Positions 1 to 64,000 of a stretch of 64,000 bases of DNA are shown one piece after another (within the stretch, counting starts at the first letter, position 1; each line of letters opens with the position of its first letter). Made by a program: the position numbers and the translations under genes. The notes below the pieces were generated by a model. That model worked only from the letters and a program-made list of their open reading frames with translations. It ran no database searches and was not told the origin of the DNA. The DNA comes from Megamonas hypermegale (GTDB lineage Bacteria > Bacillota > Negativicutes > Selenomonadales > Selenomonadaceae): positions 1,674,001 through 1,738,000 of the forward strand of contig NZ_LT906446.1 of the NCBI RefSeq assembly GCF_900187035.1. Reading direction: 5' to 3'.

Positions 1-254
1 CCGTATTTGATAATACTCACAGCCACGCCTCCCACAGAACCGATACCGGACCATACGGCATATGTAATGCTCATCGGCAAAGTATCTAATGCCAAATTTA
101 GCAAAACAAGACTGCCGCCGAACGCCAGACACATCTTCACGATAAGCACTGACGATTTTTTCAAACCGAATTTTTTAATAAGCTGCCACTTATTCATATA
201 ATTAATACTTAAAACTTCCAGTAATCCGGCAACAATAACAAAAATCCAATCCAT
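1..254 (-). CDS. Small multidrug resistance (SMR) family protein, partial
   Basis: The reading frame starts at 254 and runs off the left edge, giving the first 84 or so residues. It begins MDWIFVIVAGLLEVLSINYM, with the Glu in the first membrane helix that SMR exporters use for proton and cation binding, and continues with a motif like TYAVWSGIGSVGG, typical of helix 3. It starts 11 bases after the stop of the next SMR gene, so the two form a paired operon as in ykkCD. Known: paired SMR proteins form heterodimeric exporters of small cations such as guanidinium compounds or quaternary amines. The substrate cannot be told from this sequence. Confidence 0.85.
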   Translation of the reverse strand, partial: MDWIFVIVAGLLEVLSINYMNKWQLIKKFGLKKSSVLIVKMCLAFGGSLVLLNLALDTLPMSITYAVWSGIGSVGGVAVSIIKY

Positions 255-265
255 AACTTAAAACC

Positions 266-592
266 TCATCTTTCTACTTGTTCATTCAACAATTTTAAAC
301 CGATTACACCAACAATCAAAGTAACCATAAATACAAGCTGCCAAAAACTCGGCAATATGCCAAATCCCAAAAATTCCACCAAAATCGTACCGATAGAGCT
401 AAGCCCTACAAATACGGAATACGCCGTTCCTACCGGCAATGTATTTCCCGCCGTAATCAGACAGTAACTTGAACCCATGATAGAAAGACACGTCACCGCC
501 CATTCCCATGGAAGTTCAGCGTATTTAAGCCCCGTAATCCACATCAATTCAAAAAAAGTAGCACCTAAAATTTTTACCCAGCCGATATTCAT
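266..592 (-). CDS. SMR family efflux protein, first subunit of the pair
   Basis: 108 residues with four hydrophobic helices, the usual SMR size. The N-terminus MNIGWVKILGATFFELMWI carries the family Glu in helix 1, followed by GTAYSVFVGLSSIGT. The start at 592 is chosen over an upstream in-frame ATG because AGGAGG lies just ahead of it. It is co-transcribed with the partial SMR gene downstream. It has its own promoter just past the stop of the symporter gene and a terminator-like hairpin in its leader, so transcription is probably controlled by read-through. Function inferred: one half of a heterodimeric proton-coupled small-cation exporter in the inner membrane. Confidence 0.88.
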   Translation of the reverse strand: MNIGWVKILGATFFELMWITGLKYAELPWEWAVTCLSIMGSSYCLITAGNTLPVGTAYSVFVGLSSIGTILVEFLGFGILPSFWQLVFMVTLIVGVIGLKLLNEQVER

Positions 593-625
593 CACAAAAA
601 CCTCCTGAAAATTAATTTTATAAAA

Positions 626-680
626 CAAAAAAGGCTATAGACTGCTGTTTGATTCAGAAACAGCAAAATCTATAGCCTTT
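626..680 (-). promoter_or_regulatory. Leader terminator hairpin with conserved inner loop (element A)
   Basis: Read on the minus strand, a 9-bp outer stem (GGCTATAGA/TCTATAGCC) encloses an inner stem CTGTTT/AAACAG with a 7-base loop CTGAATC, followed by six T. It lies between the SMR promoter and start codon. A sister element with the same inner hairpin but different outer-stem pairs lies in the leader of the symporter gene, with compensating changes. Inferred: a transcription attenuator or small riboswitch. A plain terminator of the upstream symporter gene is the alternative. Confidence 0.6.
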
Positions 681-707
681 TTTCAGACGCTTTCATTTAC
701 TTATGGT

Positions 708-736
708 AGTTTAACAAAATTATTTTTATTTGTCAA
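708..736 (-). promoter_or_regulatory. Promoter of the SMR operon
   Basis: TTGACA at 731-736 and TAAACT at 708-713 with a 17-bp spacer. It sits only a few bases past the stop of the symporter gene, so the SMR pair has an independent promoter. Confidence 0.65.
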
Positions 737-743
737 ATGCCGT

Positions 744-2120
744 TTAATCTAAACTAATTTTTTCACGTCTTTTGGAAAGCTCCTTCAATATATTAAAATA
801 AAAACTTCCGTTTAACTTGTAAAATTTAAGATATAGACACAAAATTACCATAATCAGTAAAGCCGACATTATAAACATCATCACTCTCAAGCCCAAAACC
901 GTTTCTGGCGTCTGAACCGCATTCGGCACATAACCCACCAAGGATAAAACCATCGCCCCGATAAAACCAGCAATAGCCGAACCAAATTTCACGGTAAATG
1001 TCTGTACAGAAAACACGACAGCCTCGCTTCTGATACCCGATTTATATTCTCCATATTCAACTGTATCCGCCAGCATTACAGTCGTCGTAACACCGGCTAA
1101 AGCATTGCCCAGACAAAAGAAACCTGCCATGGAAAAAAACAGCCAGATATTCGCATTTTCATCGCTGCCGGTAAAAAACATGCCCAACAAACCTAATACT
1201 AAAAAAACAGATGATAAAATATATACCACCTTTCGGGAAAATTTATTCGCTAAAGATGGAAAAGCTATCAAACCTATAGAGCCAACAATAAAATTAACTA
1301 TGCCAAAAATAGAAAACCATTCTTCATGACAAACTACATATTTGAAAAAATAAATATTCATTCCAGTCCATAAAAATACTGCAATTTGCTGTAATATCGT
1401 CATAAAAATAATAATTAATAATTGATCATTTTCCTTCAAGAAATTCAATACTTCGCTAAGTTTAATATCTCTTTTATTTTTTATAACTACATGTTCACTG
1501 ACATTTCTTACACATATTATTTCACAAATATTGAATACAACAGCTACAATCACGGCAAATCTCAAATAGCCATCACTTTCACTAGCTCCCATATTCACGC
1601 CTAAACAAGCGATTACTAATAAACCAATTGTAGACATCATTTGACCACCAAAAGTCGCAAATAATCTAGATAACATAGAAATTTCATTTCTAACCTTAGC
1701 ATCATTTGAAAATGCCGGTATCATTGCCCAAAAAGGCACGTCCATCAAGGTATATGTAAGACTCCATAATAGATATGTAACAATACACCAGACATTTATC
1801 AAAATTCCCTGTAAAAAAGTTGCCGGATTTAAATATAATAAAATTAAAACAAAAGAATTTATTATTGTTCCTATTAAAATCCAAGGGCGAAATTTTCCCC
1901 ATTTAGTTTTTGTATTATCAACAAACCAGCCCATAAAAGGATTAGTTATAGCATCTACAATGCGAACCACTAAAAATAAAGTACTCACAAAAATTAACGA
2001 TACACCAACTACATCGGTATAAAAAATCATCAGAAAAGCAGCTATCATATTATAAATAAAATCTTTTCCATAAGCTCCTATTCCATAAGATAATTTCTCT
2101 TTCCATAAAAGTTTTTCCAT
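744..2120 (-). CDS. GPH-family sugar:cation symporter (MFS)
   Basis: 458 residues with about 12 hydrophobic segments, the normal length for the glycoside-pentoside-hexuronide family (MelB, XynP, YicJ). The N-terminal KLSYGIGAYGKDFIYNMI and the cytoplasmic loop motif DAITNPFMGWFVDNTKTKWGK-type are family hallmarks. GGAGG precedes the start. It has its own promoter and a leader hairpin related to that of the downstream SMR gene. Known: GPH carriers import glycosides with Na+ or H+. The substrate is not evident: no glycosidase adjoins it, although an alpha-galactosidase and galactose genes lie elsewhere in the window. Confidence 0.85.
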   Translation of the reverse strand: MEKLLWKEKLSYGIGAYGKDFIYNMIAAFLMIFYTDVVGVSLIFVSTLFLVVRIVDAITNPFMGWFVDNTKTKWGKFRPWILIGTIINSFVLILLYLNPATFLQGILINVWCIVTYLLWSLTYTLMDVPFWAMIPAFSNDAKVRNEISMLSRLFATFGGQMMSTIGLLVIACLGVNMGASESDGYLRFAVIVAVVFNICEIICVRNVSEHVVIKNKRDIKLSEVLNFLKENDQLLIIIFMTILQQIAVFLWTGMNIYFFKYVVCHEEWFSIFGIVNFIVGSIGLIAFPSLANKFSRKVVYILSSVFLVLGLLGMFFTGSDENANIWLFFSMAGFFCLGNALAGVTTTVMLADTVEYGEYKSGIRSEAVVFSVQTFTVKFGSAIAGFIGAMVLSLVGYVPNAVQTPETVLGLRVMMFIMSALLIMVILCLYLKFYKLNGSFYFNILKELSKRREKISLD

Positions 2121-2159
2121 AAATAAATTTGCTCCTCCATTTTTTTAATTTTTATAAAA

Positions 2160-2215
2160 TAAAAAGACTATAACTCCTCTGTTTTGTTCAGAAACAGAAA
2201 AAGTTATAGTCTAAA
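2160..2215 (-). promoter_or_regulatory. Leader terminator hairpin with conserved inner loop (element B)
   Basis: On the minus strand, outer stem AGACTATAACT/AGTTATAGTCT at 2165-2212 encloses CTGTTT-loop-AAACAG with loop CTGAACA, followed by five T. It is about 50 bases ahead of the symporter start. The inner hairpin matches element A while the outer stem differs by compensated pairs, which argues for a selected RNA structure. Inferred attenuator or riboswitch of unknown ligand. Confidence 0.6.
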
Positions 2216-2245
2216 ATGACGAATTCAATATTTTTCTATGGAAAT

Positions 2246-2274
2246 ATTATGCAAAATTTTTAATGAGTTGTCAA
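2246..2274 (-). promoter_or_regulatory. Promoter of the symporter gene
   Basis: TTGACA at 2269-2274 and CATAAT at 2246-2251 with a 17-bp spacer, downstream of the rRNA terminator. Confidence 0.6.
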
Positions 2275-2294
2275 TAATTATTCATAAAATATAA

Positions 2295-2325
2295 AGAAAA
2301 AAGCACTGAATAATCAGTGCTTTCT
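2295..2325 (-). terminator. Terminator of the rRNA operon
   Basis: AAGCACTGA-TTAT-TCAGTGCTT hairpin followed by T6 on the minus strand, directly after the 5S gene. Confidence 0.85.
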
Positions 2326-2329
2326 CTTA

Positions 2330-2447
2330 ACCGGCAACTTCCTATCCTCCCAGCACGTTTCCATGCAAGTACTTTCGGCCTCTAAATGCTTAACTACTGT
2401 GTTCGGTATGGATACAGGTGGTTCCATTTAGGCATCATCACCGGATA
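2330..2447 (-). rRNA. rrf: 5S ribosomal RNA
   Basis: About 117 nt on the minus strand, beginning with TCCGGTGATGATG and ending GTTGCCGG, so the two ends pair. The internal segments CACCTGTATCCATACCGAACAC and AGTAGTTAAGC are characteristic of 5S rRNA. It is the last gene of the operon, about 70 bases after the 23S gene. The ends are approximate. Confidence 0.93.
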
Positions 2448-2516
2448 TTCTTTTTTCTGAGGTCTTTTGTTCCCTCAAAACTTCACAGAAGAATTTCTTG
2501 CTCTACCAAGCTTTTA

Positions 2517-7218
<4,702 letters not shown>

Positions 7219-7389
7219 AAATTATTTTTCGAAGAACCGATTGGCTCTTAATTATCTGTTTAAAAGAAATTTAAAGGTAAATTCATTTTCATGAATTACC
7301 GCACATTCGTCTGTTAGAAAACATTGTGCATTGTTTAGTTTTCAAAGAACATCTTTGTTTTTGCTGACCTTTCAAAAGTCAGCTTGTTT

Positions 7390-7418
7390 ATTTTATCTTA
7401 CTTATAAGAGTTTGTCAA
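7390..7418 (-). promoter_or_regulatory. rRNA operon promoter P3 (proximal)
   Basis: TTGACA at 7413-7418, 17-bp spacer, TAAAAT at 7390-7395. An A-rich stretch precedes the -35. It is followed by the leader with a boxA-like GTTCTTTGAAAAC near 7340. Confidence 0.75.
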
Positions 7419-7491
7419 GCACTTTTTTAAATTTATTTTTTAGTGCTTTATTTTCTCTTTTAAGTTTTGCCCTCTCATCGAGTGCTTAGCC

Positions 7492-7520
7492 ATTATATCT
7501 TATTCAGAATATCTTGTCAA
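7492..7520 (-). promoter_or_regulatory. rRNA operon promoter P2
   Basis: TTGACA at 7515-7520, 17-bp spacer, perfect TATAAT at 7492-7497, with an A-tract ahead of the -35 that could act as an UP element. Confidence 0.8.
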
Positions 7521-7585
7521 GCTTTTTTTATTTTTTCTTAACAATTTTTTCTGAAGTTTTGTCCGCCTCATCAGCGACGAAAAAT

Positions 7586-7614
7586 ATTATATCTAAAACA
7601 GATATCCTTGTCAA
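7586..7614 (-). promoter_or_regulatory. rRNA operon promoter P1 (distal)
   Basis: TTGACA at 7609-7614, 17-bp spacer, perfect TATAAT at 7586-7591. An A-rich block precedes it, as with P2 and P3. Confidence 0.8.
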
Positions 7615-7635
7615 CACTTTTTTTCAATTTTTTAT

Positions 7636-7681
7636 GAAAAAATAAGACACTTGAAAAAACATCTCTAAGTGTCTTATTTTC
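7636..7681 (-). terminator. Terminator after the exported-protein gene
   Basis: AAAATAAGACACTT/AAGTGTCTTATTTT stem ending in T-rich sequence on the minus strand. It separates this gene from the rRNA promoters. Confidence 0.8.
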
Positions 7682-7686
7682 CATCA

Positions 7687-8346
7687 TTATTTACGACTTA
7701 AATCCGCAGACAATACTTGTTTCCATTCTTGCAAAATTTCCACTGGTATATCATATGATATCATTTCAACTTTAATATCATCATTAAATTTGCGTTTTTC
7801 TATTTTATCTTTTTTCTCATTTCTTACAAACATATTTTCCATAGCTTCTGGTAGTATAAGTTTAGCTTCTTTTATATTCTGTAATTGATGTATTTCTTTT
7901 TTAGTTAAAGAAAAACTTATCCAATACAAATTATCAAACTTCATATCAGAAAATTTTAAAATAGATTTTTTGCCTTCATTATCCACAATTTCTAAATAAG
8001 GTGGACAATCTCCATCTAATATGTAGTTTCTATCCATATTATGCGATGTAATTGAAAAAGTTATATTTTCACGATATTTATTTTTGCTATTATAAAATCT
8101 ATCACGTGTTAAATACACACGAAATAAATCTTTCGGTTCAACTACATCTTCATCCTTACTATTATCTTTATCTGCTTTTTGCTTAGCCTTTTGAGCTTCG
8201 TATAAAGCTAACTCTTTTGGGTCTTGATAATCAAAGTCTGAACGAATGCTCACTACATTTCCTACTTGTGCTTCTTTTATCTGCGCTAATGCTGTACTCG
8301 ATAGACATACAATTAAACTTAATAAAACAATAAATGTCTTAAACAT
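7687..8346 (-). CDS. Exported protein of unknown function
   Basis: 219 residues. The first 21 form a clear signal peptide (hydrophobic core, then STALA before the cut), so the protein is periplasmic or surface-bound. Residues 45-75 are a highly charged Lys/Glu/Asp stretch likely to be a linker. The remainder is a mixed alpha/beta region without a motif I recognise. It is a single-gene unit with its own terminator, divergent from the HAD phosphatase. No function assigned. Confidence 0.75.
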   Translation of the reverse strand: MFKTFIVLLSLIVCLSSTALAQIKEAQVGNVVSIRSDFDYQDPKELALYEAQKAKQKADKDNSKDEDVVEPKDLFRVYLTRDRFYNSKNKYRENITFSITSHNMDRNYILDGDCPPYLEIVDNEGKKSILKFSDMKFDNLYWISFSLTKKEIHQLQNIKEAKLILPEAMENMFVRNEKKDKIEKRKFNDDIKVEMISYDIPVEILQEWKQVLSADLSRK

Positions 8347-8466
8347 TATAAAACGCTCCCATACACCATTTTTTACTATAATTTTAACACAAAATTTTCT
8401 TTAAAAAAAACTATAATTTTGCTATTCTATAATTAACTTAATATATTTAAGAAACGAGGATTATCT

Positions 8467-9105
8467 ATGAAAGCATTTATTTTTGATATGGATGGCGTCA
8501 TTATTGATAGCGAACCTCTCCATAATAAAATAGTTAGAAGTATTCTAGCTGAAAACAATATAATCGTTACTAATGAAGAATTCAATAAATTCACTGGTAT
8601 GGCTTCTACTGCTGTATTTGATATTTTCATAAAACAAAATAACCTACCATATACACCAGAACAATTATCTAAAAGACAAATGGATAAATTAAAAAATTAT
8701 ATAGTAGAACACCACGTTAAACCTATTGAAGGAATTATCCCTTTAATTCAAAAATTACATGATAAAAACATTCCACTTGCCATTGCATCTTCTTCACCTT
8801 TAGATATGATTGAGTTTACCACTAAAAAATTTGGTATAAATGAATACTTTACTACATTAATATCTGGTGAAGATTTACCTCATAGTAAACCAGCTCCTGA
8901 TATTTATTTAAAAACAGCAAAAATGCTAGATATCGCACCAAGTGATTGTGTTGCTTTAGAAGATTCTAAGAATGGCAGTATTGCTGCTAAATCCGCTGGA
9001 ATGTATTGTATCGGTTTTGCCAATCCAAATTCTGGCAACCAAGATTTATCTGCCGCAAATATTATTGTAAACAAAATAACGGATATAGATATCGATAAAT
9101 TATAA
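8467..9105 (+). CDS. HAD-superfamily hydrolase, beta-phosphoglucomutase-like
   Basis: 212 residues, typical of subfamily I HAD phosphatases/phosphomutases. Motif I is FDMDGVIIDSEP at residues 5-16 (nucleophile and acid/base Asp). Motif II is IASSS near residue 108, then a Lys in HSKPAPDIY and motif III ALEDSKNG. The alpha-helical cap lies between residues 17 and 80. Known: relatives act on sugar phosphates such as beta-glucose-1-phosphate or on phosphoglycolate. The substrate cannot be chosen from sequence. GAGG precedes the start. Confidence 0.85.
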   Translation: MKAFIFDMDGVIIDSEPLHNKIVRSILAENNIIVTNEEFNKFTGMASTAVFDIFIKQNNLPYTPEQLSKRQMDKLKNYIVEHHVKPIEGIIPLIQKLHDKNIPLAIASSSPLDMIEFTTKKFGINEYFTTLISGEDLPHSKPAPDIYLKTAKMLDIAPSDCVALEDSKNGSIAAKSAGMYCIGFANPNSGNQDLSAANIIVNKITDIDIDKL

Positions 9106-9109
9106 ATAA

Positions 9110-9163
9110 AAAAGGATTGTATTTAACTCAAATAAATTTTCAAGTTATTACAATCCTTTTCTT
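9110..9163. terminator. Bidirectional terminator between converging genes
   Basis: AAAAAGGATTGTA and TACAATCCTTTT form a long stem with A and T tracts on both sides, between the HAD gene and the lipase gene. Confidence 0.75.
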
Positions 9164-10426
9164 TTACATATCATCGATTTTATAATCTGTATACAATGCA
9201 GCTTGAACTACTGTCATCTCATTTGTGTCAGTACCAGCATTAAAGCCATTTATTAAATTGCCATTTTTATCATATACATATTTCATTTCATCAATATAAT
9301 ATCTTTTATTAGAAGTGTTTTCTCGTTGCTTTGTTGCTCCAAATTTGTAAATCACTACATTTTTAACATTTAAATTTTTAGCTTTAACAAAGGCTTGTTC
9401 TTGATTTCCTTCTATAAATAAATAACTTTTTCCATTATTTTTTAATTTATCCATCAATACCAATCGTATATACTTTTCTTCATTATATATTTCTTCTGGA
9501 AAATCAATATCAATACTTATTACATAATCTACTTCATTTAATAAACTTGTATTTTCCCTACTATATAATTGTGTTACATCATAATAATCACGCATAGCTT
9601 TGTCAAAATAAAGTAACATATTATGAGCAAATTTATCTTTTTCTATCAATGGCAATTCCCATTGTATATTAGTGTCAAATTGTACAAACTTACTATTAGC
9701 TATTTGAGTTAAATTTTTAACGGGGTCGCCTTTCATGGTAATCCTCGTCAAATCCAATTTAGTAGCGTATTTATCGACAAAATACTGATTTCCCACAGCA
9801 GGCGCACCAAAAGTAATCACTTTTAATTGATTTTTATCAATTCCCATATCACTGAGTCGTGCAGCTAATAATTCAGCTACCGCCCCACCTAAACTATGAC
9901 CTGTGATATACAATTTGCGCGACTTATCGGCTTTTAATTTCTCTACTAAATCTTCGCCTAAAGTTTTATCTTCATTTATTTTTTCTGTAAAGAAACCATC
10001 TTGTACATATTGCATAAAGCCCTTATGTACTAAAGACTTATCATCAAATTCACTAAAAGCTACACTTTCAACAGCTAAATCGGTCTGTATATCCTTCCAA
10101 CTAACTGTACCACTGATAGATAAAAAATATATTTCTTCATTATCTAATTGCTTTTCTGCCAACAATAATTTTATATCCGATTTTTCTATTTCTTTATTGA
10201 TAATATCTATTTGCCAGCCATTTTCCTGTAAAATATTACGAGCTAATAAAGATAACTTATCGTTATATACAGCAAGTGCTGTCCATGCAGCTAAATATCG
10301 CATGGAAACATCTTCCACTTTTATTTCATGTTGTACATTTTCTATCTTATTAGCACCAAATACATAATTAGTAAAAAAAATACACATAATAACAACCAAT
10401 ACACAAGATTTAAATATTCGCTGCAT
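9164..10426 (-). CDS. Exported class 3 lipase (Lipase_3 fold)
   Basis: 420 residues with a signal peptide (residues 1-24, ending VFGA). The nucleophile elbow is GHSLGGA near residue 175 and fits the Lipase_3 pattern. Upstream, a conserved block around SISGTVSWKDIQTDL resembles the family's oxyanion region. The catalytic Asp is probably in the TRITMKGDPV segment, and a His lies in KDKFAHNML. The C-terminal 130 residues are unrelated to the lipase core and of unknown role. Known: the family hydrolyses acylglycerols or lipids. Export suggests action on envelope or external lipids. Confidence 0.8.
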   Translation of the reverse strand: MQRIFKSCVLVVIMCIFFTNYVFGANKIENVQHEIKVEDVSMRYLAAWTALAVYNDKLSLLARNILQENGWQIDIINKEIEKSDIKLLLAEKQLDNEEIYFLSISGTVSWKDIQTDLAVESVAFSEFDDKSLVHKGFMQYVQDGFFTEKINEDKTLGEDLVEKLKADKSRKLYITGHSLGGAVAELLAARLSDMGIDKNQLKVITFGAPAVGNQYFVDKYATKLDLTRITMKGDPVKNLTQIANSKFVQFDTNIQWELPLIEKDKFAHNMLLYFDKAMRDYYDVTQLYSRENTSLLNEVDYVISIDIDFPEEIYNEEKYIRLVLMDKLKNNGKSYLFIEGNQEQAFVKAKNLNVKNVVIYKFGATKQRENTSNKRYYIDEMKYVYDKNGNLINGFNAGTDTNEMTVVQAALYTDYKIDDM

Positions 10427-10498
10427 ACAAACTCCTTTTGCTTATATAACAAAAAACAGGATTTTGTACAATCAAAATCCTGCTACTTATCATCTTTA

Positions 10499-10588
10499 TG
10501 GCGGAGAGTGAGGGATTTGAACCCTCGATACGGGAACCCGTATACACGCTTTCCAGGCGTGCTCCTTCAACCACTCGGACAACTCTCC
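10499..10588 (-). tRNA. tRNA-Ser (GGA)
   Basis: 90 nt including encoded CCA. The acceptor stem is GGAGAGU/ACUCUCC. The anticodon loop CTGGAAA gives anticodon GGA. The long variable arm with TACGGG/CCCGTA is typical of tRNA-Ser. The T loop is GGTTCAAATCC. Confidence 0.96.
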
Positions 10589-10764
10589 ATGTGCTCTCTA
10601 AACAATATTTTATTGTTACTGACAGAAATATATAATACCAGAACAATTATCATATGTCAACACTTTATTTTAAAAAATTTATATTAAATGCGCTATATTT
10701 TTTATTTTATTATATTATTGAAGATTTTATTTCTAAATCTATTAGTTTATAACTATTAAATGAC

Positions 10765-10805
10765 AAAAAATAGACTGTTTTTATTTTATCATAAAAACAG
10801 CCTAC
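10765..10805 (-). terminator. Terminator after the small HTH protein
   Basis: GGCTGTTTTTAT/ATAAAAACAGTC stem followed by T6 on the minus strand. Confidence 0.7.
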
Positions 10806-10826
10806 TAATAAAAAATAATATGCATT

Positions 10827-11066
10827 TTATGCTTCTCCGCGTAAATGAGCAAGCTCAGCCTGTTTTTCGGAATAATACCATCTTACAGACTTACCTATAG
10901 CACATCTTACAGCATCTAATTTTCCTTGAACAGCCAATTTTTTTAATCTAACGGCATCTAGTCCACTAACGGATAAATAACTTGCGGAGATGAAGCCTCC
11001 TCTCTTTAAATAGTTGCGGTATAATTGACAATCTCGACGGTCTACTTCAACTCTTTTTATAGCCAT
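10827..11066 (-). CDS. Small HTH-type DNA-binding protein
   Basis: 79 residues, basic. The segment ISASYLSVSGLDAVRLKK and the following QGKLDAVRC...RWYYSEKQ resemble the helix-turn-helix plus wing of excisionase/MerR-type (HTH_17) proteins. GAGGTGA precedes the start. It has its own terminator and no obvious partner gene. It could be a remnant of a mobile element or a core small regulator. Function unknown. Confidence 0.65.
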   Translation of the reverse strand: MAIKRVEVDRRDCQLYRNYLKRGGFISASYLSVSGLDAVRLKKLAVQGKLDAVRCAIGKSVRWYYSEKQAELAHLRGEA

Positions 11067-11266
11067 TTACTATCACCTCATATATTTTTTGTGATAAGAA
11101 AGCTGTTCTTACAGAACACTATTGTATTTCTGTACTGCATATCTGTGCTAAAATAAATGCTACAATATAACTTAATTTCACTATTATTATATAACATAAA
11201 TGTAAAATTGTATAGTTTATACATGAAAATTGCGTAAAAATCCCTTGAAATTTCTGTATAAAACAC

Positions 11267-11307
11267 AAAAAGCAGACTATCTATATTATATAATAGTCTG
11301 CTTTTTT
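11267..11307 (-). terminator. Terminator after galM
   Basis: AAAGCAGACTAT/ATAGTCTGCTTT stem with T-rich tail, five bases after the galM stop on the minus strand. Confidence 0.85.
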
Positions 11308-11311
11308 ATCA

Positions 11312-12355
11312 TCATTTACCAAAAGTATAAGTTGTAACTGTATGTCTTTCTTGTCCTGCTTTAAGTACAGGGGAATCGAATTTATCACAATTTACAGCAT
11401 TTGGTACATATTGAGTTTCTAAACAGAATGCACCACGTCTTACATAAATATGACCTTTTTTACCAGGTTTGCCTTCAAGGAAATTAGCAGAATAAAGCTG
11501 AGCACCAGGAAGTGTAGTTGCTGCTTTTAATGTAATACCTGTTTTTTCAGATTTTGCTTCAGCAAATGTATAAAGACCTTCATGTTCAGGTAAAAGTACA
11601 GTATGGTCATAACCTGCTGCAATTTCAAGCTGTTTATCTGCTTTATCTATATCCTGACCGATTTTTTTGCCTTCACTAAAATCAAAAGCTTCACCTTTTT
11701 GAATTGTATGAATTTCTCCTGTAGGAATTAAATTTTCATTAATTGGAACCATTGCTGGACAATTAAGTTTTAAAATTTGGTCATAAACCGTGCCTTCACC
11801 TTCACCATCTAAGTTAAAATAGCTGTGATTTGTAAGATTTACTACTGTATCAGCATCTGTTTTTGCTTTATAGTCAATTCTAAGGCAAGCATCATCATCA
11901 AAACTATAAGTAACTTCAACATCTAAGTTGCCTGGATAATTAGCTTCACCATCTGGAGAAGTACGTCTTAAAGATACACTATTTTCGCCAACAGTGAAAT
12001 CGCTATAAACTTTTGTATTAAAACCAGCAGAACCACCATGTAAATGGTTTGGTGCATTATTTATTTCCAATTGATATTCCTTACCATTTAAAGTGAATTT
12101 ACCATCAGCTATACGATTGCCACAACGTCCGATAAATGCACCATAGAAAAATGTTCCATTTTCATAACCTGCTACATCATCATAACCCAAAACAACATCA
12201 TGAAGTTTTCCATCTTTTCCTTCCACAACGATTGCTTGAATTACACAACCATAATTGATGATATTTACATATTCACCTTTAGCATTTTCAATTTTAAAAC
12301 TATAAACTTTTTCGCCCTTTGATGTTACACCAAAATCGCTTTTTGTTACTGCCAT
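11312..12355 (-). CDS. galM: Aldose 1-epimerase (galactose mutarotase)
   Basis: 347 residues, the normal length. It interconverts beta- and alpha-D-galactose in the cytoplasm so that galactokinase can act. Seen: FIGRCGNRIADGKF near residue 75, the NHLHGG motif with the substrate-binding/catalytic His, TNHSYFNL with the second His, AGYDHTVLLP, and a C-terminal LETQ with the catalytic Glu. It lies 23 bases after galR in the same direction, so the two are probably co-transcribed, and it ends the unit with a strong terminator. Confidence 0.95.
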   Translation of the reverse strand: MAVTKSDFGVTSKGEKVYSFKIENAKGEYVNIINYGCVIQAIVVEGKDGKLHDVVLGYDDVAGYENGTFFYGAFIGRCGNRIADGKFTLNGKEYQLEINNAPNHLHGGSAGFNTKVYSDFTVGENSVSLRRTSPDGEANYPGNLDVEVTYSFDDDACLRIDYKAKTDADTVVNLTNHSYFNLDGEGEGTVYDQILKLNCPAMVPINENLIPTGEIHTIQKGEAFDFSEGKKIGQDIDKADKQLEIAAGYDHTVLLPEHEGLYTFAEAKSEKTGITLKAATTLPGAQLYSANFLEGKPGKKGHIYVRRGAFCLETQYVPNAVNCDKFDSPVLKAGQERHTVTTYTFGK

Positions 12356-12378
12356 ATTTCTTACTTCCTTTTTACTTA

Positions 12379-13413
12379 TTATTTTTTTAAATCTCTACAA
12401 GGGGCTGTTGTATCACGTAAGACTAATGTATTTTGTAACACAACTTGACGACTCGTTTTATTATCATTAGCAATTTTTTCCATCAACAAACTAGCTGCAG
12501 TCCAACCTAAAGTCATCATATTTTGATCCATTGTTGTAAGTTTCGGTTCTATAAAATGGCTAAGAAACACATTATCAAAACCCATTATAGATACATCTTT
12601 CGGTACATTTACACCTAATCTATGGCAACCATTTACTGCACCAATTCCCATTAAATCATTACAACTAAAAATAGCTGTAATTTCTTTATGTTCTTTTAAT
12701 GTCTCCATAATTTTGTTCGCAGCCAATTCTACAGTTTCAATACTGTTTCCTGCTCCAATATTTAAAACATATTCTTCTTTGAAATTATTTAATTTCTTCA
12801 TTACTTCTTCATATATATCCTGTTTAAATTCATAGGAATCACTACGGTCACCTCGAATAAAACATATATTTCTATGTCCTAAAGAAATCAAATATTCCAA
12901 TGCTATTTTAGTTCCAATGCGTTCATCATTATTTACATAAGAAATTGCTGGTCTTTTAATATATGAATTGATGAATACCATTGGTATGCGCTCTGCAATC
13001 TGGTCAAAAAAATCACTTGCCACTTTTTCCGTATTTGGGCTAATATTTATTATTCCTGATACATTGCGCATCAACAATTCATTCATACACTTTTTTTCAC
13101 TGATAGGATTATCCTTTGTATACGTAAGTAATAAAGAATAACCACTCGTTGCAGTAAAACTTTCTATCCCATTTATTACCTCTGCAAAAAATGTATTGAA
13201 TAAACTTGGCAAAATTATGCCTATTATTGAAGAATGTTGTGTATTCAATTCTCGAGCTTGTATATTTGGTATATACTTTAATTCCTTAATAGCATCAAGA
13301 ACCTTACGACGTGTAGAATCTTTAACAGGATAATTTCCATTTACTACACGCGAAACTGTAGCCACCGAAACTTGTGCCTTTTTAGCTACATCAATAATAG
13401 TAATTGATTTCAT
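12379..13413 (-). CDS. galR: LacI-family transcriptional regulator, probable galactose repressor
   Basis: 344 residues. The N-terminal HTH ITIIDVAKKAQVSVATVSRVVNG is the LacI signature, including the hinge-region sequence after residue 45. The remainder is a periplasmic-binding-protein-like sugar domain (IIGIILPSLFNTFF...). ATG at 13413 is preferred over a TTG nine bases upstream because AAGGA is correctly spaced for it. It sits between galT and galM. A LacI-type palindrome lies at the galE promoter, so galactose control is inferred. Confidence 0.85.
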   Translation of the reverse strand: MKSITIIDVAKKAQVSVATVSRVVNGNYPVKDSTRRKVLDAIKELKYIPNIQARELNTQHSSIIGIILPSLFNTFFAEVINGIESFTATSGYSLLLTYTKDNPISEKKCMNELLMRNVSGIINISPNTEKVASDFFDQIAERIPMVFINSYIKRPAISYVNNDERIGTKIALEYLISLGHRNICFIRGDRSDSYEFKQDIYEEVMKKLNNFKEEYVLNIGAGNSIETVELAANKIMETLKEHKEITAIFSCNDLMGIGAVNGCHRLGVNVPKDVSIMGFDNVFLSHFIEPKLTTMDQNMMTLGWTAASLLMEKIANDNKTSRQVVLQNTLVLRDTTAPCRDLKK

Positions 13414-13422
13414 CTTTCTCAA

Positions 13423-13637
13423 ATCCTTGTATTTAATAAAATTTATTTACATTATATACTATTTCATCTAAATCATAACTTGCGATGTACTAATAAATAC
13501 ACTGACTCCTTATTTTTTACGTTTAAAATTTTAGTCAATATAGCTACAGTTATATTATTTCAATATTTTCAGTATATTTTCAAGCAAAATGTACGCCATC
13601 TATATAAACATAGATGGCATATATTATTTTTACTTTA
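13423..13637 (-). other. galT-galR intergenic region
   Basis: It holds a hairpin GCCATCTATG/TATAGATGGC at about 13598-13625, which lacks a good T-tract on the minus strand and so is a weak terminator. It also holds a TATAAT at about 13455 that probably serves galR. No operator matching the galE palindrome is seen here. Confidence 0.4.
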
Positions 13638-15134
13638 TTATAAAGTCTTTACAAATTTGTTGAATGCTTCAATGCCTTGGATATTGCGTTTAAATACGCC
13701 TGCATGCAACAATACTTCCATAAAGATTTTACCAACTTCAAATTTAAGCATATCTTCAACTTCATCATTTTTGATGTCTTTGTATTTGCTTAAAAGTTGT
13801 TTGTACCAATCAGCATGTTTCGCTACTTGTTCATCATCACTGATATCTTCTTTTCTAGCGATGAAGTAGTCTTTTACTTTTGCTAATTCATCTTTTAAAC
13901 GAGCTGGAAGTACAGCAAGACCCATAACTTCAATTAAGCCGATATTTTCTTTTTTGATATGATGTACTTCATCATGTGGATGGAAAATACCGAGTGGATA
14001 CTGTTCTGTAGTACGATTATTACGTAAAACTAAATCCAATTCATATTTACCGTCGCGAATACGAGCAATCGGTGTAATTGTATTATGTGGCTGTCCATCG
14101 CTTTCTGCTAAAACATCTACAGAAGCATCGGAATAACCTCTCCATGCGTCTAATACATGTACTGCAAATTCAATTAAGTCTTGTTTATTAGAGCTTGCTG
14201 CACGAATTACAGACATAGGCCATTTTACTCTGCCTACAGAAACATTTTCAAAACCATCAATAGTATATGTTTCTTCTACTGGAGCTTTTTCCATAGCAAA
14301 AGTATAGTGACCGCCCTGATAATGGTCATGTGATAAAATTGAACCACCAACGATTGGTAAGTCTGCATTAGAACCTAAGAAATAATGTGGAAGATAATCC
14401 ACAAAGTTTAAGAGGTTTTCAAATGTAGCACGGCAAATTTTCATTGGAACGTGCTGACTATTTAATAAAATGCAATGTTCATTGTAGTAAGTATATGGTG
14501 AATACTGCATGAACCATTTATGACCTTCGAAATTCATAGGAATTAAGCGAATTGTTTGACGTGCTGGATGGTTTGCATTACCTGCATAGCCTTCATTTTC
14601 ACGGCAAAGTAAGCATTTTGGATAAGAAGAAGATTTAACCAATTTTGCTTTAGCTATATCTCTTGGGTCTTTTTCTGGTTTAGACAAGTTGATAGTAACA
14701 TCTAAATCGCCATATTCAGTTGATGTCTTCCAAATAACATTCTTATCAATGCGGTCTTTACGAATATAATTGGAAGCAATATTAGTTTTATAAAAATAAT
14801 CTGTTGCTTGTACAGGAGATTTTTCATATAAAGCTTTAAATTTCTTTATTACTTCAGATGGACGTGGCATTACACAATTCATAATGCGTGTATCGAATAA
14901 ATCACGCTGTGCCACAGTATCTTCGCATAAACCTTTTTCTACTGCATAATCAAGCATATTTTCTAAGATTTCATGTGCAATAGGTAATGTTTCATTTACT
15001 TCAACTAATTCAAATTCATCAACTTGGAGTAAATCAAGCAATAAATTTGCACAATAATTCTTATCTTCTTCAGCAATAAGTCCTTGTTGCAGGGAAAAAT
15101 TCAAAAGACGATTTATTTCTAAATTCATATCCAT
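13638..15134 (-). CDS. galT: UDP-glucose--hexose-1-phosphate uridylyltransferase, class II
   Basis: 498 residues. The length and the N-terminal region (EINRLLNFSLQQGLIAEED) fit the firmicute class II GalT rather than the 350-residue enterobacterial type. The active-site HDHYQGG region contains the His that carries the uridylyl group, and FHPHDEVHHIKKENIGL is another family block. Reaction: galactose-1-phosphate + UDP-glucose to glucose-1-phosphate + UDP-galactose in the Leloir pathway. It starts 41 bases after galE and is probably its operon partner. No galactokinase gene is found in the window. Confidence 0.95.
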   Translation of the reverse strand: MDMNLEINRLLNFSLQQGLIAEEDKNYCANLLLDLLQVDEFELVEVNETLPIAHEILENMLDYAVEKGLCEDTVAQRDLFDTRIMNCVMPRPSEVIKKFKALYEKSPVQATDYFYKTNIASNYIRKDRIDKNVIWKTSTEYGDLDVTINLSKPEKDPRDIAKAKLVKSSSYPKCLLCRENEGYAGNANHPARQTIRLIPMNFEGHKWFMQYSPYTYYNEHCILLNSQHVPMKICRATFENLLNFVDYLPHYFLGSNADLPIVGGSILSHDHYQGGHYTFAMEKAPVEETYTIDGFENVSVGRVKWPMSVIRAASSNKQDLIEFAVHVLDAWRGYSDASVDVLAESDGQPHNTITPIARIRDGKYELDLVLRNNRTTEQYPLGIFHPHDEVHHIKKENIGLIEVMGLAVLPARLKDELAKVKDYFIARKEDISDDEQVAKHADWYKQLLSKYKDIKNDEVEDMLKFEVGKIFMEVLLHAGVFKRNIQGIEAFNKFVKTL

Positions 15135-15175
15135 TTCTCAAATAACCCCTTTATTAAATCATCATACCATTACAA

Positions 15176-16165
15176 TTAGTCTTCATATCCGTTTGGATGA
15201 GTTTGATGCCATTTCCATGCTGTTTTAATGATATCTTCCATGCTAGTGTATTTAGGATGCCAATCAAGGATTTTTTGAGCTTTTTCACTGGAAGCAATAA
15301 GACGAGCTGGGTCCCCTGCACGGCGCTGACCGTATTCAACTTTGATTTTTAAGCCAGTAGCTTTTTCAGCTGCATCAATCATTTCTTTTACAGAAAAGCC
15401 TTCACCTGTACCGAGGTTGAAGATGCTGCTTTCATTGCCTTGACGTAAGTAGTTGAGAGCTTTCATATGTGCATCTGCTAAATCCATTACATGAACATAG
15501 TCACGAATGCAAGTTCCATCTGGAGTTGGATAATCTGTACCAAATACAGTAATATGGTCACGTTTTCCGAGAGGTACTTGTAAAATAATAGGAATGAGGT
15601 GAGTTTCTGTTGTATGAGCTTCACCGATATGACCATCTTCAATAGCACCTGCTACGTTGAAATAACGTAAAGATACATATTTAACGCCGTTAGCCATGTC
15701 TACCCATTTCATCATTTTTTCCATCATACGTTTGGATTCACCGTATGGATTAGTAGGATTTGTTTCGTCCGTTTCCAAGATAGGTACGCGTTTTGGTTCG
15801 CCATAAGTTGCAGCTGTAGAAGAAAATACGATTTTCTTAACATCATATTTAACCATAGCTTCAAGTAATGTTTCCATACCGCAAGTATTATTGTTGAAAT
15901 ATTTTAAAGGAACTTGCATGCTTTCGCCAACGAGAGAATTTGCAGCAAAATGAATTACAGCTTCAATATCATTTTCTGTAAAAACTTTATCAAGGTCAGC
16001 TGTATTACGAATATCGCCTTCGTAAAATTTAGCTTTTTCATGAACGGAAGCACGATGACCTGTCTGCAGATTATCGATTACTACTACATCTTCACCATTA
16101 TTAATCAATGTGTAAACCATATGAGAGCCGATATAACCTGCTCCGCCACATACCAAAATTGCCAT
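15176..16165 (-). CDS. galE: UDP-glucose 4-epimerase
   Basis: 329 residues, the usual size. The Rossmann NAD site [14 protein letters not shown] is at the N-terminus, DNLQTGH follows, and the SDR catalytic YGESK (Tyr/Lys) lies near residue 147 with the Ser of FSSTAATYG. It interconverts UDP-galactose and UDP-glucose. First gene of the galE-galT unit. A promoter with an overlapping LacI/cre-like palindrome lies about 50 bases upstream. AAGGAGG precedes the start. Confidence 0.96.
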
Positions 16166-16210
16166 TTTAAATCCTCCTTAAAATATGAATAAATATATAT
16201 AAAATGAAAA

Positions 16211-16230
16211 ATTAGTAAACGTTTTCTAAT
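16211..16230 (-). promoter_or_regulatory. LacI/GalR-type operator at galE
   Basis: ATTAGTAAACGTTTTCTAAT is a 20-bp palindrome with 18 matching positions centred on AAACGTTT, the LacI-family half-site core. It lies right behind the -10 box, so a bound repressor would block transcription start. It also matches the CcpA cre consensus at 12 of 14 positions, so CcpA is an alternative. Confidence 0.75.
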
Positions 16231-16233
16231 CTC

Positions 16234-16262
16234 ATTATACATCAAACCCTAAAATAAAGCAA
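16234..16262 (-). promoter_or_regulatory. Promoter of galE-galT
   Basis: TTGCTT at 16257-16262, 17-bp spacer, perfect TATAAT at 16234-16239 on the minus strand, directly upstream of the operator. Confidence 0.75.
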
Positions 16263-16357
16263 TACTTTTTAAAATTATTTTATTTACAATATTATATACA
16301 ATTTACATTTTTTCAACATCTATATTTTTATCTTAACAATTTATTTTTTAATGATAT

Positions 16358-16388
16358 AAAAAAAGGATATAGTAAATATATCCTTTTA
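16358..16388 (-). terminator. Terminator of the cydABDC operon
   Basis: AAAAGGATATATTTACTATATCCTTTTTTT on the minus strand, overlapping the end of cydC. Confidence 0.8.
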
Positions 16389-16389
16389 A

Positions 16390-18084
16390 TTAAATCAAAT
16401 TATTGTACTTCATCAACTTAAACAACTGACTTTGTTCATCTTGCATTAAGCTTTTTATTTTTCCTTGTTCAATTATATGTTGCTCTTCCATGATTATAAT
16501 ATTATCGAAATAATCTACTATACTTAAATCATGTGAAGCTACTAATATTGCACTTTCTTTATCTATTGTAATCAATCGATTTAAAAATTTATGTGCTGAC
16601 ACGATGTCTAGTCCCGCTGTTGGTTCATCAAGTAAAATTATATCTTTTTTCCGTGCTAAACACATTGCGAGCTGTAAACGATGTTTTTGTCCACCAGATA
16701 AATTTGTGCCATCGCTTTCCAACACATAATCTAAACCATACTGTTGTACAAAAGCTGTAAATTGCACTTTATCCAAAGCCTGCCATATTTCTTCATCACT
16801 GATATCGGGATAAAATATCTTAAAATTATCTCGGATAGATATATTAAAGATATGATGTTCTTGAAAAGATGGTGCAAAATGGTTTCGCCAATCTTCTTTA
16901 TCCCATTGCGTATAACTTTTTCCCTGCAAATACATATCACCTGAAAAAACATCTAACAATCTAGTAAGCACATAAAACAATGTAGATTTACCACAACCAC
17001 TACTGCCAACAAGCAACGTTTTTTGTCCTTTATATAAATAAAAACTCATATCTTTACACAATATTTCATTGTAACCAAAATTTATATTAACAACATTTAA
17101 TATAGCATCATCATCTTTTAAATAAATGTTACTATTTATTTTCGATTGTATTTTCGGTTTATTTATAAAGGATTTTAAACTCAACCAGCTTCGTTTAGCT
17201 TCATCTAAATGTTCCATCAATGATGGTATTGCCGCCAAAATTTCCAAAACAGACTGTATTGTCAATAAAAAAGTAATTGCCATAACAGCAGTGATTTGCC
17301 CATCATTTATAAAAGAAATCAACAAACTTAAAACTAAAACAATAAATAAACCTAATAAGATTTCACAAGATAATTCCACCTTGCTTTTTAAGATGAAATG
17401 TTCCTTGCGATAATCTTGATAATCGTTTATCGCCTGTTGTGTATTTTTCAATTTACCTTCTATATAATTATAAGCATATAATTCTTTACTGCCATCATAA
17501 AATTCTAAAACACTTTCTGCTAATATTAAATCATTATCAGATTTTTTTTGATAGAGTCGCCAAACAATCATCGGCATTATTACTACAAAAACAAGCCACG
17601 CTACAAACAGTATGCAAAGCAGTAAAACGCTATAAAAACCGCTCCATATCATGACTATAAAACAGCCCAGTGTAGCCGTTATAGGTGGCAAGAAAAATCG
17701 TAAAAAACTATCCCTTATTTTATCTATCGCTTCTACAATGATAGTGAAAACATCACCATTGGAACTTTGTCGCTTAAATGGCAATGCGGCTATTATTTTA
17801 GCTAGCATGAATACGCGAAATCGCATGAATAAAACAAAACCTGCTTTATGTGACAAATACCTTTCTAAATAGCGAAATACAGCTCGCATTATACCGCAAA
17901 AACGTACACCCACAATGGCTAATGATAAGACATATAACGGTGGTTGCAAAGCAGCTGAAGCGATAAGCCATGCCGATAAACCCATTAAACTAATGGAACT
18001 TAATCCTGCTAAAGTCCCTACTAAAACAGCTACACTCAAAATGAAAATAACTGGTCTTGATATAGTTTTAATTTCATTTATCAT
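16390..18084 (-). CDS. cydC: ABC exporter CydC, cytochrome bd assembly subunit
   Basis: 564 residues: an N-terminal membrane domain with six helices (about 1-310) and a C-terminal ATPase. Walker A is GSSGCGKST, the signature is LSGGQKHRLQLAMCLARK, Walker B is DIILLDEPTAGLD, and the H-loop is ASHDLS. Known: CydDC exports thiol compounds and is needed for heme insertion into the bd oxidase. The start overlaps the end of cydD by 11 bases, which implies translational coupling. It is the last gene of the cydABDC operon. Confidence 0.9.
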   Translation of the reverse strand: MINEIKTISRPVIFILSVAVLVGTLAGLSSISLMGLSAWLIASAALQPPLYVLSLAIVGVRFCGIMRAVFRYLERYLSHKAGFVLFMRFRVFMLAKIIAALPFKRQSSNGDVFTIIVEAIDKIRDSFLRFFLPPITATLGCFIVMIWSGFYSVLLLCILFVAWLVFVVIMPMIVWRLYQKKSDNDLILAESVLEFYDGSKELYAYNYIEGKLKNTQQAINDYQDYRKEHFILKSKVELSCEILLGLFIVLVLSLLISFINDGQITAVMAITFLLTIQSVLEILAAIPSLMEHLDEAKRSWLSLKSFINKPKIQSKINSNIYLKDDDAILNVVNINFGYNEILCKDMSFYLYKGQKTLLVGSSGCGKSTLFYVLTRLLDVFSGDMYLQGKSYTQWDKEDWRNHFAPSFQEHHIFNISIRDNFKIFYPDISDEEIWQALDKVQFTAFVQQYGLDYVLESDGTNLSGGQKHRLQLAMCLARKKDIILLDEPTAGLDIVSAHKFLNRLITIDKESAILVASHDLSIVDYFDNIIIMEEQHIIEQGKIKSLMQDEQSQLFKLMKYNNLI

Positions 18085-19798
18085 ATAATAAATTTCCTTC
18101 CAAGCGATTGAGCAACTGATGATAATATGAATTAGTTTTTTTCAATTCTTCCGCACTGCCATATTCTTTAATTGTGCCTTTATCTAAAATTATTATTTTA
18201 TCAGCAGCTTCAATTGTCTGTCTTCGATGTGCAATTATTATCACTGTAACTTTTCCCTTTAATTTTTCTAAGACAGATTTTATCAACTCTTCATTCTTAC
18301 TATCGAGATTTTCCATCGGTTCATCTAAGAGTAAAACTTTAGGATTGCACAATAAAGCTCTAGCTAATCCCAATCTTCTTTTTTGTCCTGAACTTAAATT
18401 TATAGCTCCACCTACAATACTATCATAACCATGCTCTTGCTTCTTTATAAATTCCGTCAAATTTACTAATTGTGTAACTCGCTCTAACTGCGTTTTACTA
18501 CAAGCTCTGCCCAGCGTTATATTTTCACGCAAACTAGATTTAAAAACATACGGTTCCTGTGCTACCCAGCCAATATTATTTAACCACGATTGTTCATCTA
18601 TATCATATAAATTTTTGCCATCAATTAAAATTTTGCCAGATTTAACGTCTAATAACTTCAACAACAATTTAAATATCGTTGATTTACCCGCTCCATTTGC
18701 ACCAGTCAATACCACTTGTGAACCTGCTTTTATCGTGAAATTCAAATTTTTAAGCACATTTTCATCATTTTTATATGAAAAATCCACATTTTCAAAGATA
18801 ATTTGCGGTGCTTTTTCCATTTCTAAAACAATATTCTTTTGTTTATTATTAGGCGCAGCCTGTATCAATTTATAAATTTCACTACTAGCTACAATACCAT
18901 TCATAGCCTCATGAAAAGCTGAACCAAATTGGCGAAACGGTTGATAAAATTGCGGTGCTACGAGCAAACAAAAAAAGGCTGGTAAAAACGAAACTTGTCC
19001 ATATAATAGACGAAGCCCAATATTTACAGCAATTATAGCTATGCTGATTGTTGCGATAAATTCCAACATAAACGCAGAAATAAACGCTATCTTCAGTACT
19101 TTTAGAGTTGCTTCACTAAATTTTTCACCATTTTTTTCCACTTGCTTTAATTGTCTTTGCGTCTGATTATACGCTTTCACAACTAATAAACCTGGCAATA
19201 AATCTGCCATATACACAGCTAATTTTTGAAAGACTTGCCATTGCTTTTTATTTTCCTTATCGGCAATCTTGCCAATTAATATCATGAAAAAAGGAATTAA
19301 TGGTGCTGTGAATAAGAAAATTAATCCGGATATCCAATCATTTATAAATGTAAATATCACCAAAACTAACGGGATAGTGATTAATAATCCAAACTGAGGT
19401 ATAAACGAAGTCAAATACACATCTAATTTATCCACGCCTTTTGTGATGATTGCCAACCATTGCCCTTTGGGTTTTCTTTGAATAGATTTAAAATCTAAAG
19501 CCAAAGCCTGCAATAATTTATAGCGCAATTTGCTTTGTAAATTTAAAGATATTTCTTCCAATTTCAATCTATTGATATAATTTAAAACAGCTTTTACGAC
19601 AAAAAAGAAAAACAGCAACGCCAAAAATGGAGTTGCTGCACTATGATTTAATTCATCAAAAAGCAATTTATCGGCTAAATACGCTATGATATACGAAATA
19701 GAAACAATCATAGTTGCCTGTATTATATTTGAAAGAATGATAAAAATTAAAGATTTCTTATATGGAAAAATATCTTTTAAAATATTTTTATCCAACAT
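18074..19798 (-). CDS. cydD: ABC exporter CydD, cytochrome bd assembly subunit
   Basis: 574 residues: six-helix membrane domain, then an ATPase with Walker A GANGAGKST, signature LSSGQKRRLGLARALL and Walker B KVLLLDEPMENLD. It pairs with CydC to form a heterodimeric exporter in the inner membrane. The gene starts two bases after cydB stops. The ATPase motifs look intact in both subunits. In CydD the signature has Ser-Ser-Gly rather than Ser-Gly-Gly, as in some heterodimeric exporters. Confidence 0.9.
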   Translation of the reverse strand: MLDKNILKDIFPYKKSLIFIILSNIIQATMIVSISYIIAYLADKLLFDELNHSAATPFLALLFFFFVVKAVLNYINRLKLEEISLNLQSKLRYKLLQALALDFKSIQRKPKGQWLAIITKGVDKLDVYLTSFIPQFGLLITIPLVLVIFTFINDWISGLIFLFTAPLIPFFMILIGKIADKENKKQWQVFQKLAVYMADLLPGLLVVKAYNQTQRQLKQVEKNGEKFSEATLKVLKIAFISAFMLEFIATISIAIIAVNIGLRLLYGQVSFLPAFFCLLVAPQFYQPFRQFGSAFHEAMNGIVASSEIYKLIQAAPNNKQKNIVLEMEKAPQIIFENVDFSYKNDENVLKNLNFTIKAGSQVVLTGANGAGKSTIFKLLLKLLDVKSGKILIDGKNLYDIDEQSWLNNIGWVAQEPYVFKSSLRENITLGRACSKTQLERVTQLVNLTEFIKKQEHGYDSIVGGAINLSSGQKRRLGLARALLCNPKVLLLDEPMENLDSKNEELIKSVLEKLKGKVTVIIIAHRRQTIEAADKIIILDKGTIKEYGSAEELKKTNSYYHQLLNRLEGNLLYDK

Positions 19799-19800
19799 AA

Positions 19801-20814
19801 TTAATATTCCAAATCCTTACGAGTAATGCGTTTTCTAAATACCCAATATGTCCAGCCCTGATAAATTAAAACTATTGGCACGAAACAAACAGCTGCAATC
19901 GTCATTATAGTCAATGTATATTCAGTGGAGGATGCATTGTATATTGTAAGACTCCAATCTGGATTTATTGTTGAAATCAAAATGCGTGGGAATAAACCTG
20001 TGAATACAGATATAGTCGTAAATACTATAGCAAGTGATGAACAGATAAATCCTTTTGCATATTGAGCGGATTTGTATACTAATGCAATAGAAGCTAAAAA
20101 TGCTACCGCTGCTAAAATCATGAAGATAGCAGATACTATACTATTCCACATATCTGTTTCTATAACAGTGAAAATCATGCAGAGTACATAGAAAATTGCT
20201 GCTGTACCGCCAAGGCATACAGATAATTTGCGCAAGCGTTCAATCATCTTTGTATCAGCAAGGCGAAGTGTTAAAAATACTGTTCCATGATAAGCAAATA
20301 CCAATAAGAAAGTGATACCACCTATGATTGTGTACAAAGAGAGCAAATCCCAAAATGTGCCTTTATAAATCATTTCGCCATTGATGGCAAAGCCTTTCAT
20401 CATGTTTGTAACAGCAACGCCCCATAAAAATGCTGGAAGTGCACTGCCAATAAAAATCATCCAGTCCCATAAAGCTCGCCATGTACCACATTCATGTTTG
20501 CTTCTAAATTCAAAAGCTACACCGCGAACAATTAAGCCTAAAAGCATTAAAAACAATGCCATATAAAGCATACTGAACATAGTAGCGTACACATGAGGAA
20601 AAGCTGCAAACATCGCGCCGCCTGCTGTAATCATCCATACTTCATTGCCGTCCCAAACAGGGCCAATAGTATTTATCAGCATACGACGTTCTACATCATT
20701 TTTACCAAAGAATGGCAAAATTGTACCAACACCATAATCAAAACCTTCTAAGAAGAAGAACCCTACAAATAAAACAGTTACTAAAATAAACCATACAATT
20801 TGTAAATCCATCAT
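19801..20814 (-). CDS. cydB: Cytochrome bd ubiquinol oxidase subunit II
   Basis: 337 residues with eight or nine membrane helices. The N-terminus IVWFILVTVLFVGFFFLEGFDYGVG is the CydB signature. It continues with NTIGPVWDGNEVWMITAGGAMFAAFP, which is strongly conserved. Reaction: the complex reduces oxygen to water with quinol electrons and generates proton motive force. Its start overlaps the cydA stop by four bases (ATGA). In an anaerobe the likely role is scavenging traces of oxygen. Confidence 0.95.
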   Translation of the reverse strand: MMDLQIVWFILVTVLFVGFFFLEGFDYGVGTILPFFGKNDVERRMLINTIGPVWDGNEVWMITAGGAMFAAFPHVYATMFSMLYMALFLMLLGLIVRGVAFEFRSKHECGTWRALWDWMIFIGSALPAFLWGVAVTNMMKGFAINGEMIYKGTFWDLLSLYTIIGGITFLLVFAYHGTVFLTLRLADTKMIERLRKLSVCLGGTAAIFYVLCMIFTVIETDMWNSIVSAIFMILAAVAFLASIALVYKSAQYAKGFICSSLAIVFTTISVFTGLFPRILISTINPDWSLTIYNASSTEYTLTIMTIAAVCFVPIVLIYQGWTYWVFRKRITRKDLEY

Positions 20815-22166
20815 GCTTCGCCTCCTTCGTCCAGTTTATGAGCATCTTTGCGTACAAATTTAACTGCGATAAATAATGCTGCAATTGCAAGCAATGCATA
20901 AATAAGCGTAAAACCTATTAAAGTTGTCAAAACTTCTCCAACAGTAATATTCTGTGATACTGCATCTGATACTTTTTGTAATCCTACTACCATCCAAGGC
21001 TGACGACCTGCTTCAGTTATAATCCAACCAAAAGTATTAGCGATAAATGGAAGTGGCAACATCAATACTAAGCAATTTAAAAACCAACGGCAATTTTCCA
21101 ATCGTTTTGTGTAGAGCAAAAAGCCCGCAAAGAACATTGCAGCAATCATAGCTACACCGCAAATAATCATTATTCTAAAGCTCCAGAATAATAAAACTAC
21201 ATTTGGAATGTAATCATCGTAGCCATATTGAGCGATAAATGTTTCTTGCATTTCATTGATGCCTTTTACTTCACCAGCTGGTGCATTGTAAATCATACCC
21301 GAAAGCAAATACGGTATTTCGATTGCATCATGATTTACTTTATTTTCTGTATCGATATTAGCTATTACAGTAAATGGTGCTGGGTCTTGAGTTTCCCATA
21401 AAGCTTCCATAGCAGCCATTTTCATTGGTACATTTTTACCAATAAATTGCGCTTGCATATGACCACTGCCCATTACGAGGAATAAACCAACTAAACTATA
21501 GATGATACCTGCTTTAATGCCAGTTTTAAAGGTTTCGATATTTTCACCACGTAAAATTTTATAAGCACCAACAGCTACGACTATTACACCAGCCGTTGTA
21601 ATACCAGATAAAACAGTATGTGCATATTGACCTACTACATACGGATTAGTTACCAAAGCCAAAAAGTCTGTCATTTCCGCTCTGCCATTTTGCAATGCAT
21701 AGCCTACTGGATTTTGCATAAAGGAATTTGCTACTAAAATCCAAAATGCAGATAAATTACTACCAAAGGCTACTAGCCAAATAGACAAACAATGTAATTT
21801 TTTCGACAAACGACCTTCACCGAATATCCACACACCTAAAAATACGGATTCTAAGAAAAATGCAGTCAATGCTTCTAATGCTAATGGTGCACCGAAAATA
21901 TCCCCCATAAAACGTGAATATTCAGACCAGTTCATGCCAAAATGGAATTCTTGTACAATACCAGTTACGACACCCATAGCAAAAGAAATGATGAATAATT
22001 TTCCGATAAATTTTGCCAAACGTTTATACACAATATTGTCTGTTTTCAGATACATTGTTTGCATTATAGCAATAAAGATTGACAAACCTAAAGAAATCGG
22101 AACAAATAAAAAGTGATAGATTGTAGTGATTGCGAATTGCAACCTTGATAAAGTTATAACGTCCAT
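20811..22166 (-). CDS. cydA: Cytochrome bd ubiquinol oxidase subunit I
   Basis: 451 residues, nine membrane helices. The N-terminal SRLQFAITTIYHFLFVPISLG contains the conserved His for heme b595. The block GIVQEFHFGMNWSEYSRFMGDIFGAPLA and the later GRQPWMVVG are CydA hallmarks. The quinol loop is short, as in firmicute-type enzymes. It is the first gene of cydABDC. GGGAGG precedes the start, and a TTGCAT/TATACT promoter lies upstream next to a Fur-like box. Confidence 0.95.
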   Translation of the reverse strand: MDVITLSRLQFAITTIYHFLFVPISLGLSIFIAIMQTMYLKTDNIVYKRLAKFIGKLFIISFAMGVVTGIVQEFHFGMNWSEYSRFMGDIFGAPLALEALTAFFLESVFLGVWIFGEGRLSKKLHCLSIWLVAFGSNLSAFWILVANSFMQNPVGYALQNGRAEMTDFLALVTNPYVVGQYAHTVLSGITTAGVIVVAVGAYKILRGENIETFKTGIKAGIIYSLVGLFLVMGSGHMQAQFIGKNVPMKMAAMEALWETQDPAPFTVIANIDTENKVNHDAIEIPYLLSGMIYNAPAGEVKGINEMQETFIAQYGYDDYIPNVVLLFWSFRIMIICGVAMIAAMFFAGFLLYTKRLENCRWFLNCLVLMLPLPFIANTFGWIITEAGRQPWMVVGLQKVSDAVSQNITVGEVLTTLIGFTLIYALLAIAALFIAVKFVRKDAHKLDEGGEA

Positions 22167-22201
22167 GTATAAACCTCCCTTATTATAAAATATTTACTTT
22201 A

Positions 22202-22230
22202 AGTATAATTTAAAAATAATTAAAATGCAA
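22202..22230 (-). promoter_or_regulatory. Promoter of cydABDC
   Basis: TTGCAT at 22225-22230, 17-bp spacer, TATACT at 22202-22207, about 35 bases ahead of the cydA start. Confidence 0.65.
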
Positions 22231-22244
22231 CAAAGGATATTAAT

Positions 22245-22259
22245 AGATAATAATTATCA
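22245..22259. promoter_or_regulatory. Fur/PerR-like box between cydA and the hydrolase gene
   Basis: AGATAATAATTATCA matches the 7-1-7 Fur box consensus TGATAATNATTATCA at 14 of 15 positions. It lies 15 bp upstream of the cydA -35 and about 86 bp before the divergent alpha/beta hydrolase gene, so it could act on either. PerR or Zur boxes have the same architecture, and in such AT-rich DNA a chance match is possible. Confidence 0.5.
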
Positions 22260-22345
22260 TAGATATATAATCATATTTTAACTTTATTATTATAAAAAAA
22301 TAATATATACTCATTGATGTACTTAAACTTATAGGTGGTAATTTT

Positions 22346-23308
22346 ATGAAAAATCTTCTTTCTAAAATCCTCATTTTTATTGTAGGTATTTTGATTGGCA
22401 GTATCATTACATTTAATACCTTAGGATTAATTTTAGGCAATATTCTTTATCAAGAACTCAGTGACCCTAAATTAAATATTAACTTAACAGGTATAATCAA
22501 CCATTCACAAGATTTAACTAATATAAATACATTAGAACAGACTTTACCTAATGCACAAAAAATAGTATTGCCTACAACATATAATGATAAACAAAATTTA
22601 ACAGGAACATTCATCAACAATAATTCGACAAAAACCGTCATTTTAATTCACGGTCTATACCAAAATCGTTCAATGAGTATAAATTATATCGATACATATG
22701 CTCGTTTAGGTTTTAACGTCTTATTGATTGATTTACGTGGTCACGGTGAAAGCGGTGGCACTATAACTTGGGGACAAACCGAAATCAAAGATATTGATAC
22801 ATGGTGCAATTATCTGCGCAGTACAATGCATCAAAACACAATAGGCATTCACGGCGTTTCGCTTGGCGGAGCTTTTGCACTGCTTCACAGCGGTCTTTCA
22901 ACACAAAGTGCTGATTTTTACGTTGAAGATAGCTCTTATAGCGATTTAAAAAGTCTATACTACAGTCATTTGCACAATATGATACAACTTCCTACAAATT
23001 CTAAAATACTTGATATTTTATGGATGTATTCTCAAGTCTGCATGTATTGGCATACTGGAGCTACACTCGATATGCTTTCTCCACGCATGGCGGTACAAAA
23101 AGCTACAGTGCCAATTTTATTTTTACATGGCGATGCTGATACATTAATTCCACCTGCTACTTTATCTGATTTGTACAATAATTGTAATTCTCCAAAAGAA
23201 ATACACATGTTTAAAAACTCCATTCATGCGCAAGGCATCACTGATTATCCCGAAGAATATAATCAAGTAATTCATGATTTCCTATTAAAAAATAATTTAC
23301 TTCAATAA
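22346..23308 (+). CDS. Membrane-anchored alpha/beta hydrolase
   Basis: 320 residues. Residues 4-30 form one hydrophobic helix, a signal anchor, so the domain faces outside the membrane. The core shows HGLYQNRS (oxyanion), DLRGHGESGG, the nucleophile elbow GVSLGGA with Ser near 171, the acid in LHGDADTLIPP and the terminal His in SIHAQG. Known: this subgroup resembles bacterial serine aminopeptidase/lysophospholipase-like hydrolases (YqkD type). The substrate is unknown. AGGTGG precedes the start. The membrane protein gene follows closely, so they are likely co-transcribed. Confidence 0.8.
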   Translation: MKNLLSKILIFIVGILIGSIITFNTLGLILGNILYQELSDPKLNINLTGIINHSQDLTNINTLEQTLPNAQKIVLPTTYNDKQNLTGTFINNNSTKTVILIHGLYQNRSMSINYIDTYARLGFNVLLIDLRGHGESGGTITWGQTEIKDIDTWCNYLRSTMHQNTIGIHGVSLGGAFALLHSGLSTQSADFYVEDSSYSDLKSLYYSHLHNMIQLPTNSKILDILWMYSQVCMYWHTGATLDMLSPRMAVQKATVPILFLHGDADTLIPPATLSDLYNNCNSPKEIHMFKNSIHAQGITDYPEEYNQVIHDFLLKNNLLQ

Positions 23309-23328
23309 TTGTGCAGGAGGTTTTCAAT

Positions 23329-23829
23329 TTGAAATTATATAATATAATCTTTCCCATATGGCTATTATGGATATTTCCTACAACTTGGCTATTTATAATG
23401 CCAGCTAATCTTTTATTCGATGCTCTTATCATAGTGTTAACTTTGAAAGTGTTAAAAATATCCAATATCAAAACTATATTAAAAACCGTAATTTGGCGCA
23501 CTTGGATTTGTGGTTTTTTAGCTGACTTCGTTGGCTGTTTAATTTTATTTTCTGTAAACATAATAAAATTTTCACCTGAAAATCCTCTTCATTGGTGGTG
23601 GAATGATAATATGATGGCTATTAATTACAATGCATTTACTAATGTTTATGTATTCATTTTAATGACTTTTGCAGTCTTTATTTCCGCCTATTTAATCTAT
23701 TGGTTCAATAGTAGATTTTGTTTGCGTGAAGCACTGATTTCTCCGCAAGAACGTCAAAAATTATCCATTTCTTTAGCAATCTTCACTGCTCCATATGTAT
23801 TTTATTTGCCAACCTCTTTATTATTTTGA
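23329..23829 (+). CDS. Integral membrane protein, unknown
   Basis: About 166 residues with four hydrophobic segments. A TTG start at 23329 is chosen because AGGAGG lies eight bases before it. The alternative GTG at 23311 would put that ribosome-binding site inside the gene. It follows the alpha/beta hydrolase by 20 bases. Features include WWWNDNMMAINYNAFTN between helices 2 and 3. No family recognised. Confidence 0.65.
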   Translation: MKLYNIIFPIWLLWIFPTTWLFIMPANLLFDALIIVLTLKVLKISNIKTILKTVIWRTWICGFLADFVGCLILFSVNIIKFSPENPLHWWWNDNMMAINYNAFTNVYVFILMTFAVFISAYLIYWFNSRFCLREALISPQERQKLSISLAIFTAPYVFYLPTSLLF

Positions 23830-23838
23830 TTTCAATAT

Positions 23839-23876
23839 AAAAAGGCACTATTTCATCTAAATAGTGCCTTTTTTTA
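23839..23876. terminator. Bidirectional terminator
   Basis: AAAAAGGCACTATTT/AAATAGTGCCTTTTTTT stem between the membrane protein gene and the convergent DUF3298-like gene. Confidence 0.85.
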
Positions 23877-23879
23877 ACT

Positions 23880-24518
23880 TTATTGCATGATAACATCTAC
23901 TAATCCTACAGCATACGGAGTTATTTCATATCTTTGAAACAATACATGCAAATTCCCATCATCATCTATATAAAATTCTTTCGGAAATGCTGTAATATTG
24001 AGTGGTATAAAATTACTATCATAAATTTTATCGCCAAATTGAGCTAAAACTTCTTTTGTTAAATTATTTACCGTATATAAATTTTTACCAGACATTTTAT
24101 CTTCTTGTATAATCTGACTAAAATTAATTACATTACCTTTATTATCAAAAGTCAAGCCATACGTATACGTATTTGGATGTGCTGCACCTTTTAACATAGA
24201 AGAACAATCAATCGTCAAACTAAAAAAGTTTTGATTATTAGCTCTAATATCGTAACTTACAAAACCTGTAACTTCATAACCATCTGTATTTTGTTGATTA
24301 GTGTAATCAATATATTTATTGACTATCTTTTCAATTTGAGAATTTATTTTGGACTTAATCAAAATATTATCCACGTCCACCGTAGGATATTTACCTTCTA
24401 CATATTCTGAATTAATTTGATTTTCTTTTATCTGATAACCCTGCGACACCTCCTGTGCACCAGCTACGCCTACAAGTAATAAAAGCATCATCATTGCACT
24501 TACAAAAATACGCCACAT
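23880..24518 (-). CDS. Exported DUF3298/DUF4163-type protein
   Basis: 212 residues with a signal peptide (1-21, ending VAGA). The body has the pattern of DUF4163 plus DUF3298: AAHPNTYTYGLTFDNKGNVI, then FYIDDDGNLHVLFQRYEITPYAVG near the C-terminus. Known: these domains occur in RsiV-type anti-sigma factors, where they bind lysozyme, and in PdaC-type deacetylases. Here there is no sigma-factor neighbour or catalytic domain. Likely an envelope protein. Ligand unknown. Confidence 0.75.
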   Translation of the reverse strand: MWRIFVSAMMMLLLLVGVAGAQEVSQGYQIKENQINSEYVEGKYPTVDVDNILIKSKINSQIEKIVNKYIDYTNQQNTDGYEVTGFVSYDIRANNQNFFSLTIDCSSMLKGAAHPNTYTYGLTFDNKGNVINFSQIIQEDKMSGKNLYTVNNLTKEVLAQFGDKIYDSNFIPLNITAFPKEFYIDDDGNLHVLFQRYEITPYAVGLVDVIMQ

Positions 24519-24598
24519 AATTTTTCCCTCCTAAATAATATTCTTATTATATAGGTTATATTACCACAATAAAATTAAAATCATCTTAAAGAAATAAA

Positions 24599-25372
24599 TT
24601 ATTTTCCAATAAATTGAGGAACACGTTTTTCTTTAAATGCTTGTATACCTTCTTTACAATCATGTGTACTCAAACAAAAAGCTTGTACTAAAACTTCTTC
24701 ATCAAGAAATTCTTCTAAATTATGATATGATTTATTAAGCATTTTTTTCATGTAACGAATAGCAAGAGGTGCACCATTCGCTATTTTATTCGCTAATTTT
24801 TCCGTTTCAATAACTAAATCTTCTTGCGTGTACACATGCATTACCATTTGCAATTTTTCTGCTTCTTGTGCACTTATAACATCAGCTGTAAACATCAATT
24901 CCTTTGCCTTTTGAAGTCCCACTGTTTTTTTAAGCAAATACATACCACCACAATCCGGTATAAGTCCTACATTCACAAAGCTTTGAATAAATTTAGCATT
25001 TTCACTACTGCAAACAATATCACACGCTAACATTAAATTCACGCCAGCTCCAGCTGTTACACCATTAACCATAGCAATCACGGGTTTTGCACAATTTTTT
25101 AAATGTGAAGTCATCTGTCCAACGCGTCTAATGAAATTTTGTCTTGCTAAATCATCAGTCAACCCCTCTAAATAATTTAAATCTCCACCAGCACAAAATG
25201 CCCTACCTGCACCTGTTAATATAATAACACGCACCGTTTCATCTTGTTCTAATTGTGTCAATGCTGCATGAAAATCTTCTACTAATCCATCATTCATAGC
25301 ATTTAAACATTTAGGACGATTTAACGTCATGATAGCTACCTTGTCTTTTTTATCAACTAATACATTTTCCAT
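24599..25372 (-). CDS. Enoyl-CoA hydratase/isomerase family protein
   Basis: 257 residues, a full crotonase fold. Seen: IMTLNRPKCLNAM near the start, the oxyanion-hole segment GRAFCAGGDL at about 62, and MVNGVTAGAGVNLMLACD, with ALA/GAG-type second oxyanion Gly. The usual catalytic Glu in the position after GAG(F/V) is not obvious. The block around VGLIPDCGGMYLL has Asp-Cys in place of the common P-D-x-G-G, which fits several isomerase subgroups. It is a single gene away from fatty acid genes, so the exact substrate is open. Confidence 0.8.
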   Translation of the reverse strand: MENVLVDKKDKVAIMTLNRPKCLNAMNDGLVEDFHAALTQLEQDETVRVIILTGAGRAFCAGGDLNYLEGLTDDLARQNFIRRVGQMTSHLKNCAKPVIAMVNGVTAGAGVNLMLACDIVCSSENAKFIQSFVNVGLIPDCGGMYLLKKTVGLQKAKELMFTADVISAQEAEKLQMVMHVYTQEDLVIETEKLANKIANGAPLAIRYMKKMLNKSYHNLEEFLDEEVLVQAFCLSTHDCKEGIQAFKEKRVPQFIGK

Positions 25373-25484
25373 AAAAATCCTCCTATACTTTTAATCTTAA
25401 TAATTTATTTGTAAAATACTTTTTTGCATTATATTATATTCCAGTTATATAATTAAAGAAATTTTAAATTTAGGAGTGTTTTAA

Positions 25485-25772
25485 ATGAGTGTAAAAATAA
25501 CTGGTTATTATAAATTGCCAAATGAATTTGAACCACAATTAATAGATTTTGACAAAGTATTCGATATTTCCTTTATGCGCAAGTATACAAAATATAAAAC
25601 TTTTGCTAAATTTCTCTCGGGCGGTAAATTCAACATCACTTGTCAAAAAGATTTTGAAGACTTACCAGAAGAATTAATGGATAAACATGTTGCTAAAAAT
25701 ACTCAATTTAAAACTTGGCAAGAAATGCTTGATTTTGCAACAGATAAATATATAGCTCGCATAAAAAAATGA
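25485..25772 (+). CDS. Small conserved-looking protein, unknown
   Basis: 95 residues, no membrane segment or signal peptide, with a basic C-terminus. TAGGAG precedes the ATG. A terminator follows directly. Codon use matches the neighbours, which supports a real gene. No motif recognised. It is divergent from the enoyl-CoA hydratase gene. Confidence 0.6.
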   Translation: MSVKITGYYKLPNEFEPQLIDFDKVFDISFMRKYTKYKTFAKFLSGGKFNITCQKDFEDLPEELMDKHVAKNTQFKTWQEMLDFATDKYIARIKK

Positions 25773-25807
25773 AAGCACAGTATAAACACTGTGCTTTCAT
25801 TTTTTTA
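25770..25807 (+). terminator. Terminator after the 95-residue protein gene
   Basis: TGAAAGCACAGT/ACTGTGCTTTCA stem followed by T7, overlapping the stop codon. The A tract on the other side makes it usable from both directions. Confidence 0.85.
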
Positions 25808-25844
25808 TCTAAGATAGGGATAGCAATATAATTATTTAAAAATC

Positions 25845-26999
25845 TTAAGCTTTTAATGCTTTATATGCATCAATTACTTTTTGATAAAGTGCATGTTCAG
25901 CTGTAAGTGAAGAATATTTTTCTACTGCTTTTTCAATACCATTTTCAGCAATATAATTTTGAATTTCTACAGCCTGTTCATCATCTTTACAATCAAAAGC
26001 ATAACCTGCAGCAATAGCTTTTGCTAAATGGCTATTATCAAGTCCATACTGTTCAGCTAAGAGTGCTGGACCTACAAGACGGTCTTTAGCATTGAGTTTT
26101 CTAATTGGAGAACGACCTACACGTACAACTTCATCATGTAATTCTTCTAAAGATATACGTTTAATGATTTTTTCAATATATGCTTCTAATTCTTCAAATG
26201 TAAATGGATATTTTTTAGTCATAGCCATTGCTGATTCTTTCATAACAGCAATTACATCAGCTTTGATTTCTGGCACTTCAAGTGCATCAAAAATTGTTGC
26301 ACGATTATTGTAATAGCCAAAATATGCAGTTGCGGCATGACCACAGTTAAATACATATAATTTGCGTTCCAAATACATGCCAAGATTTTCTACATATTCA
26401 GCACCTTTAATAGGTTGAGCTGTTGGGTCTACCATTTTATCTTTTTCGATAACAAGTTCAAATGTAGATTGAATTTGTGGTATTTTAACACCATCTACCA
26501 CTTTGCAAAGTGCAATTCTATCTACAGCTACGTTTGGAAATGCACCGATTTCATCAAGTTCTGCTTCTGTAATAGGAGCTTTTTTATTTTCAACTAATGC
26601 TTTCTTTAACATATCAGTTGCATAAAAAGCATTTTCACAAGCCATTACATTTACTTTGCTACCGCCACGATTTAAACGTTCTTTTAAACCTTTAGCAAGT
26701 GTTGGTGCAATTTTATCTAAGTTGTCTACACAAACAGAAGTTGTAATAATATCTGCTTCACAAATAGCTTCTACAGCTGCTGGTTCATCAGTGATAGAGG
26801 AAACAGCTTTTACATTTTTTATAACCTTTTTTTCATAATTATTATCAATAACATACATTTCATAGCTATGGCTTGCATTTATATAATCAATAATTGGTTG
26901 AACAACATCAATAAAAGTTGTTTCAAATCCAGATTCAAATAATAATTCACCAATAAAGCCTCTGCCGATATTGCCGGCACCAAAATGTACTGCTTTCAT
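25845..26999 (-). CDS. mtlD: Mannitol-1-phosphate 5-dehydrogenase
   Basis: 384 residues, the family norm. The N-terminus MKAVHFGAGNIGRGFIG is the NAD-binding motif of MtlD. The start at 26999 is chosen over an upstream frame extension because this motif normally starts the protein and GGGGGT lies ahead. VAVDRIALCK and the block GHAATAYFGY near 240 are further family motifs. Reaction: D-mannitol 1-phosphate + NAD+ to fructose 6-phosphate + NADH. It ends the mtlR-mtlA-mtlD operon. Confidence 0.95.
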   Translation of the reverse strand: MKAVHFGAGNIGRGFIGELLFESGFETTFIDVVQPIIDYINASHSYEMYVIDNNYEKKVIKNVKAVSSITDEPAAVEAICEADIITTSVCVDNLDKIAPTLAKGLKERLNRGGSKVNVMACENAFYATDMLKKALVENKKAPITEAELDEIGAFPNVAVDRIALCKVVDGVKIPQIQSTFELVIEKDKMVDPTAQPIKGAEYVENLGMYLERKLYVFNCGHAATAYFGYYNNRATIFDALEVPEIKADVIAVMKESAMAMTKKYPFTFEELEAYIEKIIKRISLEELHDEVVRVGRSPIRKLNAKDRLVGPALLAEQYGLDNSHLAKAIAAGYAFDCKDDEQAVEIQNYIAENGIEKAVEKYSSLTAEHALYQKVIDAYKALKA

Positions 27000-27049
27000 T
27001 AAAAATACCCCCATTATTATTAAATAACTACGTTCTGTTATTATATAAC

Positions 27050-27105
27050 ATCTGATTGATAATAAACCATCATTAAATGAACAATTTATTATCAACCAGA
27101 GTTAT
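27050..27105 (-). promoter_or_regulatory. RNA hairpin between mtlA and mtlD
   Basis: TTGATAATAAA and TTTATTATCAA form an 11-bp perfect stem with an 18-base loop in the 122-base gap between mtlA and mtlD. It has no T-tract, so it is more likely an mRNA processing or stability element than a terminator. Confidence 0.45.
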
Positions 27106-27121
27106 TTTTATCGATTACCAA

Positions 27122-29050
27122 TTATTCATTCGTCTTTGTGAACAATTCGTATAAAGCTTCTTTATCTGTAGTTTTAAAGAATTCTTCCATTTGTTTATCA
27201 CTGTATTCATCAAGTGCTATAGCGATATTAGCTAAAATTGCTAAATGTTCATCACCTTTACCAGCAATACCAATTACAAGATGTGCTGTGCCTGTACCAA
27301 AGTCTACACCTTGAGGGAATTGCAATACAACGATACCAGATTTTTTAACACTATCTTTTACAGCATTTTCGCCATGTGGGATTGCAATCCCACGGCCCAT
27401 AAATGTGCTTACATCTCTTTCACGAGCAAGCATACCATCGATATATGCTTTACCAACATAACCACTTTCATATAAAAGTTCGCCTGCCATTTTGATAGCT
27501 TCTTCTTTAGATACACTATCTAAACCGAGTCTAATGTTTGCACGTTTTAAAACTGTTTCATCTTCTATAGATTTTTCTGGTGCATCTGTTTCTACAGGCT
27601 GTTCTTCTTTTTTAGCTGCTCCATCTTGGTCTTGCAACTTAGCTAAAATGATATCAAATACGTTGTTTTTGATAAAATCTTTTACAAAAATATGTTCTGC
27701 TTGTGGTGAATCTTCAATTGCGCGTTCAGCTAATTTTTCATGGGATACAACAAGCTGTGTATCTTTTGGAATGTTACCTATTGCACAGTTTTTAACAGAA
27801 ATATAACCGTAACCTGCTTTTTTAAGTTTATTTCTAAGTGCACTTGCGCCCATTGCTGAAGAACCCATACCAGCATCACAAGCATACATGATACGTTTAA
27901 GTTCACTACCACTTACTACAACATCATCTTTTGGAAGATTTGTATTTACTGTTTCGCCTTTGCTACGAGCTTTCATATCTTTCATATTTTGCTGTGCAGT
28001 TTCTAATGAATCACCATCATCTTTAGAAGCTTTTAAAATAGCGGAAGAAATTACGAAGGATACTGCTGTTGCAATTACTACAGCTACAATATTAGCGAAA
28101 TATGCACCTTTTGGTGTCATTGCTAAGATAGCTAAGAAACTACCTGGAGATGCTGGTGCTATAAGACCACCATTTAAGAAAGTAAGTGTGAATACGCCAG
28201 CCATACCTGCTGGAATTAAAGCTAATAATAAGATAGGTTTCATGAGAACATATGGGAAGTAAATTTCATGAATACCACCTAAGAAGTGAATGATAGCCGC
28301 ACCTGGTGCAGAACTTTTTGCCATACCTTTACCGAATAAGCAGAAAGCAAGAAGCATACCGAAACCAGGGCCAGGGTTAGATTCAATCATGAAGAAGATA
28401 GATTTACCAACTTCTTGAGATTCTTGAATACCTATTGGACTAAATACACCATGGTTGATAGCGTTATTGAGGAATAATACTTTTGCTGGTTCAACGAGAA
28501 TTGATACTAATGGAATAAGACCAATAGCTACAATGCCTTCAACGCCTTCACGTAAAAGTTCACTAACTGTAGTTACAACAGGACCTACAACTGCATAAGC
28601 AACAATCGCTAGAAAGCCACCTAAAATACCAGCTGAGAAGTTGTTGACGAGCATTTCAAAACCTGTTGGAATTTTATCTTGGAACATGTCGTCAAATTTT
28701 TTAATAATCCAACCACCAAATGGGCCTGCAATCATAGCACCTAAGAACATTGGAATTTCTGAACCTGCAATAATACCTGCTGTTGTAATAGCACCAACAA
28801 CACCACCACGATGCTGATAAATTGCACTACCACCACTATAACCGATGAGCAGTGGAATTAACCATTTAGACATCGGTGCTCCCGCTGCCGCTAAATATTC
28901 ATTTGGCATCCAACCTGTTGGAATAAACAATGCAGTAAGTAAACCCCAAGCAATAAATGCACCGATATTAGGCATTACCATGCCGCTTAGAAATCTACCG
29001 AACTTTTGCATTTTTTCCTGAGCAGCACCTGTTTTACTTGTTTCTGTCAT
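27122..29050 (-). CDS. mtlA: PTS mannitol transporter, EIICBA
   Basis: 642 residues in one chain. The membrane IIC domain (about 1-340) starts KFGRFLSGMVMPNIGAFIAWG. The IIB domain has the phospho-Cys in ACDAGMGSSAMGA near 391. The IIA domain (about 500-642) has the phospho-His in GIAIPHGENAVKDS. All three phosphotransfer sites are present, so a separate MtlF is not needed. It takes up mannitol as mannitol 1-phosphate. It starts two bases after mtlR stops, and mtlD follows. Confidence 0.95.
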   Translation of the reverse strand: MTETSKTGAAQEKMQKFGRFLSGMVMPNIGAFIAWGLLTALFIPTGWMPNEYLAAAGAPMSKWLIPLLIGYSGGSAIYQHRGGVVGAITTAGIIAGSEIPMFLGAMIAGPFGGWIIKKFDDMFQDKIPTGFEMLVNNFSAGILGGFLAIVAYAVVGPVVTTVSELLREGVEGIVAIGLIPLVSILVEPAKVLFLNNAINHGVFSPIGIQESQEVGKSIFFMIESNPGPGFGMLLAFCLFGKGMAKSSAPGAAIIHFLGGIHEIYFPYVLMKPILLLALIPAGMAGVFTLTFLNGGLIAPASPGSFLAILAMTPKGAYFANIVAVVIATAVSFVISSAILKASKDDGDSLETAQQNMKDMKARSKGETVNTNLPKDDVVVSGSELKRIMYACDAGMGSSAMGASALRNKLKKAGYGYISVKNCAIGNIPKDTQLVVSHEKLAERAIEDSPQAEHIFVKDFIKNNVFDIILAKLQDQDGAAKKEEQPVETDAPEKSIEDETVLKRANIRLGLDSVSKEEAIKMAGELLYESGYVGKAYIDGMLARERDVSTFMGRGIAIPHGENAVKDSVKKSGIVVLQFPQGVDFGTGTAHLVIGIAGKGDEHLAILANIAIALDEYSDKQMEEFFKTTDKEALYELFTKTNE

Positions 29051-29052
29051 AA

Positions 29053-31134
29053 TTAACCCTCCATTACCTTTTTTAATTTTTCTTTGAAATAAATAGCATA
29101 TATTTTTTCCAGTTCATTATAAATTTCATCAAATGAACCTTCATACAAAATATCTAATAAATTCAAACTCTCTAATAAACTCTCTGATATATGACCTATA
29201 GTCTCTAATGCTATTGGTTCCACATCTTCTGGTGCTAATAAAACTAACACCGTAGAAATATTCATTTTATCCTTTACATATTCTCTTTGTAATTTTATAA
29301 CGCCAACTTGCAAAGATTTTATAGACTTAGATTTTGCATGTAAAATCATTAAGTGATTTAAAACCGTACTGCCTTTATCTTCTCTCTTTTGCAAATCACG
29401 AACTAAAATTTCTCTCTCTAACTCATTTGACAAGATTTGACTTACATTAATACAAAGTTCATCCACATCTTTTATTTCCAGATATTCACGATAAAAAAAT
29501 CCCTGTAATATTTCATTTATATATTTAATATAAGTATGAATTCTGTCTAATCTATCCACTAATCTATAATTAATTTTTTTATGCTCAATATGCTTCTTTA
29601 ATGCTATCGATATATTCATTTGATGAATAATATTTGCTTTATCATTCTCATTGAGCATAAAGTCAACCACAATTACTGGGAGTTTTGCATTTTCTATCGG
29701 TACTGTAGAAATGATAAACTCTACATTTTCCCTTTTATATAAGTCATAATCAACATTTACAGCTGATACAACTGCTACAATTTCTAGATTAGAAAACTCT
29801 CTTTTTAATTGAGTTGCTAATAGTTTAGAAGTTCCTATTCCTGTAGGACAAGCTACTAATACTTTAAACACTCTTTGATTGAGATTATCTTCTTCTAATG
29901 CTGCACCTAAGTGCATTGCTAAATAAGCTATTTCTGCTTCTGGTAATGATGTTTTTAATTCATCTTCTAATGGCTTCGCTGCTTTTTTTGCTAAAATCAT
30001 CCATTTAGGATATTTTTCTTTCATTTCTTGCAAAAGCGGATTTCTAATTTCCATCTTCCATTTTATACGCATGACTACTGGCCTTAAATGTTTAACTAAG
30101 CCAATCAGTAATTTACTTTTCTTTGATAATGAAATACCGCTCTCTCTTTGCGCAATTTTCACCATTTCTTTTGCTATTTTTATTAAATGAAAACTACTGT
30201 ACTGTACATCTAAATCTTGCTCATAATTATTCCTTGCTCCTAAAAGATGCATTGTAATATAAGCAGTTTCTTCTTCTGGAATTTGTACTTGAAAAACTTT
30301 TTCGATATTTCTGCCAATATCTTTTGCTATATTGAACTCTCGCTTTTGCTTTATTTTCTCTAAAAAAGCATTATCAATTTTAATCGTTTCACCCTTTAAA
30401 AGCCTTTGTACTGCTAACGTTAAATGTACTACTAATCCTGAAAATGCATTAATGGATAAATTTTTATCTTGTTTTTGCAGTGTTATCTTTATAGCTTCTT
30501 CTACTTTTTGAATAATATTTTTATCTACTAAATCTAATAAAAACTTATCTGCATCGCTTATTAATTTTTTATTATTCGTCTTCTTACTATAAAGTAAATT
30601 AACAATATCTTGTTCATGGATATTTTCATAAATATGACTGATAATCGCTTTTCGTATATCCTTCTCTAAACCCTCTAAATAAACACCCAAACCTGGTTTT
30701 CTTATCAATCTCATATTCATTTTTTGTATCCATGGCTCAATTTTATCCAAATCATTACTAATCGTTGCATCTGTAACATTTAATAACTGTGATAACACCA
30801 CAAGTTTTATAGGTTCTTGCGATTTTAACAACTGACTTAAAATAATATTACATCGTTCTGCTGGTAAATATTCATGTTGCATATTTTGGTTTTCCGCAAT
30901 TAAATTAAATAAATTCTCTTTATCCTCTTGCGTTCCAATAATACGCATTCCTTTGCTCGTTTTTCGTTCTAATAATAAATTATTTTGTGTTAAAATCTTT
31001 TCTACATTTCCTAATTGTCTAACTATTGTTTTGTTACTTACCTGCAATGCTTCAGCAATTTCATTAGCGGTAATATAACCATCTGCCTTTATTAGCTTAT
31101 TAATTATAAATTTTGAACGTTCATTTATTTTCAT
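29053..31134 (-). CDS. mtlR: MtlR-type PRD transcriptional activator
   Basis: 693 residues. The N-terminal HTH domains (SKFIINKLIKADGYITANEIAEALQ) are followed by two PRD domains, each with a conserved His (YITMHLLGARNNY and YLAMHLGAALEE). A IIB-like domain follows with Cys in VACPTGIGTSKLLATQL, and then a IIA-like C-terminal domain. Known: phosphorylation at PRD2 activates, and at IIA/IIB inactivates, so the mtl operon is on when mannitol passes through the PTS. It is the first gene of its own operon. Confidence 0.9.
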   Translation of the reverse strand: MKINERSKFIINKLIKADGYITANEIAEALQVSNKTIVRQLGNVEKILTQNNLLLERKTSKGMRIIGTQEDKENLFNLIAENQNMQHEYLPAERCNIILSQLLKSQEPIKLVVLSQLLNVTDATISNDLDKIEPWIQKMNMRLIRKPGLGVYLEGLEKDIRKAIISHIYENIHEQDIVNLLYSKKTNNKKLISDADKFLLDLVDKNIIQKVEEAIKITLQKQDKNLSINAFSGLVVHLTLAVQRLLKGETIKIDNAFLEKIKQKREFNIAKDIGRNIEKVFQVQIPEEETAYITMHLLGARNNYEQDLDVQYSSFHLIKIAKEMVKIAQRESGISLSKKSKLLIGLVKHLRPVVMRIKWKMEIRNPLLQEMKEKYPKWMILAKKAAKPLEDELKTSLPEAEIAYLAMHLGAALEEDNLNQRVFKVLVACPTGIGTSKLLATQLKREFSNLEIVAVVSAVNVDYDLYKRENVEFIISTVPIENAKLPVIVVDFMLNENDKANIIHQMNISIALKKHIEHKKINYRLVDRLDRIHTYIKYINEILQGFFYREYLEIKDVDELCINVSQILSNELEREILVRDLQKREDKGSTVLNHLMILHAKSKSIKSLQVGVIKLQREYVKDKMNISTVLVLLAPEDVEPIALETIGHISESLLESLNLLDILYEGSFDEIYNELEKIYAIYFKEKLKKVMEG

Positions 31135-31159
31135 ACAATTTGTCCTTATATGATTATTA

Positions 31160-31173
31160 GGTAACCGGTTTCA
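31160..31173 (-). promoter_or_regulatory. cre-like catabolite control site at mtlR
   Basis: TGAAACCGGTTACC on the minus strand fits the CcpA cre consensus TGWAANCGNTNWCA at 13 of 14 positions. It lies between the -10 box (31186-31191, TATAAT) and the mtlR start, where binding would block elongation. Whether this organism has CcpA is not shown in the window. Confidence 0.65.
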
Positions 31174-31185
31174 AATTACATTTTT

Positions 31186-31215
31186 ATTATACCGTTTATC
31201 ACTAATACATTTCAA
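31186..31215 (-). promoter_or_regulatory. Promoter of mtlR-mtlA-mtlD
   Basis: TATAAT at 31186-31191 with TTGAAA at 31210-31215, spacer 18 bp. Confidence 0.55.
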
Positions 31216-31287
31216 TCTTAAGATATATTATTAAGTCTTTAATGCTTTTGGACAATATTAAATAATCTAATTTTATTTAATAAATGA

Positions 31288-31332
31288 CATAAAAAAATAC
31301 ACTTCAAAAGCTTTATCCTTTGAAGTGTATTC
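31288..31332 (-). terminator. Terminator of the amino acid ABC operon
   Basis: ATACACTTCAAA/TTTGAAGTGTAT stem followed by T-rich sequence on the minus strand, just past the last permease gene. Confidence 0.85.
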
Positions 31333-31335
31333 TTA

Positions 31336-32091
31336 CTATGCATATGATTCTTGTTTATTCTTGCTTTGTAAATATCTAACTACACAAGATAATGTATAGT
31401 TTATTATGAAATATATAAGCGCTGCACAGCCAAACAATACGAATACATCAGATACATTTATCGTATTTGTTCCGTTGTACAAACTAGCGTTACTCAATAT
31501 TTTCTTTACGCAAGACATTAATTCAATCGTCGCTACATTAGCTAAGAACGAAGAGTCTTTTATAGTAGTTATTACTTGACTTAATAATGTTGGTACTACA
31601 TTTCTATATGCCTGTGGCAAAATTATATATACCATTGTTTGGAAAGTATTAAAACCTTGTGAATAACTGGCTTCAAATTGTCCTTTTGGTACAGCATTAA
31701 GTCCGCCACGAATTATTTCAGCAATTACAGCTGATGTGAACAATGTCAAAGCCAATGTAGCTTTAAACAATAATTTAGTCTCTACAGAAGACAAACCTAA
31801 CATGCTATGCGCAAAAAGACGTGGAACTGGAATAATAATTATTCCAATGAAAATCCAAAACAATAACGGCGTATTTCTAAAAACTTCAATGTATATGGTA
31901 GCCAACCATTTAAAAATAACATTTTTCTTTGATGTACAGTAATTTCGCACTAAAGCCAATACAGAACCAAATATGATACTTAAAAGTACTGCTATTACTG
32001 AAATTATTAAAGTAAATACAACACCTTTTAATATAAATACTAAAATTGCTGGCTTTTCTAATATAGATAAACTCGCTAAAAATTCATTCAT
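31336..32091 (-). CDS. Polar amino acid ABC transporter permease
   Basis: 251 residues with five membrane helices, HisM/GlnP type. The EAA loop reads GGLNAVPKGQFEASYSQGFNTFQTM, the contact site for the ATPase. FRNTPLLFWIFIG is another family block. It follows a second permease gene by 18 bases. The two permeases form a heterodimer. Known substrates of this class are glutamate/glutamine, aspartate or basic amino acids. The exact one is not decided here. Confidence 0.88.
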   Translation of the reverse strand: MNEFLASLSILEKPAILVFILKGVVFTLIISVIAVLLSIIFGSVLALVRNYCTSKKNVIFKWLATIYIEVFRNTPLLFWIFIGIIIIPVPRLFAHSMLGLSSVETKLLFKATLALTLFTSAVIAEIIRGGLNAVPKGQFEASYSQGFNTFQTMVYIILPQAYRNVVPTLLSQVITTIKDSSFLANVATIELMSCVKKILSNASLYNGTNTINVSDVFVLFGCAALIYFIINYTLSCVVRYLQSKNKQESYA

Positions 32092-32109
32092 AATTAAAAC
32101 ATCCTTTTA

Positions 32110-32799
32110 TCATGCCATTACATCTTTTTTCTTTAATCTACTTTCCCATACAGTAGCCAAGGTTGATAATGGAAAACAAATTATAAAGAACAAAATGCCA
32201 CATACAATATAAGCCGGTGCATACGCTCCGCCAGTAGTTGAACCTGTAACAAAATTATACGTTAAGGAAATCAAATCGGAGCCACCTATGATATATAAAC
32301 AAGATGTGTTCTTTATTAAGTTCACAACCTGATTTACCATTGGCGGTAATATAATTTTTATGCTTTGTGGCAAAATTATATAATACATTCTCTGAACGTA
32401 ATTAAATCCTTGTGATGTTGCAGCTTCAAACTGACCTTTCGGTATAGAACTTATGCCTGCACGAAAAACTTCTGCCATATAAGCTCCATGATAAACACCT
32501 AAAGATATTATACCTGCAAATAAAATGCTTACTTTGTATCCCGAAAAAGCTAATACATAATAAAAAACACATAATTGTAATAATAACGGAGTATTTTGAA
32601 TTACTTCGACATAGATGCGATTTATTGTACGAAAAACTTTATTAGAACTTGTACCCATTAAACCGATTATAATACCTATAACCAATGACAAAATAATACC
32701 GATGATTGCTGTTTCTAAGGTATTTAAAAAACCTAAAATAAACGTATCTTTATAATTCCATATCATTAACCAATCATTTTTAGAAAAAATTTCTTCCAT
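32110..32799 (-). CDS. Polar amino acid ABC transporter permease
   Basis: 229 residues, five membrane helices. It has QNTPLLLQLCVFYY and the EAA loop AGISSIPKGQFEAATSQGFNYVQRM. The start at 32799 (MEEIFSK) is chosen because GGTGA is well spaced ahead of it. An internal segment VNLIKNTSCLYIIGGSDL is typical of GltK/GlnM subunits. It is the first permease after the binding protein, from which it is separated by a hairpin. Confidence 0.88.
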   Translation of the reverse strand: MEEIFSKNDWLMIWNYKDTFILGFLNTLETAIIGIILSLVIGIIIGLMGTSSNKVFRTINRIYVEVIQNTPLLLQLCVFYYVLAFSGYKVSILFAGIISLGVYHGAYMAEVFRAGISSIPKGQFEAATSQGFNYVQRMYYIILPQSIKIILPPMVNQVVNLIKNTSCLYIIGGSDLISLTYNFVTGSTTGGAYAPAYIVCGILFFIICFPLSTLATVWESRLKKKDVMA

Positions 32800-32864
32800 A
32801 AACATCACCACTAAAATCAATCATAAATTCATAGTTTACACAAATACCATAGAATAATAATAAT

Positions 32865-32900
32865 AATAAATCTAAAGCCATATAAAGCTTTAGATTTATT
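32865..32900 (-). promoter_or_regulatory. Intercistronic hairpin after the binding-protein gene
   Basis: AAATCTAAAGC/GCTTTAGATTT stem in the 125-base gap between the binding-protein and first permease genes. It probably reduces read-through or protects the 3' end, so that more binding protein than permease is made. That role is known for such importers. Confidence 0.55.
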
Positions 32901-32924
32901 ATATTATCCCTTATAATTTACATT

Positions 32925-33788
32925 TTATTTTAAATTATTTTCAGTAATCAATGTATCTATTGTGCCATCATTCAAGCTCTTTTGAACGAAGTCTTCTGCA
33001 ACTTTAGATAAGCCAGAACCTTTTTTAGTTGCTATACCATATTCTTGTGGAGCAAATTCTTCTTCAATATAAGAACGTCCATCTGTATTATAAATAGCTA
33101 AGATAGATTTATCTACGCAAAATGCGTCTACATCTCCAGCACTCAAAGCTGTAGAAATAGCAGGATAATCATCATACTGTTTGAATTTTACACCTGTTGT
33201 CCAAGTTGCTGGGTCAAATGTTTTAGCATCATAACCATCACCAGAAATAACGCCTGCTTTAATCATTGCTTCTACTAAAGATTTAGCAGATGTAGAACCA
33301 GAAGATACGCCAACTGTTTTATCTTTTAAATCAGCTAAGTTTTTAATTCCTGAAGAATTCTCAACTAATACACCTACATGGTCTGTATAGTATGGAGTTG
33401 TGAAATCCCAACTATTTTTTCTTTCATCTGTAATTGTGAATGTAGCAATTACGCAGTCGATATCGCCAGAATCAAGTAAAGCAGTTCTAGTTGCTGCTGT
33501 TACTGGAGTAAATTCTACATCTACCCCTAAGCTTTCAGCTAATTTTTTAGCTAAAGAAATTTCTAATCCAGAATATTCACCAGTTGCTGGGTCTTCATAA
33601 CCAAAACCTTTAGTTACGTTTTTTACACCAACTTTTAAAGTACCTCTATCTATAATTTCCTGTACATCACTTGGATTATCAGAGTTTGATGCTGATTTAG
33701 TTTCAGTATCACTACCACAGCCTGCTAACATCATAACAGACATACATACTGTTAAAATTCCTACTACCCATTTTTTTAAACTTCTCAT
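32925..33788 (-). CDS. Amino acid ABC transporter substrate-binding lipoprotein
   Basis: 287 residues. The start at 33788 is set by GAGGAG. The signal peptide ends in a lipobox LAGC near residue 24, so it is a lipoprotein. The body is a SBP_bac_3 fold: TLKVGVKNVTKGFGYEDPATGEYSGLEISLAKKLAE-type start, CVIATFTITDERKNSWDFTTPYY, and SSGSTSAKSL in the hinge. The DFT-PYY and D-E-R elements fit glutamate/glutamine or aspartate binders. Second gene of its operon. Confidence 0.9.
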   Translation of the reverse strand: MRSLKKWVVGILTVCMSVMMLAGCGSDTETKSASNSDNPSDVQEIIDRGTLKVGVKNVTKGFGYEDPATGEYSGLEISLAKKLAESLGVDVEFTPVTAATRTALLDSGDIDCVIATFTITDERKNSWDFTTPYYTDHVGVLVENSSGIKNLADLKDKTVGVSSGSTSAKSLVEAMIKAGVISGDGYDAKTFDPATWTTGVKFKQYDDYPAISTALSAGDVDAFCVDKSILAIYNTDGRSYIEEEFAPQEYGIATKKGSGLSKVAEDFVQKSLNDGTIDTLITENNLK

Positions 33789-33827
33789 AAATAATTCCAC
33801 TCCTCTGAACTTTGCTGTATTTTATAT

Positions 33828-34553
33828 TTAATGAATAATTTTTCCCAAGAAATTTTTAACTCGTTCATTGGTAGGATTATTAAAGAACGTAGCTGGTGAG
33901 CCCTCTTCAATAATCTGTCCATCAGCCATGAAGATTATTCTATCTGCAACTTGTCTAGCAAATCCCATTTCATGTGTTACTACAACCATGGTGATATTGG
34001 CTTCTTTTGCTAGTTTTACCATGACGTCTAAAACTTCCTGAATAGTTTCAGGGTCTAAGGCCGATGTTGGTTCATCAAATAAAATAATTTTTGACTGTGT
34101 ACATAATGCTCTCGCAATAGCTATACGCTGTTGTTGACCACCTGAAAGAGTTAAAGGATAAACATGTGCTTTATCTCTTAACCCTACTACATCTAAATAA
34201 TGATAAGCTAATTCTTCAGCTTCCTGTTTACTTTTATGGTGTAATTTAACAGGAGCTAATGTTAAATTTTCTAAAACTGTTAAATGTGGGTATAAATTAA
34301 ACTGCTGAAAAACCATTGAAATATTATCTTTTATAATCTTTGTCTTGTTTTTATGCGTTAACTGTTCACCGTTAATAAAAACTTTTCCTTTAGTTGGTTC
34401 TTCTAAAAAATTCATGCATCGCACCGTCGTCGATTTTCCAGAACCAGAAGGCCCTATAATAACTAATTTTTCTCCTTCTTTTACTTCTAAATTGACATCT
34501 TTTAGTACATGAATATTACCAAAATATTTTTCTACATGTTCTAGTTTTATCAT
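33828..34553 (-). CDS. Amino acid ABC transporter ATP-binding protein
   Basis: 241 residues, GlnQ type. Walker A is GPSGSGKST, the Q-loop VFQQFNLYPHLTVLEN, the signature LSGGQQQRIAIARAL, Walker B ILFDEPTSALDP, and the switch His THEMGF. The start at 34553 (MIKLEHVEKYFG) has GGTGGG ahead. First gene of the ATPase-binding protein-permease-permease operon. A strong promoter and a leader of about 190 bases ending in a terminator hairpin suggest attenuation. Confidence 0.92.
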   Translation of the reverse strand: MIKLEHVEKYFGNIHVLKDVNLEVKEGEKLVIIGPSGSGKSTTVRCMNFLEEPTKGKVFINGEQLTHKNKTKIIKDNISMVFQQFNLYPHLTVLENLTLAPVKLHHKSKQEAEELAYHYLDVVGLRDKAHVYPLTLSGGQQQRIAIARALCTQSKIILFDEPTSALDPETIQEVLDVMVKLAKEANITMVVVTHEMGFARQVADRIIFMADGQIIEEGSPATFFNNPTNERVKNFLGKIIH

Positions 34554-34579
34554 AAAATCCCACCTACTAAACAAATAAA

Positions 34580-34626
34580 CAAAAAAGGCATTTCATTGTC
34601 ATAAATCATACAATGAAACGCCTTTG
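34580..34626 (-). promoter_or_regulatory. Leader terminator (attenuator) of the amino acid ABC operon
   Basis: AAAGGCGTTTCATTGT and ACAATGAAATGCCTTTTTT form a long stem with a T6 tail, only about 30 bases before the first gene and after its promoter. Transcription must therefore read through it to express the operon. The controlling signal is not recognised: I see no T-box, lysine, glycine or glutamine riboswitch consensus. Confidence 0.65.
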
Positions 34627-34757
34627 TTTCTAATTTAATATTAAATTTATTATATTCGCTAACTCTTAAAAACAAGCATCTTCGTTTTCTGTCAAAAAAA
34701 AGAAATTCTATTCACAATGTAACAGTTTAACGAAAATTTATCCTCTAAGAATAAACT

Positions 34758-34790
34758 TAGTATAATTAACTTTAATTCGATTGTCAAGTT
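34758..34790 (-). promoter_or_regulatory. Promoter of the amino acid ABC operon
   Basis: TTGACA, 17-bp spacer, TATACT on the minus strand, lying about 210-230 bases ahead of the first gene. Confidence 0.7.
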
Positions 34791-34817
34791 GTAACTATTT
34801 CAAAATGTATTTATAAA

Positions 34818-35144
34818 TTATAAATCCTTTAAGCTGCGAATACCATTTTTAACATAATCTACAGGACGACTCCAATCTACATGTACAGCAGTTGTTTCCC
34901 ATAAACGAGTCAAAGCCAATTCTAAGCTATCTACATTTTCTAATGGTTTAATCGTAACCGTAGTAAAATCATGTAATGTTTCATGCGGTATCTGTATTGT
35001 CAAATCTGTGTGTAAAAAATCATCAACACGTTTTTTAGCTTCTTCATTTGCAAGCACAATGTTAACCATTTTCGTATTTTCATCATATTCTAAATAACCC
35101 AAATCACTACGACATGAAATGGCTACACTATATTTATTTTCCAT
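34818..35144 (-). CDS. Small protein of unknown function
   Basis: 108 residues, soluble and acidic, no signal peptide. Begins MENKYSVAISCRSDLGYLEYDE. AAGGGA precedes the start. It is a lone gene between the ABC operon promoter and the candidate 6S-like RNA. The composition looks like a real alpha/beta protein. No family recognised. Confidence 0.65.
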   Translation of the reverse strand: MENKYSVAISCRSDLGYLEYDENTKMVNIVLANEEAKKRVDDFLHTDLTIQIPHETLHDFTTVTIKPLENVDSLELALTRLWETTAVHVDWSRPVDYVKNGIRSLKDL

Positions 35145-35254
35145 AAAATAATCCCTTCTTTGAAATCAAATAGCATTATACTTATTTTAACTGAGGATAT
35201 CATTATCTGCAAGTTATTTTAGAGTTACTTTCAAATTCAATATTTGTCAATACC

Positions 35255-35283
35255 TTGCATAGATTTTATCTTTATGATATTAT
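35255..35283 (+). promoter_or_regulatory. Promoter of the candidate structured RNA
   Basis: TTGCAT at 35255-35260, 17-bp spacer, TATTAT at 35278-35283, followed by a region with no open frame but strong pairing. Confidence 0.5.
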
Positions 35284-35289
35284 AATATC

Positions 35290-35530
35290 AGTTGATAACG
35301 GATTATGCCTGCAATGTGCGTAAGTCTTTCATTATTGTCTAACCTTACTCTTTTTTAAAACGGGAATCTGGCAGTGATTTTAGGGATGTTGAATCGTCTT
35401 TGAACGAATAGCAAAACTAAAATCCAGGATACCCACCTGCCATCGCAGGTCTAGGCATATTAAAGATAACGGCATTATGGGCATATTAAAGAAGCATTGT
35501 TTTACTATATAGTAAGACAATGCTTTTTTA
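35290..35530 (+). ncRNA. Candidate 6S-like structured RNA
   Basis: Seen: AUGCCU (35305-35310) pairs with AGGCAU (35453-35458) as a closing stem. A rod forms inside from GGGAATCTGG...GATTTTAG (35362-35383) and CTAAAATC-CAG..ACCC (35417-35433), capped by TCGT/ACGA. Between closing stem and rod is a large bubble whose 3' side carries a small hairpin ACCTGC-GATG-GCAGGT. A promoter lies upstream and a terminator at 35490-35528. Known: 6S RNA has exactly this layout (closing stem, central bubble, terminal rod) and mimics an open promoter for RNA polymerase. The identification is inferred. Confidence 0.5.
35488..35530 (+). terminator. Terminator of the candidate RNA
   Basis: AAGCATTGTTTTACTATA/TAGTAAGACAATGCTT stem followed by T6. 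Confidence 0.8.
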
Positions 35531-35750
35531 ATTTTTAGTAAAAATTGTGTAAAATATTTTACTATCTTATTGTTATAAATATAAAAAACTCTTATACTAA
35601 TTATACATATTAACAATTATTCTTATTTAGTTGCGTATTTTTAATAATTGCTTTTTATCTAATAAAGATTAACCTTTAATATGTATATAAATTTTATAAT
35701 ATTGATATTATACATAATAACTTACTTTTGTTTGAAAGGATGTGTTTTCA
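35531..35750 (+). other. Promoter region of the two-component system
   Basis: AT-rich gap between the candidate RNA terminator and the response regulator. It contains TATA-like sequences near 35690-35715 but no pair of boxes good enough to call, and no gene. Confidence 0.35.
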
Positions 35751-36446
35751 GTGAAAAAAATATACTGCGTTGAAGACGACGAAAGCGTCCGCGAATTAGT
35801 TATTTATGCACTTCAATCTTCCGGTTTTGAAGCTCATGGATTTATTAATTCTGAAGATTTTTTTCCTGCTATAAAAGAAAGTTTACCTGATTTAGTATTA
35901 TTAGATATCATGCTGCCTGGCATAAGTGGTATTGATATTTTAAATGAATTACGTAAAATGCCTCAAACGGAACATCTTCCTGTTATCATGTTAACTGCAC
36001 GTGGTAGTGAATATGATAAAATCACTGGACTTGATAGCGGTGCTGATGATTACGTAACAAAACCTTTTGGCGTTATGGAATTAATTGCCCGCATAAAAGC
36101 TGTTTTACGCCGTAGCAATAAAATCACAACAACATCTGTATCTGATAACAATGATTTAGTCGCTGGTAACGGTCTTTTAAAATTAAATTATGATTTTCAT
36201 AAAGTATATGTTAATAATGATGAAGTTGTTTTAACCTTAAAAGAATTTGAACTTCTATATTATTTGCTTAAAAATAAGAATATTGTAATCTCCCGCGATA
36301 AAATCATGGATGAAGTATGGGATTACAATTATGCTGCTGAAACTAGAACTGTAGATGTGCATATTAAAACACTACGCCATAAATTAGGCCCTGCTAGTAA
36401 ATTAATCGAAACTATACGTGGCGTTGGTTATAAAATCGTGGACTGA
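35751..36446 (+). CDS. PhoB/OmpR-family response regulator
   Basis: 231 residues from a GTG start at 35751, chosen because GAAAGGA is well placed for it. The receiver domain has the acidic pair in VEDDES and the phospho-Asp in LVLLDIMLPG near residue 51, then the Thr in MLTARG and Lys in YVTKPFG. The C-terminal winged helix is the OmpR/PhoB type (LTLKEFELLYYLLKN, VDVHIKTLRHKLG). It is paired with the histidine kinase that starts five bases after its stop. Phosphate control is plausible but no pho genes or pho boxes are nearby. Confidence 0.9.
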   Translation: MKKIYCVEDDESVRELVIYALQSSGFEAHGFINSEDFFPAIKESLPDLVLLDIMLPGISGIDILNELRKMPQTEHLPVIMLTARGSEYDKITGLDSGADDYVTKPFGVMELIARIKAVLRRSNKITTTSVSDNNDLVAGNGLLKLNYDFHKVYVNNDEVVLTLKEFELLYYLLKNKNIVISRDKIMDEVWDYNYAAETRTVDVHIKTLRHKLGPASKLIETIRGVGYKIVD

Positions 36447-36450
36447 TATT

Positions 36451-38136
36451 ATGAATATGAAAAAGAAAATTTTCCATTATATGTGCTTTCTCATCTCTCT
36501 TTCTGTAATCTGTACGTTTATACTTACACTTACACTATGTTATCCACTATTTTTCAAACATACAAAACAGGAAGTTAAAGATGAATCAGTATATATAACT
36601 TATCTTTTTAATAATAACTTAAGTGACCCTATACAATTTTTAAACGATACTCATACTCAAACACGCATAACATGGATTGATAGTGATGGCAATGTCTTAT
36701 TTGATAATAGTGCAGAAGCCACCAATATGGAAAATCATTTATTGCGTCAAGAAATTCAATCTGCATTAAGTACTGGTGTCGGCGAAGCTTATCGCATTTC
36801 CACAACGCTTGGAAGCAACACTTATTATTATGCCTTAAAATTAAATGATGGAACTATTCTCCGTCTTTCGCGCACTAATGTCAGCGCTTATGATATGCTA
36901 CAAGGTTCATTGCCAATTTTATTTGCCATGATGCTTATAATCTATGCTATTTCGCTTTTAGCGGCACGACGCATGGCTAGAAATATCATTGCTCCGATAA
37001 ACTCCATAAATCTTGAGCATCCTATAATGAATGACCTCTATGAAGAACTCAATCCGATGTTAATCCGCTTAGAAAATCAAAATGAACAAATTAGGCAACA
37101 GATGAAAACCTTAAAAAATCAACAGCGTGAATTCACTACTATAATCAATAATATTGAAGAAGGTTTAATTCTCGTCAATCATGCTTATAAAATTCTTTCT
37201 GTCAACCATAGTGCATTAGAAATTTTAAATGCTGATAAAATCAACTATATCGATAAAAACCTTTTCACTTTAGTAAATAACGATATTTTATATCAGGCTA
37301 TCCAATCCGTCATGAATGGTGAACGACAAGAATTTTATTTTCCAATGGGTGAAAAAACGTATCAGATTATAGCCAGTCCTGTAACAAAACGCGATAAGAT
37401 TAAAGGTGCTTTAATTTTATTTGTCGATATCACAGAAAAACGTATGGCTGAAAAAATGCGTCAAGAATTTTCCGCAAATGTTTCTCATGAATTAAAAACA
37501 CCTCTTACATCTATTTCTGGTTTTGCTGAACTTTTGCAAAACAATATGGTTAGACCAAATGATGTACCACTATTTGCAGGAAAAATTTACAAAGAAGCAC
37601 AACGCTTAATTAATTTGGTACAAGATATAATAAAGGTTTCTCAATTAGATGAAAAAAATAGTTCCTTTATGAAAGAACCGATAAATTTATCAGCTATTTG
37701 TAAACAAACTATTTTATACCTAAGCGATAAAGCATTAAAGAAACAAGTTAAGCTCAATTTTACACCTACATCTGGCTGTGAAATCTCAGCCGTTCGTCAA
37801 TTAATTGATGAGCTTGTTTATAACTTAATAGAAAATGCTATAAAATACAATAAACCTAAAGGACAAGTCGATATTTTACTGAGTAAAGACTCAAATAGTG
37901 TTTCTTTATCTGTAAAAGATACTGGTATCGGCATTTCTAAAGAAGACTTGCCACATGTCTTTGAAAGATTTTATCGTGCAGATAAATCTCGTTCTCAAAT
38001 CAAAGTTGAAGGAACAGGATTGGGGCTTGCTATTGTAAAACATATAGCCGAATACCACCATGCTAAACTCAGTATTTCTAGCGAATTAGATAAAGGAACG
38101 ACTATAACAATTCAATTTCCTTTGATTAAAGATTAA
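36451..38136 (+). CDS. PhoR-type sensor histidine kinase
   Basis: 561 residues. Helix 1 is at about 6-28, an extracytoplasmic sensor region reaches to about 160, helix 2 follows (FAMMLIIYAISLLAARR), then a coiled-coil and a PAS domain (about 220-320). The HisKA box is FSANVSHELKTPLTSISGF with the phospho-His, followed by ATPase boxes: N box NLIENAIKYN, G1 KDTGIGI, F box FERFYRADKSRS and G2 GTGLGLAIVKH. Domain order matches PhoR. It is co-transcribed with the response regulator and ends with a terminator. Confidence 0.9.
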   Translation: MNMKKKIFHYMCFLISLSVICTFILTLTLCYPLFFKHTKQEVKDESVYITYLFNNNLSDPIQFLNDTHTQTRITWIDSDGNVLFDNSAEATNMENHLLRQEIQSALSTGVGEAYRISTTLGSNTYYYALKLNDGTILRLSRTNVSAYDMLQGSLPILFAMMLIIYAISLLAARRMARNIIAPINSINLEHPIMNDLYEELNPMLIRLENQNEQIRQQMKTLKNQQREFTTIINNIEEGLILVNHAYKILSVNHSALEILNADKINYIDKNLFTLVNNDILYQAIQSVMNGERQEFYFPMGEKTYQIIASPVTKRDKIKGALILFVDITEKRMAEKMRQEFSANVSHELKTPLTSISGFAELLQNNMVRPNDVPLFAGKIYKEAQRLINLVQDIIKVSQLDEKNSSFMKEPINLSAICKQTILYLSDKALKKQVKLNFTPTSGCEISAVRQLIDELVYNLIENAIKYNKPKGQVDILLSKDSNSVSLSVKDTGIGISKEDLPHVFERFYRADKSRSQIKVEGTGLGLAIVKHIAEYHHAKLSISSELDKGTTITIQFPLIKD

Positions 38137-38143
38137 AAATTCA

Positions 38144-38172
38144 TTAAGCCTCTTTTTAAGAGGCTTTTTTTA
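38144..38172 (+). terminator. Terminator of the two-component operon
   Basis: AAGCCTCTTTTTAAGAGGCTTTTTTT, a short strong hairpin with T7. Confidence 0.85.
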
Positions 38173-38208
38173 TTGTTTATTAAATAGTTTTTGATATAAT
38201 ATATATAA

Positions 38209-38244
38209 TATTATTAAGTACAATTTCGCTCTTACTTAATAATA
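38209..38244 (+). promoter_or_regulatory. Perfect 12-bp inverted repeat in the leader of the Thr-rich protein gene
   Basis: TATTATTAAGTA and TACTTAATAATA with a 12-base loop. It lies just after a TATAAT (38195-38200) and about 45 bases before the start codon. With no T-tract it could be an operator or a 5' stabilising hairpin. Confidence 0.5.
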
Positions 38245-38286
38245 AAAGATTTTCAGACTAATTTTGTGAATGAGGGTGCTATTTTT

Positions 38287-39315
38287 ATGCGATTATTGAA
38301 AAATGTAATCTGTCTTGCTATTTTAATGGTTTTCAGTTTAATTCACGCTTCTGTATCCTTTGCTGCTGACTCAGAATGGTACTGGATTAGTTCAGATGAT
38401 AAATACAGTAAATTCTTTTCTATGACACGTATTACAACAGTGTCAAGTCAGAATAACATTCCAACTTGCATTGAAGACTGGATAAAAACTGGCTATGCTC
38501 CAGGTGGTGCAGCTGAAGCTATCAGTAATATGAAACTCCCTATTGATGACCCAAATAAATTAAGCTACAGTCTTGCTCGTATTCAAATCAATCCGCAAGA
38601 ACGCACATTGCGCTATATGGAAGAAATTTTTTATGACAAAGACGGCACAGCTTTATACACATTAAAATATTCCAATCCTATTGTTAAAGATATCAACTCC
38701 CAATCCTTCGATGAAAAATTCTATGCAATGATTGTTGACCGTGTATTTAACAAAGGTGAAGGTGGTCGCTTAATATCTAAAGACCGTTGGCTCACATTAT
38801 GGGATAATTCCTCTGGAGATAGTGCTGCTGATACAGCTACTATGCGCCAAGTAGGTAACGATATTTACACATGGATTTGGCAGGAAAACAAAGATAATGC
38901 TGGTAATGTTTCTTCTATTCAATTCATGAAAAAACAGTATAACACAAAATCTTTAACAGCTAATACTTTAAAATACCATTTCTGGTCTGCTCAAACTGGT
39001 TGGGAAGATAGAACTTCAAGTGTTACAGGTACACATTCTATTATTCCAGAAAGCACTGAAGATGTAGAATTTGGTAAAATTAAATCATACGCTGCAAACA
39101 ATCCATCTTGGGTTTTCCGTTATCAGTTAAATAATCCAACTACAGTAGTTCAAAACTCAGCAACAACAACAACTACTACTGCTCCAACAACTACTCCAAG
39201 TACTACAACTACAACTAACACTACTCCAACTCCAGCAGTAACTTCTCCAGCCGCTACAGATGTAGTTAACCCAATCGGTTCTGTTGGTCCAATCGGTGCT
39301 CCTGTCAATAATTAA
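38287..39315 (+). CDS. Exported protein with Thr/Pro-rich C-terminal tail
   Basis: 342 residues from the ATG at 38287, with GAGGGTG upstream. A signal peptide (about 1-24, ending SFAA) directs export. The central 250 residues are Trp- and Tyr-rich and look folded. The C-terminal 60 residues are almost pure Thr/Pro/Ala (runs of four to six Thr), then NPIGSVGPIGAPVNN. Such tails are flexible and often surface-exposed or glycosylated. The Thr run comes from repeated ACA/ACT codons, which could slip. Function unknown. Confidence 0.75.
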   Translation: MRLLKNVICLAILMVFSLIHASVSFAADSEWYWISSDDKYSKFFSMTRITTVSSQNNIPTCIEDWIKTGYAPGGAAEAISNMKLPIDDPNKLSYSLARIQINPQERTLRYMEEIFYDKDGTALYTLKYSNPIVKDINSQSFDEKFYAMIVDRVFNKGEGGRLISKDRWLTLWDNSSGDSAADTATMRQVGNDIYTWIWQENKDNAGNVSSIQFMKKQYNTKSLTANTLKYHFWSAQTGWEDRTSSVTGTHSIIPESTEDVEFGKIKSYAANNPSWVFRYQLNNPTTVVQNSATTTTTTAPTTTPSTTTTTNTTPTPAVTSPAATDVVNPIGSVGPIGAPVNN

Positions 39316-39362
39316 AGTTGCCACTGATTTATAATTGTGTTAGAATTTAGCTTAGTTACTTT

Positions 39363-39439
39363 GCGGCTGTAGCTCAGACGGATAGAGCATTTGCCTCCTA
39401 AGCAAAGGGTCGCGTGTTCGACTCACGCCAGTCGCACCA
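39363..39439 (+). tRNA. tRNA-Arg (CCT)
   Basis: 77 nt including CCA. The acceptor is GCGGCUG/CAGUCGC with discriminator A. The D arm contains AGCTCAGACGGATAGAGC. The anticodon stem TTTGC/GCAAA holds loop CTCCTAA, giving anticodon CCT. The T arm is GTGTTCGACTCAC. Confidence 0.96.
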
Positions 39440-39453
39440 TAATTATTGCAAAT

Positions 39454-39490
39454 ACAAAAGGTCAGCTAAAAAATAGCTGACCTTTTTTGT
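39454..39490. terminator. Terminator after tRNA-Arg
   Basis: AAAAGGTCAGCTA/TAGCTGACCTTTTTT stem. With A and T tracts on both sides it may also serve the converging DUF1349 gene. Confidence 0.85.
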
Positions 39491-39497
39491 CTTACGA

Positions 39498-40103
39498 TTA
39501 ATCTTCATCTGGTTTTTGTCCATCATGTGCTTTCCACTTACATTCAGTTATCTGCATATCAGAAAATACTGCTTTAAAAGATGAATCTTCTGGTGAACAA
39601 GCATATATTCCGAATTTTATTTTTCCCGCACCTTTATGCATATGACAAACACGCATTTGATTAAATACTTTGCCATCTGTTGAGCATTCAATACAGTAAT
39701 CATCTTCTCTGCGGCTGAAACGATACCACATAGATTTTACTGAAGCATCTATAACAGTTGTAGCCCAATCTGAATATCCTTGATTTGTAACGACACTGCC
39801 TAGATGTTGATACTCTTCATTTTCATATTCAATTGAACCTTTAAGCCAATTTTCGCTGTCTAAATACATAACTATGCCACATTGGTCAAAGCGATGATGG
39901 CTGTCATCAAACTGAGTTTTCACAACAAAACTAAAGTATTTTTCTTCAGTTTCCATTTGAAATACAGGTGCATTATCATTGCGAAAATGATAATACGTTC
40001 TTTGCCACAAATCCGTATGCGGTTTTGTAACGATTTCTACTACATCACCATTAATTTTGTAGCTTTCTGGTTCTCTTGTCCATTTAAATTTACTAAAATC
40101 CAT
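39498..40103 (-). CDS. DUF1349-family protein (concanavalin-like fold)
   Basis: 201 residues, cytoplasmic (no signal peptide). The pattern of FSFVVKTQFDDSHHRFDQCGIVMYLDSENWLKGSIEYEN, SVVTNQGYSDWATTVI, WYRFSRREDDYCIECSTDGKVFNQMR and FGIYACSPEDSSFKAVFSDM is that of DUF1349, a beta-jelly-roll related to laminin-G/concanavalin domains. Its biochemical role is unknown. Relatives often accompany sugar-utilisation genes, and here an alpha-galactosidase gene lies upstream on the same strand. Confidence 0.8.
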   Translation of the reverse strand: MDFSKFKWTREPESYKINGDVVEIVTKPHTDLWQRTYYHFRNDNAPVFQMETEEKYFSFVVKTQFDDSHHRFDQCGIVMYLDSENWLKGSIEYENEEYQHLGSVVTNQGYSDWATTVIDASVKSMWYRFSRREDDYCIECSTDGKVFNQMRVCHMHKGAGKIKFGIYACSPEDSSFKAVFSDMQITECKWKAHDGQKPDED

Positions 40104-40178
40104 TTATATCACCATGTTTACAACAATTTTTTTCATTATAGCAAAAATCCATATTCCAAACAAATTTATCCTTCTTAA

Positions 40179-40224
40179 TAAAAAAGGAGATATACTCAAA
40201 TACAATCGAATATATCTCTTTTTT
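40179..40224 (-). terminator. Terminator after the alpha-galactosidase gene
   Basis: AAAAAGGAGATATA/TATATCTCTTTTTT stem on either strand. Confidence 0.8.
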
Positions 40225-40226
40225 AT

Positions 40227-42407
40227 TTATACTTTTTCTAAAACATATACGTAGCTTGCAAAATCTTCTAAAATAGGCTTGCTTACAATACCTGCATACA
40301 TCAATTCATCGCCACCATAACAAATACCATTCGTTTTAGATTTATAAATTCCATTTTCATCTAAGCCCTTTAAACGAACAGGTGTATTGACGCGCAATGG
40401 TTCTGCAAGAATTTTAAAATAACAATATATAACAGTCTTTTTATCTTCTGAAACAAAATTCCATGCTACTTCATTTCCATTTTGTGGATTTTTTAAACGA
40501 TAAAAACTTCCTTTTTGAATTACTTCCCTAATACTTTTATAGAATGCAATCTGCTCTTTTATCGCTTCTTTTTCTTCATCACTTATCTGTGCTAAATCCA
40601 TTTCATATCCCAAATTTCCAGACATCGCTACAATAAATCTTGTCTGTAGCGGTGTTACGCGACCTACTTGATGATTAGGCACAGCTGATACATGTGCTCC
40701 CATGGTTATCGGCGGAAATAACAAGCTCGTTCCATATTGTATTTTCATGCGACAAACAGCATCAGTATTATCACTTGTCCAAGTCTGTGGCATATAATAG
40801 AGCATTCCCGCATCAAAACGACCGCCACCACTTGAACAACCTTCAAATAACACATTAGGAAATCTCTTATTTAATTCATCTAAGATATGATAAAGTCCCA
40901 GCATATAGCGATGAGACAATTCTCTCTGTCTATCTTTTTCAAGATAATATGAACCTAAATCTGTGATATGCCTATTCATATCCCATTTTACATATGTTAC
41001 GTTAGTTTTGCTCAATACTTTGCTTAAAGACTCAATAACATAATCGCAAACTTCTGGATTAGATAAATCAAGCACATACTGACATCTACTCAATATCGGT
41101 TCATAATTTTGACTTCGTATAATCCAATCCGAATGTTTTCTATACAAATCACTATTTGGCGAAACCATTTCCGGTTCAAACCAAATACCAACTTGCATAC
41201 CCATTTTATTTATTTCTTTTACTAAATGCTCAATGCCATTAGGAAATTTATTTTCATCTTCTACCCAATCGCCTAAAGCATTTTTATCGCAGACTCTATT
41301 TTTAAACCAACCATCATCTAATACGAATAATTCTATGCCTAAATCAGCTGCTTTTTTTGCCAAAGAAAGACATTTTTCTTCATCTACATCAAAACAAAAA
41401 GCTTCCCAGCTATTAATCAGGATAGGTCTTATTTTTTCTCTATATACACCTCGACAAAGACGTTTTCTATACATATTATGAAAAGTCTGCGACATTTTAT
41501 TCATGCCTTCATCAGAATATACCATGACCGTTTCTGGAGATACAAAACTTTCATTTTCTTTTAAACTCCAACCAAAAGTCAAAGGGTTCATTCCCATTTG
41601 CACCCTTACACTGTTATATTGTCCTGTTTGCACAACTGCCTGAAAATCTCCGCTATACACAAAATTAAAGCCCCATACTTGACCAAAATTTTCTGTAGCT
41701 TCCCTTTCCATGAGAAAAATAGCTGGTGTTTCCTGCGGACTGCTCGCACCTCTATTGCTATCTATCACGATTGTATCTGCTGATATATGTCTTCGATTGA
41801 TATTTTTTTCATTTATATGTGAACCACTCAATGTTAATACATCATAATCCGTACCAGCAAAATCCATGCTCATAGCCATCAATCGTTCTAAATATAAATT
41901 CTGTTTTCCCGAATTTACAATTTCCACATGACGACATATCGCAGCAAAATCTTTAAAAATAGTATAATATAAATTTATTTTTGCCTTTAAATATTCATCT
42001 TCCAAAGTTATGCAAAGTGTAGCTGCTTCCTTGTCATTTTCCGTATATATGGCTGGCAATCCCTTTAATGACGGTTTTCCCTTGATTATTTTATATCCTT
42101 TATAAAAAAATCGCGTAACTCTCTTTCCATCTTCCGTTTGGATTACATATGCTGGACTTCTAAAATCGCCTTGGTTCATATCCGGATATTCCTGAAAAAG
42201 TGTATCCAAAGAAAAATCTCGCTCATCAGGAAAAGGATTTGAACAAAAACCTCTATCAAAAAAATATGGCTGATTTATATTTGTACTGGCATTTATGCGT
42301 TTGCCAAAATAGCGATGTCTTAAATATCGCTGTTTTTCAATACTAAAACTGTATGTAATTTCGTTATTACTCAAAATAAAAGTATTATCTTGCTTATAAA
42401 TTTGCAT
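40227..42407 (-). CDS. Alpha-galactosidase, glycoside hydrolase family 36
   Basis: 726 residues, the usual length for tetrameric GH36 enzymes (AgaN, RafA, MelA type). The N-terminal beta-sandwich is followed by a TIM barrel. The nucleophile Asp lies in YVKWDMNRH near residue 475, and the acid/base Asp in TWTSDNTDA, close to the substrate-binding motif FEGCSSGGGRFD. It hydrolyses terminal alpha-1,6-galactose from melibiose or raffinose-type sugars. No signal peptide, so it acts on imported sugar. The start at 42407 is set by GGAGA spacing. It is divergent from an AraC regulator and feeds the Leloir genes. Confidence 0.93.
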   Translation of the reverse strand: MQIYKQDNTFILSNNEITYSFSIEKQRYLRHRYFGKRINASTNINQPYFFDRGFCSNPFPDERDFSLDTLFQEYPDMNQGDFRSPAYVIQTEDGKRVTRFFYKGYKIIKGKPSLKGLPAIYTENDKEAATLCITLEDEYLKAKINLYYTIFKDFAAICRHVEIVNSGKQNLYLERLMAMSMDFAGTDYDVLTLSGSHINEKNINRRHISADTIVIDSNRGASSPQETPAIFLMEREATENFGQVWGFNFVYSGDFQAVVQTGQYNSVRVQMGMNPLTFGWSLKENESFVSPETVMVYSDEGMNKMSQTFHNMYRKRLCRGVYREKIRPILINSWEAFCFDVDEEKCLSLAKKAADLGIELFVLDDGWFKNRVCDKNALGDWVEDENKFPNGIEHLVKEINKMGMQVGIWFEPEMVSPNSDLYRKHSDWIIRSQNYEPILSRCQYVLDLSNPEVCDYVIESLSKVLSKTNVTYVKWDMNRHITDLGSYYLEKDRQRELSHRYMLGLYHILDELNKRFPNVLFEGCSSGGGRFDAGMLYYMPQTWTSDNTDAVCRMKIQYGTSLLFPPITMGAHVSAVPNHQVGRVTPLQTRFIVAMSGNLGYEMDLAQISDEEKEAIKEQIAFYKSIREVIQKGSFYRLKNPQNGNEVAWNFVSEDKKTVIYCYFKILAEPLRVNTPVRLKGLDENGIYKSKTNGICYGGDELMYAGIVSKPILEDFASYVYVLEKV

Positions 42408-42545
42408 TTTCACCATCTCCGTTTTTTTATTTATCTTTATTTTATCGCCCTTTATTTAAAGTTTAAACAGTAATAATATGTATATAATGGTAAATTCTTG
42501 CTGTGTATTCTAATATATAAATCACTATTAAAAGGAGAAAATTTT

Positions 42546-43424
42546 ATGCCAATATCTCTACCACATCAATCCATTGGTTTTGATTTTGCCTCTGATTTAT
42601 CCCTGCCAACATTAAAAGGCATTGGACTTCAATATGTTGATACACATAATTACTTTTGGGATAATTGCACCAGAAAAGATAATATCTGTTTAATTCAATA
42701 CACTTTAAAAGGAGAAGGTACTATAAAAATCGATAATATTTTTTATACTCTCAAACCAAACGATGCTTTTCTTATTGATATTCCTAGCAATAGCCAATAT
42801 TATTTACCTAAACACTCTTCATTTTGGGAGTTTATTTATCTGGAATTTTCTTATGAATGCCTTCCATTTATGCGAAAAATCTATCAAAACAATGGACCTG
42901 TTTTAAAAATAAATATTTCTGAAAATCTAATCAAACAATTTTTTGATATTTATGCTAAGGCTTTGCACAATCAAATAAAAACATTTTTCGAAAATACCCG
43001 CATTGCCTACAACTTATGGATAAATCTAACAGAATATGCGCTTAACCTATCTACTGCTAAAATGTCTAAAATAGATTATGTAAAACGATATATTGACCAA
43101 AATTACTATAAAAATGAATTAAACTTAGACCTTATAGCCGATGATATCGGCATTTCTAAATATTATATGTGCAAGGAATTTCACAAAAAATACGGTATCT
43201 CACCCGGCAAATATCTACGCGAAATACGCATTAGTAATGCTTGTCGCCTTTTGACAACTAACGATAATTACACATTGCAAAAAATCGCTCAATCTGTAGG
43301 CTATTCAAACGACAATTACTTCGGCAAAGTATTCAAAACAGAAAAAGGCATCAGTCCCGCTAGATACAAAAAACAATCCACAAAATACGATTTAATTCGC
43401 ACTGTATATGAAACTGTTAAATAA
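42546..43424 (+). CDS. AraC-family regulator, probable activator of the alpha-galactosidase gene
   Basis: 292 residues from the ATG preceded by AAAGGAGA. The N-terminal part (about 30-130) is a cupin-like sugar-sensing domain (TLKGEGTIKIDNIFYTLKPNDAFLIDIPS). The C-terminal 100 residues hold the two AraC HTH motifs (LDLIADDIGISKYYMCKEFHKKYGISP and LQKIAQSVGYSNDNYFGKVFKTEKGISPARYKK). This resembles MsmR/RafR regulators. The divergent pairing with the GH36 gene implies control by alpha-galactosides such as melibiose or raffinose. Confidence 0.88.
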   Translation: MPISLPHQSIGFDFASDLSLPTLKGIGLQYVDTHNYFWDNCTRKDNICLIQYTLKGEGTIKIDNIFYTLKPNDAFLIDIPSNSQYYLPKHSSFWEFIYLEFSYECLPFMRKIYQNNGPVLKINISENLIKQFFDIYAKALHNQIKTFFENTRIAYNLWINLTEYALNLSTAKMSKIDYVKRYIDQNYYKNELNLDLIADDIGISKYYMCKEFHKKYGISPGKYLREIRISNACRLLTTNDNYTLQKIAQSVGYSNDNYFGKVFKTEKGISPARYKKQSTKYDLIRTVYETVK

Positions 43425-43525
43425 TGTAACTATATCAAATGTTTTTACTATATGCACAATTTTAATTAAAGCTATTGTCTAAAAATTAAATTAGGCGTAT
43501 AATAATAGCGACATATAGTATTTAT

Positions 43526-43610
43526 AAACCACTAGGGGAACCGCAAGGTTGAGAAGTTAAAACTGACCCTTAGAACCTGATATGGCTAATACCAGCGTAG
43601 GGAAGTGGCA
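43526..43610 (+). promoter_or_regulatory. TPP riboswitch (THI element)
   Basis: The conserved segments ACTAGGGGAACC, GTTGAGAAG, GACCCTTAGAACCTGAT and AATACCAGCGTAGGGAAGTGG appear in order, with the P1 stem CCACT/AGTGG. It lies upstream of thiC with a terminator hairpin between, so thiamine pyrophosphate binding stops transcription. Confidence 0.97.
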
Positions 43611-43622
43611 AACGGAAATCAT

Positions 43623-43657
43623 AGCCGATTTGCAACTTTGCAAATCGGCTTTTTTAC
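43623..43657 (+). terminator. TPP-riboswitch terminator ahead of thiC
   Basis: AGCCGATTTGC/GCAAATCGGCT stem followed by T6, about 25 bases before thiC. Confidence 0.9.
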
Positions 43658-43682
43658 ATAATTTTTTAGGAGGATTTAACAT

Positions 43683-44987
43683 ATGACAATGACTCAAATG
43701 CAAGCTGCTAGAGCTGGCAAAATCACTGATGAAATGAAAATCGTAGCTCAAGAAGAAAAAATGGATATAAATGTTCTCAAAGAACGCGTTGCAAACGGTA
43801 CAATTGCTATTTGTGCTAATATCAATCATAAAAATCTTCATCCATACGGTGTAGGCGAAGGATTATGTACTAAAGTCAATGCTAATATCGGTACTTCTAG
43901 TGCTTTTCCAGACCCAGAACCAGAAATAGAAAAACTCAATATCGCTATTGCTGCTGGTGCTCATTCCGTAATGGATTTAAGCACAGGTAATAATATCGAT
44001 GCATCTCGCCATGCAATTTTAGAACATTCCACTGTTATGGTTGGCACTGTACCAATTTATCAAGCTACTGTTACAGCTATAAAAGAACGCGGTGCTGTCG
44101 TTAAAATGACAGAAGATGATTTACTTCATACTATTGAAAAACAAGCCAAGGATGGCGCAGATTTTATGACAATTCATTGTGGTGTAACTATGGATGTTAT
44201 AAATCGCATGCGCGCTGAAGGCCGTTATATGGACGTTGTAAGTCGTGGCGGTTCCTTCATAACTGGCTGGATGCTTTACAATGAAAAAAATAATCCACTT
44301 TATGAACGCTATGATGATATCTTAGATATCTGTGCAAAATACGATGTAACCATGAGTCTTGGTGATGGTCTTCGCCCTGGTTGCTTAGCAGATGCAACTG
44401 ACCACGCTCAAATTCAAGAACTCTTAAATTTAGGCGGACTTGTTAAACGCGCTTGGGATAGAGGCGTACAAGTAATGGTTGAAGGTCCAGGTCATGTACC
44501 ATTTGACCAGATTGCTACTAATATGAAATTACAAAAAAGTCTTTGTCATAATGCTCCATTTTATGTACTTGGCCCACTCGTTACTGATGTTGCTCCAGGT
44601 TATGACCATATTACAGCAGCTATCGGCGGAACTATGGCAGCAGTTAACGGTGCAGACTTTTTATGCTATGTAACACCTGCTGAGCATCTCGCTTTACCAA
44701 ATAACCAAGATGTTAAAGACGGCGTAATCGTAACACGCATTGCAGCTCATGCAGCTGATATCGTAAAAGGCGTACCTGGTGCTAGAGAATGGGATTTAAA
44801 CATGGCAAAAGCTCGCAAACAACTCGATTGGGAAGCTCAGATGAAGCTTGCCATTGACCCACAGACAGCACGCGAAAAACGCGCTTCTCGCAATCCTGAA
44901 GGTACAACAGCTTGCTCCATGTGCGGTGATTATTGCGCTGTAGAAATCGTCAATAAATATCTCGGTGCTACTATTGAACATTGTTAA
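43683..44987 (+). CDS. thiC: Phosphomethylpyrimidine synthase
   Basis: 434 residues, the short ThiC form. It is a radical-SAM-like enzyme that rearranges aminoimidazole ribotide to the HMP-phosphate pyrimidine of thiamine. Seen: MTMTQMQAARAGKITDEM at the start, SDPEPE-like and YQATVTAI blocks, SRGGSFITGWML, MVEGPGHVPFDQI, and at the C-terminus the 4Fe-4S cluster motif CSMCGDYC. No other thi gene is in the window. Expression is controlled by the upstream TPP riboswitch. AGGAGG precedes the start. Confidence 0.97.
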   Translation: MTMTQMQAARAGKITDEMKIVAQEEKMDINVLKERVANGTIAICANINHKNLHPYGVGEGLCTKVNANIGTSSAFPDPEPEIEKLNIAIAAGAHSVMDLSTGNNIDASRHAILEHSTVMVGTVPIYQATVTAIKERGAVVKMTEDDLLHTIEKQAKDGADFMTIHCGVTMDVINRMRAEGRYMDVVSRGGSFITGWMLYNEKNNPLYERYDDILDICAKYDVTMSLGDGLRPGCLADATDHAQIQELLNLGGLVKRAWDRGVQVMVEGPGHVPFDQIATNMKLQKSLCHNAPFYVLGPLVTDVAPGYDHITAAIGGTMAAVNGADFLCYVTPAEHLALPNNQDVKDGVIVTRIAAHAADIVKGVPGAREWDLNMAKARKQLDWEAQMKLAIDPQTAREKRASRNPEGTTACSMCGDYCAVEIVNKYLGATIEHC

Positions 44988-45016
44988 TTAAGTCTTCTAT
45001 TTTCAAATCACATATC

Positions 45017-45054
45017 AAAAAAAGGAAGTACAAAATTGTACTTCCTTTTTATTT
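45017..45054. terminator. Terminator after thiC
   Basis: AAAAAAAGGAAGTACAA/TTGTACTTCCTTTTT stem between thiC and the converging flavodoxin-like gene. It can act in both directions. Confidence 0.85.
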
Positions 45055-45120
45055 TATAAATACGCCAAACTCAAAGGCATCTTATAATTCTTTTTCATCT
45101 TTTATATCATCAATATCTAT

Positions 45121-45666
45121 CTAAATTTTATCAGCTAATTCTATAGCTTTTTTACAACCATCAGTTTTATTTATATCGCCTATATTTAAAACGCCTGGAA
45201 TTAAAACTTCTCCTACCATCTTCCATTTTAAAAGAGCAGCTGAACGTTCGATAGGAATTCTAACGCCATCGAGAACAGACATATCTTCTTCTTCGCAACA
45301 AGCAATTATAGCACATTCTTTGCCAGCTATATCTTTTCCTGCTACGCAGAATGAAAACATCTTATCAACTACAGCTTTTATTTGAGCTGGAATACTATAC
45401 CAATATACCGGCATAGAAAAAACTACTGTATCAGCTTCTAAAATATCCGGAGCAATCATATTGAAATCATCATCATAAGAACATGCTTTTCCCGTTTTAA
45501 AACAAGTTTCACAAGCATGACAGCCACCCACATTTTTCATAGCAGCATCAAAGCGTGTTACTTCATGTCCCTTTTTTTCTAAAGCTTCAATAAAAGCTTG
45601 TGTCATAGCAAAACTATTGCCATTTTTGCGTGGGCTACCTGTAATCACAACAATTTTCTTACTCAT
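45121..45666 (-). CDS. Flavodoxin-fold NAD(P)H:FMN oxidoreductase 1
   Basis: 181 residues from the ATG preceded by GGGAGG. The N-terminal IVVITGSPRKNGNSFAM is the FMN phosphate loop of the NADPH-dependent FMN reductase family. CHACETCFKTGKACSYDDDF at 46-65 supplies clustered Cys common in this subgroup. MPVYWYSIPAQIKAVVDKMF is the family's flavin-side motif. Known relatives reduce flavins, quinones, azo dyes or nitro-compounds. It is divergent from an HxlR regulator, with a paired inverted repeat covering its promoter. Confidence 0.88.
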   Translation of the reverse strand: MSKKIVVITGSPRKNGNSFAMTQAFIEALEKKGHEVTRFDAAMKNVGGCHACETCFKTGKACSYDDDFNMIAPDILEADTVVFSMPVYWYSIPAQIKAVVDKMFSFCVAGKDIAGKECAIIACCEEEDMSVLDGVRIPIERSAALLKWKMVGEVLIPGVLNIGDINKTDGCKKAIELADKI

Positions 45667-45716
45667 AATAATTCCTCCCAACAAATACACACAATATTTT
45701 TAAAATTATTTTTAAG

Positions 45717-45758
45717 AATTGTAGTAAATTGACTTTATTTTTATTTGTTACTACAATT
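45717..45758 (-). promoter_or_regulatory. Operator GTAGTAA-N20-TTACTAC at the flavodoxin/hxlR-type divergent promoter
   Basis: An 11-bp perfect inverted repeat AATTGTAGTAA / TTACTACAATT with a 20-bp gap. One arm overlaps the -10 box TATAAT (45756-45761) of the flavodoxin-like gene. The same half-sites with the same 20-bp gap occur in front of the DUF362 operon 7 kb away. The probable ligand protein is the adjacent HxlR regulator. Confidence 0.65.
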
Positions 45759-45795
45759 ATAGCAATAATATAACCTTTAACAAGTACGCACATTA

Positions 45796-45808
45796 AAGTA
45801 TAATACTT
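45796..45808 (+). promoter_or_regulatory. 13-bp palindrome over the -10 of the HxlR-type gene
   Basis: AAGTATAATACTT is a perfect odd palindrome containing TATAAT, about 20 bases upstream of the gene. It is a candidate autoregulatory site. Confidence 0.45.
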
Positions 45809-45828
45809 ACCTAAAGGAGAGTGTAATT

Positions 45829-46161
45829 ATGAATAATCGCTGTATTTCTCAAGAAAATCTCAATGAAACAGGCTTTAGCTATACCTTATCATTAATCAAT
45901 GGCAAATATAAAATGACAATTTTATACACACTTATGGAATTTGGCGTCGTTCGTTTTAATGAAATGAAAAGATATATAGGCAATATCTCCTACAAAACTT
46001 TGAGCGTTTCTCTAAAAGAATTAGAAGCAGATAAATTAATTCACCGCAAAGAATATCCGCAAATTCCGCCAAAAGTTGAATACAGTTTAACAAAACGCGG
46101 TAAATCATTAATCCCTATCTTGGATATGATGTGCGAGTGGGGCGACAATAATCGCATATAA
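45829..46161 (+). CDS. HxlR-family redox-type transcriptional regulator
   Basis: 110 residues with the HxlR winged helix: LINGKYKMTILYTLMEFGVVRFNEMKRYIGNISYKTLSVSLKELEADKLIHR and YSLTKRGKSLIPIL. A Cys at position 5 matches the N-terminal sensor Cys of YodB/HypR-type regulators. Known: those are inactivated by quinones, diamide or aldehydes and release reductase genes. The divergent neighbour is a flavin reductase, fitting such a role. Its stop codon directly abuts the stop codon of the converging reductase gene with no base between. Confidence 0.88.
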   Translation: MNNRCISQENLNETGFSYTLSLINGKYKMTILYTLMEFGVVRFNEMKRYIGNISYKTLSVSLKELEADKLIHRKEYPQIPPKVEYSLTKRGKSLIPILDMMCEWGDNNRI

Positions 46162-46692
46162 TTATAAACTCGCTCCTAAGGCATACGCCTTATTAGGAAA
46201 ATCTGTTTTTTCTATTTGTTCTCTAGTCAAACAACCAGGAGCTAAAACCCTTCCTACATCATCCCATTCCATATACCTAACTAAAGTATTATAATGGTCA
46301 GTTATTGCCATCATCGTTAAATCAGTATTACTACCTGCCGTCACTAGTAATACTGATTTTTTATGATGTAATCTACCTGTACGCGAATAAAAACGGTCAA
46401 CTATCGTCTTTATCTGTGCTGTCATCGCGAAAAAATATACAGGTGTAGCTAAAACAATTAAATCAGCTTGCAATAATTGTGGCATCAATTTTTGCTGAAT
46501 TGCATCATTTTGTATGCAATCGCCATCCATACCGCACCTATCACAGCCAAGACACGGATGAATATCTTCAAACGCTGCATTAAAACGATAAACTGTGTGT
46601 CCTACACTTTGAGCTCCTTCTATAAATCTATCTGCTAAAAGTGCTGATGTACCTTCCTTATGCGGGCTACCTGTTACTACTACTATTTTCAT
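46162..46692 (-). CDS. Flavodoxin-fold NAD(P)H:FMN oxidoreductase 2
   Basis: 176 residues. It starts MKIVVVTGSPHKEGTSALL, with the Cys cluster CLGCDRCGMDGDC and the flavin motif TPVYFFAMTAQIKTIVDRFY. Its first 60 residues are nearly identical to the corresponding part of the exported reductase encoded just upstream, including at the DNA level, so the pair arose by tandem duplication. It is the last gene of the five-gene operon. Cytoplasmic, no signal peptide. Confidence 0.87.
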   Translation of the reverse strand: MKIVVVTGSPHKEGTSALLADRFIEGAQSVGHTVYRFNAAFEDIHPCLGCDRCGMDGDCIQNDAIQQKLMPQLLQADLIVLATPVYFFAMTAQIKTIVDRFYSRTGRLHHKKSVLLVTAGSNTDLTMMAITDHYNTLVRYMEWDDVGRVLAPGCLTREQIEKTDFPNKAYALGASL

Positions 46693-46718
46693 TTTTATTT
46701 CTCCTCATATACAAAAAA

Positions 46719-47387
46719 TCATATATTAACGCCCATTTGATAAGCTTGATTAGGAAAATCGCTACGTTCTATAGCTGAACGATATCCGCATCCAATAGCT
46801 AAAACTTTTCCTATATCTTGCCACTTCATATACTGTACTAATGATTCATAATGCTTTACAAGTGAACTCATCGTCCAATCCGCACTATTCCATGCAGTAG
46901 CCATTAAGATTGATTTTTTATTTTGTAATTTTTCAATACGCGCATAAAAACGGTCAATTACAGTTTTTATCTGCGTTGACATCCCATAGTAATACAATGG
47001 TGTAATAAGTACAATGAGGTCAGCTTCTAATAAATGTGGCATTAAATCTTTTTCAATAGTATCACCTTGAATACAAGCTCCATCTCTACCGCAGCGATTA
47101 CAACCAAGACATGGATGTGTATCTTCAAAAGCCGCATTAAAACGGTAAACCGTATGTCCTACACTTTGCGCCCCTTCTATAAATCTATCTGCTAAAAGTG
47201 CTGATGTACCATTTCGATGTGGACTTCCCGTTATTACAACAATTTTCATATTTTCACCTTCAATATTAGTAGCAGCCTTAGCATTATCCGTATTTTCTCC
47301 CGGTAACATAGATAAGCCACAACCACTTAAAAATAAAGTAAATATACCAGCTCCACTAAATTTGATAAATTCTCTCCTATTCATCAT
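46719..47387 (-). CDS. Exported flavodoxin-fold reductase with Tat-like/lipoprotein leader
   Basis: 222 residues. The leader MMNRREFIKFSGAGIFTLFLSGCG has the RR pair of a Tat signal and ends in a lipobox-like LSGC. The mature part starts at about 46 with MKIVVITGSPHRNGTSALL and the Cys cluster CLGCNRCGRDGAC, then TPLYYYGMSTQIKTVIDRFY. Tat export would allow the FMN-loaded protein to be folded before secretion. Such reductases are normally cytoplasmic, so this anchored version is unusual. A start at 47399, overlapping the previous stop, is possible. Confidence 0.82.
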   Translation of the reverse strand: MMNRREFIKFSGAGIFTLFLSGCGLSMLPGENTDNAKAATNIEGENMKIVVITGSPHRNGTSALLADRFIEGAQSVGHTVYRFNAAFEDTHPCLGCNRCGRDGACIQGDTIEKDLMPHLLEADLIVLITPLYYYGMSTQIKTVIDRFYARIEKLQNKKSILMATAWNSADWTMSSLVKHYESLVQYMKWQDIGKVLAIGCGYRSAIERSDFPNQAYQMGVNI

Positions 47388-47395
47388 TATCTTCC

Positions 47396-47923
47396 TCATT
47401 TTATTTCTTCAAGCTTTTCTACAGTGATATTACCAGATAAATTTTTAATCAAATCTTTACCCGATACAGCATATCCCAATTCATATAAATCATTATTAGG
47501 ATTTGCTTTATCATAAAACATCACTACATTTCCCCATGGTCTGTAATAAGCCAATGTTCCCATATCTACATTTGACGGATGTGGGGTATTTTTTACATCT
47601 AAACTACCACTTGGATAAAAAATTTTTTCATTATTACTAAAATTCTCTATCTTAATATTAATAGGAAGTTGATTGTATAAATCTTGTGCCGCTTGACTAT
47701 CATTTAAAACAAATACAATAGTATCGCCTTGTTCGCTAATCACTTTAAACCGTTTATCTACTTTAACATCATCTTTTTTATTTTCATCTTTTAAATTTGA
47801 AACATCTTCCTCTACTTTTATATTATCTTTTGTAGCTATATCCGCCTCATTAACTTGAGCACTACACGCTGTTAAAGAAAAAATCAAGCATGATAAAAAT
47901 ACCAATATTATCCATTTTTTCAT
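47396..47923 (-). CDS. Cyclophilin-like fold lipoprotein
   Basis: 175 residues. Signal peptide with lipobox LTAC near residue 20, then an acidic linker and a domain of about 115 residues: FVLNDSQAAQDLYNQLPINIKIENF, SGSLDVKNTPHPSNVDMGTLAYYRPWGNVVMFYD. This is the pattern of the small cyclophilin-like family often found beside flavodoxins and aldo/keto reductases. It overlaps the DUF4405 gene by one base (TGATG). Role unknown. Probably a surface partner of the exported reductase. Confidence 0.78.
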   Translation of the reverse strand: MKKWIILVFLSCLIFSLTACSAQVNEADIATKDNIKVEEDVSNLKDENKKDDVKVDKRFKVISEQGDTIVFVLNDSQAAQDLYNQLPINIKIENFSNNEKIFYPSGSLDVKNTPHPSNVDMGTLAYYRPWGNVVMFYDKANPNNDLYELGYAVSGKDLIKNLSGNITVEKLEEIK

Positions 47924-48615
47924 CAATCTACACCGCTTTTTATTTTCATTTCTTTACTCATCTTACAAAGATTTATCTTTATAAATAAACGCTTAATGCT
48001 ATAACCCACCATAGTGCCAAAACTCATTATAGCTATATAATCAATTAAACACCCTGATAAAGATTGATTTATATTAAAAAAGACAAAACCTTGTTGTAAA
48101 AATAAATAAGATATTATATTCTGCCTTACAAATGCAAATACACCATAACAAGCCAATAAAATTCCAGCAAAACGAATTATTTCTTTATACATATCATTTA
48201 ATTTAATTGCATTTACTATAGGAGTTAAATTTGTACCTAAATGTAAAGACAATAATACAAAACACCAATATGCAGTCAATAAATGCAACAATCTAGCCAT
48301 TTCTATACTATTCGCTGTTTTTATAAAATTTGGCGTATACGTAGCAAAAATCATTCCACTGATTATAAGCCCAATCATCATAACAAATATCAAAAAATTA
48401 AGCCCTATAAAAAATATCCTCATCCCAGAATATTTTCCTTTAAATACACTAAAAAACCATTTGCGATTTAAAATAATATGCACTATAAACAATATAAAAA
48501 ATACTGTTCCTACTATTTCATGATTATCAATGCCGATTAGTAAATATGCCATGGATAAAAGCAAGGTTACTATCAGCATACCATCTACAATGACTTTAAA
48601 ATTCAAATTACGCAT
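47923..48615 (-). CDS. DUF4405-type membrane protein, possible heme-binding
   Basis: 230 residues from the ATG with AAGGAAG upstream. Five or six membrane helices. His residues lie within or next to helices (FFILFIVHIILNRKWF and RLLHLLTAYWCFVLLSLHLG), as in cytochrome b-like four-helix bundles. The length and layout fit DUF4405. It sits in the operon between the CMD-type protein and two exported redox proteins, so a role in passing electrons across the membrane is inferred, not shown. Confidence 0.72.
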   Translation of the reverse strand: MRNLNFKVIVDGMLIVTLLLSMAYLLIGIDNHEIVGTVFFILFIVHIILNRKWFFSVFKGKYSGMRIFFIGLNFLIFVMMIGLIISGMIFATYTPNFIKTANSIEMARLLHLLTAYWCFVLLSLHLGTNLTPIVNAIKLNDMYKEIIRFAGILLACYGVFAFVRQNIISYLFLQQGFVFFNINQSLSGCLIDYIAIMSFGTMVGYSIKRLFIKINLCKMSKEMKIKSGVD

Positions 48616-48655
48616 TTTATACTCTTCCTTTCTCCATGACATATCTAGATAAAAC

Positions 48656-49408
48656 TTATTTACAAACAGCACTAATACAGCCAATTGCATTTAAAGTACG
48701 TGGAAAACCGATAAATGGCAAACACTGAGTAGCTGCTTCAATGAGCATTTCTTTTGTATTGCCTACACTGATATTTGCACTAGCATGTGCTTTAGCCTGT
48801 GGTTCACATCCACCCAAACAAATGATTGCACTAAAAGTGATGAGTTCACGCATTTTTAAATCTAAAGTGCCTCTCGTATAATAATCACCAAAACAATATG
48901 CTGATAAATAATCTTGAATATGCTTTAATTCTTCTGGTGCATTTTCTCTCATTGTATTGATATTTTCTTTTCCAAAAATACTTTGTTGTACAGTAAGTCC
49001 TTTAATAAAACGAGTTGCTTCATCAACTGTAGCTTGATTTTCAAGTGGAAATTTTATATTTTGCTGCACGAATACTTCATTTACTTCATCTAATGCAGCC
49101 TGTACTCTTGAAATTCCTATATACGGCGCACACTGATACAAAGTTTCCGTTATTTCTTCTGGTTTTACCTCTAAATTCAAAGCTGCTTTTGTATATTTAA
49201 TAAGCGGTTTTAAAGTTTGCACTGTTGTAAGTACTGTTAAAATAATCAATACCTTTTGTTTATCAGTGAGTATATTACGAGATAAATTATCGCCATAAAC
49301 GAAATTTTTAATTATCTCTTTAAATTCACTATCTTTACCATCATCACAACAATTTTCTTGATTAAACCATTTTTTATTTATCACTTCTGCTTTTTCTTCT
49401 CTATTCAT
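48656..49408 (-). CDS. Carboxymuconolactone decarboxylase (CMD) family protein
   Basis: 250 residues with two CMD/AhpD-like repeats: about 45-110 (DKQKVLIILTVLTTVQTLKPLIKYTKAALN) and 160-240 (DLKMRELITFSAIICLGGCEPQAKAHASANISVG). Known: many family members are not decarboxylases but peroxidase or electrophile-response proteins. In Bacillus subtilis the CMD protein YraC is in the AdhR regulon. It is the first gene of a five-gene operon behind a MerR/AdhR-type promoter. The usual CxxC of AhpD is absent. Only single Cys residues are seen. Confidence 0.85.
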   Translation of the reverse strand: MNREEKAEVINKKWFNQENCCDDGKDSEFKEIIKNFVYGDNLSRNILTDKQKVLIILTVLTTVQTLKPLIKYTKAALNLEVKPEEITETLYQCAPYIGISRVQAALDEVNEVFVQQNIKFPLENQATVDEATRFIKGLTVQQSIFGKENINTMRENAPEELKHIQDYLSAYCFGDYYTRGTLDLKMRELITFSAIICLGGCEPQAKAHASANISVGNTKEMLIEAATQCLPFIGFPRTLNAIGCISAVCK

Positions 49409-49442
49409 GAAACATACCTTCTTTAAAATTTTCTTTTTATTA

Positions 49443-50513
<1,071 letters not shown>

Positions 50514-50516
50514 TTA

Positions 50517-51368
50517 TTATTGTTCAAAATGAATATTATGCAGACGATATACTTCCTCAAGACTCGTTATATTCAAAATTAAACTTTGCTTTCTATCCAT
50601 ATCTTCAATACATTTCATCTCTTCATTAGATAAAATAAAATCATCTATTTCCCAGTTTTCTTTTAAACGTTCTTCATGTATTGATTTAGGGATTGATATG
50701 ATATCCTTTTGTCTTAACCAACGCAAAATGACCTGTGCTGATGTTTTACCATATTTTTTACCGATATTTACTAAGAGTTCATTTTTAAATATATTATCTC
50801 TGCCTTCAGCAAAAGGTGCCCAAGCCATTGGCTTTATATCATATTTTTTCATTATTTCACACAATTTTTTTTGCTGACAAAATGGATGTAATTCAATCTG
50901 ATTGATTGCTGGTACAATCTTATGACTCAAAATCAAATCAATTAATCTATCCTCTAAGAAATTACATACACCGATTGCCTTTATTTTCCCAGCTTCATAT
51001 AATTCTTCCATAGCTTGCCAACTTCCATGATAATCACCATATGGCATATGCACTAAATACAAGTCCAAATAATCCGTTTTTAAATTCTCTAACGTTTTAG
51101 CAAAAGATTTTTTCGTTTTTTCATATCCTGCATCTTGTATCCATACTTTAGAAGAAATAAATATATCTCTTCTAGCAATACCACTTTTTTCTATAGCTTT
51201 ACCTACAGCTTTTTCATTTCCATAACAAGCTGCCGTATCAATCATACGATAGCCAATCTTTAAAGCTTGTGATACAGCCTGTTCACATATATCTTCATTC
51301 GTTATCTGAAAAACACCCATTCCTTCTATGGGCATCTTAATTCCATTATTTAACTGTACCATTTTCAT
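50517..51368 (-). CDS. Aldo/keto reductase (AKR5-like)
   Basis: 283 residues. Motifs: RMIDTAACYGNEKAVGKAI (Asp, Tyr), FISSKVWIQD (Lys), DLYLVHMPYGDYHG (His), AINQIELHPFCQQ and the cofactor site IISIPKSIHEERLKEN. It belongs to the 2,5-diketogluconate/glyoxal reductase group (YvgN-like). It starts five bases after the MerR gene stops, implying coupling. With the second AKR, the expected chemistry is NADPH-dependent reduction of toxic carbonyls. Confidence 0.92.
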   Translation of the reverse strand: MKMVQLNNGIKMPIEGMGVFQITNEDICEQAVSQALKIGYRMIDTAACYGNEKAVGKAIEKSGIARRDIFISSKVWIQDAGYEKTKKSFAKTLENLKTDYLDLYLVHMPYGDYHGSWQAMEELYEAGKIKAIGVCNFLEDRLIDLILSHKIVPAINQIELHPFCQQKKLCEIMKKYDIKPMAWAPFAEGRDNIFKNELLVNIGKKYGKTSAQVILRWLRQKDIISIPKSIHEERLKENWEIDDFILSNEEMKCIEDMDRKQSLILNITSLEEVYRLHNIHFEQ

Positions 51369-51373
51369 TTAAA

Positions 51374-51748
51374 TCACCTTTTACTTTTTATACTCTTATT
51401 TATTTCATAACGAAGATAATCCAATCGATCTAATTGTTTTTCACGAAAATGAATTCTATCCAATATAGCATCTCTTTTTTCATTAAGCATATCTAATTGT
51501 TTTTTATCTGTGTCTTTATCATTTAATAAAAGGCGCATATAAATTTCTATTTCCTCCGAATTAAAACCCACATCGTGTAATGTCATAATTAAACTGAGTT
51601 TTTCTAAATCACTATCATCATATTGCCATTTGCCCATTACCTTTTTTACAGCACTACACAATCCCCAACGCTCATATTCATCCAAAATTCTAATTGGTAT
51701 ATTAAAATGTTTGCTTGCTTCTTGTTTTGTCATAATATGTTCTGTCAT
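51374..51748 (-). CDS. MerR-family regulator
   Basis: 124 residues. HTH plus wing: TKQEASKHFNIPIRILDEYERWGLC, then DLEKLSLIMTLHDVGFNSEEIEIYM and a dimerisation coiled coil to the C-terminus. One Cys at about residue 31, none in the position used by AdhR. GGAAGG precedes the start. It lies 23 bases after the DUF362 gene and five before an AKR gene. A MerR-type promoter in front of the CMD operon is its likely target. Confidence 0.87.
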   Translation of the reverse strand: MTEHIMTKQEASKHFNIPIRILDEYERWGLCSAVKKVMGKWQYDDSDLEKLSLIMTLHDVGFNSEEIEIYMRLLLNDKDTDKKQLDMLNEKRDAILDRIHFREKQLDRLDYLRYEINKSIKSKR

Positions 51749-51771
51749 ATTACCTTCCCCTGTATTAAAAA

Positions 51772-52803
51772 TTAATCAATATTAATTAATTTATATTTAT
51801 TATTACCCATTTTTAATTCACTCATAGCCGAAAGTTGGCGTAACCCTTTACGCGACTCAATACGTTCTACTAAATCATGACGATATTTCTCTGGTTGTGC
51901 ATATACTAAATCAACAGAAGCTTGGTCTATTGCCAATAAATCCGTAGAAGCCAATATACCAATATCTGGAATTGTCGGTTCTTCTGCATTTATACCTACA
52001 CAATCACAATCAACAGACATTCGACGCATAACATTGATATATACAATATGCTTACCAAAATAATCAATTATTCCTTTAGCCGAGTCTGCCATATTTTCCA
52101 TAAATCGTTCTTCACCAGGCCATTCATCACTTGTTTTTGGTAAAATCTGTCCTATACCATGTACCATACGTTTTCCAACTTGTCCATCAGCACAGCCAAT
52201 AGCCAAATTTTTCATAGAACCACCAAAACCTCCTCTTGGATGACCTTTAAAATGTGTAAGCACTACCATAGAATCATAATTCAACATATTTTTTCCTACA
52301 GATATTTCTTTTAAATGTTTACCACCACGCACAGGAAGCATTGCAGTTCCATTTTCATCCATAATATCTACTGGGCAAAATGTCCAACCATTCACTTTAA
52401 GTGTTTCTCGATGTTTTTCTGTAGTATCTCTATCTCCTACATAAAGCGTATTCGTTTCTACTATATTACTATTTGGTATATGTGCTTGAAATGCTTTAAC
52501 CATATCACGAGGTAAAATATTAGGTCCGTGCTGTTCACCTGTATGAAGTTTTATCGCAACTTTACCATAAATACTTTCATTAATTAAATCATATAAATTT
52601 ATTAAATGTTCAACATCAATGTATTTTGTAAAATAAACCTTAGCATAAGAACCATTTATATTTTTTAAATTAGTAAAATCTTTACTACCAATTACAGGAG
52701 CTTGAGCAAATGCTGGAGTAAAATTTATAAACGGAGATATTGCTAATCCCATAGCAACACCACTTGCCATCTTAAAAAAATTTCGTCTTGTAAAATTTTG
52801 CAT
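51772..52803 (-). CDS. Tat-exported DUF362 protein
   Basis: 343 residues from the ATG after GGGG. The leader MQNFTRRNFFKMASG carries the twin-arginine motif followed by a hydrophobic core and AFAQA cleavage site. The mature part has VYFTKYID, VAIKLHTGEQHGPN, VLTHFKGHPRGGFGGSMKNLAIG and ADGQVGKRMVHG, the DUF362 pattern. No extra ferredoxin domain is seen. Known: DUF362 proteins are often annotated as iron-sulfur or redox-related, but chemistry is unproven. First gene of the unit with MerR and two AKRs, behind the shared operator. Confidence 0.83.
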   Translation of the reverse strand: MQNFTRRNFFKMASGVAMGLAISPFINFTPAFAQAPVIGSKDFTNLKNINGSYAKVYFTKYIDVEHLINLYDLINESIYGKVAIKLHTGEQHGPNILPRDMVKAFQAHIPNSNIVETNTLYVGDRDTTEKHRETLKVNGWTFCPVDIMDENGTAMLPVRGGKHLKEISVGKNMLNYDSMVVLTHFKGHPRGGFGGSMKNLAIGCADGQVGKRMVHGIGQILPKTSDEWPGEERFMENMADSAKGIIDYFGKHIVYINVMRRMSVDCDCVGINAEEPTIPDIGILASTDLLAIDQASVDLVYAQPEKYRHDLVERIESRKGLRQLSAMSELKMGNNKYKLINID

Positions 52804-52837
52804 AAATAAATCAACCCCTTTTTCACTGTTTTTTAAC

Positions 52838-52871
52838 GTAGTAAACACTAATTTCTTAATTAATTTACTAC
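52838..52871 (-). promoter_or_regulatory. Operator GTAGTAA-N20-TTACTAC at the DUF362 operon
   Basis: GTAGTAAA (52838-52845) and TTTACTAC (52864-52871) are a perfect inverted repeat whose seven-base cores are 20 bp apart, the same as at 45717-45758. It lies between the LysR gene terminator and the DUF362 start, so it covers the only space available for the promoter. Confidence 0.65.
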
Positions 52872-52876
52872 AAACT

Positions 52877-52913
52877 AAAAAAATAGGTGTTATCTTCTAA
52901 CACCTATTTTAGT
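52877..52913 (-). terminator. Terminator after the LysR gene
   Basis: AAAATAGGTGTTA/TAACACCTATTTT stem with T7 on the minus strand. Confidence 0.85.
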
Positions 52914-52961
52914 ATAAAGATTTTATTATATCTAATACCTATATTCTATTATAAGAAATGC

Positions 52962-53828
52962 TTAATTTGTATTTTTAACAAAGTTTATAAATCTTTCTGT
53001 TGTTCTAGAAAGCATATTATTTCGCTTCCAAACTAAAACTGCTCCTGTTTCTAAAGATGGCTTAAGTGGAATAAGACATAAATCTTCATAAATATTGCCT
53101 AAATTAAAACCTAATACGATACCAACTTTATTTTTTACCATATTTGCTGCATTTAAAATCAAATTATACGTAGCAATAAACTCTACTTTTTCATAATAAG
53201 AACCAAACCAATTTGCTAATTCATTGCGCACTTCTTCACGCTTGCCAATGATAAGTGGCATATTTATTAAATCTTTTGGTGTAACAAAATCCTTTTGTGC
53301 AAGCTCATCATCTTTGCGCACTAATACACCCCATTGTTCTTTTTCTGGCATGCGTACAAAAGCATATTTACCAACATCAACTGGTTCTGTTAAAAGACCC
53401 ATATCCAAAATTCCCTTTTCTAAATCATCTTTAATATTATCAGCTGTAGCACTATGAATTTCATATTTAACAAGAGGATATATTTCATGAAAAGCTTTTA
53501 TTTTCTTTGATAGAAATGACATATTTTTGGTTTCGCCACAGCCAATGGATATCTTTCCTGTCAAATCATTTTCTACATGAATAAAATCTTGTTTCGTTTT
53601 ATCTACTAAAGATAATATTTCTTGAGCTCTGCGTTTTAACATCATTCCATCATCAGTCAAAATTATCTTATGTTTACCACGTTTAAATAATTTAACCCCT
53701 AATTCATCTTCTAATTGCATGAGCTGACGCGATAAAGTTGGTTGCGTGATATGAAGCCAATTTGCAGCTTTTGTAATATTCTCCTCTCGAGCTACCACTA
53801 AAAAATATTTTAACAATCGAAATTCCAT
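52962..53828 (-). CDS. LysR-family transcriptional regulator
   Basis: 288 residues. The N-terminal HTH is MEFRLLKYFLVVAREENITKAANWLHITQPTLSRQLMQLEDELGVKLFKR, the LysR signature. The rest is the type 2 periplasmic-binding effector domain. It lies directly upstream of the DUF362 operon in the same direction but is separated by a strong terminator, so it is transcribed alone. LysR regulators usually control a divergent neighbour. Here the cold-shock gene upstream is on the same strand, so the target is unclear, the redox island being the best guess. Confidence 0.88.
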   Translation of the reverse strand: MEFRLLKYFLVVAREENITKAANWLHITQPTLSRQLMQLEDELGVKLFKRGKHKIILTDDGMMLKRRAQEILSLVDKTKQDFIHVENDLTGKISIGCGETKNMSFLSKKIKAFHEIYPLVKYEIHSATADNIKDDLEKGILDMGLLTEPVDVGKYAFVRMPEKEQWGVLVRKDDELAQKDFVTPKDLINMPLIIGKREEVRNELANWFGSYYEKVEFIATYNLILNAANMVKNKVGIVLGFNLGNIYEDLCLIPLKPSLETGAVLVWKRNNMLSRTTERFINFVKNTN

Positions 53829-53856
53829 AAAAACCCTCCTCTAAATAAAATTAAAT

Positions 53857-53895
53857 ACAAAAAAAGAGCAACCAAATGATTGCTCTTTATCTTAC
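53857..53895 (-). terminator. Terminator after the cold-shock gene
   Basis: AAAGAGCAATCATTTGGTTGCTCTTTTTTT on the minus strand. Confidence 0.85.
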
Positions 53896-53902
53896 TATAT
53901 AA

Positions 53903-54118
53903 TTATTTTACAACTGTAACATTTACAGCACGAAGTTTGCTTGCATCGCGACTGTCTGTTTCTGTATCAAATGTTACTTTCTGGCCTTCTTCTAAAGTTT
54001 TAAAACCTTCAGAATTGATAGCGGAAAAATGAACGAATAAATCTCCGGAACCATCATCATTAGTGATAAAACCATAGCCTTTACCAGAATTAAACCATTT
54101 AACTGTTCCTGTTCCCAT
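53903..54118 (-). CDS. Cold-shock protein (CspA family)
   Basis: 71 residues. One OB-fold CSD with RNP1 [10 protein letters not shown] and RNP2 LFVHFSAI. Starts [13 protein letters not shown]. It binds single-stranded RNA/DNA and melts RNA structure. A promoter at about 54249-54278 gives a leader of roughly 120 bases, long as in other csp genes. AAGGAGG is eight bases before the start and can be masked by an upstream complementary stretch. Confidence 0.96.
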
Positions 54119-54125
54119 TATTGAG

Positions 54126-54209
54126 AAGCCTCCTTATAAAAATTTAACTCAGTGTGGAGTGTAAAACTAAAAAAACAAATAAAATCTTCCACACATTAAG
54201 GGAGGACTT
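54126..54209 (-). promoter_or_regulatory. Leader of the cold-shock gene with self-masking ribosome-binding site
   Basis: On the minus strand AAGTCCTCCCTTA (54197-54209) is complementary, with two bulges, to TAAGGAGGCTT (54126-54136), which contains the Shine-Dalgarno. GTGTGGA/TCCACAC between them forms a further stem. The long hairpin would hide the start site. This resembles the temperature-dependent leaders known for cspA. Confidence 0.6.
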
Positions 54210-54248
54210 AAACGTTGCTTTAATTGTATTCCAAGACTGAATAGCTAA

Positions 54249-54278
54249 ATAATAGCATGAGTTATATTTTTTTGTCAA
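54249..54278 (-). promoter_or_regulatory. Promoter of the cold-shock gene
   Basis: TTGACA at 54273-54278, 18-bp spacer, TATTAT at 54249-54254. Confidence 0.65.
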
Positions 54279-54329
54279 TTTAAAGACTAATTGCGCTAAA
54301 AGCAAAATTTACATATTTACATTTTTTAA

Positions 54330-54358
54330 TTGACGTTAAAATATGATAATGCTATACT
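54330..54358 (+). promoter_or_regulatory. Promoter of cstA
   Basis: TTGACG at 54330-54335, 17-bp spacer, TATACT at 54353-54358, about 105 bases before the start codon. No clear cre site is seen in the leader. Confidence 0.6.
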
Positions 54359-54463
54359 AGATGTTCGACAACCAAATTATATTTAATATATCTAATATAA
54401 ACGGACAAATATATTAAATATTTTATCAAAAATCAAATAAAATAATAGAAAGGAAGATTTCTC

Positions 54464-56146
54464 ATGAACGGTATAATGCTCGTTGGCTCTGCTATCATAA
54501 TTTTTTTCTTAGCATATCGTTTATACGGTCGCTGGCTTTTAAAAACTTGGGGATTTGACCCTAATGCCAAAACGCCTGCCTATAAATATGAAGATGGGCA
54601 AGATTTTACGCCAGCCTCTAAATTCACTGTATTTTCACATCAATTCACTTCTATAACAGGTGCTGGCCCTGTAACTGGTCCAATTATCGCTGCTATGTAT
54701 GGTTGGTTACCAGCATTTTTATGGATTATTTTCGGTGGAATTTTCTTTGGCGCTGTACAAGATTTTACAGCACTTTATGCTTCTATAAAAAACCAAGGAA
54801 AATCCATGGGTATGTTAATTGAACAGTACATAGGTAAAACAGGTCGTAGATTATTCCTTTTATTCTGCTGGCTATTCAGTCTACTTGTTATTGCTGCTTT
54901 TGGTGATATCGTTGCTAATACATTTAATGGATTTGCAAGCGACGGAACACTCGTCACACCAAATGCTGCTGCAGCTTCCATTTCTATGCTCTTTATATTC
55001 GTAGCCATAGCTTTTGGTATCTTTACAAAAAAAGTAAAACCAAGCGAAAAATTACGTTTCATCATCGGTATCATTCTTTTAATCCTCATGTTAGCTATTG
55101 GTATTGCTTATCCAATTTATCTTGACCGCATGAGTTGGCTCTACATCGTATTTGCATATATATTTATAGCTGCTGTAATGCCAATGTGGATTTTAAAACA
55201 ACCACGCGATTATTTAAGTGCATTTTTACTTTTAGCTATGATTTTAGGCGGTGTAATAGGCGTTCTTGCTGTAAATCCTACTATTAATATGCCTGCTTTT
55301 GTCGGCTTCTCTGTTGGCGGTAAAGACTTATTCCCAATCTTATTCATCACCATTGCTTGTGGTGCTGTTTCTGGATTCCATAGCCTTGTATCTTCCGGAA
55401 CTTCTTCTAAAACTCTTTCCAATGAAAAAGACTCTTTGTTCGTTGGTTATGGCTCAATGCTTGTAGAATCCGTTCTCGGTGTTGTTTCTCTCGTAATCGT
55501 ATGCTCTGCAGCAACAGGTGGACACCTTCCTGAAGGTACTCCATTCCAGATTTTCTCTACAGCTGTTGCTGGATTTTTCTCCATGTTTGGCCTGCCACAC
55601 GATATTGCAAATTGCATCATGACAATGTGCGTATCTGCCCTTGCTCTTACTACACTTGATGCTGTAGCTCGTATCGGTCGCATGTCCTTCCAAGAACTCT
55701 TCACCATTGATAATCCAGAAGAAATGTCTACCATCCAAAAAATCTGTACTAACAAATATTTTTCCACGATTATAACTCTCGTCTTTGGTTATCTCCTCTG
55801 TCTTGGTGGATACATGAATATTTGGCCATTATTCGGCGCTGCTAACCAATTACTTTCTGCACTCGTTTTAATCTCTTTAGCAGTATTCTTAAAAACTACA
55901 GGTCGTAAAGGTTTTATGCTTTATATTCCAATGATTGTAATGTTCTGCGTAACTTTAACTGCACTTGTTGAATCAATCTATGGCATCTTCGTAAAATTAT
56001 CTGCTGGTCAATTCGTTTTTGCAGTTGATGGTCTCCAATTAATCTTAGCTATCGCTTTAATGGTACTTGCTATTTCTGTAGCTGTTCATTGTGGTAAAGA
56101 ACTTATTGGTGTTAAAGACGCTAGTAAAGCAGAATTAAATAACTAA
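54464..56146 (+). CDS. cstA: Carbon starvation protein A family transporter
   Basis: 560 residues with about 15 membrane helices. The CstA family core is clear: FTVFSHQFTSITGAGPVTGPIIAAMYGWLPAFLWI, FGGIFFGAVQDFTALYASIKNQGKS and GFHSLVSSGTSSKTL. This is the shorter form seen in Firmicutes, lacking the large C-terminal extension of E. coli CstA. Known: family members import pyruvate or peptides during starvation. GAAAGGA precedes the start. It is a single gene with its own promoter and terminator. Confidence 0.93.
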   Translation: MNGIMLVGSAIIIFFLAYRLYGRWLLKTWGFDPNAKTPAYKYEDGQDFTPASKFTVFSHQFTSITGAGPVTGPIIAAMYGWLPAFLWIIFGGIFFGAVQDFTALYASIKNQGKSMGMLIEQYIGKTGRRLFLLFCWLFSLLVIAAFGDIVANTFNGFASDGTLVTPNAAAASISMLFIFVAIAFGIFTKKVKPSEKLRFIIGIILLILMLAIGIAYPIYLDRMSWLYIVFAYIFIAAVMPMWILKQPRDYLSAFLLLAMILGGVIGVLAVNPTINMPAFVGFSVGGKDLFPILFITIACGAVSGFHSLVSSGTSSKTLSNEKDSLFVGYGSMLVESVLGVVSLVIVCSAATGGHLPEGTPFQIFSTAVAGFFSMFGLPHDIANCIMTMCVSALALTTLDAVARIGRMSFQELFTIDNPEEMSTIQKICTNKYFSTIITLVFGYLLCLGGYMNIWPLFGAANQLLSALVLISLAVFLKTTGRKGFMLYIPMIVMFCVTLTALVESIYGIFVKLSAGQFVFAVDGLQLILAIALMVLAISVAVHCGKELIGVKDASKAELNN

Positions 56147-56164
56147 GAAACTAGATAATTAAAT

Positions 56165-56205
56165 AAAAAATGATAGATATTCTCTATATCTATCATTTTT
56201 TTATT
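56165..56205 (+). terminator. Terminator after cstA
   Basis: AAAAAATGATAGATAT/ATATCTATCATTTTTTT stem directly after the gene. Confidence 0.85.
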
Positions 56206-56355
56206 TATCTTTTCATTTTTTTTGGTATAATTATTCGGAATAACATAATAAAAATAAATTCACCATTAATAATAACTAATAATGATGTTTATTTTTAACG
56301 GGAAATTAAAGAGATATCTTCCCTTGATATGCACCCAAAATATTGGACATATTAA

Positions 56356-57249
56356 TTAAGCTATTAATTGAGACTTAGTTCTGTATTCTACGGGACTAAG
56401 TCCTTTTAGTTTTATCTTTATCCGTTTTGTATTATAATATTTTATATAAGATTTTAACTCTTTTATAAAATCTTCAACGGATTTAAATTTTTTTAAATAA
56501 AACAATTCGCTTTTTAGCAAACCAAAGAAATTTTCTATTACGGCATTATCTAAGCAATTTCCTTTTCGGCTCATGCTTTGGATAATGCCTTTTTCTTTTA
56601 ATAACTCCTGATATCTTCTATTCTGATACTGCCATCCTTGGTCTGAATGTAGAATTATTCCTTTTGTTTCTTTTATCTTTCTTGTTGCATCTTTTACCAT
56701 ATCTAATACTTGCTTTAGTATTGGTCTTTTCGATATTTTATAACTTATTATTTCTCCGTTATATAAATCTATTATTGGTGATAAATATATTTTTTCATTA
56801 CATAATGCAAATTCTGTTACATCTGTTGCCCATTTTTCGTTTGGTTTTTCTGCTTTGAAATTTCTATTTAATATATTTTTAGCTATTTTCCCTTCTTGCC
56901 CTCTATACGATTTATATTTCTTTGCTCTTACTTTGCATGTTAAATTTTCTTCTTTCATTAATCTCATAACTACTTTATGATTGACTTTTATTCCTTGTTT
57001 ATGCAGCTGCAAAGTTACTCTTCTATATCCATATCTTCCATGATTTTTATTACAAATATTATGAATTAATGTTTTTAATCCTTTATATTTGTCTTCTTTT
57101 GATAATTTTTTTAATGCATCATAATATGTGCTTTTAGCTAATTTTGTATAGTTTAATAGGGCTTTTAGAGTATATTTTTTCCTTAATTTAGCAATTACTA
57201 AAACTAGTGTCTTCCTTCCTTTTCCCATTGCTTCATTAAGGCATGCCAC
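56356..57249 (-). CDS. IS150-type transposase OrfB (copy 1)
   Basis: 297 residues, DDE integrase core. HTH_21 segment near 45-95 (GRYGYRRVTLQLHKQGIKVNHKVVMRLM). Catalytic Asp in WATDVTEF, Asp in ILHSDQGWQYQ and Glu in NCLDNAVIENFFGLLKSE are all present, so the enzyme looks active. Expected to be made as an OrfAB fusion by -1 frameshifting, since it overlaps orfA by 46 bases and the slippery AAAAAAG lies at 57249-57255. Confidence 0.93.
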   Translation of the reverse strand: MACLNEAMGKGRKTLVLVIAKLRKKYTLKALLNYTKLAKSTYYDALKKLSKEDKYKGLKTLIHNICNKNHGRYGYRRVTLQLHKQGIKVNHKVVMRLMKEENLTCKVRAKKYKSYRGQEGKIAKNILNRNFKAEKPNEKWATDVTEFALCNEKIYLSPIIDLYNGEIISYKISKRPILKQVLDMVKDATRKIKETKGIILHSDQGWQYQNRRYQELLKEKGIIQSMSRKGNCLDNAVIENFFGLLKSELFYLKKFKSVEDFIKELKSYIKYYNTKRIKIKLKGLSPVEYRTKSQLIA

Positions 57250-57710
57250 TTTTTTAATAAGTCATTTTCCATCCTTAATTGATAAACTTCTTGTTCCAAT
57301 TGTTCAACATAAGAAAGTTCTTTTTTAGGTTTGTTAAGTTTGTTTTTAGATTTTTTCATAGATGGTCTACCTCGTTTCTTAGAAATTAAGCCAGAAAATC
57401 CATAAGAACTATACAACTTTTCCCATGTAGAAATTGTACCAGTATTAGGAATGGAAAATTTGGCTGCTGTTTGATTTAATGATAAATGATGTAGCCATTT
57501 ATATTCAATAACTTTTTGCTTAAAGATAGGAGTATATTTACGATTTTTATGAAGAAGTTGTGAGATGCCACCATTTTCATAATGAAATATCCATCTACGA
57601 AGAGAAGCTGTGTTTGGCATGTTTAGAATTTTAGATACATGAGAAATAGAATCTCCTTTTAAAACCATTTTAATTGCTTTAACTTTAAATTCATTTGAGT
57701 ATTTAGTCAT
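57204..57710 (-). CDS. IS150-type OrfA (copy 1)
   Basis: 168 residues. N-terminal HTH (FKVKAIKMVLKGDSISHVSKILNMPNTASLRRWI), a second HTH (LNQTAAKFSIPNTGTISTWEKLY) and a C-terminal leucine-zipper-like coiled coil (LSYVEQLEQEVYQLRMENDLLKK). The start at 57710 has GGAGGTG upstream, inside the IS. The frameshift site AAAAAAG falls after LLK near the end of the gene. Confidence 0.9.
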   Translation of the reverse strand: MTKYSNEFKVKAIKMVLKGDSISHVSKILNMPNTASLRRWIFHYENGGISQLLHKNRKYTPIFKQKVIEYKWLHHLSLNQTAAKFSIPNTGTISTWEKLYSSYGFSGLISKKRGRPSMKKSKNKLNKPKKELSYVEQLEQEVYQLRMENDLLKKWHALMKQWEKEGRH

Positions 57711-57764
57711 AAAAAAACTGCACCTCCAAAAGTTGTTTTTTTTGTCCAACTTTTGGGGTGCAGT

Positions 57765-58832
57765 TCAAAAAGGTGCTGTGGATACAGCTGTTAATGCTGT
57801 AAAGAAATTTACCGAAACAGATTTTCCATTTTCTATTGTTCCTAAATCTATCATTTCCATCAAAACTTTTGCAGTTTCAATCCTTCTTCCTGGATAAGCA
57901 AATACTCCGTTAAGTGAAACAAAGGGATAAATTTTCCCGCCTGAACTCGACATAACAACTTTGAAATTGCCTGTATTACCGGTATTGTTAGTAAATTTAA
58001 GTCTTACGTCCATTTGTACACCGTAATTTCCTGCTAATCCTTTAATTTTAATTTGTCCGGAAGAATCCGTCATCTGGATTAAATCTTTTCCATCAAATGA
58101 ATCTCCGTCATTACTTGTATCAGTCGTTTTATCTTTACCAAAAGAAATAACTTTTGCCTTATCCTGTTCAGATGAACTCATTGATAAATTTAATGTGAAC
58201 GTTTCATAAAAACCAGCTCCTACGCCCCTATGCGGGTCCGCTTTATTTCCAGTAACACTTGCTTGTGCTGGTTCAGTAGCATTTCCAGATTTAGTTTCAT
58301 CAACATAAGCCAAATCAAAGAAAGTAATTGCTGCAGGATTGCCTTGTTTATATGTAATTGATACTCTGCTTATAACACCGAAATTACAGTATGCCGGTAT
58401 CTGTCTGCTAAAAATATTAGCATATTCATAAGGAGAAAGTGTAATTTTTACCGGACTGTTAGCGGCTGTAAGATAATCTCTCCAAGCATATACGTCAGAA
58501 ATCCAATTCGGGTCAATAGTAGTACCTATATTTGTAAAGTTTATTTCAATTTCTTTGTCGGTTGGATTATACATCAAAATAAGTGATGTTATCGTTCCTT
58601 CATATTCGTTTCTATGCCAAGTATATATTTGACCATTGCCTTTGACTGTTTCACGGCAAAAAAACTTTCCACTATCAGCAAAATCCTTATAATATACACT
58701 TTCCGGATTATTTGAGTAAAATAAAAACTCATTTGTATTTACTGCACAACTAATTTTATTTTTCTTTTCTTCGTCTGTAGGATATATTAATTCTAAACTA
58801 TATTCATCAAACTTATCTACTATTTTAGCCAT
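57765..58832 (-). CDS. Unknown protein truncated by the insertion sequence
   Basis: 355 residues as read. No signal peptide or membrane helix. A Gly/Ser/Asn/Asp-rich region at about 200-320 (beta-rich, VQMDVRLKFTNNTGNTGNF) suggests a beta-sandwich. The reading frame ends ALTAVSTAPF followed by TGA. The TGA is the terminal triplet of the insertion sequence, so the native C-terminus is probably lost. It starts 30 bases after an exported protein gene, and AGGAG lies upstream. A 99.6% identical copy is at 63184-64000. No family recognised. Confidence 0.65.
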   Translation of the reverse strand: MAKIVDKFDEYSLELIYPTDEEKKNKISCAVNTNEFLFYSNNPESVYYKDFADSGKFFCRETVKGNGQIYTWHRNEYEGTITSLILMYNPTDKEIEINFTNIGTTIDPNWISDVYAWRDYLTAANSPVKITLSPYEYANIFSRQIPAYCNFGVISRVSITYKQGNPAAITFFDLAYVDETKSGNATEPAQASVTGNKADPHRGVGAGFYETFTLNLSMSSSEQDKAKVISFGKDKTTDTSNDGDSFDGKDLIQMTDSSGQIKIKGLAGNYGVQMDVRLKFTNNTGNTGNFKVVMSSSGGKIYPFVSLNGVFAYPGRRIETAKVLMEMIDLGTIENGKSVSVNFFTALTAVSTAPF

Positions 58833-58862
58833 ATAAATTCACTCCTAAAATTAAATTTTTTC

Positions 58863-59648
58863 TTAATAACCAAAATAAAAACTTTCCCTATCATCTACAT
58901 TAGGCTGTCTCCACCATATCTGTTTATATGTTTTTGAACCTAAATGTGCATTTAGTAATTGTACCCAGCCTCTTGTTACTTTATCCGGTAATTCCACATA
59001 AAGCCATATATCGGAATTGCATCTAAACTCATTTCCTTCTACAAATGACCATGTACTCATTGGTGTACGTCGGTTGTCATTCGGATATTCTATATACATT
59101 TCAAAATCAGCTTCTACATCCTGCTTATTTGTATATCCTTCATATTCGGCACATATTTCTTTACGATGGTACGCACTTCTAGCAAAATATGGTGCAGGCA
59201 TTTTTATTTCATATGATTCTAATCTAAAGAAAGTACCTTTATACCAAACAGTATATGAGCCATACATATTATAAGATATCAAATACATAATATCCCCTGG
59301 TTTTAAAATTTTTTCATTGCCAAACTCATCTGTCAAAGTAATATCCTTTATTATTTTGGTTTTTCCCATACGCGGATAAATATAAGCTTTTGCCCCTATA
59401 ATTGAAACTTTATCATTTCGCTGCATTGTTCCTACTACAGGGCTATTCGGTGAAGGTTCTTTATGAATAGCTGTTTCCTGTCGTGCCGTTATAGTCGGGT
59501 TCTTATCCAACTTCAACATTATCCCTGCATATTTTACATCATCCGTTTCAATTACAAGCGGCGGCAATTCATCATTAGCCTGAGCACTTACCGCACTGAA
59601 ACTTAACAAAATACCGAAACATAATAGCATAGCTAATTTCCTAAACAT
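58863..59648 (-). CDS. Exported protein with SH3-like N-terminal region
   Basis: 261 residues from the ATG at 59648, with AAAGG upstream. The signal peptide is 1-26 (SAVSAQA). Residues 45-80 (PTITARQETAIHKEPSPNSPVVGTMQRNDKVSII) look like a bacterial SH3 domain, used to bind cell wall. The C-terminal half is Trp/Tyr-rich with several Cys. It is probably co-transcribed with the unknown truncated gene that follows. Function not known; an envelope role is inferred. Confidence 0.65.
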   Translation of the reverse strand: MFRKLAMLLCFGILLSFSAVSAQANDELPPLVIETDDVKYAGIMLKLDKNPTITARQETAIHKEPSPNSPVVGTMQRNDKVSIIGAKAYIYPRMGKTKIIKDITLTDEFGNEKILKPGDIMYLISYNMYGSYTVWYKGTFFRLESYEIKMPAPYFARSAYHRKEICAEYEGYTNKQDVEADFEMYIEYPNDNRRTPMSTWSFVEGNEFRCNSDIWLYVELPDKVTRGWVQLLNAHLGSKTYKQIWWRQPNVDDRESFYFGY

Positions 59649-59742
59649 ACAATCACAGCCTTTCTTTCTAATCATAAATAGAATTCCTATTATCATTATA
59701 TTCTCTATATATTAGAAAATGATGAAAAACTGTATTCATATT

Positions 59743-60192
59743 TCAATTTTTTGCACAGATAAAGCGAATTTCTTTTGCATTGTCTTCACTCAATCTATGT
59801 TCCAAACAATTTGGGCTATGCTGTACATAATATATCTCGCTGTTTTTTATTTCAGTGATAATTGCCAATTTATACCAAATATCAGCATTATTTCTGAACT
59901 GAATTAAATCTCCCATTCGGACTGAATTTTTATCTCGACAAATCCGGGCAACAGGTTTATTATTATCAGAATAATAAGCTGAATATTTTGTCATATATTG
60001 CACAAACTTTTTCATATCTGTCCATGACTTTGTATGGTGTTTGCGATTTTGCCAGTGCCAACCGCTGTTTTGTTTAATTCCGCCCGTATACCAGCATTGC
60101 GATACAAAATTTGTACCGTCCTGCACGAAAAACCAGAAATCATCTTCTGAACCGATATTGGGTACAAGAGCATAATTCAACGCATATTCCAC
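59743..60192 (-). pseudogene. Degenerate amidase domain (Amidase_6-like)
   Basis: 149 residues from a GTG with no good ribosome-binding site. The open frame continues upstream past 60230 as VLDRKIVVEYALNYA, matching the start of the amidase domain, yet no usable start codon is found, so the 5' end seems lost. The domain has NFVSQCWYTGG and GWHW, but the position before TNFVSQ, Cys in active enzymes (DCTNFVSQ), is Gly (GGT at 60115-60117, one base from TGT). Known: Amidase_6 proteins cleave cell-wall peptides. This one is probably inactive. Confidence 0.6.
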
Positions 60193-60379
60193 TACTATTT
60201 TTCTATCTAATACATCGGCACTGCACCTCCCAGATTTTCTTTGTAACCGATTACATTTAGTTTCTCTGCATTTGAAAATACATGGTATATTATTAATTAT
60301 ATTGAGCCTGTATCTTCTGACTGGAAATAAAAAACAGTTTTATTTGCCCTATATTTCATTAGATTGGAGGAATTTATCT

Positions 60380-61315
60380 ATGAAAAAATTTCTAATAATT
60401 TTTAGTTTATTACTGCTGCCCATAAATATCGCCTTTGCCAATTCTGCTACAGAACACGGCACTGACGATATCTATGAAGATTTACTGCACAACAGATATT
60501 ATCTTGCCTGGTATATGGATATAGATGATATTCTATCAAAATACGATTTACAGCTTAAAAGTTCCGAAGGCTCTGTTTCCGTATACACCTTATCTTTAGC
60601 TCAAGATGAACCGTCGCTGACATTTTATTTTGATGAAGATAAATTGTATACCGTCTCTTTGTATTTCAACAAACAGGTTAATCTGCAAAAACAACAGTAC
60701 GATAATTTTTCCAAATATTATGTCATAAAAAACGGTCTGAATAAAATACTACCATTATCTACCGTCATAATCAGTCAAGACGGCAATACCCTAACATGGC
60801 AAAACCAGAAGCCGCCCCAAACCGTATCTTCTGCTACACTTCCTAAAAGCAATCCGCCATACCATTATATCTACAATGATATTTTGAATAATGCTTTTCC
60901 CTTAACATGGGGTGATGACTTGACCAAAATAAATGAAATCTACAATCTGAAATATTCCGGCTATGGCGGTAAATATTACAAATCATACGTATTACCAGTA
61001 ACAGAAAAATATTCGCCTGATGAACCGTTTATTATTTTATATATCTACAATGATAAATTGTACAAAATCGGTCTGTTTTTTGATAAAAAGACAAATTCCA
61101 TTAAACAGCAGTATGATAACTTCACCAAATACTATCTTATACAGCGCGGTTTCACCAAAAACTTCGGTGAGCCAACCGCTGTAACAAATGACGGAAAACT
61201 AACTGTATGGCAAGACACGGCAGTTGATGAAAGCTCCGTACAGGATATTGTCGACGGAGTGCCTGCATTCTATGAAAAATACTTTAATTATTTATATGAA
61301 ACTCATCAAATATAA
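60380..61315 (+). CDS. Exported protein with an internal duplication
   Basis: 311 residues from the ATG preceded by GGAGG. The signal peptide is 1-20 (NIAFANS). Two repeats of about 120 residues follow: the first with DIYEDLLHNRYYLAW and QQYDNFSKYYVIKNG, the second with YIYNDILNNAFPLTW and QQYDNFTKYYLIQRG, both ending in a TWQ/VWQ element. A Pro/Ser-rich linker separates them. An upstream in-frame ATG at 60272 lacks a ribosome-binding site. No family recognised. Confidence 0.72.
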   Translation: MKKFLIIFSLLLLPINIAFANSATEHGTDDIYEDLLHNRYYLAWYMDIDDILSKYDLQLKSSEGSVSVYTLSLAQDEPSLTFYFDEDKLYTVSLYFNKQVNLQKQQYDNFSKYYVIKNGLNKILPLSTVIISQDGNTLTWQNQKPPQTVSSATLPKSNPPYHYIYNDILNNAFPLTWGDDLTKINEIYNLKYSGYGGKYYKSYVLPVTEKYSPDEPFIILYIYNDKLYKIGLFFDKKTNSIKQQYDNFTKYYLIQRGFTKNFGEPTAVTNDGKLTVWQDTAVDESSVQDIVDGVPAFYEKYFNYLYETHQI

Positions 61316-61500
61316 TATCGCTTCATCTATTTGCTTTATGTTTTTTCATGCGCTATAATGAATTTATAATAATAAAAACAAAACGGCAAGTATTATATTT
61401 TCTTTTTTACGCTTCCGACACGTGCTGATACCTTATCATTCATCTTATAGGTGAATAAAGTCGCTATCGTTCAAAAGTGGCTGACTATACTTATCGACAA
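61316..61500. other. Gap after the repeat protein gene
   Basis: About 185 AT-rich bases with no open frame of note. On the minus strand it forms the 3' region of the 38-residue peptide gene, with a weak stem TTATTCA/TGAATGATAA near 61427-61450. On the plus strand TATAAT-like sequences at 61354 and 61366 could start an antisense RNA. Confidence 0.3.
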
Positions 61501-61617
61501 TTAGTCTTTAAGCATAAAAGCGATAACAGCAAGTACAGCGATAAATGCCAATATTGTTGATATGTTGCTGGTAACAACAATATCAATAATCAGCATAATC
61601 ATATCATTGTAACTCAT
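61501..61617 (-). CDS. Small hydrophobic peptide, candidate type I toxin
   Basis: 38 residues, MSYNDMIMLIID... with one membrane helix at about 20-35 and the polar end KD. A strong GGGAGGTG lies seven bases before the ATG. A TATAAT near 61686-61692 would give a leader of about 65 bases. Size, single helix, acidic/polar N-terminus and strong ribosome-binding site resemble holin-like Fst/TxpA toxins controlled by antisense RNA. The antisense partner is not proven. Confidence 0.5.
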   Translation of the reverse strand: MSYNDMIMLIIDIVVTSNISTILAFIAVLAVIAFMLKD

Positions 61618-61769
61618 GCTATCACCTCCCATCATATAAATGACAGGTTCAGCAAGATAAATATAATATTTGCCTTGTTTTTTATTATACCATTATGAGA
61701 TACGCTAAAAAAGACCTATAAAGCTGTTCATTCAACTTTGATATGCACCCAAAATATTGGACATATTAA

Positions 61770-62663
61770 TTAAGCTACTAATTGAGACTTAGTTCTGTAT
61801 TCTACGGGACTAAGTCCTTTTAGTTTTATCTTTATCCGTTTTGTATTATAATATTTTATATAAGATTTTAACTCTTTTATAAAATATTCAACGGATTTAA
61901 ATTTTTTTAAATAGAATAATTCGCTTTTTAGCAAACCAAAGAAATTTTCTATTACGGCATTATCTAAGCAATTTCCTTTTCGGCTCATGCTTTGGATAAT
62001 GCCTTTTTCTTTTAATAACTTCTGATATCTTCTATTCTGATACTGCCATCCTTGGTCTGAATGTAGAATTATTCCTTTTGTTTCTTTTATCTTTCTTGTT
62101 GCATCTTCTACCATATCTAATACTTGCTTTAGTATTGGTCTTTTCGATATTTTATAACTTATTATTTCTCCGTTATATAAATCTATTATTGGTGATAAAT
62201 ATATTTTTTCATTACATAATGCAAATTCTGTTACATCTGTTGCCCATTTTTCGTTTGGTTTTGATGCTTTGAAATTTCTATTTAATATATTTTTGGCTAT
62301 TTTCCCTTCTTGCCCTCTATATGATTTATATTTCTTTGCTCTTACTTTACATGTTAAATTTTCTTCTTTCATCAATCTCATAACTACTTTATGATTGACT
62401 TTTATTCCTTGTTTATGCAGCTGCAAAGTTACTCTTCTATATCCATATCTTCCATGATTTTTATTACAAATATTATGAATTAATGTTTTTAATCCTTTAT
62501 ATTTGTCTTCTTTTGATAATTTTTTTAATGCATCATAATATGTGCTTTTAGCTAATTTTGTATAGTTTAATAGGGCTTTTAGAGTATATTTTTTCCTTAA
62601 TTTAGCAATTACTAAAACTAGTGTCTTCCTTCCTTTTCCCATTGCTTCATTAAGGCATGCCAC
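61770..62663 (-). CDS. IS150-type transposase OrfB (copy 2)
   Basis: 297 residues, with the DDE residues intact (WATDVTEF, HSDQGWQYQ, NCLDNAVIENFFG). It differs from copy 1 at a handful of positions (for example SKPNEK for EKPNEK, VEDA for VKDA, YFIKEL for DFIKEL). The slippery AAAAAAG for frameshifting is at 62663-62669. Confidence 0.93.
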   Translation of the reverse strand: MACLNEAMGKGRKTLVLVIAKLRKKYTLKALLNYTKLAKSTYYDALKKLSKEDKYKGLKTLIHNICNKNHGRYGYRRVTLQLHKQGIKVNHKVVMRLMKEENLTCKVRAKKYKSYRGQEGKIAKNILNRNFKASKPNEKWATDVTEFALCNEKIYLSPIIDLYNGEIISYKISKRPILKQVLDMVEDATRKIKETKGIILHSDQGWQYQNRRYQKLLKEKGIIQSMSRKGNCLDNAVIENFFGLLKSELFYLKKFKSVEYFIKELKSYIKYYNTKRIKIKLKGLSPVEYRTKSQLVA

Positions 62664-63130
62664 TTTTTTAATAGGTCATTTTCCATCCTTAATTGATAAT
62701 TTTCTTGTTCCAATTGTTCAACATAAGAAAGTTCTTTTTTAGGTTTGTTAACCTTATTTTTAGATTTAGATTTTTTCATAGATGGTCTACCTCGTTTCTT
62801 AGCAAGCAAACCAGAAAATCCATAAGAACGATACAACTTTTCCCATGTAGAAATTGTACCAGTATTAGGAATGGAAAATTTGGCTGCTGTTTGATTTAAT
62901 GATAAATGATGTAGCCATTTATATTCAATAACTTTTTGCTTAAAGATAGGAGTATATTTACGATTTTTATGAAGAAGTTGTGAAATGCCACCATTTTCAT
63001 AATGAAATATCCATCTGCGAAGAGAAGCTGTATTTGGCATGTTTAGAATTTTAGCTACATGATAAATAGAATCTCCTTTTAAAACCATTTTAATTGCTTT
63101 AACTTTAAATTCATTTGAGTATTTAGTCAT
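62618..63130 (-). CDS. IS150-type OrfA (copy 2)
   Basis: 170 residues, two more than copy 1 through a 6-bp insertion in the Lys/Ser-rich linker (KKSKSKNKVNKPKK). The same two HTH motifs and C-terminal coiled coil are present. GGAGGTG precedes the start at 63130. Confidence 0.9.
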   Translation of the reverse strand: MTKYSNEFKVKAIKMVLKGDSIYHVAKILNMPNTASLRRWIFHYENGGISQLLHKNRKYTPIFKQKVIEYKWLHHLSLNQTAAKFSIPNTGTISTWEKLYRSYGFSGLLAKKRGRPSMKKSKSKNKVNKPKKELSYVEQLEQENYQLRMENDLLKKWHALMKQWEKEGRH

Positions 63131-63183
63131 AAAAAAACTGCACCTCCAAAAGTTGTTTTTTTGTCCAACTTTTGGGGTGCAGT

Positions 63184-64000
63184 TCAAAAAGGTGCTGTGA
63201 ATACAGCTGTTAATGCTGTAAAGAAATTTACCGAAACAGATTTTCCATTTTCTATTGTTCCTAAATCTATCATTTCCATCAAAACTTTTGCAGTTTCAAT
63301 CCTTCTTCCTGGATAAGCAAATACTCCGTTAAGTGAAACAAAGGGATAAATTTTCCCGCCTGAACTCGACATAACAACTTTGAAATTGCCTGTATTACCG
63401 GTATTGTTAGTAAATTTAAGTCTTACGTCCATTTGTACACCGTAATTTCCTGCTAATCCTTTAATTTTAATTTGTCCGGAAGAATCCGTCATCTGGATTA
63501 AATCTTTTCCATCAAATGAATCTCCGTCATTACTTGTATCAGTCGTTTTATCTTTACCAAAAGAAATAACCTTTGCCTTATCCTGTTCAGATGAACTCAT
63601 TGATAAATTTAATGTGAACGTTTCATAAAAACCAGCTCCTACGCCCCTATGCGGGTCCGCTTTATTTCCAGTAACACTTGCTTGTGCTGGTTCAGTAGCA
63701 TTTCCAGATTTAGTTTCATCAACATAAGCCAAATCAAAGAAAGTAATTGCTGCAGGATTGCCTTGTTTATCTGTAATTGATACTCTGCTTATAACACCGA
63801 AATTACAGTATGCCGGTATCTGTCTGCTAAAAATATTAGCATATTCATAAGGAGAAAGTGTAATTTTTACCGGACTGTTAGCGGCTGTAAGATAATCTCT
63901 CCAAGCATATACGTCAGAAATCCAATTCGGGTCAATAGTAGTACCTATATTTGTAAAGTTTATTTCAATTTCTTTGTCGGTTGGATTATACATCAAAATA
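63184..64000 (-). CDS. Second copy of the truncated unknown protein, partial
   Basis: The C-terminal 270 residues are read; the gene continues past the right edge. I count three base changes against 57765-58584: V-F-T for V-S-T near the end, D for Y in SIT(D/Y)KQGN, and one silent. The stop TGA is again the end of the insertion sequence. The truncation is therefore shared and the segment was copied after the insertion. Confidence 0.7.
   Translation of the reverse strand, partial: ILMYNPTDKEIEINFTNIGTTIDPNWISDVYAWRDYLTAANSPVKITLSPYEYANIFSRQIPAYCNFGVISRVSITDKQGNPAAITFFDLAYVDETKSGNATEPAQASVTGNKADPHRGVGAGFYETFTLNLSMSSSEQDKAKVISFGKDKTTDTSNDGDSFDGKDLIQMTDSSGQIKIKGLAGNYGVQMDVRLKFTNNTGNTGNFKVVMSSSGGKIYPFVSLNGVFAYPGRRIETAKVLMEMIDLGTIENGKSVSVNFFTALTAVFTAPF

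Follow-up and report, generated by a model that had tools for sequence, protein, structure and literature searches.

The genome of Megamonas hypermegale almost certainly carries a single-copy 6S RNA gene (ssrS) on the forward strand of the window analysed here, a continuous stretch of 64,000 nucleotides; its transcript would serve as a decoy for RNA polymerase with the housekeeping sigma factor and be released by the synthesis of a product RNA. 6S RNA is very common in bacteria, where it acts as a mimic of an open promoter and keeps RNA polymerase in check.

Results

A single full-length match to the 6S family

A scan of the whole window against all Rfam families yielded a match to RF00013 (6S / SsrS) at 35303–35487 (+), with 80.6 bits and an E-value of 2.8e-14, above the gathering score of 46.4 bits and covering model positions 1–187 of 187, which places the RNA within the family (Table 1). 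A permissive scan of 34600–36000 (E up to 1) reported no Rfam family besides RF00013, and no second 6S copy was detected in the complete 2.23-Mb genome, even at E-values up to 10. The sequence-only reading of this DNA had proposed a 6S-like RNA, naming an Infernal search with RF00013 as the check and a better 6S match elsewhere in the genome as grounds for abandoning the idea; the proposal proved correct, with a score far above the gathering score over the entire model and a match that is the only one genome-wide. The Rfam scan also located a TPP riboswitch (RF00059, 43524–43620 (+), 73.9 bits) and a complete rRNA operon (16S, 23S, 5S) at 2329–7218 (−) in the window.

Table 1. Features of the 6S RNA locus, in window coordinates.
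Feature	Position	Strand	Basis
Conserved element upstream of and overlapping the −35	35244..35258	+	TTGTCAATACCTTGC in window, TTGTCAAGNCTTG in relatives
6S promoter	35255..35283	+	Sequence; CTTG-17-TG spacing in relatives
6S RNA (ssrS), conserved core	35303..35487	+	RF00013 match and covariation
Closing stem, 5′ strand	35304..35332	+	Pairs with 35459–35485; fold, helix 1 paired in 97.2% of cells
Predicted product-RNA template	35335..35348	+	Putative pRNA 5′-GUAAGGUUAGACAA, first nucleotide opposite C35348
Helix P2 beside the bubble, 5′ strand	35336..35341	+	Pairs with 35452–35457; helix 2, 92.4% paired
Central bubble, 5′ strand	35342..35361	+	Unpaired in single-sequence and consensus folds
Apical (internal) stem and loop	35362..35434	+	Fold; helices 3–6, compensatory changes in 15/18 pairs
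Small hairpin, 3′ strand of central bubble	35435..35450	+	Fold; helix 7 paired in 98.9% of cells
Intrinsic terminator	35486..35531	+	20-pair stem with T tail

The 6S architecture is supported by covariation

Folding of positions 35290–35530 gave −74.8 kcal/mol (z −5.2), and folding of 35295–35490, which excludes the terminator, gave −52.2 kcal/mol (z −3.05); in neither case was any of 200 shuffled sequences as stable. The predicted fold consists of a closing stem, an open 5′ bubble strand, a hairpin in the 3′ bubble strand (ACCUGC-CAUC-GCAGGU) and an apical rod. An alignment of 36 members of the same family (Selenomonadaceae) produced a consensus of 41 pairs, made up of the closing stem, P2, an open bubble, the 3′ bubble hairpin and the apical stem. 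These pairs are formed in 95.7% of alignment cells; for 21 of the 41, both partners have changed, and none of 500 shuffled alignments reached the real one on any of five measures. When the pairing partner was moved by one to three columns, pairing stood at only 31–43%, a control that is somewhat favourable, as the consensus structure was derived from the tested alignment; the extent of the covariation is not accounted for by this circularity. As read from the aligned sequences, the closing stem, the central bubble with its 3′ hairpin and the apical rod are evolutionarily supported, and a closing stem, large bubble and apical stem with covariation behind them are marks of a 6S RNA. The arms of the 3′ bubble hairpin (ACCTGC/GCAGGT) are nearly invariant in the family alignment, and covariation therefore says little about this element.

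A predicted transcription unit of its own

Judged by sequence alone, the RNA is an independent transcription unit of about 200 nt between a promoter and a terminator. A weak −35 (TTGCAT, 35255–35260) is followed, after a 17-nt spacer, by the −10 TATTAT at 35278–35283, and a TG at 35275–35276 makes this an extended −10 (TG-A-TATTAT, 35275–35283); the CTTG-17-TG arrangement with its extended −10 is kept in 60 of 66 relatives. Because the −35 is weak, a simple consensus promoter scan missed this promoter, which is absent from its list. Transcription would start near 35290, a predicted 5′ end 13 nt upstream of the start of the Rfam match; the 5′ end may be trimmed, or the start may lie at a somewhat different position. 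At the other end, three overlapping terminator-like matches were observed against 0.2 expected, describing a strong hairpin from about 35486 to 35531. The region contains no forward ORF of at least 60 aa; a TTG ORF of 78 aa overlaps it on the opposite strand (35380–35616), for which no support was found. The sequence-only reading was sound in these respects, having placed a promoter and a terminator around about 200 bases with no reading frame between them, and the architecture that it drew (closing stem, large bubble with a small 3′ hairpin, terminal rod) is present in the fold and backed by covariation.

Predicted mechanism and product RNA

Expectations for polymerase binding, the product RNA and growth-phase behaviour are drawn from the 6S family, in which the housekeeping-sigma holoenzyme is held by a bubble that mimics an open promoter (PMC8876501), and in which a short product RNA transcribed from the 5′ bubble strand opens helix P2 and brings about release (PMC8876501). 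An RNA made from its own promoter, running from about 35290 to the terminator, would present a rod whose open central bubble imitates an open promoter and occupies housekeeping-sigma RNA polymerase, damping transcription under nutrient shortage. Once nucleotides are back, the 5′ bubble strand would serve the polymerase as template for a short product RNA beginning with a G, and helix P2 would open upon this synthesis, releasing the 6S RNA. A housekeeping sigma is encoded in the genome (RpoD_Cterm, 410.7 bits), so that the expected target is available, with binding itself a prediction by analogy.

The sequence GUCUAACC of P2 and the 5′ bubble, with KAC after it (UUAC in the window), is a nearly invariant block whose position matches that of the template. 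From this conserved block and the mechanism of 6S-1 (PMC8876501) we infer a start opposite C35348, which would give a product RNA beginning 5′-GUAAGGUUAGACAA. When the template was blocked in the folding, P2 opened and no new release helix appeared. Co-folding with the 14-mer weakly suggested that the distal part of the 5′ bubble pairs, in a short helix, with an AAAGA located beyond P2.

Nothing distinguishes the RNA from RF00013 6S, with which it shares the full-length match, closing stem, central bubble, apical rod and own promoter and terminator, the Megamonas RNA being an AU-rich member. The overall rod and bubble are also those of Escherichia coli 6S, and one common model matches both; however, the 3′ bubble hairpin of E. 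coli 6S has 9 bp and arises when the RNA is released (PMC8876501), whereas the prediction here has a 6-bp hairpin present in the free RNA from the outset. Bacillus subtilis 6S-1 likewise has a small hairpin that is preformed in its 3′ bubble strand (PMC8876501), and the Megamonas RNA appears to resemble 6S-1 more closely than E. coli 6S in this predicted feature. The start with G that is predicted for the product RNA is a further likeness, GTP having been reported to initiate on B. subtilis 6S-1. In contrast to 6S-1, a bubble-collapse helix is not clearly predicted here, and a single copy stands against the 6S-1 and 6S-2 of B. subtilis.

With the housekeeping-sigma target predicted by analogy, the RNA could in principle act like Ms1, which has a 6S-like shape and a structural relationship to 6S (PMC9130861) and whose partner is the sigma-free polymerase core and not the holoenzyme. 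We regard this as extremely improbable: Ms1 has been described from Actinobacteria, whereas the Megamonas region scores well above the 6S threshold, matches RF00013 and no other Rfam family, and belongs to a genome with a housekeeping sigma gene.

Conservation in related genomes

The 6S RNA is widespread among the relatives: it was detected in 98 of the 101 genomes from the same bacterial family and in 119 of the 120 from the class, and no family genome searched had more than one match; such orthologues, usually single-copy, are a further mark of a 6S RNA. Two to four 6S matches occur in some more distant relatives, in some cases paired in tandem within a few hundred bases of each other (G105:C1:2042624–2043164). 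The score of 80.6 bits is exceeded by many relatives that belong to the class but to another family, with values reaching 115 bits, as it might be if the gene were a decayed, non-functional 6S copy. The chance of this is very slim, since the score is among the best within its own family, the gene is the sole 6S copy in the complete genome, and its promoter, terminator, stems and conserved bubble motifs are all retained.

Neighbouring genes and a conserved upstream element

The ssrS gene has PhoB/PhoR-like two-component genes downstream, on the same strand (response-regulator/kinase operon, 35742–38136). That the RNA is a different structured RNA, such as a leader of this operon, has next to no probability, and the leader was rejected: a strong terminator lies between, the two-component genes adjoin the RNA only within the genus, whereas conservation of the RNA extends across the family and the class, and the RF00013 match speaks against it.

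On the 5′ side, a divergent gene (34818–35144 (−)) encodes a protein of 108 aa. It adjoins 6S in 44 of 67 family loci, always divergent and on the 6S 5′ side, the available stretch being too short to tell in several of the remaining loci. Of 120 class genomes, 98 have the gene, which outside the family is usually located elsewhere. The protein had no Pfam, NCBIfam or PDB-sequence match, and a comparison of its AlphaFold model, which is confident (pLDDT 89.5), with PDB folds gave no match at an E-value of 0.001 or lower.

The conserved element at the −35 reads TTGTCAATACCTTG in the window, and its exact family form, TTGTCAAGNCTTG, occurs in 51 of 66 upstream regions, at the same place in loci L002–L147. 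Family genomes mostly hold one or two occurrences, most of them at 6S, and the element is rare elsewhere; with one or two copies in most family genomes, chiefly at 6S, it was rejected as a general promoter motif. Dedicated control of the 6S gene in this family, through TTGTCAAGNCTTG at the −35 with the divergent 108-aa gene as a possible partner or regulator, seems unlikely to us, and the promoter element and the neighbouring gene are minor leads.

Discussion

The Megamonas 6S gene is an ordinary member of an RNA kind that is already known, not a new one, and knowledge of 6S RNA is unchanged by its identification. Any Rfam-based annotation would report ssrS here, and we found little published work on 6S in this bacterial group in the open literature. 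The analysis places ssrS, a global regulator, correctly in the genome, and this is of use for its annotation.
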